Origin: Balneolaceae bacterium
GTDB lineage: Bacteria > Bacteroidota > Rhodothermia > Balneolales > Balneolaceae
Assembly: GCA_009711805.1 (NCBI GenBank)
Contig: VEMX01000028.1
Location: forward strand, 1 to 59,306
DNA: 59,306 nucleotides
Direction: 5' to 3'
Position 1 is the first letter of the stretch. Each line of letters opens with the position of its first letter. The notes under the pieces are model-generated. The model saw only the letters and a list, made by a program, of their open reading frames with translations. It was not told the origin of the DNA and did no database searches. This document shows positions 1 to 59,306 of this stretch, piece after piece. Both the position numbers and the translations under genes were made by a program.

Positions 1-87
1 ATAGGTTCCGCTACGAAATTCCTTGACGGCTTTACGACGGATTTGTTCGCTAAAATAACGGTGTTTGTTTAGTTTTCGCTTGTTCAT
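1..87 (-). CDS. IS3-type transposase OrfA, N-terminal fragment (runs off window)
   Basis: Reading leftward from an ATG at 87, 29 codons stay open to the window edge. The peptide starts MNKRKLNKHRYFSEQ and continues with a basic helix ending in KEFRSGTY. This is the usual opening of the helix-turn-helix OrfA protein of IS3-family insertion sequences, which binds the element's ends. Only the first third is present, so the family call rests on a short stretch. The ATG lies only 28 bp from the stop codon of the neighbouring gene, so the end of the element must fall at roughly 90-125. The catalytic OrfB would lie outside the window. Confidence 0.6.
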   Translation of the reverse strand, partial: MNKRKLNKHRYFSEQIRRKAVKEFRSGTY

Positions 88-114
88 AACTTGGGGTTAA
101 GCGGTCAAGCTATG

Positions 115-987
115 CTAGAGATAGACAACCGTTAACAATCCCGAAGATACCGTTGTAAGGGCTCCCGAAGTAGCCTGTATATTTGCAGAACCGACAAGAT
201 CACCCGTAAAGGTAGCACTGCCACCTGAAGCAGATAAATCTCCACTTACTACATTTCCCGTAATATTCTGGAGCGACCAGCTGGCACTTTCATTTCGTTT
301 AAAATTGTTGAACTGATCTCTCACGTTGGAATATACTGTGATGAATGTCCCGGCTTCAACATTCTGGGTAGAGATGAGCGAGCCACTGGCATCAGAGGCA
401 CTCTCCACCCGGATTTTGGCATCAGCTCCGGCTATAAAAGAAAGGGAACCATAATTTTGGGTACCTCCCGGTGCAGAACTGCCTGCGTTGGTAATATCAC
501 CAGAAGCAAGTGGAGTGCCCCGGGATGGGCGAATCCGAATGTTGCCTATGGCAATGGTATGAGGGTTATTTTTGGGGTTTCCGGAACTCGACCCCGTTAA
601 AGTGAAAACAATCTCTGAGTCTGTCCTGTCTGTGACTGATAAATAAACTTTTTGGGCTTTGGGAGAGGTAATGGTAATGGAAGGATCTGTTCCTGTAGAA
701 TCAAACTCAAAACCAGAAGGGATTTGAAGACGGATATCACCCGGTGATAATTGCCCGGGAGCTGTTTCAGTGATGGTAGGTCCGGTAATGGTAGTCCAGG
801 TTCCCGTTGCATAATCATCAGCTGAGATATTCGTTCCGCCAGAAGCAGGGGTTACAGTTTGTGCAATGCCGGAATGAGGAGCTAAAAAAACAATAAGAGT
901 CAAAAAGCAAGATAGAGCAATTCCATAAGCCTTAATTGGGCTAAATGCTTTGTGGGAGCAACGTCTTATGTATCCTGCTGAAACCAT
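115..987 (-). CDS. Secreted Ig-like/adhesin-type protein, probably truncated by an IS
   Basis: A 290-residue exported protein. It has a long N-region followed by a hydrophobic segment (about residues 20-40) ending in GIAQ, a plausible signal peptidase site. The mature part is rich in Ser, Gly and Thr. Residues 45-190 form a beta-rich domain with an LSPGDIRLQIPSGFEF stretch. Residues 195-290 resemble an Ig-like repeat of large surface proteins (VRDQFNNF, GDLSASGGSATFTG). The stop codon comes almost directly at the start of the IS3-like transposase gene, and proteins of this build are usually much longer. I infer that the original gene was cut by the IS and the last few residues are element-encoded. 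Function is not recognised beyond a likely surface location. Confidence 0.6.
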   Translation of the reverse strand: MVSAGYIRRCSHKAFSPIKAYGIALSCFLTLIVFLAPHSGIAQTVTPASGGTNISADDYATGTWTTITGPTITETAPGQLSPGDIRLQIPSGFEFDSTGTDPSITITSPKAQKVYLSVTDRTDSEIVFTLTGSSSGNPKNNPHTIAIGNIRIRPSRGTPLASGDITNAGSSAPGGTQNYGSLSFIAGADAKIRVESASDASGSLISTQNVEAGTFITVYSNVRDQFNNFKRNESASWSLQNITGNVVSGDLSASGGSATFTGDLVGSANIQATSGALTTVSSGLLTVVYL

Positions 988-1304
988 TGCTATTTGTATG
1001 TCCTCTTTCTTGTAGTGCCTTATACCGTAGTGATGATATATATATACTCGGTAATTGCTCTTTTGGGCTACTTTCCGCTTTACATGTTTATAACCTAAAA
1101 AATGCCTTAATACAGTACGATTAACTGGTAAATTAATGAATGATTCAATGAATTCATTAAAATTTTTTAATCCAATTAAATTTAATGGTTAGCCGATCTC
1201 ATCTGTTTTCAAAAACAATTATAAACATAGGCTAAATTATCTATCTTTCAGCTTAGAATTTTCTATAACAGATCAATCCAAATAGCTAAATTTTTACTCA
1301 GTTT
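988..1304. other. Intergenic region between divergent genes, with rml promoter
   Basis: A 317-bp A+T-rich spacer between the divergent secreted protein and rmlA. It contains a short TA run near 1039-1050 and a promoter core (listed separately). No gene, RNA or clear repeat was recognised in it. Confidence 0.5.
1242..1249 (+). promoter_or_regulatory. Candidate Bacteroidota-type -7 element for the rml operon
   Basis: TATCTTTC matches the TAnnTTTG core of Bacteroidota sigma-A promoters except at the last base. It lies about 55 bp before the rmlA ATG. No convincing TTTG -33 box is seen upstream, so this is a weak call. Confidence 0.3.
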
Positions 1305-2006
1305 ATGAAAGGAATAATTCTTGCTGGTGGAACAGGTTCCCGACTTTATCCCTTAACCAAAGTCACCAATAAACATTTATTACCCATCGGGGATAAGCCC
1401 ATGATCTATCACCCGATTGAAAAGCTGACTGATGTTGGAATAAAAGAGATTTTAATTGTCACCGGAACCGATCATATGGGAGCTGTGGTAAATCTTTTAG
1501 GGTCTGGTAAAGATTTTGGCTGTCGGTTTACCTATAAAGTACAGGATGAAGCCGGAGGAATAGCTCAGGCGCTTGGATTGGCCGAAAACTTTGCCGGTGG
1601 TGAACCGGTAGTGGTTATTCTTGGAGATAATATTTTTGAATCATCATTGGAGAAGGCTGTTACTGCATATGAAGGCTCCGGCGCCCAAATTTTAATCAAA
1701 GAAGTGCCCGACCCATCCCGGTATGGCGTAGCAGAACTGGATAGCCAGCAGGTGATCTCGATTGAAGAAAAACCGGAGGATCCAAAATCGAATTATGCAG
1801 TTACCGGAATCTATTTTTATGATGCTGAAGTATTTGAGTGCATCAAAACACTAAAACCTTCCGGAAGGGGGGAACTTGAAATCACCGATGTAAACAACTT
1901 TTATATCGAAAAGGGAGAAATGACGAGCTCTGTGCTGGACGGATGGTGGACCGATGCAGGTACAATGGAATCGTATCGGCGGGCTAATAATTTACTAAAA
2001 GACTAG
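1305..2006 (+). CDS. rmlA: Glucose-1-phosphate thymidylyltransferase, short form
   Basis: Makes dTDP-glucose from glucose-1-phosphate and dTTP, the first step to dTDP-L-rhamnose. The N-terminus carries the nucleotidyltransferase signature GGTGSRLYPLT followed by KHLLPIGDKPMI (residues 8-33). VVILGDNIFE (about 102-111) supplies the metal-binding Asp. At 233 residues it is about 55 shorter than classical RmlA, lacking the C-terminal allosteric/dimer extension. That shortened class is known in other phyla. It is the first gene of a tight operon: rmlD starts 2 bp after its stop. Identification as the thymidylyl enzyme rests on the three other rml genes beside it. Confidence 0.88.
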   Translation: MKGIILAGGTGSRLYPLTKVTNKHLLPIGDKPMIYHPIEKLTDVGIKEILIVTGTDHMGAVVNLLGSGKDFGCRFTYKVQDEAGGIAQALGLAENFAGGEPVVVILGDNIFESSLEKAVTAYEGSGAQILIKEVPDPSRYGVAELDSQQVISIEEKPEDPKSNYAVTGIYFYDAEVFECIKTLKPSGRGELEITDVNNFYIEKGEMTSSVLDGWWTDAGTMESYRRANNLLKD

Positions 2007-2008
2007 AG

Positions 2009-2869
2009 ATGCATTTTTTTATTACAGGTGCCGGCGGACAGTTAGGCTCTGAATGGGTTAGATTCCTGGATAAGCAGGCAGAAAATGAAGTGAATACGTT
2101 TCTTTCTTCCGAGCTGGACATTACCGATAAAGAGAAACTGCAAAGTATAGTACAGGGGTTACATCCCGATGTTGTTATAAATTGTGCCGCCTATACCCAG
2201 GTAGATAAGGCAGAGAAAGAAAGGGACAAGGCTTTTGAGATAAATGGACAAGCAGTAGGGCATTTGGCGGCGGTATGTGCTTCCGAACAGATCAAACTGG
2301 TGCATTACTCTACCGATTATGTATTTCCTGGAAAGCTGAAAGATGCTAAAGCTTTGCCACAGGGATATCCCGAAGATCATAAAGTAAATCCTGTAAATAC
2401 CTATGGCGAGAGTAAGCTGCTTGGAGAAAAAGAGTTGCAATCTTCAGGATGTAGTTATTTATTGATTCGGACTTCGTGGCTGTGCGGCAGAGATGGGCAC
2501 AATTTTGTGGATACCATGCTGCGCCTTGGAGAACAGAAGAGGAAATTGAGGGTAGTAAACGATCAATGGGGAAGTCCGGCTTTTTGTGAAAATGTTGTGG
2601 AGAACACCTATCACCTTTTAAAGCAAAACGAAGAAGGGATCTTTCATATTAGCTCGCAAGGAAAAACCACATGGTATGAGTTTGCCCAGGAAATATTTAA
2701 ACAAAGAAATATGAATATAGTTGTTGAGCCGGTAAGTAGCAGCGAGTATAAAACGAGGGCAAAGCGTCCGGCCTTTTCGCTGTTAAACACCCAAAAAATT
2801 ACCGACACACCCGGCAGCGTAATAATAAATTGGAAAGACGGACTTAGAAATTTACTGAAGCATATTTAA
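2009..2869 (+). CDS. rmlD: dTDP-4-dehydrorhamnose reductase
   Basis: NADPH-dependent last step of dTDP-L-rhamnose synthesis. This is an extended short-chain dehydrogenase. The Rossmann motif GAGGQLGSE is at residues 7-15, and VINCAAYTQVDKAE (about 56-69) is the RmlD hallmark. The catalytic YxxxK is YGESK (about 131-135), preceded by the Ser/Thr-rich HYSTDYVFPG stretch. Length (286 residues) is normal. It sits second in the operon, before rmlC, which starts 1 bp after its stop. The gene order A-D-C-B differs from the commoner B-D-A-C, but the set is complete. Confidence 0.93.
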   Translation: MHFFITGAGGQLGSEWVRFLDKQAENEVNTFLSSELDITDKEKLQSIVQGLHPDVVINCAAYTQVDKAEKERDKAFEINGQAVGHLAAVCASEQIKLVHYSTDYVFPGKLKDAKALPQGYPEDHKVNPVNTYGESKLLGEKELQSSGCSYLLIRTSWLCGRDGHNFVDTMLRLGEQKRKLRVVNDQWGSPAFCENVVENTYHLLKQNEEGIFHISSQGKTTWYEFAQEIFKQRNMNIVVEPVSSSEYKTRAKRPAFSLLNTQKITDTPGSVIINWKDGLRNLLKHI

Positions 2870-2870
2870 T

Positions 2871-3419
2871 ATGGAGATTAAAGAAACACGGATACCAGCC
2901 GTTAAATTGCTGGAACCAAAAGTTTTTGAGGATGAAAGGGGATACTTTTATGAAGCATACCAAAAATCTGTTTTACAGGAAGCGGGTATAGAAGATGAAT
3001 TCGTTCAGGATAATGTGTCAAAGTCTTGTAAAAATACTATTCGTGGGCTTCATTACCAGATACAGAGACCCCAGACAAAGCTGATTCGGTGCCTTAAAGG
3101 GGAAGTTCTGGATATAGCTGTTGACTTACGCAGGAGTTCTCCGTCATTCGGAAATTATGTCGCCTTTAAGCTCTCAGAAGAGAACAAGCACTCTTTATAT
3201 GTTCCTGTGGGGTTTGCTCATGGATTTTCGGTATTATCAGAAGAGGCAATTATAAGCTATAAATGTTCAGATTATTATAATCCAAAAGGAGAAAGAGGCA
3301 TTAGATGGGACGACCCGGAAATCCGCGTTCTTTGGAATGTAGAGAAACCTATTATTTCAGAGAAAGACCGCTTTTTGCCTTTACTATCATCCATTAAAGA
3401 AGAAGACTTATTTACATGA
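2871..3419 (+). CDS. rmlC: dTDP-4-dehydrorhamnose 3,5-epimerase
   Basis: Double epimerisation of dTDP-4-keto-6-deoxyglucose. A cupin-fold protein of 182 residues, the normal length. It has the typical FEDERGYFYEAYQK start (about 17-30). GLHYQIQ (about 60-66) contains the catalytic His, and VPVGFAHGFSVLSE (about 112-125) is the conserved C-terminal block. Its end overlaps the rmlB start by 4 bp (ATGA), which points to translational coupling in the operon. Confidence 0.95.
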   Translation: MEIKETRIPAVKLLEPKVFEDERGYFYEAYQKSVLQEAGIEDEFVQDNVSKSCKNTIRGLHYQIQRPQTKLIRCLKGEVLDIAVDLRRSSPSFGNYVAFKLSEENKHSLYVPVGFAHGFSVLSEEAIISYKCSDYYNPKGERGIRWDDPEIRVLWNVEKPIISEKDRFLPLLSSIKEEDLFT

Positions 3420-4426
3420 GAATTATCGTAACCGGAGGAGCCGGTTTTATTGGTTCCAACTTAATTTTAAGACTATTCGAACAACACCCTGACTGGGAGA
3501 TCTATAACATAGACAAGCTAACCTATGCCTCTGATCCATCTTATTTGAACGCCTACCGAGATTCGGAACGCTATCATTTTAAGAAAGTGGACCTGGTGAA
3601 CAGGGAAGAGGTACAGGATGTGGTAAAGAACTTTAAGCCACAGGGAGTATTTCACCTCGCAGCAGAATCTCATGTTGATAATTCTATTAAAGGTCCCGAG
3701 CCATTCATTCAGTCGAATGTAGTGGGCACGTTTAACATTTTGGAAGAGTGCCGCCAGCTGTGGATGCAAGATGAAGAAGATTGGAAGAACAACCGGTTTC
3801 TCCATGTTTCAACCGATGAGGTATATGGAGAATTAGGAGACGAAGGCTATTTTAAAGAAGATACTCCTTACGCTCCAAACTCACCCTATTCTGCCTCCAA
3901 GGCGGGAAGTGATATGATTATTCGTTCTTATTATCACACCTTTGGGATGAATGTGGTTACCACCAACTGTTCAAATAATTATGGCCCCCATCAGCATGAC
4001 GAAAAACTGATACCTACGGTGATACGAAGTGCAATGAACCATGACAATATACCCGTATATGGCAAAGGTGAGAATGTTAGAGATTGGTTGTTTGTGCTGG
4101 ATCACTGTGATGCCATGGATGTAGTATTCAACAAGGGAAAAGCCGGTGAGAACTATAATATTGGTGGAAACAACGAATGGAAGAATATTGATTTGGTACG
4201 GTCGATCTGTGATATTCTGAATGAAGAAATAGGGAATGGACCCAATGGCGATTATAAAAACCTGATCAGTTTTGTTACAGACCGCCTCGGCCACGACTTC
4301 CGCTATGCTATAGATGCATCTAAGATTAAAAAGGAACTGGGATGGGAACCCTCACAGGATTTTGACGGAATGCTCCGTAAGACCATTTTGTGGTATGTTG
4401 ATAAATATAAATCAGCTTCAACTTGA
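3416..4426 (+). CDS. rmlB: dTDP-glucose 4,6-dehydratase
   Basis: Converts dTDP-glucose to dTDP-4-keto-6-deoxyglucose with bound NAD. The NAD site GGAGFIGSN is at residues 7-15. HLAAESHVDNSI (about 80-91), HVSTDEVYGELG (about 130-141, catalytic Asp-Glu pair) and YSASKAGSD (about 158-166, YxxxK) are all present. The 336-residue length is typical. It is the last gene of the rhamnose operon. An 86-bp A+T-rich gap without an obvious terminator follows before the EVE-domain gene. Confidence 0.95.
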   Translation: MRIIVTGGAGFIGSNLILRLFEQHPDWEIYNIDKLTYASDPSYLNAYRDSERYHFKKVDLVNREEVQDVVKNFKPQGVFHLAAESHVDNSIKGPEPFIQSNVVGTFNILEECRQLWMQDEEDWKNNRFLHVSTDEVYGELGDEGYFKEDTPYAPNSPYSASKAGSDMIIRSYYHTFGMNVVTTNCSNNYGPHQHDEKLIPTVIRSAMNHDNIPVYGKGENVRDWLFVLDHCDAMDVVFNKGKAGENYNIGGNNEWKNIDLVRSICDILNEEIGNGPNGDYKNLISFVTDRLGHDFRYAIDASKIKKELGWEPSQDFDGMLRKTILWYVDKYKSAST

Positions 4427-4512
4427 GGAAGTTAAAATAAAAAGTTTTAAACGCAGGTTATTCTGCCTAATTTTCATTTTAATATTGAATCCTTAATTCA
4501 AAAGAAAGCATA

Positions 4513-4986
4513 ATGAGTGACAGACAGTACTGGTTAATGAAATCTGAACCGGATGAATACAGCATTGATGATCTTGAACGAGATGGTGTTGAGCCCTGGG
4601 ACGGAATACGAAACTATGAAGCCCGGAATAATATGCGCGACAAAATGAATGTGGGAGATGGTATACTGTTTTATCATTCACGCATTTCTCCGCCCGAAAT
4701 TGTGGGAACTATGGAAGTGGCCAGCGAACCATATCCCGACCCCACCCAGTTTGATCCGGATTCCAAGTATTTTGATGAAAAGAGTAGCGAAGAAGATCCC
4801 CGATGGAAGCTGGTGGATGTTAAATTTGTACAGAAATTTGACGAGCCGGTAAGCCGAACGGCTATGAAGGAAGAGCCGGCATTAGAGGAAATGGTGATTT
4901 TTAAACGCAGAAGGTTGTCGATTACTCCTGTTACCGAGGCCGAATGGAAGAAGATTCATGAAATGGCCGGAGCAGAGGTTAAGTAA
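4513..4986 (+). CDS. EVE-domain protein
   Basis: A 157-residue single-domain protein of the EVE (PUA-like) family, whose members bind modified bases in DNA or RNA. It opens with YWLMKSEPDEYSIDDL, the canonical EVE start. WDGIRNYEARNNMRD (about 29-43) forms the binding-pocket block, and GDGILFYHS (about 48-56) follows. The family includes human THYN1. The substrate here is unknown. It is probably transcribed on its own or as a tail of the rml operon, and a hairpin follows its stop. Confidence 0.9.
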   Translation: MSDRQYWLMKSEPDEYSIDDLERDGVEPWDGIRNYEARNNMRDKMNVGDGILFYHSRISPPEIVGTMEVASEPYPDPTQFDPDSKYFDEKSSEEDPRWKLVDVKFVQKFDEPVSRTAMKEEPALEEMVIFKRRRLSITPVTEAEWKKIHEMAGAEVK

Positions 4987-5002
4987 TTTTCTTGTTTTAA
5001 GA

Positions 5003-5037
5003 AGGCCGCAGGCAGGTTATACAGATCGGCCTCTTTT
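5003..5037 (+). terminator. Likely rho-independent terminator after the EVE gene
   Basis: AGGCCG (5003-5008) pairs with CGGCCT (5027-5032), an 18-nt loop between them, followed by TTTT. It is 16 bp past the EVE stop codon. The loop is long, so the call is moderate. Confidence 0.45.
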
Positions 5038-5184
5038 AGAGGGTTTTACAAAACTTTCTTTTATTTATTATTCCCGCAGATTGCTGTTTAATCACATTAA
5101 TTCCAGGTGTGTACAAAGTAGGTTTTGTTCATAGACGAAGCTTCAATATCTTCGGGTAAAAACAGCTAGCATCCAAGATAACAT

Positions 5185-6399
5185 ATGTCTCAGTCCCTGA
5201 AAGAAGTTCAGCTTCGTACCAAAGGAATATTACCAGTTCAAAAACTTAAACTGCTTCACGAACTGGGAATTATTACATCTGACCCGGATCATCCTATACA
5301 AGAAAATCAGTTTCAACCTAACTCAATTGACCTGCGTTTGGGCAAAAAAGCCTACCGTGTACGCTGCAGCTTTTTACCTGAGAATGAGACTGTACAGGCA
5401 AAAGTAGATCGTTTGGAGCAGTATTCTTTCTCTATTGAAGATGGAGCCGTACTGGAACAGAATTGTGTATACATTATTCCGTTGCTTGAAGAACTTAGGT
5501 TACCTGAATCCAACAAAAGCATCCAAAAAGGATTGTTTAATGGTACAGAAGAAGCTACGGATGTAAAGTTAGGATCGATTGAGAATTTATCAGCAAAAGC
5601 CAATCCCAAGAGTTCTACAGGGCGATTGGATGTGTTTACCAGGGTGATAACTGACTACTCGCACCGCTTTGAAGAAGTGACGCCTGGCTATGAGGGTAAT
5701 TTATACCTGGAAGTAGTACCTAAATCATTTTCCATCAAAGTACAAACCGGGCAGCGGTTAAACCAGCTGAGAGTACGCCATGGTTTTGAAGTGCTTTCCG
5801 ATCAGGATTTATTGCGCATTCACGCTTCCGATCCTTTGCTTTTCAATGAAGAGCATAATCCCGTTTCTATGGAAAAGATAAAAGTAAACCAGGGGTTGTT
5901 CATGAGTGTACAGCTGAAGGGGAAAGAGGGAGAAGTTATAGGCTATAAAGCCAAGAAACATAATAATTACATAGACCTGCGAAATATAGATCATTATGAA
6001 GTGAATGAGTTCTGGGAACCCATTTATGCACGTAAAGAGGATCAGTTTATTCTGGAACCTGAAGCATTCTATATTTTTGCCTCCAAAGAACGGATTCGTG
6101 TACCGGCCCATCTTGCCTGTGAAATGATGGCCTATGATACTGGCTCCGGGGAACTGCGTACCCATTATGCGGGTTTCTTTGACAGTGGATTTGGCGGATC
6201 AGCTAAAGATAAAGGAGCGCGAGCGGTACTCGAGGTTCGCTCACACGATGTGCCTTTCATGATTGAAGATGGACAAACACTTTTTAGCATGCAATTTGAG
6301 CCAAACGCTGAACACCCCGATTTTGTGTATGGTGAAGAAATAGACAGTAATTATCAGGGACAGGAACTCAGACTTGGGAAGCACTTTAAAACACCATGA
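5185..6399 (+). CDS. dcd: Double-domain dCTP deaminase / dUTPase-family protein
   Basis: A 404-residue protein of the dCTP deaminase/dUTPase superfamily, about twice the size of ordinary Dcd. The first half has QPNSIDLRLG (about 45-54), the family's substrate-binding start, and SSTGRLDVFTRV (about 143-154). The second half repeats a beta-barrel with NNYIDLR, GFGGSAKDKGARAVLEVRSH (about 333-352) and GQTLFSMQFE. This architecture is known from alphaproteobacterial proteins annotated as 2'-deoxycytidine 5'-triphosphate deaminase. A role in dUTP supply or pyrimidine salvage is inferred. Its stop overlaps the next start (ATGA). Confidence 0.8.
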   Translation: MSQSLKEVQLRTKGILPVQKLKLLHELGIITSDPDHPIQENQFQPNSIDLRLGKKAYRVRCSFLPENETVQAKVDRLEQYSFSIEDGAVLEQNCVYIIPLLEELRLPESNKSIQKGLFNGTEEATDVKLGSIENLSAKANPKSSTGRLDVFTRVITDYSHRFEEVTPGYEGNLYLEVVPKSFSIKVQTGQRLNQLRVRHGFEVLSDQDLLRIHASDPLLFNEEHNPVSMEKIKVNQGLFMSVQLKGKEGEVIGYKAKKHNNYIDLRNIDHYEVNEFWEPIYARKEDQFILEPEAFYIFASKERIRVPAHLACEMMAYDTGSGELRTHYAGFFDSGFGGSAKDKGARAVLEVRSHDVPFMIEDGQTLFSMQFEPNAEHPDFVYGEEIDSNYQGQELRLGKHFKTP

Positions 6400-6614
6400 G
6401 TAATTTTTTAGTTAGCAAATGTATTTGCCAGGAAAAAGAATTTACTGAGGTCAAGGAGTATGCCGTCAAACACAATATTTCTACGGTAAGAGAATTGCAG
6501 GAACATAACTATTGTGCATGTAAATGCGGGCTTTGTATTCCTTATCTGGAGCTGATGTTTAAAACCGGAGAAACAGAATTTGAACCCGGAGCTTCGATAA
6601 ACAGGAAATCATGA
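6396..6614 (+). CDS. Small BFD-like [2Fe-2S] protein
   Basis: A 72-residue protein with two cysteine pairs, CIC near residue 9-11 and CACKCGLC near 39-46. The latter resembles the CxxC of the bacterioferritin-associated ferredoxin (Fer2_BFD) domain, which binds a [2Fe-2S] cluster. In between is a short helical segment (VREL). It overlaps the upstream dCTP deaminase-like gene by 4 bp and the downstream rsmE by 4 bp, so the three are probably co-translated. What it donates electrons or iron to is unknown. No bacterioferritin is adjacent. Confidence 0.55.
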   Translation: MSNFLVSKCICQEKEFTEVKEYAVKHNISTVRELQEHNYCACKCGLCIPYLELMFKTGETEFEPGASINRKS

Positions 6615-7300
6615 ATGTTTTTTATACAGAGTCCGATCACGGCATTCAACAGCAGTTTTATCTAGAAGGACAGGAAGCACGGCATGCAGCTAAAGCACTT
6701 CGCCTGCGGGAAGGAGATGAAGTATATGCCACGGACGGGAAGGGGCGTAGATTAAAAGGAACCGTTACGGCAATTTCAAAACAGCGAGTGGTTGCCTCAA
6801 CAACAGAAATTGAAGAAATACCCCGGCCCAGTCCTGGCATAACGCTGGCCATGGGCATTATAAAGAAAAGGGATCGCTTAGAGTTTGCCGTAGAAAAAGC
6901 AGTGGAATTAGGGGTATCTGAAATAGCACTGTTTGTCTCGGACCATACCATAAAAACCAACGTTCGGGAAGACCGGCTCCATAATATTGTTTTGAGTGCA
7001 GTAAAGCAGAGTCTCAGGGTATGGCTGCCACAAGTGAATATATATGATGCGCTGGATAATGTTTTAGCAGAGTACAACCAGCATCATAAACTGATGGCTC
7101 ATGAAAAAACCACTCAATCGTTCCAGAACAAAATGCGAACTGAAGATGAATTACTGCTTATGGTTGGTCCTGAAGGGGGCTTTTCGGATCGGGAGGTTCA
7201 ACTAGCCGGGGAAGCCGGGAGCGAGCTGGTTTCGTTGGGAAAATACCGTTTGAGAGCAGAAACGGCAGCAGTCACTTTTTTAGCGCGTATATTGTCATGA
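6611..7300 (+). CDS. rsmE: 16S rRNA (uracil-1498-N3)-methyltransferase
   Basis: SPOUT-class methyltransferase that modifies U1498 of 16S rRNA. The N-terminal PUA-like part has HAAKALRLREGDEVYATDGKG split over residues 25-45. The knotted C-terminal part has AVEKAVELGVSEI (about 96-108) and the SAM-binding GPEGGFSDREV (about 189-199), ending with LRAETAAV. Length (229) is slightly short but complete. It is the third member of the coupled cluster with dcd and the BFD-like gene. Its own stop overlaps a further ATG. Confidence 0.93.
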   Translation: MNVFYTESDHGIQQQFYLEGQEARHAAKALRLREGDEVYATDGKGRRLKGTVTAISKQRVVASTTEIEEIPRPSPGITLAMGIIKKRDRLEFAVEKAVELGVSEIALFVSDHTIKTNVREDRLHNIVLSAVKQSLRVWLPQVNIYDALDNVLAEYNQHHKLMAHEKTTQSFQNKMRTEDELLLMVGPEGGFSDREVQLAGEAGSELVSLGKYRLRAETAAVTFLARILS

Positions 7301-7404
7301 GTCCGGCCCGTATTGTTACCACAGGTTTTCCTGTGCCCTGGGTGATCGGTGGATTAACCCGAATTATTCACGAATGGATGCAAAATGGCGATCTATATAC
7401 TTGA
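7297..7404 (+). pseudogene. Short frame coupled to rsmE, interrupted by the MITE
   Basis: An ATG overlaps the rsmE stop in the same ATGA arrangement used upstream in this operon. It opens a frame beginning MSPARIVTTGFPVPW. After 19 codons it enters the TTAA-bounded repeat and stops 35 residues in. Removing the repeat and one TTAA gives only about 23 codons, so either a longer gene was lost or the frame was never functional. Confidence 0.25.
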
Positions 7405-7589
7405 ATATATTACCGTTGAATTGCTTTATGTAATAGCCCAATTTTGAGGTACGGATTAGGCGGCGAAATTTCCCCGTACGCTGCGTTCAAGTGAAAATTG
7501 GGGTACTCAGGGTACCACAATACCCTTCCGTTCCCATTTCCACTTCGCCTTGCGTACGATTAAATTTCTTGGTGAATAATCCGGGTTAA
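7354..7589. mobile_element. TTAA-bounded MITE-like element, copy 1 (236 bp)
   Basis: The element begins TTAA CCCGAATTATTCACGAA and ends TTGGTGAATAATCCGGG TTAA. The inner 17-bp ends are inverted repeats with two mismatches. The outer TTAA looks like a target duplication. A second copy of the same length at 15047-15282 differs at about 4 positions. The element has no coding capacity, so it would need a transposase in trans. It sits just downstream of rsmE. Confidence 0.75.
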
Positions 7590-7668
7590 ATGACGGCTAA
7601 ACCCCAAGTACCGTAGATACGACCGATACCGACTTGGAACATTGAAAGACTCGATGAATATATTCATG

Positions 7669-7697
7669 AAAAAACCCGGATTTAATCCCGGGTTTTT
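7669..7697. terminator. Bidirectional terminator between rsmE side and the 7738-8283 gene
   Basis: AAAAACCCGG (7670-7679) pairs with CCGGGTTTTT (7688-7697) around an 8-nt A+T-rich loop. With a T-run on one strand and an A-run on the other, it can terminate from both sides, as fits two convergent genes. Confidence 0.75.
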
Positions 7698-7737
7698 CAA
7701 AATAAATGGCTGTTTTCAAAAAATGAATGATTGCTTA

Positions 7738-8283
7738 TCAAGCTATCACACGATCTTGTTTCCAGGCATCTTTTATGTTGGCGCTTGCAGCTTCAGCTAT
7801 ATGGCTGATATCCAGTTCTAATGCTACTGTTTGAGGTATCACCATTCTGGTTTTAGCAATCAGCTTGATGACAGCACGCAGTCTTTGCTGGGTAAAATCA
7901 GCCAGTCTGTCTTCACCTTCTCCCAAGGCTATAGTATGTAGCGTTGTATATCCCGAAGCGATCATATTCAAAACAGTAAAATTGTCTCGAAGCATTTTGG
8001 ATACTGGATCTTTCCGGTTGGTTTCAATTACACTTGCTATAGTACCTGTAACAGATGCCATTCGTTCTTTAATATTTACTGATAATGAATCTTCCAAAAA
8101 TTCATTCATATCTTCAAGCTCCTTAAGCTGTTCTGTTAACTCGATGTCGATATTATGGAGCAGTTCCACTGATCGGTTATCGCTTAATTTAGTTGAAGTT
8201 TTTTGCGATTTGATGGTATTAAGAGTGTGCTTTACTAACAGATACATGTCGGTTGTGTATTCTCTTAACTTCTTTTCTTCCAT
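7738..8283 (-). CDS. Helical protein of unknown function
   Basis: A 181-residue protein without signal peptide or membrane segment, predicted mostly helical from its Leu/Ile/Ala heptad-like spacing. It has an acidic first half (ELTEQLKELEDMNEFLEDSL) and a second half containing MIASGYTTLHTIALGEGEDR. The overall look is that of a four-helix (ferritin-like) bundle, but no metal-binding ExxH pair is clear, so no function is assigned. It is transcribed toward rsmE and ends beside the shared terminator. The gene upstream (lycopene cyclase) points the same way, 66 bp away. Confidence 0.6.
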   Translation of the reverse strand: MEEKKLREYTTDMYLLVKHTLNTIKSQKTSTKLSDNRSVELLHNIDIELTEQLKELEDMNEFLEDSLSVNIKERMASVTGTIASVIETNRKDPVSKMLRDNFTVLNMIASGYTTLHTIALGEGEDRLADFTQQRLRAVIKLIAKTRMVIPQTVALELDISHIAEAASANIKDAWKQDRVIA

Positions 8284-8349
8284 GACGAGCCTCCTCTTTA
8301 TTATTAGCTGTGTATCTAATCTAAATGGAATAGATCTGCACTTCGTTCA

Positions 8350-9513
8350 TTAAAAAAAATTCTTCCATATTGCCTTAAGAAAAGGACGAGATGGAACAGA
8401 CGACATGATCTTTAGGTCTTGGAAAAAAGAAGAATCTTCCCCAAGAAAACGTAGTATTTCATCCAGCTTGTTATTCTTAAAAAGGGATTTAAAAAGAAGC
8501 AGACTTTCTTCGCTGGAAGTAGAGAGAATGTGCAGCAGCCACAGGTCGTAATACCGGAATCTTTTAGGTGATTGAGGAGGTGGGACAAGCCGGTTGTCGG
8601 TAATGAGTGATTGGGATAGTTGTTGTGTATAATCCTGAATACGAAGAAAGGTGTAGCCTGTAGTTGGTTTTGTTTGTCCTCCCACGGTACCCAGGTTTAC
8701 AATATTGGTTCCATCATTATAAAAAGGGATATGGGGCCGGATTTCCATGGGAATCTCACCATATTCCTGACGCTTTACTTCATAGTCTTTTTCATCCAGC
8801 TTGAAGTTTTGTTGCAGGTATAGGGCAATTCGCTGCTTGTATTCTGTCTTGGCTAATACTGACTTAGAGAAAACAGTAAACTCAATTAAGGCATGTTGTG
8901 GACTGAAAGGCAGCACATATATAAAACCAATCCCTGGGCTGAAATTATTTTCAAAGTCCATGAGGGTAAATGTTTCCGGATCAAAGATTCGGTTATTCGT
9001 TTTTATTTCATATCCCAGGAAATGTTGAACGAGTGAGTATTCTACCTCGGAAGGATCCAATTGTTGTGGAGGTTTGATACTTTGAAAGATATAGTCTGCT
9101 AAGTAATGCTTCCCGTTCTTGGTGAGTAATATGGCTTTATCTTTATTGGATGAAAGATCCAGAATATTCTCTTCTGCCAGGTGAAAGTTCTTATGCTGGC
9201 GTAATTCTTTGAGTACGCATTCTTTAAAATCAGAGCTTCGGATACAGTAGTAGTTGAACTCATTCAAGTTTTGAAAAGTCTCATAATCTGAAACTGATAC
9301 CCGTGCTTTTTCCCATTTTCTATACAGAATATGTAAAAAGGGTGGTGGCTGATTGGTCCAGAAACACCAGGTTTTGTTGTTAACCGGTGCAAAAGTAGAA
9401 TCTACTACTAACACTTGTTTGTCATATCCACCCTTAGCCAGGTACCAGGCCAGGCTTAGTCCCGATAGACCTCCCCCGGCTATAATAATATCGTATGTGG
9501 CTTCAATCTTCAT
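8350..9513 (-). CDS. crtY: Lycopene cyclase
   Basis: Cyclises the ends of lycopene to beta-ionone rings in carotenoid synthesis. FAD/NAD-binding protein of 387 residues. The dinucleotide site AGGGLSGLSLAWYL is at residues 12-25. NKTWCFWT (about 46-53) is the conserved block of CrtY-type cyclases. VNLGTVGGQTKPTTGYTF (about 272-289) is the second family motif. The ATG overlaps the end of the nitrilase gene by 11 bp, so the two are likely one transcript. No other crt gene is in the window, but the enzyme predicts a pigmented organism. Confidence 0.88.
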   Translation of the reverse strand: MKIEATYDIIIAGGGLSGLSLAWYLAKGGYDKQVLVVDSTFAPVNNKTWCFWTNQPPPFLHILYRKWEKARVSVSDYETFQNLNEFNYYCIRSSDFKECVLKELRQHKNFHLAEENILDLSSNKDKAILLTKNGKHYLADYIFQSIKPPQQLDPSEVEYSLVQHFLGYEIKTNNRIFDPETFTLMDFENNFSPGIGFIYVLPFSPQHALIEFTVFSKSVLAKTEYKQRIALYLQQNFKLDEKDYEVKRQEYGEIPMEIRPHIPFYNDGTNIVNLGTVGGQTKPTTGYTFLRIQDYTQQLSQSLITDNRLVPPPQSPKRFRYYDLWLLHILSTSSEESLLLFKSLFKNNKLDEILRFLGEDSSFFQDLKIMSSVPSRPFLKAIWKNFF

Positions 9514-10495
9514 GATTGGTTGGACCGAATGTTACATTTGTTTGAGCCTGGGTGTTCACAGAGAGGTTAAACACATCCGGACGGGAATAGTGCCCATCCG
9601 TATCCAAAAATAGATTTCCTTCACTTAGCAGTTGCATATCCAGATGGCTATAAATGATTTCTTCAGCATCATAAACAGCTTCTGTAAGATATTCTCCATT
9701 AGGTTTAATAACAGCTGAGCCTCCTTTCAGAATATATTCTTTTGGTTCTGTGGGAATGGAATTGATGAGTTCAAGAGCTGCTTCATCTTCTTTAGTTTGT
9801 ATGACTGATGAAAGTCCGTTCAGCATCTGTTTTTTACTGATGGTTGTTCCGGCTGCGATGACATAGCACTGCCCTTCAAAAGCATAATGACGGGATGCTA
9901 CCTGGTGCAACTCTTTCACCGCAGGCCATTGGGCAATGTGGATATCTTCTCCAAGATGATGCATGGCAGACCGGGCCAAAGGCATCCAGTGTTCCCAGCA
10001 AATCAACCCCCCGATGTTTGCTTTATGATGTTCAACAACAGGAAGGGTGCTGCCGTCACCCTGTCCCCAGATAAGCCGCTCGGTATAGGTGGGCATCAAC
10101 TTACGGTGCAGCTGATGACTTCCATCCGGTAGAAAATAAAATAGGGTGTTATAAAGAGTTCGCCCTACTTTTTCATGCGCTCCCATCACTATAACGATCT
10201 CGAGATCGCTTGCAGTTTCCGAAAGTTTATTGAAGTGAGGATCTTCAATTTGAACGGCATTTTCAGTTAACAATCGGTACAGGGCTTTAGCAGGGGGATG
10301 ATCCCATAGACCGGCCTCTGGGGCATAGTCGAGCCAAACGGGATAACCCGGCAGCCATGTTTCAGGGAAGACAATCAGATCGGCATGTTGATTGGCGGCT
10401 TCCCTGCAGAGAGTAACCGCTTTGGATATACTTCTGGGCAGGTTTAGATAGTTAGGGGAGTGCTGAATAATGGCGGCTGTAATATTTTTTTTCAC
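9503..10495 (-). CDS. Nitrilase / carbon-nitrogen hydrolase
   Basis: Hydrolyses C-N bonds of nitriles or amides. The nitrilase catalytic triad is complete: Glu45 in VFPETWLPG, Lys132 in HRKLMP and Cys166 in GGLICWEHWMPL. The CWEH variant around the cysteine is typical of true bacterial nitrilases rather than of amidases or NAD synthetase domains. Length (330) fits. The substrate is unknown. It is translated just before lycopene cyclase with an 11-bp overlap, an odd pairing with no obvious metabolic link. Confidence 0.85.
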   Translation of the reverse strand: MKKNITAAIIQHSPNYLNLPRSISKAVTLCREAANQHADLIVFPETWLPGYPVWLDYAPEAGLWDHPPAKALYRLLTENAVQIEDPHFNKLSETASDLEIVIVMGAHEKVGRTLYNTLFYFLPDGSHQLHRKLMPTYTERLIWGQGDGSTLPVVEHHKANIGGLICWEHWMPLARSAMHHLGEDIHIAQWPAVKELHQVASRHYAFEGQCYVIAAGTTISKKQMLNGLSSVIQTKEDEAALELINSIPTEPKEYILKGGSAVIKPNGEYLTEAVYDAEEIIYSHLDMQLLSEGNLFLDTDGHYSRPDVFNLSVNTQAQTNVTFGPTNHED

Positions 10496-10544
10496 AAGCA
10501 GACCTAAGATTGATTAAAGAAACACGAAGTATTGATTATATTCG

Positions 10545-11594
10545 ATGAGAATGAAAAAGCAAAATGAGAATATGATAGATCTGCGAAGCGATACAGTCAC
10601 CCAACCGACACCGGAAATGTTAAAAGCAATGGCCGAAGCAACGGTTGGCGATGATGTATTTGGGGAAGATCCCACTGTAAATGAATTTCAACAAAAGGTA
10701 GCCCATCTTTTTGGGATGGAGGCCGGAGTATTTGTGCCCAGTGGTACCATGAGTAACCAACTTGGAATCAAGGTGTTGACAAATCCCGGCGACGAAATTT
10801 TGATTGACGGAACGGGACATGTTTTTAATTACGAGACAGCCGCTGCATCCGTACTTTCATCTATTCAAATACACACCTTGCAGGGAAGAAATGGAAAACT
10901 TACCCCCGATTTACTCCAGCACAATATAAGAGGTCAGTACGAATGGGAACCCCATACCAAGGTAGTTTGCCTTGAGAACTCCACCAATAAAGGGGGCGGT
11001 TTGTGCTACACAAAAGATGAGCTGGCAGCCATCAAAGCCTTTGCTGTAGAACATGATTTGTTTGTACACCTTGATGGTGCCCGTATCTGGAATGCTATTG
11101 AAGCCACCAATATAGAACCCGCTTTTTTTGGGGGGATTGCCGATACGCTTTCGGTGTGTTTCTCTAAAGGATTGGGAGCTCCGGTGGGGTCCATGCTGTT
11201 GTCTTCGGTAGAGAATATTAAGCGTGCCCGCAGATTCAGGAAAATGTGGGGCGGAGGAATGCGTCAGGTGGGATTACTGGCCGCAGCTGCTGATTATGGT
11301 CTTGAACACCACTGGCCATTGATGAAAGAAGATCACCGCCGGGCCCGGGAACTGGCGGAGGTCATTAAAGAGTGTCCCGGGCTTGAGGTTGACATGGACC
11401 GGCTGCAAACCAATATTCTTTTATTTGATGTGGTTGAGGGTGATGCTGTCTCAGCTGTTGAGCTAATAGCAGGAGAGGGAGTGCAGATGATTCCATTCGG
11501 CCCCAAAACGATACGAGCCACTTTTCACTTTCAGGTGGGGGATGAGGAGCTGAAAAAGGTGAAAGATGTAGTACAAAAGTTGTTTGGGGATTGA
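10545..11594 (+). CDS. ltaE: Low-specificity L-threonine aldolase
   Basis: PLP enzyme cleaving L-threonine/allo-threonine to glycine and acetaldehyde. It carries the family opening [15 protein letters not shown] (about 10-24), [14 protein letters not shown] (about 35-48) and the PLP lysine in [13 protein letters not shown] (Lys208). The 349-residue length is normal. Several in-frame ATGs lie in the first 10 codons. The third, directly before IDLRSD, would match homologues best. It diverges from the nitrilase gene with a 49-bp spacer. Confidence 0.9.
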
Positions 11595-12103
11595 TTACGT
11601 ACCGGTGTGGGTTATAGATGAAAGGTAAAAAATATAAGACATCGGAAGTTGGTGCAGTATGTGAGAGTTTTTCATCTAAAATCCTTTCAGATTGTATTCC
11701 TGATAAGGTGTTTTGAAAGAGCAATGAGTGTAGTTGAACCCACCCCGGGGTTAGCTGGCTGATACAAAGCCCCCGGTCTTCACGGGGGTTACTCATAGTT
11801 GTACTGTTCCGCATTGGGATGGGGTTATACTTAGGATAGGGGAGGTAGCCAGATAATAGGGTTTCGGTTCTTTTTCTATTTCCGTTGCAAATAGGACCAG
11901 TAATGTTGATCAGATCTTATACCGGGCGCATACGATGGTGTCCTTTCTTGGTTTTTAGGAATAGAAATCTGATTGGGAACCTTAACTATCTTTAATTTTT
12001 ATTCTGTATAATAGCCAGCAGAGATAGCCGGGATTTACTCATTTGTAACATAAACGGGATCATGTCGTCCCGTTTAACATCACTTTAATTAAATACCGTT
12101 GTT
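11595..12103. other. 509-bp spacer with two hairpins
   Basis: No credible gene. A hairpin CCCCCG/CGGGGG (11770-11788) without a T-run lies between ltaE and the NTF2-like gene. A perfect 9-bp inverted repeat TAAACGGGA / TCCCGTTTA (12051-12076, 8-nt loop) lies 27 bp before the NTF2-like start. It could be an operator or a 5'-UTR hairpin. Confidence 0.5.
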
Positions 12104-12562
12104 ATGAAAAAAACACTCATTCTACTATCAAGTACACTGGTACTCTTTTCCGTTGTAGCTGTTAATTCCACCCGAATGCACCATGAGGAGGAGCAAATTA
12201 AAAAGGTTCTTGTGGATGGATATGTAAATGGAGCTTTTAATGCTTTAAATCCTGAAGCGATGAAGGAAACATTTCATGAAGATTTTGCCATTTTCTCACC
12301 CCGGGGCAATGATATTGCCAAATATCCCATCGACCGATGGGCCGAGGGTGTTGAAAAACGTAAAGCTTCTGCAGAATTTAATCCTGAAGACAATAAGTGG
12401 GACCACAAATTCAAATCCATTGATGTAACCGGCAAATCAGCGGCTGTGAAGATAGAACTTCATCACAAGGGAGAGCATGTATACACAGATTACCTGTCAC
12501 TCCTCAAGTTCGATGATGGCTGGAGGGTAGTTGCCAAAGTATACCACGAACACGAAAACTAA
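12104..12562 (+). CDS. Secreted NTF2-like (lumazine-binding-like) protein
   Basis: A 152-residue protein with a signal peptide (hydrophobic residues 5-20, MKKTLILLSSTLVLF start). The mature part fits the SnoaL/NTF2 cone fold of the putative lumazine-binding family: VDGYVNGAFNALNPEAM (about 36-52), a central IDRWAEG segment, and the final strand TDYLSLLKFDDGWRVVAKVYH (split over about 126-147). These proteins are usually ligand-binding or accessory, and no catalytic residues can be claimed. It converges on argD with a 10-bp gap. Confidence 0.75.
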   Translation: MKKTLILLSSTLVLFSVVAVNSTRMHHEEEQIKKVLVDGYVNGAFNALNPEAMKETFHEDFAIFSPRGNDIAKYPIDRWAEGVEKRKASAEFNPEDNKWDHKFKSIDVTGKSAAVKIELHHKGEHVYTDYLSLLKFDDGWRVVAKVYHEHEN

Positions 12563-12572
12563 TATTATCAGG

Positions 12573-13742
12573 CTATATTAAGGCTTGGTAAAGTACATCT
12601 ACAATACGTTCGATCTGCTCCTTACTGATAATCAGTGGGGGTAGGAATCGGACCACGGTACCGTGAGCCGCATTGGCCAGAATATTCTGCTCAAACATCT
12701 TGTCTACAACCGGCCGGGCTGGTTTATCCAGTTCTACACCCAGCATGAGTCCCATGCCGCGAATATCTTTTACTGAAGGGATGTCTTCCAGCTTTTCTCT
12801 GAGCAAATTCATCATAAATGCTCCTTTTTCCGCAGCCTGTTCAACGATGTTTTCCTTTTCGATAGTGTCAAGAGCGGCACAGGCTACGTGGCACGTGAAT
12901 GGATTTCCACCAAAAGTGGTACCGTGATCTCCCATGTTAAGGGCAGAGGCTACATCATCCTTAGCCAGGATAGCACCAACAGGAATGCCCCCTGCTAATG
13001 CCTTGGCTGAGGCAACGATGTCGGGCATCACATCAAAGTGCTGGTACGCATAAAACTTACCGGTTCGTCCAACACCGCATTGGATCTCATCAATAATCAT
13101 GAGGATATTCAACTCATTACATAATTGGCGGGTTTTGCGGATGAAATCAGCATCAATCACATTCACTCCGCCCGAACCCTGTATGGTTTCAAAAGTAATG
13201 GCAATGGTGTCTTCATCGGCCGCAGCTTTAAGAGCTTCAAAATCGTTAAAGGGGACTTGTTCAAAACCTTCGGGCATAGGATCAAACCCCTGCCGGTAGC
13301 GGGGCATTCCCATGGCGATAGTAGTGACGGAACGCCCGTGAAAGCCTTCACTCAGAGAAATGATATTCCCTGTCTTGCCCTGTTTTTCTCCCCATTTACG
13401 AGCCAGTTTTACACAGCCTTCCATAGCTTCAACACCGCTGTTGCAAAAGAACACCCGGTCGAGACCGGAGACTTTAACCAGTTTCTCAGCCAGCCGGCTT
13501 TGAGGTTCGCTATAGAAGAAATTGGAGGCATGCAGCAATTTTTCTGATTGTTCCTGTATGGCAGCTACTATGTTGGGGTGGCAGTGACCGAGATTGTTTA
13601 CGGCAAGTCCGCCAAAAGCGTCCAGGTATTCATTGCCCTCCGTATCCCATACTTTGGCACCTTTCCCATGCGAAAGGGTTACAGGCAGGCGATTATATAC
13701 CTGGAAATGATATTGCTTTTCAAGCTGCTGTGTTTTGTCCAT
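12573..13742 (-). CDS. argD: Acetylornithine aminotransferase family
   Basis: Class III PLP aminotransferase of arginine synthesis. Markers are LDAFGGLAVNNLGHCHP (about 41-57), FFCNSGVEAMEG (about 94-105), the IIDEIQCGVGRTG block (about 216-228) and the PLP lysine in SAKALAGGIP (Lys247). Length 389 is standard. Ornithine, N-succinyl or LysW-linked substrates cannot be told apart by eye. No other arg gene is next to it. An inverted pair of REP units lies directly upstream, within its promoter region. Confidence 0.85.
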   Translation of the reverse strand: MDKTQQLEKQYHFQVYNRLPVTLSHGKGAKVWDTEGNEYLDAFGGLAVNNLGHCHPNIVAAIQEQSEKLLHASNFFYSEPQSRLAEKLVKVSGLDRVFFCNSGVEAMEGCVKLARKWGEKQGKTGNIISLSEGFHGRSVTTIAMGMPRYRQGFDPMPEGFEQVPFNDFEALKAAADEDTIAITFETIQGSGGVNVIDADFIRKTRQLCNELNILMIIDEIQCGVGRTGKFYAYQHFDVMPDIVASAKALAGGIPVGAILAKDDVASALNMGDHGTTFGGNPFTCHVACAALDTIEKENIVEQAAEKGAFMMNLLREKLEDIPSVKDIRGMGLMLGVELDKPARPVVDKMFEQNILANAAHGTVVRFLPPLIISKEQIERIVDVLYQALI

Positions 13743-13775
13743 TTGGGTATTATTGTTGATTAATAAAGGTTGACT

Positions 13776-13903
13776 GGAACCGGAGGTTCCGGCAGGTATT
13801 CCGAACGGGACGTTCGGAACGAGTACTATTGGAGAATCCTTGCCTAAGAATTCTCGTTCCCAACCTCAGGTTGGGAATGCCTGCCTGAACCTCTGGTTCA
13901 AAA
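13776..13903. repeat. REP doublet: two inverted double-hairpin units
   Basis: Unit 1 (13776-13824, inverted) contains GGAACC-GGA-GGTTCC and TTCCGAACG-GGA-CGTTCGGAA. Unit 2 (13852-13903) contains TTCCCAACC-TCA-GGTTGGGAA and TGAACC-TCT-GGTTCA. Every stem is perfect with a 3-nt loop. The units share the order CTCG, 9-bp stem, CCTGCC linker, 6-bp stem. Stem bases that differ between units differ on both arms, so pairing is kept. A third unit is at 18901-18950. Confidence 0.75.
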
Positions 13904-14335
13904 TAGTTAATAAGGTCTCAATAAAAATTGTAAGTAACAGTCCCCTAATCATTCTAACTAAAAAACGAAAAGCAGATACTATGGGACGAAGCCAGTATAG
14001 AATTTACAAAGAGTACTGCCCATATTTTATAATTATTACAATAAAAGACGGATTGCCGCTCTTGTGCTATCCAACATGAGCAAAAAACCGTTTTAAATAG
14101 TTTCACTTTTCTTCAGGCCGGGCGAAAGGTACTTATTTATGGATATGTAATCATGGAAAATCATTTTCGTGTTATTTTCCTTCGCTACCAATGTCTGTAT
14201 TGCCCTCCGCGCATCCTCTTGGGAGTAACACAGTGGGGGCGGTTCCAGTCAATCATCTGTCTATTGCCAGGCAGGGATTTCTCTGAGGTCAAAAGATTGA
14301 AGGTTCTCTCAGCTGATGTTCTTGATTCGTTAGTT
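13904..14335. other. 432-bp spacer, nothing recognised
   Basis: Between the REP doublet and the AlkZ-related gene. It holds open frames without family resemblance or plausible starts. No RNA gene or further repeat was seen. Confidence 0.4.
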
Positions 14336-14911
14336 TTATTCATGTACGTATTGTCGCCAAACATCGAGATACAATTCCTTGAAAGGCACCCACGTATCTC
14401 GCTTAATTTGAGAATCATTTAGTCTGACAATGTTCAGGGTTATCTGAAGCTTCTTTAAAGCTGTGTCAAACTGGCTCTTGGTGCAGCCGATTTCTTGTAT
14501 TGTTGCTTTGCGAAGTGTTGTGGTGTCCCATGGCTCTATAACTATTTTACTGTGTATAAACTGCGTGAGCTGGTCTTGAGTTTGAATATCTTTATAGGCT
14601 CGGGGAAAATGATCATGGGCCATGTAATCCATTTCCATCAATACAGCCAAACCACTTTTAATTTTTCCATAGAATATTTCAGTAGGATACTCAGCGGGAA
14701 GTTGATTCTTCCATGTCCATACGGCACTCATCCTTTTTCCCCATCCCTTTTCTCCTGTTTGCTTTTTAGGGAGATCAACATTTTCCCAAAGAGAGGTAAA
14801 TTCTACTTTTTCAGTTGGGAAGATAGTACAAATCTTGACTTTTTTAACAAATCGGTAAGCCTCTTCAAGTGTCTTAATCATAGTGTCTTCAGTTTTCGGT
14901 ATCAACTTCAT
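14336..14911 (-). CDS. AlkZ-related / winged-helix protein
   Basis: A 191-residue soluble protein. It has TLEEAYRFVKKVKICTIFP at the N-terminus, LWENVDLPKKQTGEKGWGKR (about 41-60), VWTWKNQLPAEYPTEIFYGK (about 65-84), and a C-terminal helical part ending in a possible winged helix. This layout matches conserved proteins described as related to the AlkZ/YcaQ DNA-glycosylase fold but lacking the full glycosylase. A role in DNA transactions is inferred only from that relationship. It has no operon partner, with repeat-rich spacers on both sides. Confidence 0.5.
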   Translation of the reverse strand: MKLIPKTEDTMIKTLEEAYRFVKKVKICTIFPTEKVEFTSLWENVDLPKKQTGEKGWGKRMSAVWTWKNQLPAEYPTEIFYGKIKSGLAVLMEMDYMAHDHFPRAYKDIQTQDQLTQFIHSKIVIEPWDTTTLRKATIQEIGCTKSQFDTALKKLQITLNIVRLNDSQIKRDTWVPFKELYLDVWRQYVHE

Positions 14912-15046
14912 ACGGCAATTAAAAAGTTATGAATCTTGTGTATGTGTATACTCCCAAATGGCCAGGTACACAGAAATTTTGAGCAAAAAAAGGCTAAAAT
15001 TTTAAACAAGCAACCCTGGAAAATGAAGCCTTGGTTGCGTTCCCGG
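14912..15046. other. Spacer upstream of the AlkZ-related gene
   Basis: A 135-bp segment between the AlkZ-related start and MITE copy 2. It presumably holds that gene's promoter, but no clear motif was seen. The whole non-coding stretch 14912-15354 consists of this, the MITE and 72 bp of unassigned DNA. Confidence 0.35.
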
Positions 15047-15282
15047 TTAACCCGAATTATTCACGAATGGATGCAAAATGGCGATCTATATACTTGAATA
15101 TATTATCGGTGAATTGCTTTATGTAATAGCCCAATTTTGAGGTACGGATTAGGCGGCGAAATTTCCCCGTACGCTGCGTTCAAGTGAAAATCGGGGTACT
15201 CAGGGTACCACAGTACCCTTCCGTTCCCATTTCCACTTCGCCTTGCGTACGATTAAATTTCTTGGTGAATAATCCGGGTTAA
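15047..15282. mobile_element. TTAA-bounded MITE-like element, copy 2 (236 bp)
   Basis: Same length and orientation as copy 1 at 7354-7589, with the same TTAA borders and 17-bp inverted ends. By eye only about four substitutions separate the copies, which suggests recent movement. It lies between the AlkZ-related gene and a broken hydrolase. Confidence 0.75.
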
Positions 15283-15354
15283 TACGCCTTGTATGTGCCC
15301 GGTATGGATGTCTTTTCCTCATTGGTAACGGGGTCAAAAGAGGGCACTCCTCAA

Positions 15355-15894
15355 CTAATTTTTATCCGAACTCATGTTATCTAACCATTTAACCAATTCG
15401 GTCCAGCTTTCTATTGGAAATTTCGCATGTGCTGCTCCTTCGAGAACGATAAACTCTTTTCTCTGTCCTGGGATGTCATCATAAAGTTCTCGGGCGGCGT
15501 CTATTTCAAATAATTCATCTCTGTCGCCTACTCCTACCAAAACGGGCATATTTAAATCCGGGGGAAGCGTCAGGTCGTCCATATCCAGCATCCGAAAAAA
15601 CCGGAGTGTATACCTGAAATTAAAAAGCGGGTCATCGAGGCCAACCATACCTTCGCGGTAGTATTCTACAACCTGGTGTGTGGGGCGAAACAGGGAGCTC
15701 GCCAGGATTCGTATTTTTTGGAAAAAAGATGGAGAAGTTCTGGCTCCGGGACGTGTCCTGTATGCTCCTGAAAGCAACATTAAGCCGGATATCTCATCCG
15801 GAATATCAATGGTTGTATAGAATACTATGAAGCTTAATGTAGGTTTGGAGTGTAGAACGACGAAACAATCTCCCCTCGCGAGGAGCCCAAACAT
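15355..15894 (-). pseudogene. Alpha/beta hydrolase remnant lacking the nucleophile half
   Basis: The C-terminal part is a clear alpha/beta-hydrolase. It has ISGLMLLSGAYRTRPG, then PVLVGVGDRDELFE supplying the acid residue, and EGAAHAKFP supplying the catalytic His. The first 25 or so residues do not resemble the family, and the GxSxG nucleophile elbow is missing. Homology appears to begin near 15810, next to a palindromic repeat (CCTCGCGAGG near 15876). I read it as the 3' half of a gene cut by rearrangement. An open frame remains, but activity is not expected. Confidence 0.65.
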
Positions 15895-16257
15895 TAAGTA
15901 AGGTCCGGTTCAATACCGACGCGGCGATCTCCTAAAATATGCTTAGGATATTTATCAACGCTGATTACATCAGTTGCCATAGACAAGGAGACTGCCACGG
16001 GCTGGTTCGCCGGGCTCACGCATCTCTCGCAGAAGGAGGCTCCATTCGCGATGACTGCTCCACTTACTCTTGGAAATAACATGTGCCTTTCGGCCTGACA
16101 GCTTCAAGTCCGTCTGACCGATGGCTTTATTCGGGCAGCAAAACAGGTCTATTTTTGCCTGTCCATTTTCTGGGTCTTCTTCATCGGTCAGACCGGTGAT
16201 CGGTCAGATCGGGTGCGGGGTGGTTTGTCTTGCCGGCCTCATGTGATGGATACTGTA
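15895..16257. other. Scrambled non-coding segment with ATCGGTCAGA repeats
   Basis: No supportable gene. It contains the 10-mer ATCGGTCAGA twice in direct orientation (16183-16192 and 16199-16208) and once inverted (16113-16122). Fragments resembling the GATC...GATGAC hairpin units lie near 16025-16060. The mixture suggests repeated insertion and deletion just outside the duplicated tex end. Confidence 0.45.
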
Positions 16258-16350
16258 TTAACCGCCAACCAACTTCAACCCAATACGACCTCGTTCGAGA
16301 TCCAAGGTAATGATTTTGAGGCTTATAATATCTCCTACACTCACCACGTC
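16258..16350 (-). pseudogene. Detached duplicate of the tex 3' end (30 codons plus stop)
   Basis: These 93 bases match 18957-19049, the end of tex, with six differences, including an aligned TAA stop. The encoded tail ends in GRIGLKLVGG instead of GRIGLKLVGA, with one internal Glu-to-Lys change. It has the same orientation as tex, so the two form direct repeats around 16351-18956. Homology stops abruptly at both ends. Confidence 0.85.
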
Positions 16351-16627
16351 GGTCTCTTGTACGCTCCAGCGGCTACTGACAATCCGTGCTTAATTTTTCC
16401 TCGCCCAGCCTGGGAGGCCTGCTGTTTTAAGTCTTCGGTAAAGCGAATGTGTTTAATGGCTTGTTGGTTTTTCGGTGGTCCAGGTCCCCGGAGCGAGGAT
16501 AGCAAAGACAATTCCCAAGCTCAACAAGCTCAGATGTGAGTGTTTTTATTTTTAAATACATATATATATATATATATTAAGTAGTCCATTAAGTAATGGG
16601 CAGTATTAAAAATAAACAGGGGATAGT
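16351..16627. other. Cassette leader region with TA microsatellite
   Basis: Lies between the tex fragment and the small cysteine-rich gene. It contains a (TA)8 tract at 16561-16576 and a CATTA-AG-TAATG palindrome just before the gene. A strong Shine-Dalgarno (AGGGG) precedes the ATG at 16628. The minus strand of 16360-16500 has a protein-like open stretch (KHIRFTEDLKQQ) that I cannot assign. Confidence 0.45.
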
Positions 16628-16891
16628 ATGAAATACCTACCTAAGTTCTTTGCTACTCTTTTGGTAGCATTATTAATAATGGTAAATTTTAATATGGAGT
16701 ACCGTTTAAATCCTATTGATATGCAGGTTAGTGTGGATTTAAATACCGTTCAAGCAGAACCATGGGAACCGGATATGAAATTGATGGATGAAACCTGCTG
16801 GGTAAATGGAAGAGCTATAGAAATATGCCGCCATTACCCACCTTGGTATTGCGATGTAGGAGCCCAGGATGCCTGTTCGTCGCAAGAATAA
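16628..16891 (+). CDS. Small secreted cysteine-rich protein (NVEALA-like)
   Basis: An 87-residue protein. Residues 7-20 form a hydrophobic export or anchor helix. A short hydrophilic segment ends in DLNTVQAEP, similar in position to the NVEALA box of Bacteroidota peptides. The C-terminal part has four cysteines, at 57, 67, 75 and 83 (spacing x9, x7, x7), in a Trp/Pro-rich context (CRHYPPWYC). A good Shine-Dalgarno precedes the ATG. It heads a three-gene cassette with a propeller lipoprotein and a thioredoxin-like protein, the company such peptides keep elsewhere. The cysteines suggest two disulfides formed outside the cytoplasm. No function is established. The NVEALA link is a resemblance, not a firm assignment. 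Confidence 0.6.
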   Translation: MKYLPKFFATLLVALLIMVNFNMEYRLNPIDMQVSVDLNTVQAEPWEPDMKLMDETCWVNGRAIEICRHYPPWYCDVGAQDACSSQE

Positions 16892-16903
16892 ATTTATAAG
16901 TCA

Positions 16904-16931
16904 ACCTCTCCGGTAAAAATACTGGAGAGGT
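16904..16931 (+). promoter_or_regulatory. Intercistronic hairpin after the small cysteine-rich gene
   Basis: ACCTCTCC (16904-16911) and GGAGAGGT (16924-16931) form a perfect 8-bp stem with a 12-nt loop. There is no T-run. It lies 12 bp after the peptide gene and 23 bp before the next start. It could protect the peptide mRNA 3' end or partly terminate transcription. Confidence 0.6.
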
Positions 16932-16954
16932 ATTAGTACGAGAGGGGTATAACC

Positions 16955-18163
16955 ATGAAATATGGCATTCTACTGTTATCGGTATTTTTGAGTTATTGTT
17001 CAGCTGAACATCCCAGGGTTGTTGATGACCATGATTCGGAATTGGTTAAAATCACGGTTGATGTTGAAAAAACGGATACCCTAAGAATGTCAGAGTATTT
17101 TTCAAATATCACCTATCATCACCTAAAAACCCCGAATAACGAACCGATTGGCAGAATTTTTAAAATCCTGATTCAGGATAATCATGTGGCATTATATGAT
17201 CGGTCAAAGAAGAGTGTTTGGATATTCACAAAAAGTGGAGAATACGTAAATGAAGTGAAAATACCCCAGGGCAGAGGAGTCGGAGAGTTGGAAAATATTT
17301 CAGATGTATATTTTGACAATGAGAACCGGATTCATGCTTTAGGATCTTTTGAGTTATTGATGCTGGATATGGAGGGTAATTTGATAGAGGAAATTTCATT
17401 AGATTTTTTTGGTTACAGGTTTACCTATTATGAGAATACGGGAAATTATTTTGCTTATTCAGGTACATTTAATACAAGAATCCCTGACCAATTTCAGGGA
17501 TATGACCTGTATAAATTTAATATGAGGGGACAAGTCATAGGCAGTTATATACCCCAGGTTGAAAATAAACTCGGGCTGGATTTTGGTGTGCCAAATAGTT
17601 TCCCAGTTTACAGAGGTGTTTATTATTATTTTCAACATTTAAATGATACGGTATACTACATTGGAGAAAATGATCTTAAACCAGCCTATGTATTTGAGTT
17701 TGGAGATCAAGCTTTGCCAGAAGAAATTTTTGAAAGAAGGAAAAAATATGGCACAGAATTTTGGCAGTGGTCCGATTTTTGGGAAAATGAAATAGACCCT
17801 TATGATTATATTACTCATAAAACAAATTTTGAAGTTACCGATCGATACATACATTCACGACTTGGCTCTGCTGAATCTAATTATATGATATTATACGACC
17901 GAGAGAAAAAAACTACCCACATAGGCAAAGATAAGTTTGTAAACGACATTGATTACGGGCCTTCCCCGTACATTTATTTGAGTTCCGATGAGTCCTTGTA
18001 TTCATACGTTGAAGCAAATGACATGCTGAGACATTTAAATGAGCTTTATAATAATGACCGGGAAAAATATTTCAGCAGAGAGGTGGAACAGTTGAGACGA
18101 ATAGCAGATTCAATGAGGGAAAATAGTAATCCCATTCTTATGCGCTTAGATTTTAACGAATAA
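16955..18163 (+). CDS. 6-bladed beta-propeller lipoprotein
   Basis: A 402-residue exported protein. The signal sequence ends in FLSYC (Cys15), a loose lipobox, so an outer-membrane or periplasmic lipoprotein is likely. The body matches the 6-bladed propeller group common in Bacteroidota: YFSNITYHHLKT, IFKILIQDNHVALYDRSKKSVWIFTKSGEYV (in sections over about 65-100), GRGVGELENISDVYFD (about 102-117), and repeated strand-turn units after that. The C-terminal 60 residues are helical and charged. The role is unknown. It is second in the cassette, followed 12 bp later by the thioredoxin-like gene. Confidence 0.75.
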   Translation: MKYGILLLSVFLSYCSAEHPRVVDDHDSELVKITVDVEKTDTLRMSEYFSNITYHHLKTPNNEPIGRIFKILIQDNHVALYDRSKKSVWIFTKSGEYVNEVKIPQGRGVGELENISDVYFDNENRIHALGSFELLMLDMEGNLIEEISLDFFGYRFTYYENTGNYFAYSGTFNTRIPDQFQGYDLYKFNMRGQVIGSYIPQVENKLGLDFGVPNSFPVYRGVYYYFQHLNDTVYYIGENDLKPAYVFEFGDQALPEEIFERRKKYGTEFWQWSDFWENEIDPYDYITHKTNFEVTDRYIHSRLGSAESNYMILYDREKKTTHIGKDKFVNDIDYGPSPYIYLSSDESLYSYVEANDMLRHLNELYNNDREKYFSREVEQLRRIADSMRENSNPILMRLDFNE

Positions 18164-18175
18164 ACATATCTTAAG

Positions 18176-18799
18176 ATGAAAATATGGAAAAGTAATTTTT
18201 GGATTTTACTTTGTTCTGTACTCGTTCTTTTGAATATATACAGCTTGTATCAAAAAAATGAAATAGCGGAAGGCTTCAATGAGGAATTAAATACTCTTAA
18301 AACTGCATATGAATCAAATTTTCAATCATTATTAAACAGAATGAGAATTCAATTTGATAATGAAGGAATTGTTATAGATAAAGAAACAGAGCTGGTACCA
18401 GACTATGACGAAGGAAAGAAAATTAAACTCAAGGAATTGGTACAGAATAAATGGATGCTTGTTTTAAACTTCTCTGAGATTACTTGTAAGAGCTGTGTTG
18501 AATCAGAAATAGAAAAAATCAAAGAAATTTCTAACGAAATTGGTTCAGAGAATGTATTAATATTGTCAAGTTATGAAAGGAATAGTGATTTATTAATTTT
18601 TAAGAGACTAAATAAATTGAATCTTCCAATTTATAATAGAAAAGGCGAAAACTTAGGATTGCAAATAGATTACAGCAATGCAAACGTTTTTCTTCTAAAC
18701 TCTGCTTCATATAAAACTGAATTATTCTTTATTGCTGATAAAGAGGCTCCAAAACTATCTGAAAAGTACTATTCTACAGTCAAAAGGTATTTTGAATAA
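18176..18799 (+). CDS. Membrane-anchored thioredoxin-like protein (CKSC)
   Basis: A 207-residue protein with one N-terminal membrane helix (about residues 8-24), then a helical stalk and a thioredoxin-like domain facing the periplasm. The redox motif is CKSC (Cys104, Cys107) after the strand WMLVLNFSEIT, where TlpA-type proteins have WCxxC. A later strand (NVFLLNSA) may correspond to the cis-Pro region, but no cis-Pro is obvious. It closes the cassette and is very A+T-rich. Oxidising or reducing the cysteines of the small secreted protein is an attractive inferred job. Confidence 0.65.
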   Translation: MKIWKSNFWILLCSVLVLLNIYSLYQKNEIAEGFNEELNTLKTAYESNFQSLLNRMRIQFDNEGIVIDKETELVPDYDEGKKIKLKELVQNKWMLVLNFSEITCKSCVESEIEKIKEISNEIGSENVLILSSYERNSDLLIFKRLNKLNLPIYNRKGENLGLQIDYSNANVFLLNSASYKTELFFIADKEAPKLSEKYYSTVKRYFE

Positions 18800-18900
18800 A
18801 ATAAAAATTTTAAGTTTATCTGAGTGAAAGTAAAAAATCAAGAATCAGGTACGTACAGATTGTTTGAGGTATTCTCAAGTTAAATCTTTAATCAATAGAA

Positions 18901-18950
18901 ACTCGTTCCCAACCCCGGTTGGTACGCCTGCTTGAACCTCTGGTTCGAAT
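18901..18950 (+). repeat. REP unit, third copy
   Basis: CTCGTTCCCAACC-CC-GGTTGG followed by a CGCCTGCT linker and TTGAACC-TCT-GGTTCGAA. It has the same two-hairpin plan as the doublet at 13776-13903. It lies between the convergent ends of the cassette and tex, where it may act as an RNA end. Confidence 0.65.
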
Positions 18951-18956
18951 GAGTTC

Positions 18957-21137
18957 TTACGCCCCAACCAGCTTCAACCCAATACGACCTCGTTCGAGAT
19001 CCAGGGTAATGATTTCGAGGCTTATAATATCTCCTACACTCACCACGTCATGAGGGTCTTCGATTTTTCGGTTCCCCGCCATGTTGGAGATGTGAAGCAG
19101 TCCGTCTTGTTTAACCCCGATGTCTACAAAGGCCCCAAAGTCCACCACATTTCTAACCGTACCTTCCAGCTTCTGTCCCGTTTTAAGGTCTTCCATCTTC
19201 ATTACATCCGTACGAAGCAGGGGCTTTTGCAGGGATTCCCTGGGATCTCGGCCGGGTTTTTGCAGATTTTCTATTATGAGTTCGAAAGTGGGGACTCCTA
19301 CACCGACCTGCCCGGCCGTCTGCTGAAGATCCATATTGCTAAATTTGGAAGCTATTTTCTTCTTTTCATTAGACAGATTATCGAGGTCGATACCAAAGAG
19401 GTTGCACAATTTTTCGGCCGCTTGATAACTCTCGGGGTGAATGGCCGTGTTATCAAGTGGGTTTTTTGACTCAGGGATACGCATGAATCCTGCGGCTTGC
19501 TGAAAGCGGAATGCCCCCACACCCTCAATGTCTTTGATTTGCTCTCGGTCGATGAAAATCCCTTTATCTTCCCGGCGTTTTACGATGTTTTTGGCTACTT
19601 TTCGCCCCAAGCCTGAGATATGAGAGAGGAGGGGAGCGCTTGCGGTATTTAAATTCACCCCAACTTCATTCACACAACTTTCTACTACATCATCCAGCTT
19701 CCCGGATAGTTGGTTTTGATTTACATCATGCTGGTATAAACCAACCCCAATCGATTTTGGATCTATTTTAACCAGTTCTGCAAGAGGATCCTGCACCCGC
19801 CGGGCGATAGAGATATTTCCACGTTGTGCGGCATCCAGCTTCGGGAATTCATCGCGGGCTACTTTAGATGCAGAGTACACTGAAGCCCCAGCTTCATTCA
19901 CAATCAGGTAGTGTAATTCTTCCTTCGGTTTTTTCTCTTTTCTTTTTTGAAGAAAGGCTGCAACAATTTGTTCGGTTTCACGACTGGCAGTGCCATTCCC
20001 TATGGCAATTAAGGTGACACCATATTTATCAATGAGTTTTTCAAAAACGGCTTCTGCCTCAGCAACCTGTTTGCGTGGAGGGGTAGGGTACACGGTGGTA
20101 CCTTCAAGGTACTTCCCGGTTTCATCCACTACAGCCACTTTACAGCCGGAGCGGAAAGCCGGGTCAATACCCATGACAATCTTTTTGTCGAGGGGTGGTT
20201 GCATGAGCAAATTACTCAGGTTGGTCGCAAAGGTTTCTATGGCGTGGGCATCAGCTCTGTCGGTGAGCTCGTTTCTCAATTCCCGTTCAAGCGAGGGGAA
20301 GAGAAGACGTTTGTACGCATCTTCAACGGCATCCTGCAGGTACTCGGTAAAAATACTCCGGTCATTTTTAATGACTACATCATCGATATTTTCGAGCGTA
20401 CGTTCTTCCCACAATTCTGCATTAACAAAGAGGATGTTTTCTCTTTCACCGCGGTTTATGGCCAAAATCTGATATGGTTTTAACCGGTTTACCTTGGCTG
20501 AAAAATCATAATAGTCTTCAAAATTAGTACGGTTTTTAACAGTTGGGTTCTTTTTGGTTGAAATAGTGGCGTGGTTGGCAAAGACTTTACGGAGCATATT
20601 CCGGACTTCCAGGCTTTCATTAATCCATTCGGCCACAATATCATTGGCACCTGCAAAAGCATCTTCAACAGATTCTACATCCTTTTCGGCATCAATGTAT
20701 TCCCGTGCATATTCCGACGGATCACCTTTTTCAATTTCCTGGTCCCATATCAGTTGAGCAAGAGGTTCCAGCCCTTTTTCTTTGGCTTTGTCGCCCCGTG
20801 TTTTGCGTTTTCTTTTATAGGGGAGATAGATGTCTTCCAGTGTATTGAGGTCGGTGCAGGTTTTTATCTGTTCTTCAAGCTCAGGGGTTAGTTTTTCCTG
20901 TTCCTTAATGCTCTTTAAGATGGTTTCCTTCCTTTTTTCCAGTGTACGCTGGGTATCAAGGGCATCCCGGATGGCACGTATTTGTTCTTCGTCCAGGCCT
21001 CCGGTTGCTTCCTGCCGGTACCTTGCCAGGAAAGGGACGGTAGCGCCATCGTCCAGGAAATCGGCAACAGCTTTTACTTGTTTGGGTGAAAAGGCTAATG
21101 CCTTTGCAATATGGTTAAAAATCTTTGTGTCGCTCAT
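18957..21137 (-). CDS. tex: Tex-family S1 RNA-binding protein
   Basis: A 726-residue transcription accessory protein that binds nucleic acid. The N-terminal helical part has ALAFSPKQVKAVADFLDDGATVPFLARYRQEATGGLDE in sections over residues 12-50. A YqgF/RNase H-like domain starts at MGIDPAFRSGCKVAVVD (about 321-337). Helix-hairpin-helix motifs include LLSHISGLGRKVAKNIV and IEGVGAFRFQQAAGF. A C-terminal S1 domain (about 650-720) contains DFGAFVDIGVKQDGLLHIS. Length is typical. The last 93 bp are duplicated at 16258-16350, so the present 3' end may have been supplied by incoming DNA. Confidence 0.95.
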   Translation of the reverse strand: MSDTKIFNHIAKALAFSPKQVKAVADFLDDGATVPFLARYRQEATGGLDEEQIRAIRDALDTQRTLEKRKETILKSIKEQEKLTPELEEQIKTCTDLNTLEDIYLPYKRKRKTRGDKAKEKGLEPLAQLIWDQEIEKGDPSEYAREYIDAEKDVESVEDAFAGANDIVAEWINESLEVRNMLRKVFANHATISTKKNPTVKNRTNFEDYYDFSAKVNRLKPYQILAINRGERENILFVNAELWEERTLENIDDVVIKNDRSIFTEYLQDAVEDAYKRLLFPSLERELRNELTDRADAHAIETFATNLSNLLMQPPLDKKIVMGIDPAFRSGCKVAVVDETGKYLEGTTVYPTPPRKQVAEAEAVFEKLIDKYGVTLIAIGNGTASRETEQIVAAFLQKRKEKKPKEELHYLIVNEAGASVYSASKVARDEFPKLDAAQRGNISIARRVQDPLAELVKIDPKSIGVGLYQHDVNQNQLSGKLDDVVESCVNEVGVNLNTASAPLLSHISGLGRKVAKNIVKRREDKGIFIDREQIKDIEGVGAFRFQQAAGFMRIPESKNPLDNTAIHPESYQAAEKLCNLFGIDLDNLSNEKKKIASKFSNMDLQQTAGQVGVGVPTFELIIENLQKPGRDPRESLQKPLLRTDVMKMEDLKTGQKLEGTVRNVVDFGAFVDIGVKQDGLLHISNMAGNRKIEDPHDVVSVGDIISLEIITLDLERGRIGLKLVGA

Positions 21138-21272
21138 TGATGAAGTTCATTTCAAAATTGGATGTTGAAAATAAGCACTCAGCAGAAAGGATCACAGATT
21201 TTATTGGGATTTAGTAACGAAGAGAAAGATAAGACAGAAAAGATTTTAGATGGTAATACAAAGGGGGGTAGG

Positions 21273-21286
21273 GTCACAGATGTGAC
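21273..21286. promoter_or_regulatory. Perfect palindrome, possible Crp/Fnr-type operator
   Basis: GTCACA-GA-TGTGAC lies between divergent tex and yceI. The half-sites recall Crp/Fnr half-sites in the opposite order. No regulator is in the window, so the binding protein is a guess. Confidence 0.35.
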
Positions 21287-21355
21287 ACTGGAGAAGAAAT
21301 AAAAAAACGGCTCTTCATTTTTTCTTCATTTAGGATGGGTTTCTTGGAAGTGAAT

Positions 21356-21372
21356 CAAGTGAATATCACTTG
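21356..21372. promoter_or_regulatory. Palindromic operator candidate before yceI
   Basis: CAAGTGA-ATA-TCACTTG is a perfect 7-bp inverted repeat 30 bp before the proposed yceI start. Its place between promoter and start suits a repressor site. Confidence 0.45.
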
Positions 21373-21402
21373 TGATTAACCTTTATCAACCAAGAGGTCG
21401 TT

Positions 21403-21972
21403 ATTAAGAAAGTAGCTTTCTTAATTATATTGACACTTAGTTTTACTCATGTAATAGCACAGAATTTTAACGCAGACCCAGCCAATAGTGAAGTTACTAT
21501 AACGGGTACTTCAACCATTCATGACTGGGAATCTACAGCTGAGGAGTTTAGTGGAACTGCTTCTCTTACTATAGTAGATGGACAACTGATCTCTATAGAG
21601 AATCTCACTTTTAATGTTCTTGTAGAGGGGATCAAAAGTGGAAAGCGCGGTATGGATAAAAAGACATACGGTGCCCTGGACGAGAAAAAACACCCCAACA
21701 TTGTCTTTAATCTTACCAAGGTAAATACCATTGAAAACGAAACCATTTCTGCTGCCGGGGATCTTACCATAGCCGGTGTAACCAAATCTATAGAAATGAA
21801 AGTGGCTTATGCCATAGGGGAAGAGGGCACCATCACTTTTACCGGAGAGCAACCCATTACTATGACCGACTATAAGATTAAGCCTCCAAAAGCTGTATTC
21901 GGCACCATTAAGTGTGGAGATGATGTAGTAGTTCACTTTGATACAAATTTTACCGACAGCACAAATCTTTAA
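21403..21972 (+). CDS. YceI-family periplasmic protein, probable AUU start
   Basis: YceI proteins are periplasmic lipocalin-like barrels that bind isoprenoid-type lipids. Recognised by VTITGTSTIHDWES, EGIKSGKRGMDKKTYGALDEKKHPNI (in sections) and TMTDYKIKPPKAVFGTIK near the C-terminus. I place the start at ATT 21403. AGAGG sits 5 bp before it, and the product then begins (M)KKVAFLIILTLSFTHVIAQ, a complete signal peptide. The first conventional codon, TTG at 21430, has no Shine-Dalgarno and would remove most of the signal peptide. It forms an operon with the porin gene 34 bp downstream. Confidence 0.85.
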   Translation: MKKVAFLIILTLSFTHVIAQNFNADPANSEVTITGTSTIHDWESTAEEFSGTASLTIVDGQLISIENLTFNVLVEGIKSGKRGMDKKTYGALDEKKHPNIVFNLTKVNTIENETISAAGDLTIAGVTKSIEMKVAYAIGEEGTITFTGEQPITMTDYKIKPPKAVFGTIKCGDDVVVHFDTNFTDSTNL

Positions 21973-22006
21973 ATAATTACTCTAAATAACCACTAATCAC
22001 AAGGCC

Positions 22007-23284
22007 ATGAAATCACTAACCAGACATATCACTACTTTATTGATCATGCTTATTGCGGGAGCCTTTATGACTTCGGCACAAGCCCAGGATCGCAACGATA
22101 TTCAGTACTTCACTCCTCCAACAAAAGCAGGACTGAATGTGTTTGAAGCACCATTTACTACAGACAAGACTTTTGACGGTATTCTTGTTCGTGTAGGTGG
22201 GTCCAATGCACTGCAATTCCAAGGGTTAAGGCAAGAAAATGATGCGGATAACCTTACCGAGTTACAGTCAAACTTTAATCTGGCTACTTCTAATCTGGAT
22301 CTTGATGTAGCTCTTGCTCCAGGTATGAGAATGCACTTACGCACTTATCTTTCATCCCAGCATCATACAGAAACATATGTTAAAGGCGGGTACCTGCAAA
22401 TCGACAGCTTTGACTTTATAGAAGAAGGGTTTCTTTCTGAACTAAGTGATCACATTCGAATTAAGGTAGGCCACATGGAAAATAACTATGGCGATAACCA
22501 TTTCCGGCGCAGTGATAACGGATCAGCCATACTGAACCCATTTGTAGGTAACTATATTATGGATTCATTTACTACAGAGGTAGGCGGTGAGGTTTATGTT
22601 TACTCTGGTGATATCTTTGGGATGATTGGGCTCACAAATGGTCATTTGAATCAAAGTACTGAGAAGGAAGAAATAAAAACAAAACCAAGCTTATTAGCCA
22701 AAATTGGGTACGACAGCCAGGTTAATGAAGACCTTAGAGTACGTTTAACAGGCTCTGTATTCAATGTGTCTCAATCAAGCAGTATATATCTTTACTCAGG
22801 TGACCGTGCCGGTGCCCGTTATTATAACGTGGCAAATAACGGTTTCCGTGGCGGACGCTTTGCTCCTTCTTTTACTCCTGGGCGCGGTGCTCCGGCTGCT
22901 GCAGGTGAAATAACATCTATTATGGTAAACCCATTTGTCAAGTATCAAGGGTTTGAATTTTATGGAGTGTTAGAAAGTGTATCTGGCCAGATTGAAACTG
23001 AGTCCGATTCCAGATCTTATACCCAAATTGGTGCCGAGGTTCTCTATCGATTTGGACTGAATGAAGATTTCTACTTAGGCGGACGTTACAACACCGTTTC
23101 CGGTGACCATATTTCTGATGGCGATGTTGATATTTCCAGAATTAATATTGGCGGTGGCTGGTTCATGACCGACAACGTGATGACCAAACTGGAATATGTT
23201 AATCAAACTTATGACGGTTTTACCGGTGATCTTGCCGGTGCAGAATTTAGCGGAATCATGCTGGAAGCTATAGTAAGCTTCTGA
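22007..23284 (+). CDS. Porin-like outer-membrane beta-barrel
   Basis: A 425-residue protein with a signal peptide ending in TSAQAQ (about residue 27). The body alternates polar and hydrophobic residues as in beta-barrels. It ends in MLEAIVSF, whose terminal Phe is the outer-membrane insertion signature. Segments such as SDHIRIKVGHMENNYGDNHFRRSDNG (about 147-172, in sections) resemble phosphate-selective/OprO-type porins. The substrate is not predictable. Co-transcription with YceI suggests a joint envelope role, and a terminator follows. Confidence 0.75.
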   Translation: MKSLTRHITTLLIMLIAGAFMTSAQAQDRNDIQYFTPPTKAGLNVFEAPFTTDKTFDGILVRVGGSNALQFQGLRQENDADNLTELQSNFNLATSNLDLDVALAPGMRMHLRTYLSSQHHTETYVKGGYLQIDSFDFIEEGFLSELSDHIRIKVGHMENNYGDNHFRRSDNGSAILNPFVGNYIMDSFTTEVGGEVYVYSGDIFGMIGLTNGHLNQSTEKEEIKTKPSLLAKIGYDSQVNEDLRVRLTGSVFNVSQSSSIYLYSGDRAGARYYNVANNGFRGGRFAPSFTPGRGAPAAAGEITSIMVNPFVKYQGFEFYGVLESVSGQIETESDSRSYTQIGAEVLYRFGLNEDFYLGGRYNTVSGDHISDGDVDISRINIGGGWFMTDNVMTKLEYVNQTYDGFTGDLAGAEFSGIMLEAIVSF

Positions 23285-23301
23285 CATACCGACCTCATAG
23301 G

Positions 23302-23335
23302 AAAAGGGCGGGTGGTGACACATCCGCCTTTTTTT
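23302..23335 (+). terminator. Rho-independent terminator after the porin gene
   Basis: GGCGG (23307-23311) pairs with CCGCC (23324-23328), extended by A/T pairs with a one-base bulge, followed by seven Ts. It is 18 bp after the porin stop. Confidence 0.7.
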
Positions 23336-23434
23336 ATGTCTGTAATTTTTTACTGGTGAGAATGAATGTGGAGCATGTGGTGAAGTGAGCGGTGGTTAGG
23401 TTTCGGTAAAAGCCTGCATCAACGTACATTCCCA

Positions 23435-23670
23435 GTATCAGGGAGATCGCGGGTCTGGGCCCGCGATGACAAAATTTTAACTACAAAAAGCCCGTCATCC
23501 CGGTCAAGCCGTAGCGGAGCGGAGGTGCCGAACCGGGATCTCCCTGAAGAGGTTTGGGATGTTGAACAACGGGGTGTTGAGAGTACATTCTTTGTAGCAA
23601 GGAGATCGCGTATTTCCGCATTCGCTACATACGCGATGACAGCCTTTTGTGAGTGCGTTGCTATTTAGGA
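23435..23670. repeat. 236-bp direct repeat, copy A, made of hairpin units
   Basis: Nearly identical to 24094-24330. It is built from units bounded by GGAGAT and ATGAC with a perfect 8-bp stem between, such as ATCGCGGG/CCCGCGAT, ATCCCGGT/ACCGGGAT (inverted) and ATCGCGTA/TACGCGAT. Stem sequences vary but pairing persists. The repeat ends inside the 3' end of the GIY-YIG gene. Confidence 0.8.
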
Positions 23671-24027
23671 AATTCCGCATCTTCGCATTTGCTTCGCCGG
23701 CGATGACTCGTCTTTGTTCAACTCCGGTTGGCCAAGGGTTGAAACCTCATCCCATTGATCAACCATCTTGGGATTAATACTTTTGATAAGCTCGATCTTC
23801 CAGGTTCGTTTCCATTTTTTCACTCTTTTTTCAGCCTGGATGGCTTCGTACATGACAGGAAATTCTTCATAGTACATCAGCTCCCGGATATTATATTTTC
23901 TAGTGAATTTACAACCTTTACCTTTTCTATGGTCATCAACCCTTTTGAGGAGTTGTGAAGTAACCCCGGTATAATAAACCGTACGATGCTTGTTTGATAA
24001 TATGTATAGATAACCTTTTTTGTTCAT
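23665..24027 (-). CDS. GIY-YIG endonuclease-domain protein
   Basis: A 120-residue single-domain nuclease-fold protein of the YhbQ/UPF0213 kind. GYLYILSN and VYYTGVTSQLLKRVDDHRKG (about 5-36) supply the GIY-YIG core and the Arg. AIQAEKRVKKWKR (about 62-74) supplies the catalytic Glu. The last 15-20 residues (ESSPAKQMRRCG) are encoded by repeat hairpin DNA, so the natural C-terminus was altered or extended. The gene lies exactly between two 236-bp direct repeats, in a 1-kb repeat zone. Such stand-alone proteins are often mobile. Function is not known. Confidence 0.8.
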   Translation of the reverse strand: MNKKGYLYILSNKHRTVYYTGVTSQLLKRVDDHRKGKGCKFTRKYNIRELMYYEEFPVMYEAIQAEKRVKKWKRTWKIELIKSINPKMVDQWDEVSTLGQPELNKDESSPAKQMRRCGIS

Positions 24028-24093
24028 TTGCTAAGTAAGAGCGATGAGGATGGAATCCCTTACGGAATTTTTTTCTTGATAATCCACGGTGCT

Positions 24094-24330
24094 GTATCAG
24101 GGAGATCACGGGTCTGGGCCCGCGATGACTAAGCTTTAACTACAAAAAGCCCGTCATCCCGGTCAAGCCGTAGCGGAGCGGAGGTGCCGAACCGGGATCT
24201 CCCTGAAGAGGTTTGGGATGTTGAACAACGGGGTGTTGGAGAGTACATTCTTTGTAGCAAGGAGATCGCGTATTTCCGCATTCGCTACATACGCGATGAC
24301 AGCCTTTTGTGAGTGCGTTGCTATTTAGGA
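24094..24330. repeat. Direct repeat, copy B (237 bp)
   Basis: Matches 23435-23670 with a single-base insertion and few substitutions, and has the same orientation. It is followed by a fourth hairpin unit, ATCCCGCA/TGCGGGAT (about 24330-24367). The pair encloses the GIY-YIG gene. Confidence 0.8.
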
Positions 24331-24410
24331 GATCCCGCATCTCCGTATTCACTCCGTGCGGGATGACGGTCGTTGGAGAGTTTGTTTTAAACCACATCCC
24401 AAACCCATAA

Positions 24411-24447
24411 ATCTCCCGCGATGACTAAATTTTAACTACAAAAAGGC
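24411..24447. repeat. Partial third copy of the repeat
   Basis: A CCCGCGATGAC...TTTTAACTACAAAAAG segment repeats the start of the two long repeats, directly beside the second yceI gene. Confidence 0.65.
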
Positions 24448-24460
24448 TGGATATAAACGG

Positions 24461-25093
24461 TCAAAAAAGGTGGATGATTAAGTTGAAATCAATAACCAAT
24501 TTCTTTTTTACTTTGATTAATCCGAATAAGGGAGAAGGGGGATCCAGCTTAAAATCTTCCATGCTCAATTTCTTCTTACCCTTAGCCAGTATTTTATTTT
24601 TTTCCTGAGATACCGACTGAAGTTCAACAGAATAGTGGTTTTTGATACCGGCGATGGTAATTACAACTTTCGCGGTAAGAGAATCAAGCTGATCAGAGGA
24701 TATGAGTTCGCTGAGGGTTATTTCGATATTGGGATACTCACTATGTTTTAGAGTATTTCTGAAGTCTCTGTTAATACCTCTTTTCCCACAATCAAACAGA
24801 TCTGTTTCCAATGTTAAAGTAAGCCCTTCAAGAGATATTGATTCTCCGGTATACAGATAGTTAAATTTGAGGGAGTCTTCCTGGAGGTTATGCTGAGAAA
24901 CACAGGAAAAATCATTCACATTTGATTTACCATTAATGATTAACTTACTCTCGTTTGACAATAGAGCCTGTTGGGTGGCTGGTTTTTGTGCGCTAACACC
25001 AAAAGGCAGAAAAACAATTGCCGGAAGTATAAAATTAAAGAATGATGATACTCTCATTGTTTTTAGCAAAAAATACTCTTCTTTTTTGAACAA
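24461..25093 (-). CDS. Divergent YceI-family protein
   Basis: A 210-residue exported protein with a YceI-like plan: SKLIINGKSNVNDFSC, LEGLTLTLETDLFDCGKRGINRDF in sections, EYPNIEITLSEL and MEDFKLDPPSPLFGLIKVKKKLVI. It carries extra cysteines and is clearly different from the yceI product at 21403. An internal ATG at 25057 gives MRVSSFFNFILPAIVFLPFGVSAQ, a better signal peptide than the longer form, so the start may be there. It is divergent from the phosphatase gene with only 3 bp between the longer frames, which also favours the shorter start. Confidence 0.75.
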   Translation of the reverse strand: MFKKEEYFLLKTMRVSSFFNFILPAIVFLPFGVSAQKPATQQALLSNESKLIINGKSNVNDFSCVSQHNLQEDSLKFNYLYTGESISLEGLTLTLETDLFDCGKRGINRDFRNTLKHSEYPNIEITLSELISSDQLDSLTAKVVITIAGIKNHYSVELQSVSQEKNKILAKGKKKLSMEDFKLDPPSPLFGLIKVKKKLVIDFNLIIHLF

Positions 25094-25096
25094 TAG

Positions 25097-25879
25097 ATGA
25101 ATTTAATATACGGAATGAAGCAGGAATTACTAGAGGCAGCTATTCAGATTGCCGAAATGGGCGGGCAGCATACCCTGAAATATTTTAAAAAAGACATTGA
25201 GATTATTAACAAGGCAGATGATTCTCCGGTTACGGTAGCAGACCGGGAGACCGAACAAATTCTCAGAAATGAAATATCAAAGCGATATCCGGATCACGGC
25301 ATTCTTGGAGAAGAGTTTGGCCAAACCAACGAAGGTAGTTCCATACAATGGGTGTTGGATCCTATAGACGGCACCAAGTCGTTTATACATGGCGTTCCGT
25401 TTTATACAACATTGATTGGGATTTTGGTTGACAATACCCCCATTGTGGGTATTATTTATGCTCCCGCGCTGGATGAGCTTTGTGCAGCCGCTATCGGTAT
25501 GGGAGCAACTCTGAATGGAGAACCCTGTTTTGTTCGGAATACAGAACATCTCAAAGATGCAACCTTGTTGGCTACAGAAATCTATCGTTTTGAAGATGAA
25601 GTCCGGCAAGAGGCCTTCGAAGCATTACTGGATAAAACTAAGATACACCGTACCTGGGGAGATGCCTATGGACATATGATGGTTGCTACAGGCCGGGCCG
25701 ATGTAATGTATGATCCTATTCTGAATATATGGGATGCTGCAGCTTTGCTGCCGGTCGTTCAGGAAGCGGGAGGAATTTTTTGTGATGAGAAAGGAAAAGA
25801 AACTATTCATACCGGGAACGGTATTTCAACAAACAAGGCATTATTTCCTGCTATTAAAAACATTTTTAAAAACACATGA
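25097..25879 (+). CDS. hisN: Inositol-monophosphatase family, histidinol-phosphatase-like
   Basis: Mg-dependent phosphatase of 260 residues. GEEFG (about 74-78), WVLDPIDGTKSFIHG (about 88-102) and WDAAALLPVVQEAGG (about 215-229) hold the metal ligands. DPIDGTKSF, with Lys-Ser rather than Thr-Asn, is typical of the HisN histidinol-phosphatase branch. No other his gene is nearby, so the substrate is inferred from the motif. A second ATG at codon 7 could be the start. Its stop overlaps the next start by 4 bp. Confidence 0.8.
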   Translation: MNLIYGMKQELLEAAIQIAEMGGQHTLKYFKKDIEIINKADDSPVTVADRETEQILRNEISKRYPDHGILGEEFGQTNEGSSIQWVLDPIDGTKSFIHGVPFYTTLIGILVDNTPIVGIIYAPALDELCAAAIGMGATLNGEPCFVRNTEHLKDATLLATEIYRFEDEVRQEAFEALLDKTKIHRTWGDAYGHMMVATGRADVMYDPILNIWDAAALLPVVQEAGGIFCDEKGKETIHTGNGISTNKALFPAIKNIFKNT

Positions 25880-28197
25880 TCACTAAATTGAAACAAAGCG
25901 TATTAGCACTGTCGGTATTTCTGATTGCGGTATTAAATGTGAACCAGTTAGCGGCCCAGGATCAGCTCAGGAAGGGATGGGAGTATCAACAATACCCAGA
26001 CCTGGAGTACACGCTGAATCATCTTGATTTAAATTTAAAGGTGAACACAACTCAAAAAGTAATTGAGGGGGTAGGCGTTTATAACATCACTTCCCGGCGA
26101 TCGGAGCTTGCGCACCTGCTTTTGAATACAGCTGATCTTTCGATTGAACGAATTGTACATGGGGAAGCTGATTTAGAGTACATGGTATCGGGAGATTCGC
26201 TGCTTATTTCGCTGTCTGATACCCTGGGCCTCAATGAATCAATGGAATTTCAGCTCAGCTGGAAAAGCAGTTCTTATTATGGCATACACCAGGGATTACT
26301 GGGAACTACATGGACATCTTTGAATCCCAAAGCATTGCATCACTGGATGCCTGTCTTAGATCACCCCCGAAATGTGGCTGCCATAGATGCTCATATTACA
26401 ATTCCAGCCAATATGGAAGCGGTCTTTAATGGTGTGCGTAAGGAAGACGAAATTGTATCGGCTGATGAAAAAGAAGTGTATTTCAGTTCCAAAGCACCAA
26501 TAGCAGTAACGGGGCTCAATCTGGCCGTTGGACGGTTTGTGAAAGAAGAGGCTATATCGGGAATCAAAAAAGTAACTCTGTATACTCCTAAAAATTTACT
26601 TCTGGATGAAGTAAGATCAGGTTTGTTGTCGATAGCAGTTAATGAACTCAAAAATACTGAAAACAAGATTTCGTTTGAATATCCATATGAAGCCCTCAAC
26701 ATTGTGATACTCCCGGATCATTATTGGCAGGAAAAACAGGCTGGGGCCGGAATCATTTACCTGTACCAAAACCTGGGTTCACTTTCCGTTCAGTTGAGAA
26801 GAGGGATTGCAGCGCAATGGTTTGGGAATTATCATCGGTACCCTCACGTTAACGATGAGCTTATCCGAAGTGAGTTTTTAAAAACATCTTTGATGAGAGA
26901 GTCTGACACAAATAAATTAAAAAATGAAGACTCGCTGTATTCTGTTGCTGCATGGAATAGATGGCAGGATAGTTATAGTGAGCTGGAGTCTGATTTCCTG
27001 ATTCAACATATAGAACAATCGCTTTCAAATTTAATTCGGGAGTATAAGGGGAGTGTAAATTGGGAAGATTACGCCTCCTACTGGTACGAAGGCACAGGGG
27101 CTTATTTGGGGGAACTCCCCCATGTCTCTCCTGTTGATGAGGAAGAAGTATCAATGAAGGATGCTGGCATTACCTATCGTCTGGATGTTGAATATGATGA
27201 CATAAATTCTGAACTGCAGCTGATGTTTAGTTCGGTGGATGGAGGAACAGATAGTCTTTCCGGATTGACGATGAATGTTTACGCTATAGATGACACCAGT
27301 AGCACCAAAATTTCATTTACAGGAGAAACTGATACCCTCTCAGTTTCTCTTCCAAATACGGTTGAATATGTAACTTTTGAATCTTCTGAAACCAATATCG
27401 ATCAGGTAGAGATTGGTCGGCTTCCGGTCTTTTTTCTGTTAAGTCAGTTGAGAAGTAACGATCCCGCCCAAAGAGCAAAAGCAGCTTCTCTCTTAAGCTA
27501 TCACACTGAGAACCCGGATTTACAGCTGGCTTTGAGGGATGTAATGAAGGGGGAAGATCATCCGGAGGTGTTGGCTGCCATGTATAATACCTTGTCTGCT
27601 ATTACAGAAGGAGCCACTGGAACTGAGCAAACCTATTTAGATGCTCTGCGCTCAGATTCTGAGGAAATACGCCTGTCTGCCATTAGGTCGCTGGCTAATT
27701 TTGAAGGTAATGAAATGGTACAATCCACTATTCGGTCATTACTTCTGAGAGCTGAGACAGACACGGTGTTTAATACTGCTTTGAGAACCTATCAGCAAAT
27801 TTCAGGGAATCAGGAAATCATGCAGCTGGCAGACCGTTTGCAGCAAAGTGAGGCTTCATCCCTAAGAGCCCTGAAGGTATTGGGAAGCACTATGGAGGCT
27901 GACTCAACGGGGAGGGGGTTGGAGGTGGCCGATCGGTTTACAGGAAATACCTACCCATTTCAGATTCGGAGACAAGCCTTTAACTTGCTGTATAGTTATG
28001 ATGAAGATGATGCATACTGGCAGGCAAAACTTAATTTGTTGATGAGTGATGAAGATCCAAGAATGAGGTATTTGGCGTTGAAAGGATTAGATAAAATCAG
28101 CGATGAAGATGCAAAGAATTTACTTTTATCAAGAATAAAAGAAGAATTTGATCCCAGGGTGAAGGGTAAAATGAAGTCGCTTTTAAGCAACAAATAA
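25876..28197 (+). CDS. M1-aminopeptidase-like protein without zinc motif, with HEAT-like repeats
   Basis: A 773-residue exported protein (signal peptide to about residue 26, LAAQ). Residues 40-330 follow the M1 aminopeptidase fold: an N-terminal beta saddle, then a catalytic-like domain. At the zinc site the usual HELAHQWFGN reads RGIAAQWFGN (309-318), so both zinc His and the catalytic Glu are gone while QWFGN is kept. No WLNEG-type segment follows. The C-terminal 270 residues are HEAT-like helices (DPAQRAKAASLLSYH, DPRMRYLALKGLDKI). Likely a non-catalytic binding protein. It is translationally coupled to the upstream phosphatase and precedes uvrC by 15 bp. Confidence 0.75.
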   Translation: MITKLKQSVLALSVFLIAVLNVNQLAAQDQLRKGWEYQQYPDLEYTLNHLDLNLKVNTTQKVIEGVGVYNITSRRSELAHLLLNTADLSIERIVHGEADLEYMVSGDSLLISLSDTLGLNESMEFQLSWKSSSYYGIHQGLLGTTWTSLNPKALHHWMPVLDHPRNVAAIDAHITIPANMEAVFNGVRKEDEIVSADEKEVYFSSKAPIAVTGLNLAVGRFVKEEAISGIKKVTLYTPKNLLLDEVRSGLLSIAVNELKNTENKISFEYPYEALNIVILPDHYWQEKQAGAGIIYLYQNLGSLSVQLRRGIAAQWFGNYHRYPHVNDELIRSEFLKTSLMRESDTNKLKNEDSLYSVAAWNRWQDSYSELESDFLIQHIEQSLSNLIREYKGSVNWEDYASYWYEGTGAYLGELPHVSPVDEEEVSMKDAGITYRLDVEYDDINSELQLMFSSVDGGTDSLSGLTMNVYAIDDTSSTKISFTGETDTLSVSLPNTVEYVTFESSETNIDQVEIGRLPVFFLLSQLRSNDPAQRAKAASLLSYHTENPDLQLALRDVMKGEDHPEVLAAMYNTLSAITEGATGTEQTYLDALRSDSEEIRLSAIRSLANFEGNEMVQSTIRSLLLRAETDTVFNTALRTYQQISGNQEIMQLADRLQQSEASSLRALKVLGSTMEADSTGRGLEVADRFTGNTYPFQIRRQAFNLLYSYDEDDAYWQAKLNLLMSDEDPRMRYLALKGLDKISDEDAKNLLLSRIKEEFDPRVKGKMKSLLSNK

Positions 28198-28212
28198 GCG
28201 GAAGTTTATTTC

Positions 28213-30057
28213 ATGAGTGAGGAAAAGGCGAAAGTAGATATTGAAGAGAAAGTTGCCAACCTGCCAACTTCGCCGGGTGTATATATTTACCGCGATTCAA
28301 ATGAGTCTATACTCTACGTTGGGAAAGCTAAAAAACTAAGAAACAGAGTTCGTTCTTATTTTCAGTCGTCCCGAAAACAGGATGGGAGGATTAAGACAAT
28401 GACTTCCAAGATTGATGATCTTGAAGTGATTGTAACTGACTCTGAAGCAGAAGCTCTTATTCTCGAGAATAACCTGATTAAGCAATACCAACCCCGGTAT
28501 AACATCATGTACCGGGATGATAAGTCCTATCCCTACATCTGCATCACACCTGGTGATAAACCGCGTGTTTTTCCTACGCGCACAGTTTTGAAAGACGGCA
28601 GCAAGTACTTTGGCCCATACGACAGTGTGGTAACGATGAAGCGTTTATTGGAAACCATCAGGAAAACATTCGGCTTGTGTACGTGTGCAGTATCTCAAAA
28701 AGTAATTGATAAAACACGGGGAGTGCCCAGATGGCATTCCTGTTTTGACGACTACCTGGAAAACTGCTCTGGCGATTGGGATAGTGATGTGTATAATGAC
28801 ATTATTGATAAAGTAGAACGACTGTTAAATGGTAAAACAGATGTTCTGATTCGGGAATTAAAAGAAGAGATGGAAATTGCTTCTGATGCTCTTGCCTTTG
28901 AAGAAGCTGCCCAACTGCGGGATAGTGTAAAAGCAGTTAAGCGCTACAGTAAGAAAATGAAAATTGTAGCTTCCAAGAAAGTAGACCGGGATGTATTTGC
29001 TGTAGGCAGAAATGAAGAAATCAATGAAGCTTGTGGAGTATTATTTAAAATCAGGGAAGGAAAACTGATTGGTAAATTCCACCGGTTCCTTAAGAATATT
29101 GACGAACTGGAAATGAGCGAAATGATACAGTCTTTTGTGGAAGATTATTACACAGGTCAGTATAAAGCAGCAATACCGGATGAAGTTTACCTGAGCCACG
29201 ACATGGTAGATGCAGAACCCCTGGAAGAATATCTTCGGCAAGAGAGAGGAAAAATAGTTCCGGTACATGTACCGCAGATTGGCGAGAAGAAACAACTTAT
29301 CAAGATGGCTCAAGCCAATGTAAAGTTATATCTGAACGAACGAGCATTGGAAAAAGAAAAAGCAGAGCGTAGCCGCATTCCACATGCTATAAAAGAATTA
29401 AAGCAACATCTGCATTTATCACGGTTACCACGAAGAATTGAATGCTTTGATAATTCCAATTTACAGGGAACAGACCCGGTGGCCTCTTTGGTATGTTTTG
29501 TAGATGGAAGAAGCCGTAAAAGTGAATACAAGAGATTTCATATTAAAACTGTGGAAGGACCGGATGATTTTGCATCTATGAAAGAAGTGTTGACCCGCAG
29601 ATATTCAAGAGTGCAGAAAGAAGGACTTCAAATACCCGACCTGATTGTAGTAGATGGAGGGAAGGGGCAACTTAGTTCTGCTGTAGAAGCACTAAAGGAA
29701 ATTGGCTTTGAAGGAGAATGTGATATTATTGGGCTGGCCAAAAGACTGGAAGAAGTATTTTTGCCCGGTCGCTCTTCATCTATTATGATTCCCAAAAAAT
29801 CGAGTGCGCTTAAATTATTGCAGCGGGTGAGAGATGAAGCACACCGGTTTGCTATTCAGTTTCACCGCAAAACAAGATCAAAACGCACATTGGGAACCGA
29901 ACTTACCGAAATTGAAGGGGTGGGAAAAAAGACCGCTCAAAAACTATTAAAAGAGTTTGGATCGGTCAGGAAAATAAAGAAAGCGGGCAAAAAAGAGCTT
30001 CAGGATTTTATTGGAAACTCAACAGGAGAGAAAATTCACAACTATTTTCGGCAGTAA
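28213..30057 (+). CDS. uvrC: Excinuclease ABC subunit C
   Basis: Dual-incision nuclease of nucleotide excision repair. The N-terminal GIY-YIG domain has SPGVYIYRDSNESILYVGKAK (in sections, about 18-39) with downstream Arg and Glu. The UVR motif that contacts UvrB is around DALAFEEAAQLRDSVKAVKR (about 223-242). The RNase H-like second nuclease half has ECFDNSNLQGTDPVAS and VVDGGKGQLSSA. Tandem helix-hairpin-helix motifs end the protein (LTEIEGVGKKTAQKLLKEFGS). The length of 614 is normal. Confidence 0.96.
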   Translation: MSEEKAKVDIEEKVANLPTSPGVYIYRDSNESILYVGKAKKLRNRVRSYFQSSRKQDGRIKTMTSKIDDLEVIVTDSEAEALILENNLIKQYQPRYNIMYRDDKSYPYICITPGDKPRVFPTRTVLKDGSKYFGPYDSVVTMKRLLETIRKTFGLCTCAVSQKVIDKTRGVPRWHSCFDDYLENCSGDWDSDVYNDIIDKVERLLNGKTDVLIRELKEEMEIASDALAFEEAAQLRDSVKAVKRYSKKMKIVASKKVDRDVFAVGRNEEINEACGVLFKIREGKLIGKFHRFLKNIDELEMSEMIQSFVEDYYTGQYKAAIPDEVYLSHDMVDAEPLEEYLRQERGKIVPVHVPQIGEKKQLIKMAQANVKLYLNERALEKEKAERSRIPHAIKELKQHLHLSRLPRRIECFDNSNLQGTDPVASLVCFVDGRSRKSEYKRFHIKTVEGPDDFASMKEVLTRRYSRVQKEGLQIPDLIVVDGGKGQLSSAVEALKEIGFEGECDIIGLAKRLEEVFLPGRSSSIMIPKKSSALKLLQRVRDEAHRFAIQFHRKTRSKRTLGTELTEIEGVGKKTAQKLLKEFGSVRKIKKAGKKELQDFIGNSTGEKIHNYFRQ

Positions 30058-30263
30058 TTCGTCTGTACCTGTGGATAACAGGGGGCTAACATCATCATGT
30101 TATATAAATACCTTGGACTGGGTGTTACCATTTACATAAGCCAAATTCAAAAAATTGGACTTTAGGCGAAACGATCTTTGTTATAGGATATGAGGTCTGA
30201 CTAAATGGAGGCACCTTCAGTTTATATCCACAAAGGCACAACCCCAAATTAAGGGTGACTGAT

Positions 30264-30911
30264 ATGAAATTAGTAAAAAGACACGTTGAAAAAGCAAGTT
30301 ACAAGGATTTGAAGGACAGAGAATTAGTTCGACTATTCCGTAAAAATGGAGACGAATCAGCCTTTAATGAATTATTAAATCGTCACCAGGCTAAGATCTA
30401 TTCTTATATTTACAGTATGGTGATGAACCCAGAAATTGCCAATGACCTGTTCCAAACTACGTTTACAAAAATCATTACCAAGATGGACGACACCTACAAT
30501 GAACAGGGAAAATGGATAGCTTGGGTAATGAGGATTGCACATAATGCAACTATTGATTATTTAAGAAAACAAAAAAGATACATCGACGTTAGTGGATGGA
30601 GTGACGAGGATTCTTCTACAGATTATTTTGATCGAATGGAAGATGAAAGTGTTGTAGATGCGGATGTTAAACTCGTGGAAGAGGAAGACAAAGCCAGTTT
30701 GATGCGACACATTTCCCAATTGCCTAAAGAGCAAAGATCCGTCGTTCTTTTAAGGCATTATTATGAGATGCCATTCAAAGAAATTGCAGAATTAACGGAT
30801 GTATCCATTAATACAGCCCTTGGGCGTATGAGATACGCACTCATTAATCTTCGAAAATACTTTGAAGAGGAAAGACAACAAGAGCCTACAAAACATGCAT
30901 ACAAACAATGA
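30264..30911 (+). CDS. ECF-type sigma factor
   Basis: RNA polymerase sigma factor of the sigma-24/RpoE group, about 215 residues. Region 2 is ELVRLFRKNGDESAFNELLNRH to NDLFQTTFTKII. Region 4 is LPKEQRSVVLLRHYYEMPFKEIAELTDVSINTALGRMRYAL (both in sections). I chose ATG 30264 because AAGGG lies 7 bp before it. A GTG at 30255 is the alternative. The next gene, a probable anti-sigma factor, overlaps its end by 17 bp, the classic pairing for envelope-stress control. Confidence 0.88.
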   Translation: MKLVKRHVEKASYKDLKDRELVRLFRKNGDESAFNELLNRHQAKIYSYIYSMVMNPEIANDLFQTTFTKIITKMDDTYNEQGKWIAWVMRIAHNATIDYLRKQKRYIDVSGWSDEDSSTDYFDRMEDESVVDADVKLVEEEDKASLMRHISQLPKEQRSVVLLRHYYEMPFKEIAELTDVSINTALGRMRYALINLRKYFEEERQQEPTKHAYKQ

Positions 30912-31443
30912 CGATGGTTGTATCAGGTATCTGATGAAGGAAATGGATCCTTCTGAGGAACTTGAATTTGAACAAAAAATGAGGGAGGACGAAAACCTCT
31001 TGATCGAGGTTGAAAGCTTAAGAGCGACGTATCGAAAGCTGAATAAACTCCCTCATAAAAACCCTCCTCAACATTTAATTAAAGAAATATCAGATACGGC
31101 AAAAGAGATACAATCAAACAGACAAAACAATAAGAAACGATTATTCACCAGATTTGCGGGAATGGCAGCAGCCATTTTCTTAACGGCAACTGTTAGCGGT
31201 GGTTTTTACTACCTGAATTCGAACGGTAAGGAGATACCATCAGCATCTTCTACGCAGGGCACAATCAATCCATGGGTAGATAATAACGAAGTAATCAGGT
31301 ATACCGACCGTTTGGAAACAGCCGGTGCCGAAGAGTTTAATTCTGAGCTAAATAAAAGTCTGGGTAAGCTGAAATTGGTAAACTCTGTAACGGCATCCGG
31401 CGGTTCTAATTCGTCAATACTGTTGACAGGTTCACCTAAATAG
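30895..31443 (+). CDS. Probable anti-sigma factor, single-pass membrane protein
   Basis: About 182 residues from ATG 30895 (an upstream frame start at 30862 would overlap the sigma gene by 50 bp). The cytoplasmic part is acidic and helical (DPSEELEFEQKMREDENLLIEVE) as in the ASD domains that bind ECF sigmas. A membrane helix follows (FAGMAAAIFLTATVSGGFYYL), then a roughly 70-residue periplasmic tail ending in ILLTGSPK. Function is inferred from topology and overlap with the sigma gene. Sequence identity to a known anti-sigma is not claimed. Confidence 0.7.
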   Translation: MHTNNDDGCIRYLMKEMDPSEELEFEQKMREDENLLIEVESLRATYRKLNKLPHKNPPQHLIKEISDTAKEIQSNRQNNKKRLFTRFAGMAAAIFLTATVSGGFYYLNSNGKEIPSASSTQGTINPWVDNNEVIRYTDRLETAGAEEFNSELNKSLGKLKLVNSVTASGGSNSSILLTGSPK

Positions 31444-31483
31444 GGGTCAGGAGCTTTCTTGAAACCCTTTTTATGTGGATAAC

Positions 31484-31513
31484 TTTTGCCCTGAATGTTA
31501 ATAAGTATTTTTG
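31484..31513 (+). promoter_or_regulatory. Candidate Bacteroidota promoter for parA
   Basis: TTTTG at 31484-31488 and TATTTTTG at 31506-31513, 17 bp apart. The second matches TAnnTTTG exactly. It is 70 bp before the parA ATG. Confidence 0.5.
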
Positions 31514-31582
31514 TATGACAGCATGCCTCGCTTTATATTGAAAATCGTTAAAAAGTAATTTCCACGATAAAGCAGGTTTTTA

Positions 31583-32380
31583 ATGGGAAAAGTTATTTCA
31601 ATTGCCAATCAGAAAGGTGGAGTGGGTAAAACCACGACGGCAATTAATCTGGCTGCGAGTTTGGCGGCTATCGAACATCCTACGCTGGTCATTGATATTG
31701 ATCCACAAAGTAATACTACAAGTGGATTAGGGATAGACTCTAAAACCGTATCAAATTCCATATATGAGGTAATGATCGGTAGTACAGATGTTGAAGATAC
31801 CATCAGACAAACCGAACTCGATTTTTTGGATCTTATTCCTGCTCATATCAATCTTGTTGGTGCTGAGATCGAAATGATTGATCGGGATGAACGGGAACGT
31901 ATTTTATTTAAGGTACTAACCGAGCTGCGTGAGAAGTATGATTTTATAGTTATAGATTGCCCGCCTTCTCTTGGATTACTCACAATAAATGCTCTAACTG
32001 CATCAAACTCTATAGTAATACCTGTACAATGCGAGTACTTTGCATTAGAAGGACTGGGGCAGTTATTAAACACCATTAAAATTGTACGTCAGCACCTAAA
32101 CCCCAATCTTGACATTGAAGGGGTATTATTAACGATGTATGATACCAGGACAAGGCTTTCGAACCAGGTGGCGGATGAGGTAAAGAGATATTTTGATGAC
32201 CGGGTATTTAAATCAGTTATTGCTCGAAATGTACGATTAGCTGAGGCTCCAAGTTTTGGTAAACCTGCTTTACTTTACGATTCAACAAGTGTTGGAGCTA
32301 AAAATTACCTGGCTTTGGCACGGGAAATTATCAAGAGAAATAAGAAGCTATTTAAGGATAGTCCTGTTTTAACGGATTAA
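31583..32380 (+). CDS. parA: Chromosome-partitioning ATPase ParA/Soj
   Basis: A 265-residue deviant Walker ATPase. [17 protein letters not shown] (about 11-27) is the deviant Walker A with the signature Lys. [14 protein letters not shown] (about 40-53) and [17 protein letters not shown] (about 121-137) are Walker A' and B. It lacks an N-terminal HTH, so it is the chromosomal Soj type. It pairs with parB 12 bp downstream for origin segregation. Confidence 0.95.
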
Positions 32381-32392
32381 GAGGAGTTTAAT

Positions 32393-33355
32393 ATGGCTAC
32401 AAAGAAAGTGCTGGGAAGAGGATTAGGAGCTTTTTTCCCGGAATATAAGGAAGATGACAAAGCAGCGGATGCATCCGATAGCTCCCAAAAGGAAGCCAAA
32501 GAGGGGGTTGAAAAGAATTTTTCGAATACGACGGTAAAACCGGAAGAGCGGGTAAATATAGTATTATTTGTACCGGTTGATCATATCAGGGCAAATCCTA
32601 ATCAGCCCAGAAGAGAATTTGACGAAGAACGTCTCGAGCAATTGGCATCCTCCATCGAAAAGCATGGCCTCATTCAGCCCATAACCGTTCGCTATATTGG
32701 GGAAAAAAGGTTTGAACTGATAAGTGGGGAGCGCCGGCTCAGAGCTGCTATAATGAGTGGGTTAAAGGAAATACCTGCCTATATACGAGAAGCCGATGAT
32801 GAACAAAGTATGGCCTTTGCGTTAATAGAGAATATACAGCGAGAAGAATTGAATCCCCTGGAAGTTGCCATGGGATATAAACGGCTGTTAAAAGAATTTG
32901 ATTATACGCAGGGAGAGGTAGCTGAAAGAGTAGGCAAAAACCGATCTACTGTAACTAATATGTTGCGATTATTGACATTACCTGATTTTATACAGTCTGC
33001 GGTTAAATCTAATCAGATATCGATGGGGCATGCACGGGCGCTTATTTCGATTGACGATGAAGAAATTCAACAAAAAATACTGGACAAAACCATTGAGGAT
33101 GGATGGTCGGTTCGAAAAATAGAAAAAGAAGTCCGTTCACTATCAAAGGCAAAAAAAAGTTCAGAGAAAAAATCTTCCAAGAAAAAAGATACTTCCAATG
33201 ATCCTTTTTATGAGGAAATTTCTGCGAGACTCAGACGTACTTTTAGTACCAAGGTAAATGTACAGCCCAAAAAGAAAGGGGGCGAAATTAAGATTGAGTA
33301 TTACTCCGATGATGATCTCGAACGATTACTTTCCATCTTTGACACGATCGATTAG
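32393..33355 (+). CDS. parB: Chromosome-partitioning protein ParB/Spo0J
   Basis: DNA-binding CTPase that loads at parS. It begins VLGRGLGAFFPE as Spo0J proteins do. The ParB nuclease-like/CTPase domain has IRANPNQPRREFDEERLEQLASSI in sections (about 65-90), ELISGERRLRAA and the ENIQREELNPLEVA motif. An HTH spans about QGEVAERVGKNRSTVTNMLRLL. A Lys-rich linker (about 255-272) leads to a C-terminal dimer domain. No parS palindrome was seen nearby. The next gene starts inside its 3' end. Confidence 0.95.
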   Translation: MATKKVLGRGLGAFFPEYKEDDKAADASDSSQKEAKEGVEKNFSNTTVKPEERVNIVLFVPVDHIRANPNQPRREFDEERLEQLASSIEKHGLIQPITVRYIGEKRFELISGERRLRAAIMSGLKEIPAYIREADDEQSMAFALIENIQREELNPLEVAMGYKRLLKEFDYTQGEVAERVGKNRSTVTNMLRLLTLPDFIQSAVKSNQISMGHARALISIDDEEIQQKILDKTIEDGWSVRKIEKEVRSLSKAKKSSEKKSSKKKDTSNDPFYEEISARLRRTFSTKVNVQPKKKGGEIKIEYYSDDDLERLLSIFDTID

Positions 33356-33965
33356 CATTTTATTTTTTATTTGTTGCCTGATGAGCTCTTTAGTTCAGGC
33401 ACAAAATACAGTCTCTCACCTAAAGTTTGTGCCTGACCACACGTATTTTTCTCAGGATTCCGCCAACCCAACAGCCGAAGTTTTCCCCAATCCTAAAAAA
33501 GTAATGTACAGATCATTGATGGTACCGGGTTGGGGGCAGGTTACAAATAAACAAGCCTGGAAGGTACCGTTGGTATATGGATTGTTAGGAGGGCTTACCT
33601 ACTACAGTGTTTATCTGCATAAGAAATATCATGATTACCGTGCCGCTTATTATAATTCAGTAGAGGGGGTAGACAGCGATTTTCGGTTTGGCCCTACGCC
33701 TTCGTATATCCCGGAAAATGCGAGCAGTGAGGCGTTGAGAAGTAACCGGAATTTCTTTAGGAACCGAAGAGATTTTGTGTACATCTCGATTGGGCTTGCA
33801 TATGGGCTTAATGTAATAGATGCTTATGTGTTTGCTCACCTCAGAAGTTTTGATGTATCAGATGATCTTTCTATGAATGCAACCATCAAACCTTCAGTTA
33901 TTAATACATCGTTGCAAGGTGTTGCCCCTTCAGTTTCGATTTCAATCCAATTAATTAATAAATGA
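33309..33965 (+). CDS. DUF5683-type membrane protein
   Basis: About 218 residues, exported or membrane-bound. I start it at the paired ATGs 33309/33312, 47 bp inside parB, giving a signal sequence (SISILFFICCLMSSLVQAQ). The signature VMYRSLMVPGWGQVTNKQAWKVPLVYG matches the DUF5683 group in sections, followed by helices LLGGLTYYSVYL and VYISIGLAYGLNVIDAYVFAHL. Such genes often follow parB in Bacteroidota. Function is unknown. Its stop overlaps the LOG gene start (ATGA). Confidence 0.75.
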   Translation: MMISNDYFPSLTRSISILFFICCLMSSLVQAQNTVSHLKFVPDHTYFSQDSANPTAEVFPNPKKVMYRSLMVPGWGQVTNKQAWKVPLVYGLLGGLTYYSVYLHKKYHDYRAAYYNSVEGVDSDFRFGPTPSYIPENASSEALRSNRNFFRNRRDFVYISIGLAYGLNVIDAYVFAHLRSFDVSDDLSMNATIKPSVINTSLQGVAPSVSISIQLINK

Positions 33966-34675
33966 AAAGCATGGATAGTAGTAAAAAAATGAAGTCCTTT
34001 CCTGAGGAAGAGAAGAAAGGATACGACAGGGATATTTGGAGTATTTTTAAAATAATGGGAGAATTTGTTGAGGGATATGACAAGTTATTTCAGATTGGCC
34101 CATGTGTTTCCGTTTTTGGATCTGCCAGAAGTAAACCAGAGGATAAATATTATAAATTAGCTTCTAAAGTTGCGGACAAAATTACCGATAAAGGATTTGG
34201 AGTGATTACCGGAGGAGGCCCCGGAATTATGGAGGCTGGTAATAGTGGAGCATCAAAAAGTGGTGGTAAATCCGTAGGATTGGGAATAGACCTTCCTTTC
34301 GAACAAGGAACTAATCAATTTGTTGACCCTGATTATACCATCAATTTCAATTACTTTTTTGTTCGCAAAGTCATGTTCGTTAAATATGCACAGGGCTTTG
34401 TCGTTTTCCCGGGAGGCTTTGGTACACTCGATGAACTTTTCGAAAGCCTTACACTCATTCAAACCAGGAAAATATCCCAGATCCCAATCATATTGTTTGG
34501 TTCAGAATATTGGGGGGGATTGGTAGATTGGATGAACAATACCATGAAAGAATGGGGGACCATATCAGAAAATGATACGGATCTTTTTAAGGTGACTGAC
34601 TCTACGGATGAAGCGGTAAAAATCATTTGTGATTTTTATCAGCGAGAGGTGCCTATGCCCAATTTTCATTTTTGA
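33962..34675 (+). CDS. LOG-family (Rossmann-fold nucleotide-hydrolase) protein
   Basis: A 237-residue protein of the LOG/TIGR00730 family, whose members hydrolyse cytokinin riboside or other nucleoside monophosphates. It shows VSVFGSARS, VITGGGPGIMEAGNSGA (about 80-96) and the diagnostic PGGFGTLDELFE motif (about 144-155). The natural substrate in this organism is unknown. Older lysine decarboxylase labels for this family are misleading. It is coupled by 4 bp to the preceding membrane-protein gene. Confidence 0.88.
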   Translation: MKSMDSSKKMKSFPEEEKKGYDRDIWSIFKIMGEFVEGYDKLFQIGPCVSVFGSARSKPEDKYYKLASKVADKITDKGFGVITGGGPGIMEAGNSGASKSGGKSVGLGIDLPFEQGTNQFVDPDYTINFNYFFVRKVMFVKYAQGFVVFPGGFGTLDELFESLTLIQTRKISQIPIILFGSEYWGGLVDWMNNTMKEWGTISENDTDLFKVTDSTDEAVKIICDFYQREVPMPNFHF

Positions 34676-34810
34676 TAAGTGGAACAAGTTGGCACATAAT
34701 TCAGTTTAAGAATAATAAAATGAAGTAAAAATCAGTTTAAACTTTAGAAAAAGTGTCAAAATTTATTAAATTCGGCGCTGTTAGTAATCAATTTTATAAA
34801 CAATAGATAT

Positions 34811-35851
34811 ATGAAGTTATTAAAATATATACTCCCTGTCTTCGCTTTTACATTAGTAGCAACTGTTGCGTTGGCTCAAGAGAAGGCAGATGCTATTAAA
34901 TCTTATAATGCAGGTTTGGAGTCTGCAAAGCAAGAAAACTATGAAGATGCCATTTCTCATTTTACCCAGGCATACACCATAGCTAATCAAATCGGTGCTG
35001 ATGGGACTGACATTAAGAACCGAACTTCCCGCCAGATTCCACGAATGCACCAGAAGGTTGCTGCTATTAAGTTAAATACATTCAAAAAAACGAAATCTGT
35101 TGAGGATCTGGATATTGCTAAAGATGCTCTGATTAAAACAATCCAGGTAGCTGAACAATATGGGCAGCAGGAAATTAAACGAAAACTGCAAGCTGCAGTT
35201 ACCCAGCTTTACTATCAAAAGTCATTGCTCCTTTATGCCAAAGGTGATATGGAAGGTGCCGATGAAGCTATTGATAAAGCCATCATTGCAAATGCCAATT
35301 ATGCGGTCGCTTACTATCATAAAGCAAAGATTCATAAAAAGAAAAATGATACTAATGGTGACGGAATTATAGATAAGGACATCAATGTACTGTTGAGATG
35401 GTATGATCAAGCTATTAGTGTTGGTGAGAAAACAAACAACAATCGTTTAGTTAGAAAAACCAGTGAAGCCGCTCATTCTGAATTACTTGCTGTAGGCGTT
35501 AAAGCTTTTCAGGCGGGGAATAATGATCTTGCTGTTCAAATGTATACATCAGCATTGAATTACAACGGTGAATCCTCTGACCTGCATTTTCGGTTAGCTG
35601 AAGTTTATAACAAGCTAAGAAAATCAAATAAAGCAATTGAGCATGCTCAAAAAGCTCTTGACATTGAAAATGGTGGGAAAACGGATAAGGCAAAAATCTA
35701 CTTTGAATTAGGCATGGCTCAGCAGTCTCTTAACAATAAATTTGCTGCATGTGAAGCACTTTCAAAAGCTGTTTATGGTAACTTTAAGTCCTTATCCGAG
35801 CATAAGATGAAGCATGAACTAAAGTGTGATACAGCTTCTTCGAAACGATAA
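34811..35851 (+). CDS. Exported TPR protein
   Basis: A 346-residue protein with signal peptide (residues 1-22, ending VALAQ). Tetratricopeptide-type helical pairs run throughout, for example YNAGLESAKQENYEDAISHFTQAY, KGDMEGADEAIDKAIIANANYAVAYYHKAKIH and LHFRLAEVYNKLRKSNKAIEHAQKAL (each in sections). An inserted loop, NDTNGDGIIDKD (about 179-190), looks like a calcium-binding DxDxDG loop. Probably a periplasmic scaffold. Partner unknown. It stands alone, with a strong terminator after it. Confidence 0.8.
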   Translation: MKLLKYILPVFAFTLVATVALAQEKADAIKSYNAGLESAKQENYEDAISHFTQAYTIANQIGADGTDIKNRTSRQIPRMHQKVAAIKLNTFKKTKSVEDLDIAKDALIKTIQVAEQYGQQEIKRKLQAAVTQLYYQKSLLLYAKGDMEGADEAIDKAIIANANYAVAYYHKAKIHKKKNDTNGDGIIDKDINVLLRWYDQAISVGEKTNNNRLVRKTSEAAHSELLAVGVKAFQAGNNDLAVQMYTSALNYNGESSDLHFRLAEVYNKLRKSNKAIEHAQKALDIENGGKTDKAKIYFELGMAQQSLNNKFAACEALSKAVYGNFKSLSEHKMKHELKCDTASSKR

Positions 35852-35873
35852 AATTGATTATTTTTATTTTCTA

Positions 35874-35900
35874 AGCCCCTCTGGTCAGAGGGGCTTTTTT
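35874..35900 (+). terminator. Strong rho-independent terminator after the TPR gene
   Basis: AGCCCCTCTG and CAGAGGGGCT form a perfect 10-bp stem with a 2-base GT spacer, followed by six Ts. It starts 23 bp past the stop. Confidence 0.9.
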
Positions 35901-36005
35901 ATTGGGGGGTGATTTTTCGATATTTTGTTTTTTATAGAAATTCCCCTTTTCCTATCTTCTGTCCCTCATTGAACTCCTAATATTTTAATATCTAAGGCCT
36001 GATTA

Positions 36006-38000
36006 ATGCCAGCATCCTCACTTGATCAACTTTGTGTAAACACGATTAGAACCTTATCCATTGATGCAGTACAAAAAGCAAACTCAGGCCATCCCGGTAT
36101 GCCGATGGGAATGGCTGATGTAGCGTATGTTTTATGGACTAAATTTTTAAAGCATAATCCCCAAAATCCTGATTGGTTCAACAGAGACCGATTTATTCTT
36201 TCTGCAGGTCACGGATCCATGCTGATATACAGTTTGTTACACTTAACAGGTTATGATTTAAGTCTCGATGATATTAAGAATTTCCGGCAGATGGGGAGCA
36301 AAACTCCCGGACACCCCGAATATGGAATGACACCAGGGGTGGAAACAACAACCGGTCCGCTGGGGCAGGGCTTTGGTACCGGTATCGGAATGGCCATGGC
36401 CGAGCATTTTCTGTCTCATAAGTTTAATACCGACAACCATCATTTAGTTGACCATTACACATATGCAATTGTAAGTGACGGTGACCTGATGGAAGGAATA
36501 TCCCACGAATCAGCTTCGATGGCTGGAAGAATGGGATTGGGTAAACTTATTTATCTGTACGATTCGAACAGAATTTCAATTGAAGGGTCAACAGATCTCA
36601 CTTTTACAGAGGATGTAGCCAAGAGGTTTGAAGCTTATGAGTGGCATGTAGTTGAAATTGACGGACACGATCATGATCAGATTTCAGCAGCAATAAAAGA
36701 ATCTCAATCAGTAACTCATAAACCGTCGTTGATTGTTTGTAAGACTCATATTGGCTATGGAAGTCCCAATAAACAGGACAGTGAGTCTTCACACGGATCG
36801 CCTTTGGGTGAAGAAGAAATCAAGCTCACCAAAGAAGCCTATAATTGGGAAAGCGAAAACAGTTTTCATGTCCCCCAGGAAGCGCTCTCAGTTTTTAGAA
36901 AGGAAGTTGAGAAAGGTGAAAAAGCCGAGCGTGAGTGGAACCAGCAGGTAACAGGCTATACAGAAGCACAACCTGCAAAAGGGCAGCAGTTCCAAAACTG
37001 GATCAACAGAGACTTATCTGATGAACTCGAGGCATCACTTCCGGTATTTGAAGCAGATGAGAAGGGGATGGCGAGCCGGGCGGCTTCCGGGAAGACTATA
37101 AATGCTATTAAGGACACGGTTCCTAACTTGTTTGGAGGATCTGCCGACCTTGGAGGAAGTACCAAAACGGACATTAATGGGCATGGATCCTACATTGTAG
37201 ACAAACCCACCGGGCGTACCGTACACTTTGGTGTACGGGAACATGGAATGGCCGCGGCTGTAAATGGAATGGCTCTGCACGGAGGTATGATTCCTTTTGG
37301 GGCTACATTTTTTGTATTCACAGACTATATGCGTCCGTCTATTCGACTTGCAGGGTTAATGAAAACTCCGTCAATATTTGTATTAACACACGACAGTATA
37401 GGATTGGGAGAGGACGGGCCAACTCATCAACCGATTGAACACCTGGCAAGTTTAAGGGCAATGCCCAATACCACAGTAATACGTCCGGGAGATGCCAATG
37501 AGGTATCTTATGCGTGGAAAGCTGCTTTGGATAATACCACCGGGCCTACCCTGTTGGTATTAACCCGACAAAGCATTCCTACTTATGCCCGAACAAATGC
37601 TAACCCTGCGTCCTTAGTTCACAAAGGAGCGTATGTATTGGAGGATTCGGATAAGGAAACTCCGGATGCCATATTAATCGGAACGGGTTCTGAACTTCAG
37701 TTAGCAGTAGAAGCCAGGGTTCAGCTTAAAGAAAAAGGAATGGATGCCCGTGTAGTTAGTATGCCAAGCTGGGAACTTTTCAATGAACAGTCAGAAGAGT
37801 ATAAAGCCTCTGTTTTTCCTAAGGAAGTTGTAAACCGTGTTTCTGTTGAAGCCGGAGCAACATTTGGATGGGAGCGCTGGATAGGTGCAGAAGGTACAGC
37901 TATTGGGATAGATACATTTGGAGAGTCAGCTCCATTTCAGGATCTCTATACCCACTTTGGAATTACCGTAGAAGCAGTGGTTGAAGCAGCTCTTGAATAA
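36006..38000 (+). CDS. tkt: Transketolase
   Basis: Thiamine-diphosphate enzyme of the pentose phosphate pathway, 664 residues. [22 protein letters not shown] in sections (about 22-43), [14 protein letters not shown] (about 118-131) and the ThDP motif [16 protein letters not shown] (about 159-174) lie in the PP domain. [21 protein letters not shown] (about 411-431, in sections) and the [17 protein letters not shown] block (about 465-481) lie in the Pyr domain. A C-terminal transketolase domain follows. It is monocistronic and converges with the RsbU-type gene. Confidence 0.96.
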
Positions 38001-38009
38001 TCAATGGGG

Positions 38010-39152
38010 CTAATTTCCGGGATGGTGCACGCAGGTAAAAGTGATATCATCCCCGGGCGTTGTTGATCCTATAAACGCTTCGAGGGAAGATTGAACCTTG
38101 TTGATAATTGTTTTGGAATGGAGGGAACCGTAAATTTCCATCAAAGATTCTATGCGTTCTTCTCCGTATTCCTCACCATGAACGTTTCGAGCTTCATTTA
38201 AACCATCGGTGTAGAAAAGAACGGAATCACCAGGCTTAAAATGAAATTTCTTTACTTCCAGATTTTTTTCAAGCAAGGAGGTTGAAGTCATACCCAGGGC
38301 AAAACCATTTGACTTGAGCTTGTAGGTCGTATCCTGTTCCCGATTAAAATAAATGGGGATGTTGTGCCCGGCCCGGGTATATTCAAAATAGTCTCCTTCG
38401 TCAGGGAAGAAAGCCGCACAACCGGTTACAAAAGTTTTGTCTTTACTGTTGCTTTTGATGTAGTTATTTAACTGAAGAAAAAGTTCTTTGGGAGTAGGCT
38501 GGTCCCGTTCGATGATAAGGTTGACAAGAGCCTGCAAACGCACCATATACAAAGCCGCACTTAATCCTTTGCCGGATACATCAGCGATGATTACATACGT
38601 TCCTTTTTCTGTTTCAATAACATCCAGGTAGTCACCACCTACCTCTTGAGCAGTATGAGCAAAGGAGTACACTTCCAGGTCTTTTTTGCTGACAGAAGTA
38701 TCAGGGAGTAAGCTCAACTGTATTTCACGGGCCAGATCAATTTCCTTTTGCACATCAGATTTTTCAAGTAGTTCTACCAGCAGCAAAAAGAACATTGAAA
38801 TAAAGCCAAAAGGTAAAAGCAGGTTCGAAATAAATACAAACTGAGCTAATCCAAAAAAACTCAATAAATAGTATAGTACAAAGCTGACAGAACCTAAACC
38901 AAAGGCCAGGCGGCGGGTGGGGTTCAGGCGTTGGGTAAGGTTAGAAAACAACCGTAAAAACTTTACATGCCCGGGGAGCTGCTGCCCCTGTTTGCGTTCA
39001 ATGTCTTCAACGGCCTCCTGGTATACTCTTTTAAGGCGTTCTGTATCGGCATTAAGTTCTTTGGAAATGCGTTCCCGGTTCATACCGGATACATACTCTT
39101 TATAGAACTTTTTTGTACCGAACCCTGATTGTGCTTCGTTTTTGAGACTCAA
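38010..39152 (-). CDS. PP2C-type (SpoIIE/RsbU) serine phosphatase, membrane-anchored
   Basis: A 380-residue protein with two membrane helices (about 80-125, LAFGLGSVSFVLYYLLSFFG and ISNLLLPFGFISMFFLL). A coiled linker with EIDLAREIQLSLLPD, the usual start of RsbU-type domains, leads to the phosphatase. VGGDYLDVIE and IIADVSGKGLSAALYM provide the metal Asp residues, DGLNEARN and GDDITF the rest. These enzymes dephosphorylate anti-anti-sigma factors in partner-switching pathways. No partner STAS or kinase gene is adjacent. Confidence 0.85.
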   Translation of the reverse strand: MSLKNEAQSGFGTKKFYKEYVSGMNRERISKELNADTERLKRVYQEAVEDIERKQGQQLPGHVKFLRLFSNLTQRLNPTRRLAFGLGSVSFVLYYLLSFFGLAQFVFISNLLLPFGFISMFFLLLVELLEKSDVQKEIDLAREIQLSLLPDTSVSKKDLEVYSFAHTAQEVGGDYLDVIETEKGTYVIIADVSGKGLSAALYMVRLQALVNLIIERDQPTPKELFLQLNNYIKSNSKDKTFVTGCAAFFPDEGDYFEYTRAGHNIPIYFNREQDTTYKLKSNGFALGMTSTSLLEKNLEVKKFHFKPGDSVLFYTDGLNEARNVHGEEYGEERIESLMEIYGSLHSKTIINKVQSSLEAFIGSTTPGDDITFTCVHHPGN

Positions 39153-39206
39153 AGTAAACTGATCTGATTTAGGTTAGGACTGTGTTCGCAAAACAAACAA
39201 AAAAGT

Positions 39207-40208
39207 TTAGTCTTCTTTTTGGTAAAGGTCAAAATCTTCGAGAAGCTTTTTTCGCAACTTCTTTTTAATAGTATCGGTGGTAAAGGCAGCATCTATAGCA
39301 TATATATTGCAGCGGAGGAAATGCTCCAAATTCCAATCAAAAAAATGATTAAGCTTTTCATACTCTTCCGTTAAAGATACGTTCGAGATTGTTCTGCCAT
39401 CTGTGTTTACACTTAATGAATTGCCATTCTCATATATAGTGTTGATATGATGGGTGCGTACAGAGGTATAAATTCCTGTTTGCACATTGCTGGTGGGGCA
39501 TATCTCCAGGTGAATGTTTTGTTCTTTTAAGTGAGCCATCAGGGTGGGATCTTCAATACTGCGTACACCATGGCCGATTCTCGCCGGATAAAAATTCTGT
39601 AATACCTCCTGTACGCTATCAGCTCCACGGGCTTCTCCGGCATGAGCTGTACAGGGGATCCCATGCTTATTGGCATACTCAAAGGCTTTAATATGATTAT
39701 CAATGGGGAGGGTTTCATCTGCGGCTATATCAAAGCCAACCACATTGGTTCCTTTAAAATGGTCTGCCAGCTTTACGGTTTCCATACTCTGCTCTTCGGA
39801 GAAATGGCGAAGTGTGCATAAAATAAGCCCAGCCTCAATGCCGGTGTCTTCTGTGCCCGTTGTAATAGCTTCGTCAACAATAGCGACTACATCTGGCGCA
39901 GATAATCCCTTTTCCAAATGCTGGAGGGGAGCAAATCGAATTTCAGCATATAACACATTATCTGCCTTCAGCTGATCAAAGAGATCCAGCGTTACCATCC
40001 TGAGCTGATCTTTGGTCTGCATAATAGAGATTGGAGCCTGGGCACAGTGCAGGTATTCATCCAGGCTGGAGCAGTTTTCCGGGGCAATAAACTCTTTTTC
40101 ATATTCCTGGCGGCTTATCCCGGGCTTTAACTTTTGGACAACATCAAAGCTAAGTGAACAATCCAGGTGAAGGTGCAATTCTATTTTGGGCAAGTTGTCG
40201 AAGTTCAT
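39207..40208 (-). CDS. add: Adenosine deaminase
   Basis: Zinc-dependent conversion of adenosine to inosine, 333 residues. LPKIELHLHLDCSLS (about 5-19) carries the HxH zinc ligands, with Cys where most have Gly (HLDGS). HAGEARGADSV (about 189-199) has a His and the catalytic Glu. RIGHGVRS follows, and VNTDGRTISNVSLTEEY (about 267-283) has the catalytic Asp. The residue after that Asp is Gly rather than the usual Asp. Actinobacterial enzymes also vary there, so activity is likely. Confidence 0.88.
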   Translation of the reverse strand: MNFDNLPKIELHLHLDCSLSFDVVQKLKPGISRQEYEKEFIAPENCSSLDEYLHCAQAPISIMQTKDQLRMVTLDLFDQLKADNVLYAEIRFAPLQHLEKGLSAPDVVAIVDEAITTGTEDTGIEAGLILCTLRHFSEEQSMETVKLADHFKGTNVVGFDIAADETLPIDNHIKAFEYANKHGIPCTAHAGEARGADSVQEVLQNFYPARIGHGVRSIEDPTLMAHLKEQNIHLEICPTSNVQTGIYTSVRTHHINTIYENGNSLSVNTDGRTISNVSLTEEYEKLNHFFDWNLEHFLRCNIYAIDAAFTTDTIKKKLRKKLLEDFDLYQKED

Positions 40209-40987
40209 ATAACAAAAAAGGGAAATTTAGATATTTTCAGAACTCTGAGCGTATTCAATGTTCTGGCGGAATGTCTAATGAATAATAGGGATCAACGCCT
40301 CATAGGCATGTTAGCCCTTAATAGTTCTATTCTAAGACTCTCTGATAGTCAACAAATAATGATATAATCATGCTCCAAAGAAAAAGAGATTTTTGAGTAT
40401 TCAAAACAGGAAATAAATAATTAAAAGAATTCAGCTTAATTCGGATTATTCACCAAGTCCCAAGTCAAGCGGGGAATATTGCCTCCCGAAAGGATCTCTT
40501 CTTTGGGAGAAGTGTCTTCTTATGGTTTGGTTGGGGAGGGGGTATGGGCAGCGCCTGTTAGTGTGCCTTCACAACAAAAATGAGCAGACCATAAGAAGAT
40601 TCTTCGCTATCACTCTGAATGACCGTCATAGGGGATTTGAGTGTGTATAAAAAAGCGGCTTTGATTAAGGATGTATGTAGCAGAACCAGGCTCAACCCCA
40701 AGTCACGCAGAGGATTCCACCGCGTCGGGGAAGCATAAACTCGTACTCCAAATATGGGTAAAGTATTTGTACAACTCGAAAGAAAGAAATAATAACAATA
40801 TCATAAATTTTATTTTTATATACCTTCGTAAATAATTTGGGTAAGGTAGCTGACAACAGGTTTCTTCAGCACATATTGAGCCTGGTTTACTCACAATGCT
40901 CCAATTCATTTTTTAAATCGATTCGTAATTTGAACTAAAAAAAATTAGTTTCCAGTCGAAATTTAGAGTTCTAAAAAAATACATTTC
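40209..40987. other. 779-bp spacer before polA
   Basis: No supportable gene. It contains a decayed MITE-like element (40436-40844) and an inner inverted repeat, TCTTCTTATGG (about 40526) with CCATAAGAAGA (about 40594). The rest is A+T-rich promoter-type DNA before polA. Confidence 0.5.
40436..40844. mobile_element. Decayed element with the same inverted ends as the MITE
   Basis: The left end TTAATTCGGATTATTCACCA matches the MITE end (TTAACCCGGATTATTCACCA) at 18 of 20 positions. The right end CTTCGTAAATAATTTGGGT resembles the other end with two changes and a lost base. The interior (about 360 bp) does not resemble the 236-bp copies. Confidence 0.4.
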
Positions 40988-43741
40988 ATGTCCAGGAAGC
41001 TGCTTTTTTTATTAGATGGTATGGCTTTAGCATACCGCGCCCATTTTGCATTTATTAATAGCCGACTGAAAAACTCGGAAGGTATTCCTACCGGTCCTAT
41101 TTTAGGCTTTGCCAATACTATCAAAAAAATGATGGACGAGGAAGAACCTACGCATGTTGCTGTTGCCTGGGATACTCATGCTCCTACCTTCAGGCACAAG
41201 ATGGATGAAGAATACAAAGCCAACCGCCCCCCTCAGCCCGAAGAGCTAACCATAGGTATTCCACTTATTAAAGAAATGATGGACGCCTGGGGCATCACTT
41301 GTGTTGAAGAGGATGGCTATGAAGCGGATGATATTATTGGAACCATTGCCAGTAGGGCCAATGCCGATGATGTGGATGTAATGCTGGTTACCCCCGATAA
41401 AGATTTTATGCAACTGGTGCATGATCATATCAGAATGATGAAGCCAGATAACAATAATGGTGGATTTAATATTATTGATCGGGAGGGAGTGAGGGATTAT
41501 TTCGGAGTATATCCCGAAAAAGTGATTGATGTATTGGCTATGATTGGGGATACATCAGATAATATCCCCGGTGTACCCGGAATTGGAAAGAAAGGAGCAC
41601 CCAAGCTGGTTAAGAAGTATGGCTCGCTGGAAGCGGCTATAGAAGACGCTCCAAACATCAAGGGAAAAAGAGCACGGGAAGGACTTACCAATTATGGAGA
41701 GCAGGCTGTTCACGCAAAAAAAATGGTAACCATTAAAACCGATGTGCCGGGAGTTGCAGATTGGGAAGAATTTGAATGGGAGGGTCCTGATAAGAAAAAA
41801 CTGGGGCTGTTTTTCAAGAAGATGGAATTCAGAACGCTTACCAAACACTATTTGGGCGAGCAGGGTCCGGTAGCCAAGAAAGAAGGGGATCAGATTGATT
41901 TATTTGGCTCTTTAGAGGAAGAAACACCCAAACAGCAGCTCGATGAGGAGGAAGTAAGCTATGAATTGGTTGATACGATGGATTACCTGGAACAGGTAAT
42001 TGAAAAATTATCAGATAAACAAGATCTCTGTTTTGATACGGAAACTGACGGCCCGGATCCGGTAAGTGCGGGTTTAGTTGGAATCTCATTTTCGGCGGTC
42101 TCAGGTACGGGATATTATATACCGGTGAATGTAGAAGGCGGGCTGAAGGAAGATGAGGTGATAGAAGCCATACGGCCACTGATGGAGAATCCCGACACTA
42201 CAAAAATAGCCCATAACTATAAGTTTGACTATATGGTGCTGGCAAAATCAGGGTTGGAAATTAAAGGTAAGCCGTTTGATACAATGGTAGCCGCTTATCT
42301 GGTGGATGCCAATCAACGCCTAAAGATGGATGAATTGTCTAAAGCATTATTGAATTATGAACCTGTTCCTATCGAGAAGCTTATAGGAAAGGGAAAGGCA
42401 CAGAAGTCTATGGCAGACTTGAGTCCCGAGGAAGTATATCTGTATGCTTGCGAGGATTCGGATATCACGCTGCGGCTTTATGAGATATTGAATGAGCGGC
42501 TGAAAAAAGATGAACTGGAGGAAATAGCGTATACTGTTGATTATCCCCTGATGGAAGTACTTGCTGATATGGAGTACAAAGGAGTGAGGCTGGATACGGA
42601 CATGCTTTCGGAGTTTTCAGCTGATCTGGAGGAAGATTTAAGGGCTTTAGAGCAAAACATATATGATAAAGCCGGCGAAGAATTCAATATTAATTCTCCA
42701 CAACAATTGGGAACCATTTTGTTTGAGAAACTGGACCTCCCCTCAGGGAAGAAAACAAAAACCGGGCAATACTCCACAGCTGAGTCGGTATTGACAAAGC
42801 TGGCTCCCAAATACGAAATGCCCGAGCTAATTCTGGAATACCGGTCTTTAAAGAAACTTAAGTCTACCTATGTAGATGCTTTGCCGGCCCTAATCAACGA
42901 AGAGACCGGGCGTATTCATACAGAATTCAATCAGAGTGTGGCGGCTACGGGGCGGCTGAGTTCCTCCAATCCAAATTTGCAGAACATACCCATCAGAACC
43001 AAAAGAGGCCGCGAGATAAGAAAGGCTTTTACGGCTGAGGAAGGATTTAAAATGATGTCGGCTGATTATTCGCAGGTTGAACTTCGTGTAATTGCTCATA
43101 TCTCAAAAGATGAAGCCATGATGCAGGCCTTTAAGGACGGTGAGGATATTCATTCTCGTACAGCTAAAGAGATTTTTGAGCTGGATTCTTTGGATGAAGT
43201 AACCGGAGACCACAGGCGGAAGGCCAAGGAAGTAAACTTCGGAATACCCTATGGAGTGAGTGCTTATGGGCTTGCATCCCGGCTTGGAATCAGCAATACG
43301 GAAGGGAAGGAGATGATTGATCAGTACTTCGGGCGTTTCCCGAAAATCCTGGATTACATAAATGATACAAAAGAGTTTGCCCGGGAACATGGCTATGTTA
43401 AAACACTTCTTGGCCGCAGGCGCTATATCCCGGACATAAAGTCAGGCAACTGGAACCGCCGGGGGTTTGCCGAACGCACAGCTATCAATATGCCCATACA
43501 GGGAACAGCCGCTGATATTATAAAACTGGCTATGATTAATATTCATAACTGGCTGAAAGAAGAGAACAAGAAGAGCCGTATGCTGCTTCAGGTGCATGAT
43601 GAATTGATCTTCGAAATTCATGAAAGTGAGCTGGATGAAGTACCCGCCAAGTTGAACGAAATGATGGAGCGTGCCTTTGAAATGGATGTTCCTCTCAAAG
43701 TAGAATCAGGCATAGGAGAGAACTGGCTGGAAGCGCATTAG
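40988..43741 (+). CDS. polA: DNA polymerase I
   Basis: A 917-residue three-domain polymerase. The N-terminal 5'-3' exonuclease has LLDGMALAYRAHFAF (about 7-21), EADDIIGTIA and GDTSDNIPGVPGIGKKGAPKL (in sections, about 188-208). The proofreading domain keeps the Asp-Glu pair (CFDTETDGPDP, about 351-361) and HNYKFDYMVL, so it is probably active. The Klenow polymerase has SADYSQVELRVIAHIS (about 694-709), the O-helix region RRKAKEVNFGIPYGVSAYGL in sections, and the QVHDELIFE motif (about 878-886). Monocistronic. Confidence 0.96.
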   Translation: MSRKLLFLLDGMALAYRAHFAFINSRLKNSEGIPTGPILGFANTIKKMMDEEEPTHVAVAWDTHAPTFRHKMDEEYKANRPPQPEELTIGIPLIKEMMDAWGITCVEEDGYEADDIIGTIASRANADDVDVMLVTPDKDFMQLVHDHIRMMKPDNNNGGFNIIDREGVRDYFGVYPEKVIDVLAMIGDTSDNIPGVPGIGKKGAPKLVKKYGSLEAAIEDAPNIKGKRAREGLTNYGEQAVHAKKMVTIKTDVPGVADWEEFEWEGPDKKKLGLFFKKMEFRTLTKHYLGEQGPVAKKEGDQIDLFGSLEEETPKQQLDEEEVSYELVDTMDYLEQVIEKLSDKQDLCFDTETDGPDPVSAGLVGISFSAVSGTGYYIPVNVEGGLKEDEVIEAIRPLMENPDTTKIAHNYKFDYMVLAKSGLEIKGKPFDTMVAAYLVDANQRLKMDELSKALLNYEPVPIEKLIGKGKAQKSMADLSPEEVYLYACEDSDITLRLYEILNERLKKDELEEIAYTVDYPLMEVLADMEYKGVRLDTDMLSEFSADLEEDLRALEQNIYDKAGEEFNINSPQQLGTILFEKLDLPSGKKTKTGQYSTAESVLTKLAPKYEMPELILEYRSLKKLKSTYVDALPALINEETGRIHTEFNQSVAATGRLSSSNPNLQNIPIRTKRGREIRKAFTAEEGFKMMSADYSQVELRVIAHISKDEAMMQAFKDGEDIHSRTAKEIFELDSLDEVTGDHRRKAKEVNFGIPYGVSAYGLASRLGISNTEGKEMIDQYFGRFPKILDYINDTKEFAREHGYVKTLLGRRRYIPDIKSGNWNRRGFAERTAINMPIQGTAADIIKLAMINIHNWLKEENKKSRMLLQVHDELIFEIHESELDEVPAKLNEMMERAFEMDVPLKVESGIGENWLEAH

Positions 43742-43853
43742 CAATTGTTCAATTAAGAATGGTTCAATTATCAATTAAGAATTGCTTTCAGCTCTCTTAC
43801 ACTAATCTTCCATTACCTAAACAATTGACAATTGTTAATTCTTAATTAAACCA
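43742..43853. repeat. AATTAAGAAT repeats between convergent genes
   Basis: The 10-mer AATTAAGAAT occurs at 43751-43760 and 43773-43782 and inverted at 43838-43847. The transcript can fold either way between polA and the CPBP gene. Confidence 0.5.
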
Positions 43854-44633
43854 TTACAAACCATCTTTAATCAGGAGAGTAGTTCGGGAGACTTCCATCG
43901 ACTGTTGATTCCTTTTTTTGTAAATGATAGTGCCGACAATAGCAGCTATAATGGTGAGTATGCGAAACAGGTTGGCAGCTCCATCGCCAAAAGCATTATC
44001 CGAGATAGAAAAGATTGTCCATGACAGGTTCATGAAGAAATGCATCCCAATGGGAACCCATAGGTTAAAATCCCATTCAACATACAGCCAGGCAAAAAAA
44101 GCACCTCCAAGAAAAGTTGTTATAAAGACACCGGTCAAAGTTGCAAAGTCATTACTTTGATATAGGTGAAGCGAGGCAAAAATTAAGGCACTGGCAATAA
44201 GGGAGGGGATAAAACCAAGACGGGTCTTTCTATACAATAGCCCAAAAAGAAAAGCCCGGTAATATAATTCTTCAAAAAAAGCAGCAAATACATTCCCTCT
44301 CCAAAATTCTCCTGTCTCCAGGCTAATATTAAAATCACTGATGATACCATATCCAATAAACATGGGAGAGGTGAACAACAGTGAAAAAAGTAACGCCTTG
44401 CCTATGGATCGGTTTAATCCCAATATTTTAAAAGAAGCAAACTTTTCAGTCCAGTAAACAAAGCCCAAAAGGGGAGTGCCTACGGCCATATAAGCAATAA
44501 AGAAGCTGACAGGACTTATCCGGAGAAATTCATTTATAAAATGGTATAATTCATTGAACCACAATTTTTTGGAGATATAGAAAAGAGCAAAAAAGAAGAA
44601 TACCCCAATACTATATTTCAATTCTTTTCTCAT
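43854..44633 (-). CDS. CPBP-family intramembrane metalloprotease
   Basis: A 259-residue membrane protein with about seven hydrophobic helices. The CPBP (CAAX protease / bacteriocin-immunity) motif is intact: FFEELYYRAFLFG (about 117-129) gives the EExxxR, ALIFASLHLYQ the FxxxH, and GMHFFMNLSW near 198 the second HxxxN/D-type motif. Substrates of bacterial members are mostly unknown. No bacteriocin gene is nearby. It converges on polA. Confidence 0.85.
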   Translation of the reverse strand: MRKELKYSIGVFFFFALFYISKKLWFNELYHFINEFLRISPVSFFIAYMAVGTPLLGFVYWTEKFASFKILGLNRSIGKALLFSLLFTSPMFIGYGIISDFNISLETGEFWRGNVFAAFFEELYYRAFLFGLLYRKTRLGFIPSLIASALIFASLHLYQSNDFATLTGVFITTFLGGAFFAWLYVEWDFNLWVPIGMHFFMNLSWTIFSISDNAFGDGAANLFRILTIIAAIVGTIIYKKRNQQSMEVSRTTLLIKDGL

Positions 44634-44697
44634 ACAATGACTAAATGTTAAATCTATTTAGGATTTGGGTTTAGGGTGTTGTTTTTACACTTGCACA

Positions 44698-44964
44698 TTA
44701 TCCCAATGCTTTTTTCTTAGCTTGAGCTGAATTTATTACCGGAACCACTTCAAACTCCATTAAATCGTTCCATTTATCCATCCATTGGTGAAGTTTTTCT
44801 TCTGACTCTGCTTCCATTAGCTGGTAACAGATTTCCATATTCTCATCAATCCAGCTGTTGAGGTAGGTAAGTCCTTCTGGCTGCATACGTCCTTTTTCCT
44901 CCAGCCGGCGGTAGATTTCCTGTACTTTACCTGGACGAAAGGTTTCGACAATCATGTAAGTCAT
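44698..44964 (-). CDS. DUF3303-type small protein
   Basis: An 88-residue soluble protein (MIVETFRPGKVQEIYRR, SWIDENMEICYQLMEA, WMDKWNDLMEFEVVPV). It matches the DUF3303/ferredoxin-like alpha-beta barrel group that carries one compact domain. Function is unknown. It is the first of three small minus-strand genes between the CPBP protease and the rhomboids, spaced too widely (about 75-100 bp) for certain co-transcription. Confidence 0.7.
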   Translation of the reverse strand: MTYMIVETFRPGKVQEIYRRLEEKGRMQPEGLTYLNSWIDENMEICYQLMEAESEEKLHQWMDKWNDLMEFEVVPVINSAQAKKKALG

Positions 44965-45042
44965 AACGTTTCAAATTTAGTATAAATTAGATATCAGTTT
45001 GCAGACTATTCTGTCAGATTTGTAGAAACTACAGGCTTAAGA

Positions 45043-45516
45043 TTATTTCCTCAACATTTTACCCGTTTCCAGGTAGTGGTTGATTGCCTGTTCCCACCAA
45101 TGCATCGACTCTTCAAAAGAATGTTCAAGTTCGTTTTTTATAAAGTGGTTTTGTTCTTCAGTAAGAGCGGTATACTGGTAGCTTATATGTACTTCTGTTT
45201 CGTTTTCAGCTACTTTATGGAGGGTGATATTGATACGAACTACATTCTCGCGCGGAGTAACTCTCAGAAATTCTATAAGATATTCTTTGGAATCATGTTG
45301 GGTTACATGCCATGTGGTCTCGAACTCTCCGTGATGGGGAGTGGTAAACACACAATCTTGTTCGATAAGGCCAGATTCAGAATGAATCATAGTAAAATCC
45401 CAACCATCCAGCCAATCTTTTTCTCTGACCGGACACAAAAGTGGAAATACATCATCCCGACTCCCATAATTAAGTTGAGTGTAGTAACATATCTTTTGTT
45501 TTCCCCGAAATTCCAT
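45043..45516 (-). CDS. SRPBCC-family (START-like) protein
   Basis: A 157-residue helix-grip protein. DDVFPLLCPVREKDWLDGW (about 20-38) is the usual START/SRPBCC opening. Alternating strands (DCVFTTPHHGEFETTWHVTQ, EVHISYQYTALTEE) and a long C-terminal helix (LEHSFEESMHWWEQAINHYL) follow. The family binds hydrophobic ligands, and the ligand here is unknown. No signal peptide. Confidence 0.75.
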   Translation of the reverse strand: MEFRGKQKICYYTQLNYGSRDDVFPLLCPVREKDWLDGWDFTMIHSESGLIEQDCVFTTPHHGEFETTWHVTQHDSKEYLIEFLRVTPRENVVRINITLHKVAENETEVHISYQYTALTEEQNHFIKNELEHSFEESMHWWEQAINHYLETGKMLRK

Positions 45517-45617
45517 GATGAGCGGTCGCTTTATTTATTGTGTGAGAACCAAGTACATACTATATACTCTTGAGTATAGATAGTTGAAAATATAATAGTT
45601 GTTATTCTGCTGCTCTA

Positions 45618-46202
45618 CTATTTTGATTTTTTTACATATTTAGTCAAAATCACAATCTGCTGACCGTTGACTCTTCCCTCTATATGTTCGGCATTGTCAT
45701 GAACCAAGGAGATACGGCGAACTGCTGTTCCTCGCTTCGCTGTGAAATTTGCTCCTTTTACATTAAGATCTTTTATGAGGACGACGGTGTCCTCATTTTC
45801 AAGTTCGGAGCCATTGCTGTCAAGGTGGCGAATCGTTTCTTCTTTCGGTTCTTCTTTTGGTCGGCCTGATTTAGCCCATTCCAGGGTCTCTTCATCTAAA
45901 TACAGCATATCCAGAAGTTCAAGGGGCCAGCCTTCTCCCCTCAGGCGATCCAGCATTCTCCAAGCCATTACCTGAACTGCAGGAACCTGGCTCCACATAC
46001 TTTCATTTAAACAACGCCAGTGATTGGGTTCTACCTGTTCCGGATCTTCAATTTGAGTCCGGCATCTATCACAAATCAATATTGAATCTGAGGAAGTCTC
46101 TTTTGATTCGGGAGGTACATTATAGATGGCTAAAGGCTCTTCAGAGGTACATAATTCGCATTTGTTATCACTACGGTCACGGAGTTCGTTCTCAATACTC
46201 AT
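45618..46202 (-). CDS. PhnA-family zinc-ribbon protein
   Basis: A 194-residue protein. The N-terminal zinc ribbon has KCELC (about 14-18) and LICDRC (about 42-47). The middle has WRCLNESMWSQVPAVQVMAWRML. The C-terminal PhnA/YjdM domain has NEDTVVLIKDLNVKGANFTAKRGTAVRRI in sections, then VNGQQIVILTKYVKK. Despite the name, the family is not the phosphonoacetate hydrolase, and its role is undefined. A Pro/Glu-rich linker (about 111-123) separates the two halves. Confidence 0.85.
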   Translation of the reverse strand: MSIENELRDRSDNKCELCTSEEPLAIYNVPPESKETSSDSILICDRCRTQIEDPEQVEPNHWRCLNESMWSQVPAVQVMAWRMLDRLRGEGWPLELLDMLYLDEETLEWAKSGRPKEEPKEETIRHLDSNGSELENEDTVVLIKDLNVKGANFTAKRGTAVRRISLVHDNAEHIEGRVNGQQIVILTKYVKKSK

Positions 46203-46568
46203 TAAAAAGGGTTTGTAGATTTTATTAAGACGTTAAAATTAGAGTCTATTACGATACATTCAAAGAGCAAACATTAAAAAAGTGCAGGCGCTACTTTAAC
46301 CTCATTTCCAACCGGGTAGAAACTAAATCAACACAGTGCTGTTAGTGATATTAAGCAGAGGGTTCGCAGAGCATCAGGAAAAAAAGACAGGTTCCGGCTT
46401 ACATAAATAAGATGGCACGAAGCTTGCAGAATTGAATTCCTGATGAAACTCAGTATAAAGTTTCTATCTTTGCGGAGATACTGCATTCCCGGGGCAGAGA
46501 ATCCGGGCGTAACTTTAAGTGGTAGAAACGTATATTACCACGCATTAAAAAAATAAGTAAGGACACTT
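46203..46568. other. 366-bp spacer between phnA-like gene and rhomboid operon
   Basis: Divergent spacer. It contains a promoter core at 46465-46472 and the Shine-Dalgarno AAGGA for the first rhomboid. No gene or repeat was recognised in the rest. Confidence 0.5.
46465..46472 (+). promoter_or_regulatory. Promoter core TATCTTTG for the rhomboid-ispG operon
   Basis: An exact TAnnTTTG match followed by CGG, the common Bacteroidota start context, about 97 bp before the first rhomboid. No clear -33 TTTG at the usual distance. Confidence 0.45.
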
Positions 46569-47204
46569 TTGGATAATTTTTCCCCGAATACAAGTTTTTC
46601 AGTTTTTCCTCCCGTTGTTAAAAATCTCCTTATCATTAATGGGCTCATATTTTTTGCAACCGTCAGTATTTTTGCTGGTGGGTTAACCCCGCTTGGAGAA
46701 ATGGTCTTCCCGTATATGGCATTATTCCCTATAGGCAGTGGCTACTTTTTCCCATGGCAGCTGGTAACATATATGTTTCTGCATGCCAATTTCGGTCATA
46801 TTATAATGAACCTGTTTGCTCTTTGGATTTTTGGACAGTCCATAGAAAATCTATGGGGATCAAAACGATTTTTCGCTTATTATTTTCTGACAGGCATTGG
46901 AGCTGCTCTCATCCATATGTGGATTGGGGGAACCGGAGCCCCTACCATTGGAGCTTCAGGAGCCGTATTCGGTATTCTTTTAGCCTTTGGTATGATGTTT
47001 CCTGACAGATATATCATGTTGCTAATACCGCCTATTCCCATTAAGTCAAAATATTTTGTAATGATTTATGGGGCCATTGAGTTAGTAAGTGGTATAGGCA
47101 ATCCCACAGGTGGAGTAGCTCACTTTGCCCACTTGGGAGGTATAATTGTAGGTTTTATATTGATCAAGGTGTGGGGATTAAAAAAGCCACAGCAATATGC
47201 ATAG
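46569..47204 (+). CDS. Rhomboid-family intramembrane serine protease
   Basis: A 211-residue, six-helix membrane protein. It starts at TTG 46569, with AAGGA 5 bp upstream. The frame is closed by a stop just before, so no longer start exists. YMFLHANFGHIIMNLFALWIFG (in sections, about 72-93) is the rhomboid HxxxN region, GASGAVFG (about 132-139) holds the catalytic Ser, and AHFAHLGGI (about 184-192) the catalytic His. The dyad is intact, so activity is expected. First of two tandem rhomboids, ahead of ispG. Confidence 0.88.
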   Translation: MDNFSPNTSFSVFPPVVKNLLIINGLIFFATVSIFAGGLTPLGEMVFPYMALFPIGSGYFFPWQLVTYMFLHANFGHIIMNLFALWIFGQSIENLWGSKRFFAYYFLTGIGAALIHMWIGGTGAPTIGASGAVFGILLAFGMMFPDRYIMLLIPPIPIKSKYFVMIYGAIELVSGIGNPTGGVAHFAHLGGIIVGFILIKVWGLKKPQQYA

Positions 47205-47234
47205 ACTATTTTTATAGATATAGCAGGAGAAAAT

Positions 47235-48089
47235 ATGAGAGAAAATATGCCATATGATTCATTTGGAAGTGCCATGAAGAGGGGCTTTATACGAATGCCG
47301 GTAGCCATTCGCACTATTATCTTAATTAATGCAGTAGTATTTGTACTGCAAACACTCGGCGGGCAAACACTGAATGCATTAGTAGTAGGATATTTGGGTT
47401 TTGATCCCACCTTTCCAACGGTCTTATTACAGCCCTGGCGTATGATAACCTATACATTCATTCATGCCGGATTTTTACATTTTCTTTTTAATATGCTCTG
47501 GCTCTGGTGGATGGGAAAAGCAGTAGAACAGCATTTGGGGCCCCGTAGTTTTACGGTAATATACTTTGGGGCAGGTATACTTGGTGCTTTATTAGATTCA
47601 GTTTTAGCCATGATATTTGGATCTGCCATTGTGATCGGAGCTTCCGGAGCAGTAACGGGTATATTAGTGGCTTTTGGGATGCTATTTCCCCGAGCACCTA
47701 TTATGCTCTTCCTGTTTCCACCTATTGAGGCACGTTTTTTCGTAGCAGGCTGGATTGTCATTGATATTCTTTTCCTGGGGAGCGGGGATGGGGTAGCTCG
47801 ACTGGTGCATCTAGGTGGAGCATTAGGAGGCTATCTGTTTATAAAAGCACATCAGAGCGGAAATGATTTGAGCGTGGTAATACGTTATTTTGAATATATG
47901 TTTGGAAGGCTTAAACCGCAGAAAAAGCCAAAAAACAAGAATATGAGCATTGTCAGCGATGCGGAAATCATTGAAGAGGTAGATCAAAAAGAACTGGATA
48001 AGATTCTCGAAAAAATATCCCAAAAAGGATATGATTCCCTCACCAAAGAAGAAAAGAAAAAATTGTTTGAACTTAGTAAAAAGAATTAG
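47235..48089 (+). CDS. Second rhomboid-family protease with cytoplasmic tail
   Basis: A 284-residue paralogue of the preceding protein. YTFIHAGFLHFLFNMLWLWW in sections (about 74-93), IGASGAVTG with the catalytic Ser (about 135-143) and RLVHLGGALGG with the catalytic His (about 183-193) are present. After the last helix comes a roughly 80-residue charged tail ending in LDKILEKISQKGYDSLTKEEKKKLFELSKK (in sections), a C-terminal motif often seen in Bacteroidota rhomboids. ispG starts 6 bp later, so the three genes are likely one operon. Confidence 0.88.
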   Translation: MRENMPYDSFGSAMKRGFIRMPVAIRTIILINAVVFVLQTLGGQTLNALVVGYLGFDPTFPTVLLQPWRMITYTFIHAGFLHFLFNMLWLWWMGKAVEQHLGPRSFTVIYFGAGILGALLDSVLAMIFGSAIVIGASGAVTGILVAFGMLFPRAPIMLFLFPPIEARFFVAGWIVIDILFLGSGDGVARLVHLGGALGGYLFIKAHQSGNDLSVVIRYFEYMFGRLKPQKKPKNKNMSIVSDAEIIEEVDQKELDKILEKISQKGYDSLTKEEKKKLFELSKKN

Positions 48090-48095
48090 GGCATA

Positions 48096-49337
48096 ATGGC
48101 TTCTATTAAGCGAAGAGATACAATTCAGGTAATGGTTGGAGATGTAGCCGTTGGTGGAAAAGCTCCCATTGCAGTACAGTCGATGACCAATACCGACAGT
48201 GCAGATATTGAAGAGACAGCAGATCAGATTGAGCATCTGAATCGGGCTGGGTCCGAATTGGTTCGTATCACGGTAAATAATGACGCCGCAGCAAAAGCAG
48301 TTCCCCACATCAAAGAGAAATTACTGGGAAGGGGAATAACGGTACCTGTGATCGGTGACTTTCATTACAATGGCCACAAGCTGTTAACCAAATATCCGGA
48401 GATGGCCAAGGCTCTGGCCAAGTTTCGCATCAACCCGGGAAATACCGGTACCAAAACAAGAGATGAGAATTTTGCCACCATTGTAGAACAAGCCATCAAA
48501 TACGATAAACCTGTTCGTATAGGGGTGAACTGGGGATCACTGGACCAGCAACTGCTGGCAGAACGTATGGACGCCAATAATGAACTTCCAACCCCCAAGT
48601 CTGCTAAAGAGGTAATGCTCGATACGATGGTTGAAAGTGCTAAGCGTTCGTCCAAACTTGCCGAAGATGTTGGCTTAGCTTCAAACAAAATTATTATCAG
48701 CTGCAAAATGTCGGGTGTGCAGGATGTAGTGACGGTATACGAGCGAATTTCAGATGAACTTGATTATCCGCTGCATGTAGGCTTAACAGAAGCAGGTATG
48801 GGAATGAAGGGGATGGTAGCCAGTTCCGCCGCTCTTTCAGTGATACTACAGCAGGGGATAGGCGATACCATACGTGTGTCTCTAACACCCCAACCCGGTG
48901 CCGACCGTGCCCTGGAAGTCCAGGTAGCTCAGCAAATTCTGCAGTCATTGAAAATAAGGAGCTTTATTCCACAGGTAACGTCATGTCCGGGATGCGGCCG
49001 AACCAAGAGTACATACTTCCAGGAGCTTGCCGAAGAAATTCAGGATTATATAGTAGAGTCGATGCCGGTTTGGCGAAAAGCTTATCCCGGAGTAGAAGAG
49101 ATGGATGTAGCCGTGATGGGGTGTATTGTAAACGGCCCGGGCGAATCCCGAAACGCTAATATTGGTATATCTTTGCCCGGTACTTTTGAGGAGCCTAAAG
49201 CACCGGTATATATTGACGGAGAACATTCCAGGACTCTAAGAGGAGACCACATAGGAAAAGAATTCAGAGCTATACTGGACAACTATGTGATGAAAAACTA
49301 CGGGAATAAGAAAGAGCTTTCCGAGGCAGAACATTAG
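48096..49337 (+). CDS. ispG: HMBPP synthase (4-hydroxy-3-methylbut-2-enyl diphosphate synthase)
   Basis: [4Fe-4S] enzyme of the MEP isoprenoid pathway, 413 residues. It begins [32 protein letters not shown] in sections (about 5-36). [16 protein letters not shown] (about 110-125) and the cluster-binding [10 protein letters not shown] (about 298-307) and [11 protein letters not shown] (about 343-353) are all present. It follows two rhomboids and supplies precursors for carotenoids (the window also has lycopene cyclase) and quinones. Confidence 0.95.
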
Positions 49338-49623
49338 AAATAATGAAACCCCTTACATGTATTCTCAATATTTGAATGTAACAGAGATTTAATTCTTGTT
49401 ACATCATCCCTTTTTTGTATATAAAAAAGCAATAGAAGTAAAAGTCATGCCTCCTTTAAGGTATATTTAAACAATTACTTATAATGCTGTTATTCCATCG
49501 CCTTCCTCTTATTATTGAATCATCAACTGAAGTTTAATTTAGCATAAATTTTAGTTGAAATATTGTAAGCGCTTACATTACATTTAAGGAGAACTGGAAT
49601 TCAACCTTATTAACCAGGTTAAG
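49338..49623. other. Spacer before the envelope operon
   Basis: 286 bp, A+T-rich. It includes AAGCGCTTAC near 49567 and AAGGAGA near 49587. It probably carries the promoter for the PpiC-TonB-PorV operon, but no full consensus was seen. Confidence 0.4.
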
Positions 49624-51315
49624 ATGAATAGCTGCAAACTTTTTGCTTCTCGTTTATTGCTCCTTGCAGTAACTGCTGGTTTTATAACTGTTTCTTGCAC
49701 CAAGAAGGAAAAGGTTGATGAGAAGGTGCTGGCCCAGATTAATGATTTAAAGGTTACCGAAGCTCACCTGGAAGCATCTTTTCTGAAGTACTACTACAAG
49801 TCGGGGCAATCACTGAAGCCTTCATATTCCACTAAGGCGAACATCCTCGATGCTGAGTTTAATACCTATGTGATGGCCGTATATGCCAGGGATGAAGGAC
49901 TCCATGAAACCGTTGATGCCCGCCAAATGCAGGAGATGATCCGCCGAAGAGTACTTAATGAGGAATTTATGAACCGGGAAGTGCTGTCTGCAGTGGAAGT
50001 GACAGACAATGAAGTCCGAAATATGTTTGTGAAGTTTAATACTGTTTTGAGGGCTTCTCATTTATACGCGCCAGATAAAAAGACAGCGGATGCCTTGTAC
50101 CAGGAAATTCAGGCGGGCAAAGATTTTGAAGAACTGGCCAAAGAAGTATTCCATAATTCAAAACTGGCTAATAGCGGTGGAGATCTGGGAGAGTTTACCG
50201 TAGATGAAATGGATCCGGCTTTTGAGAGAGAAGCATTTAAGCTAAGTATTGGAGAAATATCTAAACCGGTACGGACAGCACAGGGCTACAGTATTATTAA
50301 GCTAACCGATCGTTTTACCAAGCCGGTACTTACCGAATATCAGTTTGCCAGAAAGAAAGATCAATTTGCCTATTTCGCAGAGAAACAGAAGAAAGAGATA
50401 GCCAAACGGGATCATATGTACGATTTCTTAGCTCAACTGACAATAGATGAAGATATGTTAGAAGAGCTTTGGAAGTCTATCTCATCTAACATTACTTCCT
50501 TTGTTTCGGCTGATCCAGAATTTTATCGGAGAAAGAAAACAAGAGAAGTCCTGGCTCAAGCGGAAGGCTTTACCTTAACGCAGGAAGATTTTTTTAAAGA
50601 GGCATTTTTAACCCCGGATGCCAACCGGAGTAACATTACAGGGAAAAAAACTCTCGAGAATTTCATAAAGGGAATCGCATATCGCGGGTATTTGTTTGAG
50701 CAGGCTTCAAATGCAGGAATTGGACAGGTCAATGATGTACAGGCTTCCATCAAACAAACATATATAGAATTTCTTGCCAGAAAAGCTGAAACCTCATTAC
50801 AAGAACAGATTTCAATTTCGGATGATGAGATAAGAAGGAAATATGTAACCGATAAAGAGGACTTCATTAAACCCCTGGAGATAAACCTGGCCCGGATTAT
50901 TGTAGCCGACCAAGAAAAAGCCAAAGCAATTGTAGAAAAGATAGATGCCGGAGCCTCATTCTCAGCTATGGTTGACGAACACACCATCAATAATGAAGAA
51001 AGACTGAGAGGGGGAAGACTGGGATTCGACTATATCAACAACTATGGCTTCCTCAGTAAAAAACTTGCAGATTTGCAGCCGGGTGATATCTCAGATCCAT
51101 TATTCTACCAGTCGGGGGTGTATCATATTTATAAATGTTTGGGGAGAAAAGAAGCGCGCCAGCTTTCTTATACCGAAGCAAAAAAACGGGTGAGACAAAA
51201 GATTTTAAATGAAAAGCTGGAAGATCTTCGCGAACAAACCATTGAATCGGTTAAGGCGAAGCATGATGCCATCATGAATATGGAAAGGCTAAAGAAAATT
51301 ACGATACAAATCTGA
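49624..51315 (+). CDS. PpiC/SurA-type peptidyl-prolyl isomerase lipoprotein
   Basis: A 563-residue chaperone/isomerase for outer-membrane proteins. The signal sequence ends FITVSC (Cys25), a lipobox, so it is membrane-anchored in the periplasm. Two parvulin-like domains are visible. The first (about 140-235) has ELAKEVFHNSKLANSGGDLGEF and GEISKPVRTAQGYSIIKL. The second (about 420-510) has NNEERLRGGRLGFD and GDISDPLFYQSGVYHIYKC. It stands directly upstream (10 bp) of a TonB receptor, which suggests it helps fold that or the later barrel proteins. Confidence 0.82.
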   Translation: MNSCKLFASRLLLLAVTAGFITVSCTKKEKVDEKVLAQINDLKVTEAHLEASFLKYYYKSGQSLKPSYSTKANILDAEFNTYVMAVYARDEGLHETVDARQMQEMIRRRVLNEEFMNREVLSAVEVTDNEVRNMFVKFNTVLRASHLYAPDKKTADALYQEIQAGKDFEELAKEVFHNSKLANSGGDLGEFTVDEMDPAFEREAFKLSIGEISKPVRTAQGYSIIKLTDRFTKPVLTEYQFARKKDQFAYFAEKQKKEIAKRDHMYDFLAQLTIDEDMLEELWKSISSNITSFVSADPEFYRRKKTREVLAQAEGFTLTQEDFFKEAFLTPDANRSNITGKKTLENFIKGIAYRGYLFEQASNAGIGQVNDVQASIKQTYIEFLARKAETSLQEQISISDDEIRRKYVTDKEDFIKPLEINLARIIVADQEKAKAIVEKIDAGASFSAMVDEHTINNEERLRGGRLGFDYINNYGFLSKKLADLQPGDISDPLFYQSGVYHIYKCLGRKEARQLSYTEAKKRVRQKILNEKLEDLREQTIESVKAKHDAIMNMERLKKITIQI

Positions 51316-51325
51316 TAGCGGTTTT

Positions 51326-54280
51326 ATGAACATTAGATACATCATTATATCCATTTTAATAAGCCTGTGTATTCCCTTCTCGGCGTATGCGCAGTCGGGA
51401 AAAATCCAGGGGACCGTTGTTGAGGAAGGAAGCGGAGAACCGCTGATTGGAGCAACCATATCAATTCAGGGGACTACCAAAGGGACGGTGACAAATATTG
51501 ATGGGAAATACCTGATGCTAAATGTAGCTCCGGGCACATACACACTGGAGGCACGATATCTTGGATTTGCAACGGTGGTAGTAGAGGAAGTTATTGTTCG
51601 CACCGACCTTACCACCATCCAGGATTTTGAGATGGCCATGGAATCGTTCGAAGGTGAAGAGATTACGGTAACTGCAGAGAGAAAAGCAGTGCTGAAAGAT
51701 GTAACAAGTTCAGAATCAAGAGTATCCAGTACTGAAATCAAAAAACTTCCGGTCCAGGAAGTAAGTGATGTTATCCAGCTCCAGGCCGGGGTTAATGTAG
51801 ATAATGGGGGAGGGATCCACATCAGGGGAGGACGTACCTCCGAAGTTTCCTTTGTGGTGGATGGTATCAGGGTAACTGATGACTACGATCGCAGCCAGGG
51901 AGTTCGTATCGAGAACGAATCAATCCAGGAACTACAGGTGATTTCAGGTTCTTTTAATGCCGAGTACGGTCAGGCCATGTCAGGTATCGTAAATGTTGTT
52001 ACCAAAGCGGGTGGTAATGATTTTGAAGGATCTGTACGGATTTGGTCGGGGGGATATATGGCCACCAGCAAAAGTAATATTTATGATGGCATAGGAACGG
52101 GTATAAGCAGCTACGACCCATTGCGGATGAACAACATGACGGCTTCTGTATCGGGGCCCATCATAGATGACAAACTTACGTTCTTCAGTACCGTTCGCCG
52201 GTTTGAAAATAAGGGGTGGTTGACGGGTAGAAATGCCTTTTCACCTCATGGAGGCTATGTGGATACCTTAGATCCGGGAACAGATTTTAACAGCTATCGA
52301 ACACTTTATAATGAGCGGGTTGACTTATCCCGCCCATGGTACTCGGTTGATACTACTTTTATTCAGGGGAAGGAACAATGGATTTTAAGAGATGACGGAA
52401 GCCGCGACAGCTCGTTGGTAAATATGAATAATTTTGAAAGTCTGAGTTTACAGGGAAACCTTCAGTATCGCCTGTCTGGTATGTTTAAGTTCAATTTGAT
52501 AGGATCATATGCCGAAGAAATAAGCCAGGGGTATAACCACCAAAACAGATTAGTACCGGGTGGCAGGCCTACAGGGTTCGCCAATAATTATTCTATCAAT
52601 TTTAAAAGCACCATCACACCATCCAACAAAACATTTATTACTGTAAATGCGGCCAATCGTTTAAACGAATTTAAAAGCTATTTATATGATTCGGCTTACG
52701 ATCCCCGATATTTCAATTATGAAAACATAGCTCCTTCGCCCGAAGGTTTTGGTTTGGGAGTGCCTGAAGCCGGTGAGTTTTCGTATTACGGGACCAACAA
52801 CAATCGCTTTTTCAGGTCTACCAACACTTTTATAGCCAAGGCCGAGATTACCAGCCAGGTTAACAGTTTTAATTTTATGAAGGCCGGCTTGAACTATCAG
52901 TACGATATAGTCAAGTTTGACAATATTAATCTGGCGCCGCTGGACGAAGTGGGAGGCATTGTTTTGCCGGATGATATTCCAGAAGAACAACGCAAATTTT
53001 TAGAACTGGGTATACCAGAAGTAAATACGCCCGGGCACTCCAAATACTCGGAATCTCCCTATAACCTCAGTGCATATGTACAAGATAAGATTGAATATGA
53101 AAATCTGATTATAAATGTAGGGCTCCGCTTCGATTATTTTGACCCCAATACCAGGGTGCCCGCCGATCCGGAAGATCCCGATATTCGGTTTCCTACCAAA
53201 CAGGAAAACCAATATCATGATGTAAATAATAACGGACAGCAAGATCCGGGAGAGGCCGATGTAACACTTCAGCAACGCCAGGAATATTGGTTTAAGGACG
53301 CTTCTCCAAAATATCAGCTAAGCCCAAGACTGGGGGTGGCTTTCCCCATCAATAACGGAGGGGTCGTTTACTTTTCCTATGGATACTTTTTCCAGATGCC
53401 ATCTTATAGTTTTCTCTATAACAACAGCCGTATTCTGCTGCGTCAGGGAACAGGAAATGAAAGCCAGATTTTTGGAAATCCTGATTTGAAGCCAGAACGC
53501 TCCATCCAATATGAACTGGGATATAAGCAGGAAATATTTGAAGGTACTGCTATTGAAGTAATCGGTTTCTACAAAGATACCCGTGATTATGTATCCAGCC
53601 GTCCTCAAACTACAGGAAATCCATCTATTATTTATGGAATTTATTTTAACCGGGATTACTCACGTTCTTCCGGCTTTACCTTTGCGTTGAACCAATTTGT
53701 AAGTCAGCGGTTTAATTTCAGTTTAGATTACACTTTTGGAGCTGTGGAAGGGAGCAATTCGGACCCAAGCGCCGAGTTTTTCAGCATAATAAATGCGGGA
53801 AGTGAGATCGACTCAACCTCTCAGTCATTAACCAAACTGGTGCAACCGCTCGACTGGGATCGCCAGCACATAGTGAATGGGTCTTTATTCTATACCGGTG
53901 GTTCCTGGGAAGCTAACCTGCTTAGTCGGTTTTCTACAGGAACACCCTATACACCTGCTACCAACATTCCCGGGGTAAATACGGGACTTGTAGCTTCGAA
54001 CCGGGATTTAAGAAACACTGCCCGCTTGCCATCCCGCTTTACCATCGATTTAAATATGAATAAACGATTTTCTGTCTCAGGAGCCAGTCTGGAGGCATTT
54101 CTGAATATTTACAATTTGCTGGATTTCAAAGTAGTGAACAGCATCTACAACGATTCAGGAGACCCCGACCAGCCATTGCCCGTTAATACGGTTCAGACTG
54201 CAGCCCCCGGTTTTTATCAGAACCCGGGCTACTACGGAGAGCCCCGACGAATTCAATTTGGCATACAGCTGTCATTTTAA
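51326..54280 (+). CDS. SusC-like TonB-dependent receptor
   Basis: A 984-residue outer-membrane receptor. It has a signal peptide to about residue 22, then a carboxypeptidase-regulatory-like domain (GTVVEEGSGEPLIGATISIQ, about 29-48). The plug domain has KKLPVQEVSDVIQLQAGV and IHIRGGRTSEVSFVVDGIRV (about 139-183), followed by a 22-strand-type barrel. It ends RRIQFGIQLSF, with a C-terminal Phe. No TonB box was clear. The imported substrate is unknown. The neighbouring large secreted protein and PorV homologue suggest an envelope-secretion cluster rather than a classical Sus pair, since no SusD is present. Confidence 0.88.
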   Translation: MNIRYIIISILISLCIPFSAYAQSGKIQGTVVEEGSGEPLIGATISIQGTTKGTVTNIDGKYLMLNVAPGTYTLEARYLGFATVVVEEVIVRTDLTTIQDFEMAMESFEGEEITVTAERKAVLKDVTSSESRVSSTEIKKLPVQEVSDVIQLQAGVNVDNGGGIHIRGGRTSEVSFVVDGIRVTDDYDRSQGVRIENESIQELQVISGSFNAEYGQAMSGIVNVVTKAGGNDFEGSVRIWSGGYMATSKSNIYDGIGTGISSYDPLRMNNMTASVSGPIIDDKLTFFSTVRRFENKGWLTGRNAFSPHGGYVDTLDPGTDFNSYRTLYNERVDLSRPWYSVDTTFIQGKEQWILRDDGSRDSSLVNMNNFESLSLQGNLQYRLSGMFKFNLIGSYAEEISQGYNHQNRLVPGGRPTGFANNYSINFKSTITPSNKTFITVNAANRLNEFKSYLYDSAYDPRYFNYENIAPSPEGFGLGVPEAGEFSYYGTNNNRFFRSTNTFIAKAEITSQVNSFNFMKAGLNYQYDIVKFDNINLAPLDEVGGIVLPDDIPEEQRKFLELGIPEVNTPGHSKYSESPYNLSAYVQDKIEYENLIINVGLRFDYFDPNTRVPADPEDPDIRFPTKQENQYHDVNNNGQQDPGEADVTLQQRQEYWFKDASPKYQLSPRLGVAFPINNGGVVYFSYGYFFQMPSYSFLYNNSRILLRQGTGNESQIFGNPDLKPERSIQYELGYKQEIFEGTAIEVIGFYKDTRDYVSSRPQTTGNPSIIYGIYFNRDYSRSSGFTFALNQFVSQRFNFSLDYTFGAVEGSNSDPSAEFFSIINAGSEIDSTSQSLTKLVQPLDWDRQHIVNGSLFYTGGSWEANLLSRFSTGTPYTPATNIPGVNTGLVASNRDLRNTARLPSRFTIDLNMNKRFSVSGASLEAFLNIYNLLDFKVVNSIYNDSGDPDQPLPVNTVQTAAPGFYQNPGYYGEPRRIQFGIQLSF

Positions 54281-57200
54281 ATGAATATGAACATGAAGAC
54301 AACCACTAAACTTGTATTGTTAACCTTCTTTAGCTGTTTAGCAGTTACTGCTTTTGCTCAAGATGATTATGATCCTTCTGAGGAACGGTCAGATTTTGAT
54401 CAGCGTAAGAAATCCATCATGGATGGGAACTTGCTGAGAGCCACCTACCACAACACGGGGCATGCTGGACGCAGGGGCAGTTCCAGCCTGGATGAGCTGC
54501 TGTTCGAATATCCGCGAAATACAGGCAGGGACTACATGTATTTTATGAGTGTAATGATGGGGACGGTAGTACCAGACCAAAGCACCGAAGATCCCGATGA
54601 TCAGTTTTCTATAGTGGATGTTTCCTCTTATCGAACCAGCAGAGACGGGCGACAAAATTGGTCATTGAATCCTATTGAAGGATATGCCAGGGATGATGCA
54701 GATGAAATTGCCCGCAGTGACCGAGGTCCCGGATCACCCTTGGGGAATACCTGGCCAAATGTATGGCCCGACAAACTGAAAGAAGGTGGAGATGGATGGG
54801 CTGGATCATGGAATGGCTTTTTTGGGAGAGATCAGTTTAATGCCGATGTAGAGTTCTATTACAAAGCCGGAGACGACACCTATGTGCGCCACAGCAACAG
54901 CGGAAGATATCAACCGGATAAAACAGATCCATCCAGAGGAGGGCTTGGCTTTATCCTGGATACTCGCGTGTTAGCATGGTCTCAAACTCTTATCAACGCT
55001 ACTCATTTTAATATTTTTGAAGTGACGAATGATGCTTCTTATGACTATGACCGGGTAGCCTTCGGCTTATGGATTGCCGATTTAATTGCCGGAAGCTCTA
55101 ATGGAGATAAACCTGAGTTTGATGATATTCGCGCCATCGCATACCTGACAGATATAGAACGAACCCCGGCTCCTTCCCATTTTGATGGCCCTAAAGGACA
55201 GATGGGAATTAGGTTCCTGGAAACCCCTGGAAATGGAACCGATGGTATTGATAATGACGGTGACAGTAATACGTACACCCCCTCTGATGCATTATACAAC
55301 CCCGATCATGTAGATTTGTATGCCCTGCTGCTGGAGCAAAACGGAGGCTTTTTCCCTACCGGAGCTGCAAGAGATTCGGTAATACCAGAGTTTACCATCA
55401 TAGATTTTGATGAGCGAACAATTAATGTAGGCGATAAGATTGTCCTGATTCAGGAAGATGATTCAAGAGTTATAACCACCTACGATGGCAGCCCATTTGT
55501 ATCGCAGGGAGTGGAGTACGACTTCGGCGGGAATTCCATACAGATAACAGAAAATATTTTACCGCAGTCCGATCCTGATTTTGGAGTACATATTGATGGG
55601 CTTGATAACGATTTTGATGGACTGATTGATGAAAATGTACCCAACCATCTCCAGAAACAGACATTCATCAATAATACATCAGTCACTATTGCGGTGCGGT
55701 ATATTAACTATCTCCACTTTGCTGAAGGAGATACGGTTCAGTCGGGAATGATAGTTAGTAATGGTGATATAAGGGAGCGGATGCAAAGTGACTCTGATTT
55801 CAACGAATTGGTAACGGAGACACATCAGGGGCGTTACCAAAATCATTTTACAAGTGCCCCCATGATAGATGAAGCAAGAGATGATTATTTCGACAATGAC
55901 AATGATTGGGAAGAAGCCCTGGATGATGTGGGTATACAGGGGAACCCCGATGTATTTAGTGAAGGACAAAATGACGGAGTAGCAACTTCCGGAGCAGGTA
56001 CTTCATTTCCGGGTGAACCTAATATTGATAAAACAGATGTAAGTGAAACAGATCTCATTGGTGTTTCCAGGGTTACCATTTTTGATGCAGGGGCCCTGCA
56101 GGTAAACCAAGATGCAGATATTTGGCTCTCATACTTAATTCCCGGAGAATTTGACCGCGAAGGAACGGTAGGCAAAGATTCGGATATCTTTGTTTCCTCC
56201 GGTTTATTCCCGCTGAAAAAAGGAGCCTCCGAACGATTTGCTGTCGCAGTTACAGCAGCACAAACCAAAAGCCAGACGGCTGAGGGTGATCGTAACCAGG
56301 TGAATGCCAACCTGAAACAGGCAAATGAAGCATACCAAGCCGATTATCAGTTTGCAGTAGCCCCAACGCCGCCTATAGTAACGGCCGTGGCAGAAGATGG
56401 AAAAGTAACACTCTACTGGGATACCAAGGCCGAAGAATCATTCGATCGGTACATAAACCGTATTACCGGTAATGGAAATGATTTTGAAGGATATAAAATA
56501 TACCGGGCTACCGATCAGGCATTTCAGGATGCATTCACTATTACCGATGCCAAAGGTAATCCTCAATTCTACCGTCCACTGGCAATTATTGATCGGGATA
56601 ATGCAATTAGCGGACTGCACCCGGTTCCCATCAATGGAGTGCAATTCGATATGGGAAGCAATACGGGATTGAAAAGATTCTTTGAAGACACCAATGTGGT
56701 GAATGGTCGCAGATACTACTATGCCGTTACAGCCTTCGACTATGGTCTCGAATTAGCTGGAATAGCACCATCCGAATCACCCATTCAGATAAGCAGAAAC
56801 CCGGATGGAAGTGTGATCCTGGGACAAAATGTAGTTGAAGTACGTCCCACCCGATCACAGGCAGGATATATTAGCCCCGATGATCCCCAGGCCACCATTA
56901 TTAAAGGGTCACCCGGGGGCTCGGTAACCGTGGATATTGTAGATCCCGAAGCGTTAATCCCGGATAACCTATACTCCGTTGCATTTGAAGATACGCTGAT
57001 TGATGGCGGTAATAACCCTGATACCCTGCAAACCAAGAACTTTAGCCTGGTTGATGTTACGGAAGGACGATCAGATACCCTGATTAGCAGGTCGGATAAT
57101 TTAAATGGGCAGAGCAATCCCATTACAGACGGTTTTATTGTTAATCTTCAGAATGAAGAAGAGTTCAAGCTAAACGAAGAACGCTCAGGTTGGCAATACG

Positions 57201-58099
57201 ATCATCCCCTGCCTCCGCACGGCTTGAGCTTTTCTACACAAGGGGCTCCCAAAGTTTCAGATTATAAGATAGAAATTGGGGAATCAGTGGGTTTCGGAAG
57301 CTCTACTGAGAAAGAAGTGGAAGTTTCATCGAATACCTTTGTTACGTTACCGGCAATAGACACTAACTTCAAAATAGTTAATACCTACACCGACGAAGAA
57401 ATCAATTATGCCTTTGGAGACTTAAACGTAGAAGGCTCATCCCAGCAACGCTGTGATCCCACAATACAGGCTCCTGACAATTATGAATCTCCGGCCCCCG
57501 GCGTGTTGTCTGCCGTATCCAGTTTTAACGGAAGATGTTCGGATGTGATTTTCTTTATTGAGGATTTCAGGGATACGAAAGACACCCTTACCTATAAAAT
57601 AGAACTGACCCCGGAAGTGTCTGAGAATTCTCTTACAACCTCAAATCCCCAGCCGGGCGATGAGCTTGAGATATTCATTACAAAACCGTTCTCCAGTAAC
57701 GATTTATTTCAATTCCGAATGGAGCCAGAGAACGTACCCAAAGTTGATGCCGATTCAGCCAAAAATGCGCTCGAGGATGTCCTTGTAATTCCCAACCCGT
57801 ACATCGTTTCCAATACCTATGAGGCGCGGACTACCCAAAATAACAAGCAACACAACAGAGAGCTTCACTTTACAGGGATTCCGGCTCCTTCAACACTGAG
57901 GATATTCACCGTGTCGGGAGTGCTGATCAGGGAAATCAATATCACAACGTCAGACCTTATTGGCGGGGAATATGGAGGTACCTATATATGGAATATGCTC
58001 AGCCGGGATAATCTGGAGATCTCATATGGAGTGTATATCTACCATATAAGCGCACCGGGAGTAGGGGAGAAAACAGGAAAGTTTGCAGTTATCAAATAA
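54281..58099 (+). CDS. Large secreted protein with FN3-like domain and T9SS-like C-terminus
   Basis: A 1272-residue exported protein. The signal peptide ends AVTAFAQ, and M5 (54293) is a possible start. Two calcium-loop-like repeats, DGIDNDGDSN (about 325-334) and DGLDNDFDGLIDEN (about 440-453), resemble thrombospondin type-3 loops. A fibronectin-III-like region starts near TPPIVTAVAEDGKVTLYWD (about 694-712). The C-terminal 90 residues (VIPNPYIVSN, STLRIFTVSGVLIREI, GVYIYHISAPG) form a FlgD/Por-type sorting-like domain, which implies type IX secretion. The ATG follows the receptor stop with no gap. Function is not recognised. Confidence 0.75.
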   Translation: MNMNMKTTTKLVLLTFFSCLAVTAFAQDDYDPSEERSDFDQRKKSIMDGNLLRATYHNTGHAGRRGSSSLDELLFEYPRNTGRDYMYFMSVMMGTVVPDQSTEDPDDQFSIVDVSSYRTSRDGRQNWSLNPIEGYARDDADEIARSDRGPGSPLGNTWPNVWPDKLKEGGDGWAGSWNGFFGRDQFNADVEFYYKAGDDTYVRHSNSGRYQPDKTDPSRGGLGFILDTRVLAWSQTLINATHFNIFEVTNDASYDYDRVAFGLWIADLIAGSSNGDKPEFDDIRAIAYLTDIERTPAPSHFDGPKGQMGIRFLETPGNGTDGIDNDGDSNTYTPSDALYNPDHVDLYALLLEQNGGFFPTGAARDSVIPEFTIIDFDERTINVGDKIVLIQEDDSRVITTYDGSPFVSQGVEYDFGGNSIQITENILPQSDPDFGVHIDGLDNDFDGLIDENVPNHLQKQTFINNTSVTIAVRYINYLHFAEGDTVQSGMIVSNGDIRERMQSDSDFNELVTETHQGRYQNHFTSAPMIDEARDDYFDNDNDWEEALDDVGIQGNPDVFSEGQNDGVATSGAGTSFPGEPNIDKTDVSETDLIGVSRVTIFDAGALQVNQDADIWLSYLIPGEFDREGTVGKDSDIFVSSGLFPLKKGASERFAVAVTAAQTKSQTAEGDRNQVNANLKQANEAYQADYQFAVAPTPPIVTAVAEDGKVTLYWDTKAEESFDRYINRITGNGNDFEGYKIYRATDQAFQDAFTITDAKGNPQFYRPLAIIDRDNAISGLHPVPINGVQFDMGSNTGLKRFFEDTNVVNGRRYYYAVTAFDYGLELAGIAPSESPIQISRNPDGSVILGQNVVEVRPTRSQAGYISPDDPQATIIKGSPGGSVTVDIVDPEALIPDNLYSVAFEDTLIDGGNNPDTLQTKNFSLVDVTEGRSDTLISRSDNLNGQSNPITDGFIVNLQNEEEFKLNEERSGWQYDHPLPPHGLSFSTQGAPKVSDYKIEIGESVGFGSSTEKEVEVSSNTFVTLPAIDTNFKIVNTYTDEEINYAFGDLNVEGSSQQRCDPTIQAPDNYESPAPGVLSAVSSFNGRCSDVIFFIEDFRDTKDTLTYKIELTPEVSENSLTTSNPQPGDELEIFITKPFSSNDLFQFRMEPENVPKVDADSAKNALEDVLVIPNPYIVSNTYEARTTQNNKQHNRELHFTGIPAPSTLRIFTVSGVLIREINITTSDLIGGEYGGTYIWNMLSRDNLEISYGVYIYHISAPGVGEKTGKFAVIK

Positions 58100-58106
58100 A
58101 GACAAC

Positions 58107-59123
58107 ATGAAGAATTTGAAGATCATATTAATCGCTGTTTTTGTCTTTGCGGGCGGAAATTATCAGGCCCAGGCTCAGCTCTCCAAGGTTGGTACTTCAG
58201 CGGCTGAATTTTTGAGAATACCTGTTGGTGCACGCTCTTCTGCCATGAGTGCGATGACTGCTACAGTAAATGATGCCTCGGCCATGTTTTGGAATCCAGC
58301 CGGGCTTGCCAATGTCCAGAATAATGAAGTGATGATAGAGTACACGGATTGGTTTTTGGATCTCAACCATTCGTATGTAGGACTGGCCGTTCCCACTAAA
58401 AAAGGAGTGGCAGGTATAAGTGTGGTGGCATTGTCGATGGGAGAGTTTGAAGAAACCACTGTTCAGGCACAAGGTAAAACCGGTCGGAATTTTAATGCTT
58501 ATTCGGTTTCCTTAGGGGCTTCTTACGCCCAATACCTGATTCCCGAGTTTACTATAGGGGGCAGTATTAAGTTCATCTATGAAAAGATATTCAACAGTTC
58601 TGCATCTACTGTAGCCTTTGATGTAGGAACTATATATACCACGCCTTTTGATGATATAAAATTTGGAGTAAGTATTACCAACGCGGGTTCCAAACTGCAA
58701 CTGGATGGGGATGATCTGCTGATACCATCCGATCCTGACCCCGACGGGGAAGGTAATTATGAACCCGATGCAAAACGCGCTACCAATGCATACAACATCC
58801 CGTTAATGCTGAAATTGGGACTGGCGTGGGATGCCGTCGACAATAAGAATATGAGAGCTACTTTGACCCTGGATGGCAACAGTCCGTCCAATAACGTTCA
58901 AAGTATTAGTGTGGGAGGAGAAATTGGCCTGCTGAACGATCGGGTAATGATTCGTGGAGGAGTACCCTATATAGGCCAGGACGATAAAACCGAAAAATTC
59001 AATGCCGGCTTGGGTTTCGACTATAAGCTCGAAAACAATTTTCGGTTGGGTATTAACTATAGTTACCACAGCTATAAATACCTCAGTGATGTAAACAAAA
59101 TAAGCCTGCAGATTCATTTTTAA
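58107..59123 (+). CDS. PorV/PorQ-family outer-membrane protein
   Basis: About 338 residues from ATG 58107, which gives a proper signal peptide (MKNLKIILIAVFVFAGGNYQ...AQAQ). A longer TTG frame at 58083 would overlap the preceding gene. It is an FadL-like barrel with the family's opening VGTSAAEFLRIPVGARSSAM and DASAMFWNPAGLAN, ending ISLQIHF. PorV proteins shuttle type IX secretion substrates to their surface anchor. The gene directly upstream encodes a candidate substrate, so the pairing is coherent. The core T9SS genes are not in the window. Confidence 0.85.
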   Translation: MKNLKIILIAVFVFAGGNYQAQAQLSKVGTSAAEFLRIPVGARSSAMSAMTATVNDASAMFWNPAGLANVQNNEVMIEYTDWFLDLNHSYVGLAVPTKKGVAGISVVALSMGEFEETTVQAQGKTGRNFNAYSVSLGASYAQYLIPEFTIGGSIKFIYEKIFNSSASTVAFDVGTIYTTPFDDIKFGVSITNAGSKLQLDGDDLLIPSDPDPDGEGNYEPDAKRATNAYNIPLMLKLGLAWDAVDNKNMRATLTLDGNSPSNNVQSISVGGEIGLLNDRVMIRGGVPYIGQDDKTEKFNAGLGFDYKLENNFRLGINYSYHSYKYLSDVNKISLQIHF

Positions 59124-59153
59124 TCATAACAATAACGTTAAATAATACTCAAC

Positions 59154-59306
59154 ATGAAGAAAGCTACAAAGTTACTGACTTGTTTGGCCCTGCTTTTGTT
59201 TGGAGGGATGGCGACTTCTGTGTTTGCTCAGAGCGATACGTTAGACGTTACCTTTAAGGTAAATATGTCTACCGCCCCTGATACGATAAATGCAGATAGC
59301 TACACC
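59154..59306 (+). CDS. Secreted protein, N-terminal part (runs off window)
   Basis: 51 codons to the window edge. It has a signal peptide MKKATKLLTCLALLLFGG...SVFAQ followed by DTLDVTFKVNMSTAPD. The VTFKVNMS strand opens beta-sandwich, starch-binding-like modules in other secreted proteins of this group. It lies 30 bp after the PorV gene and is likely in the same operon. Too short for a firm family. Confidence 0.7.
   Translation, partial: MKKATKLLTCLALLLFGGMATSVFAQSDTLDVTFKVNMSTAPDTINADSYT

Follow-up and report, generated by a model that had tools for sequence, protein, structure and literature searches.

Duplicated gene 3' ends around peptide-propeller cassettes point to repeated integrase-free addition of small cassettes to Balneolaceae chromosomes

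In a Balneolaceae bacterium with Gracilimonas as its nearest genus, a three-gene cassette coding for an exported cysteine peptide, a beta-propeller protein and a membrane-anchored protein is flanked on one side by the 3' end of tex, the gene for the S1-domain RNA-binding protein Tex, and on the other side by a second, orphan copy of the same gene end. The same geometry around homologous cassettes recurs at two further genes, gltA in the same genome and gcvP in a second genome, and this arrangement points to repeated, integrase-free addition of such cassettes to chromosomes. The spread of small variable cassettes between chromosomes without an integrase is normally invisible; orphan gene ends provide a readable scar of arrival which makes the process countable with respect to the genes used, the donors and the frequency of the event. 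The window, that is the whole stretch of 59,306 bp that was analysed, opens contig C2 of an assembly of 4.08 Mb in 99 contigs (completeness 100%, contamination 0.14%), the sole genome of its genus in the collection.

Intact tex is an open reading frame of 726 aa on the minus strand (18957–21137) with 84–87% amino acid identity to Gracilimonas tex and with the Pfam domains Tex_N, Tex_YqgF, Tex_central_region, HHH_3, HHH_9 and S1 above the cut-off, and the repeat therefore consists of its last 31 codons including the stop codon. The right-hand copy is situated inside the intact 3' end (18957–19049, minus strand), while the left-hand orphan copy (16258–16350, minus strand) has kept its stop codon. 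Alignment confirmed the 93-bp direct repeat with six differences described in the initial annotation, with 87 of 93 bp identical in the same orientation, a similarity far beyond chance (E 1e-33 to 1e-43) that stops sharply at both edges, as the 200-bp stretches next to it gave alignments no better than those of shuffled sequence. Occurrence of the fragment as a dispersed repeat, which the initial annotation had named as evidence against an insertion, was not found, with only these two copies present in the whole 4.08-Mb genome.

The tex site before insertion can be deduced from the relatives. In Gracilimonas, an unduplicated tex is followed by an aminotransferase gene, the ancestral downstream neighbour of tex (12573–13742, minus strand, in the window), and this adjacency is preserved in most Gracilimonas and in other Balneolaceae. 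The gap between the two genes is approximately 110–180 bp in several Gracilimonas relatives and up to approximately 1.7 kb in others, compared with an interval of 5.2 kb in this genome; as tex is single and followed by the aminotransferase gene in Gracilimonas, the tex site has been enlarged here. A second tex end was seen in none of the 31 relatives with available downstream sequence (6 kb for most), and equally the related genomes provided no instance of the cassette at this site without a duplicated tex end, so that the site is properly regarded as one of addition, as had been proposed.

Besides the cassette, the tex-aminotransferase interval, which is a rearrangement hot spot, contains an AlkZ-related gene, a truncated hydrolase, a MITE-like element and a dispersed repeat. 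The latter abuts the orphan tex end (15863–16241) and occurs in approximately 60 partial copies in the genome, with a core of approximately 160 bp and a longest form of approximately 370 bp, on contigs C30, C22, C39, C48, C14 and C3, with several copies in tandem clusters on C30. The repeat has no Rfam family, and Rfam otherwise retrieved nothing credible; an integron/attC reading based on the clustering on C30 was dropped without a formal attC test, as the repeat looks REP/MITE-like. The alpha/beta hydrolase remnant (15355–15894, minus strand) misses its N-terminal part, covers only positions 88–233 of the 239 positions of the Hydrolase_4 profile and has no intact copy elsewhere in the genome. 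Consisting of repeat and truncated hydrolase, the region left of the orphan end is not simply the native flank of tex. The MITE-like element of 236 bp with 21-bp inverted ends is present at 7354–7589 and 15047–15282 with 98.3% identity. A REP-like palindrome is located directly downstream of tex (18902–18955) with a second copy near the aminotransferase gene (13853–13908); to consider the two copies as an outer target duplication was dropped, as REP-like palindromes of similar kind are found downstream of tex also in relatives. Elsewhere in the window (23435–24367), a small gene, by inspection GIY-YIG-nuclease-like (23665–24027), is situated between the copies of a 274-bp direct repeat (94%).

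The cassette genes, all on the plus strand, span 16628–18799 with a GC content of 33.6%, and the assignment of an A+T-rich cassette exactly between the two copies is upheld for the genes, but the space between the copies also harbours a non-coding spacer of 41.5% GC that separates the orphan end from the cassette genes (16351–16627) and has no match elsewhere in the genome, as well as the REP-like palindrome adjoining tex. The first gene (16628–16891) codes for an 87-aa exported cysteine peptide with a signal-like N-terminus, an LN-[x]-[V/A]-QA-like motif and four conserved cysteines; in an alignment of six homologues, C57, W58, G61, C67, C75, Q80 and C83 are invariant. Neither Pfam (E up to 1) nor NCBIfam provided a family for this peptide. 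We take it to resemble the NVEAL peptide family; the NVEAL Pfam profile gave no match at E up to 1, and the literature searched under NVEAL as the sole family name yielded no paper on such peptides. In most loci examined, homologues of the peptide precede the propeller, which is the product of the second gene (16955–18163), a protein of 402 aa assigned to the six-bladed beta-propellers of the DUF5128 family (PF17170, 99.3 bits against a cut-off of 22.9). Its Cys15 is invariant in ten homologues and the protein is probably a lipoprotein. The AlphaFold model (pLDDT 85) finds its best PDB match in 4raa, Bacteroides fragilis BF0058, with which the propeller shares the family and the predicted fold. 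The third gene (18176–18799) codes for a 207-aa protein with an N-terminal membrane anchor and a CxxC motif (CKSC), thioredoxin-like by inspection only and assigned to no family by Pfam and NCBIfam. A frameshifted homologue of this CxxC protein gene is found 3' of the propeller in genome G016 (L144, G016:C39, ~7951–8610). We infer that the exported cysteine peptide may work with two partners, a propeller lipoprotein at the surface and a thiol-active protein; in any case, attention is drawn to apparently unstudied exported cysteine peptides paired with propeller lipoproteins.

Beyond tex, propeller-homologue loci were each tested for flanking direct repeats. Among the cassette loci surveyed, at least two further gene-end duplications were identified; in both, the displaced end lies beyond the insert and has kept the direction of the gene. 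On contig C35 of the same genome, a DUF5128-peptide cassette is flanked by 359 bp duplicated from the 3' end of gltA (citrate synthase; stop at 10160 in L132, end copy at 5900–6257), a repeat that may be misassembled, being near-identical and longer than a short read. This cassette of 3.8 kb codes for two cysteine peptides, a DUF5128 propeller, a LuxR-type HTH protein and a 248-aa exported protein. In genome G044, a peptide-propeller pair is enclosed in the same manner at gcvP, where approximately 103 bp of the 3' end are duplicated (gcvP stop at 7470 in L143, end copy at 5524–5626). All three cassettes, of approximately 1.8–3.8 kb, are convergent with the duplicated gene and A+T-rich (32–37% GC). 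Beside the orphan gltA end, a fragment of the cysteine-peptide gene of the neighbouring cassette is present (94.9%; L132 (G000:C35), 4370–4609 / 6274–6332), which is a sign of cassette turnover.

The tex and gltA cassettes carry the two strongest PF17170 matches among those listed for this genome, and within the family, approximately three of the 20 loci with the best PF17170 scores show a gene-end duplication. On the other hand, a scan of 564 kb of other tex loci with the same detector did not report any such duplication and, in approximately 1.28 Mb of this genome, reported tex, gltA and one pair on contig C18 only, located at a 151-aa open reading frame and probably spurious; these counts serve as a guide and not as a formal test, since some of the scanned contigs had been chosen for their propellers and tex was the starting case. 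Such recurrence bears on the suspicion that a stray tex end and an unrelated cassette have been joined by chance through dispersed-repeat rearrangements at a repeat-rich hot spot. Although the interval, with its 60-copy repeat, MITE-like element, REP palindromes and truncated hydrolase, is of the kind where this might happen, the recurrence of this geometry around homologous cassettes at gltA and gcvP, versus none in control sequence, makes coincidence very improbable.

The divergence between the gene-end copies is informative with respect to their origin. At gcvP, 12 of 13 codon differences between the orphan and the intact end are synonymous, and in a neutral simulation so few amino acid changes occurred in 0 of 20,000 replicates. 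As the differences are nearly all synonymous, both copies must have been functional in separate lineages until recently, and at least for gcvP, as judged from the codon changes, the copies derive from two functional, diverged lineages. The two tex copies differ by a Glu-to-Lys and an Ala-to-Gly change (GCG/GGT) and by three synonymous codons, a weak excess of synonymous changes (three of five, P = 0.07). The orphan terminates with Gly-Gly as in several relatives, and the intact gene with Gly-Ala; the Lys of the orphan is Glu in the close relatives and is found in none of them. The two tex copies could not be assigned by phylogeny, as they are about equally far from all Gracilimonas, and GC3 as a marker of a foreign end did not discriminate for gcvP or tex. 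The proposal that one of the copies came from a related strain is thus strong for the parallel case of gcvP and weak for tex itself. At gltA, the two copies match fully over the 282 coding bp, and the five differences between them are all confined to the 76 bp of 3' flank. Because of this identity gltA alone shows no second lineage; its near-identity agrees with a close donor or with gene conversion at a later time.

These patterns equally need to be considered for an in-situ origin, in which the insertion would have copied the local tex end, either as a long target-site duplication or through slippage in replication or repair, with subsequent decay of the orphan. Taken alone, tex with its orphan Lys found in no close relative can be accounted for in this way, and so can the near identity at gltA; yet the almost exclusively synonymous differences at gcvP are impossible for a neutrally decaying orphan, and the confinement of all gltA differences to the 3' flank is not as expected for such decay either. 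Furthermore, we know of no transposase that makes target duplications of 93–359 bp. Marks of a transposon or MITE, such as inverted repeats at the ends of the insert or a transposase (Pfam, NCBIfam), were not found. We consider an in-situ origin as quite improbable.

Propeller homologues with 53–24% identity are present in 12 of 92 genomes of the family, including this one, and a sample of 394 genomes of the phylum contained the close propeller subfamily, at E 1e-25, in this family only. Close propeller relatives were not retrieved from the genome_contigs and viral_contigs collections, and phage and plasmid DNA gave no match. In the propeller tree, the window cassette groups with a G044 cassette located beside a transglycosylase-like gene (support 100/98), and the gcvP-site cassette of genome G060 groups with a cassette of genome G063 beside a thymidine-phosphorylase-like gene (support 100/100), the neighbour genes being named by inspection. 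Since the tree is incongruent with the insertion sites, the cassettes change sites. Cassettes at gcvP fall on three separate branches of the tree, the backbone of which is poorly supported, and the gcvP end thus appears to be reused by cassettes. In several genomes of the genus with gcvP-site cassettes, gcvP and its convergent neighbour are adjacent, with no cassette between them. Regulators, by inspection LuxR- or AraC-like, accompany related cassettes.

Elements that integrate into the 3' ends of protein-coding genes are well known from the icd site of Escherichia coli, which is used by e14 and phage 21. As in the three cases described here, the gene is restored by a substitute 3' end and the displaced end remains at the far side; however, icd-type elements carry an integrase with one fixed target per integrase, neither of which is found here. 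No integrase was detected among the open reading frames and family matches of the tex cassette and its surroundings, nor among the open reading frames of the gltA and gcvP cassettes as read by eye. The leaning of the initial annotation towards an integrative element is borne out only in part: a classical element with its own gene-specific integrase is not supported, given cassettes that have no integrase, three target genes, no visible common core and the fact that most related cassettes sit elsewhere without a repeat. A wider version, in which small satellites or decayed elements with an att site and a replacement gene end depended on an integrase located elsewhere or since lost, has in our view a rather low but appreciable probability. 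Site-specific integration also leaves a gene-end duplication with synonymous divergence, the first 33 bp on the junction side do not differ between the two tex copies, in a core-like manner, and cassettes from three lineages occupy the gcvP 3' end. Against such integration stand the lack of an integrase in any of the three cassettes and the use of three unrelated targets with repeats of 93, approximately 103 and 359 bp and no shared core or motif at the junctions by inspection. Moreover, gcvP is without a long identical core and the orphan gltA end runs into a broken cysteine-peptide gene, an untidy joint. That the peptide-propeller cassettes constitute an enzyme-less mobile class, moved by an undescribed trans-acting recombinase that targets convergently oriented housekeeping genes at their 3' ends and substitutes the end each time, is in our view unlikely.

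We give about an even chance to the horizontal import of a linked segment of gene 3' end and cassette that is added to the chromosome by homologous recombination within the gene end. In the case of tex, which would have arisen as gcvP did, the donor would be a related Balneolaceae lineage that provided its tex 3' end and the cassette on one DNA segment, and recombination limited to the 3' end of tex would add this segment to the chromosome. The likeliest route would be trimming of the incoming fragment, its circularisation and a subsequent single crossover; a close variant would be homology-anchored illegitimate joining at the far end. Either way, the product would be an intact tex with one 3' end, the cassette and an orphan copy of the other end, and neither route would need an integrase. 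This model would cover the addition of the linked segment and not the first arrival of a cassette beside each gene end. Variable repeat lengths, the absence of a shared core and many insertions without repeat are predicted by the model and all are seen, with the repeat-less related cassettes allowed rather than demanded. The alternative of homologous replacement put forward in the initial annotation is met halfway: homologous recombination fits better than site-specific integration, yet the event is additive, with duplication, and not a replacement.

Such products have been obtained experimentally. In E. coli supplied with DNA homologous only to the end of lacZ, duplications were found in 56 of 60 selected clones, with 109–950 bp of the lacZ end duplicated in the 14 sequenced clones; these very rare products were attributed to trimming of the DNA, its circularisation and a single crossover (PMC3240628). 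The lacZ-end experiment and the cassettes described here have in common the partial duplication of a 3' end in direct orientation around non-homologous DNA without an integrase, and a variable repeat length (109–950 bp versus 93–359 bp; PMC3240628). However, the former involved a laboratory plasmid under selection, whereas the cassettes considered here are natural, occupy three genes in two genera and have a presumed donor and route. Homology-facilitated illegitimate recombination during transformation of Streptococcus pneumoniae, Acinetobacter baylyi and Pseudomonas stutzeri equally combines a homologous anchor on one side with an illegitimate joint on the other; it usually deletes recipient DNA, though, rather than duplicating it (PMC3240628).

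Repeats of other kinds were encountered at related loci. Tandem propeller paralogues in L184 and the tandem cassettes in L202 are not gene-end duplications; in L202 (G013:C2, 6475–12238), two tandem peptide-propeller cassettes are each preceded by an AraC-like regulator gene, the regulator genes being direct repeats of each other over 329 bp (92%). Contig C121 of genome G064 (L148) has identical ends of 141 bp (1–141 / 4630–4770) that are also present on contig C21, and partial glycosyltransferase copies occur on contigs C127, C130 and C21 of this genome; to view C121 as a circle was abandoned, as an assembly-graph repeat is the better explanation. In L204 (G010:C23), a 102-bp direct repeat (89%; 7085–7186 / 11790–11890), not a gene end, flanks a regulator-peptide-propeller cassette together with a transposase-like fragment.
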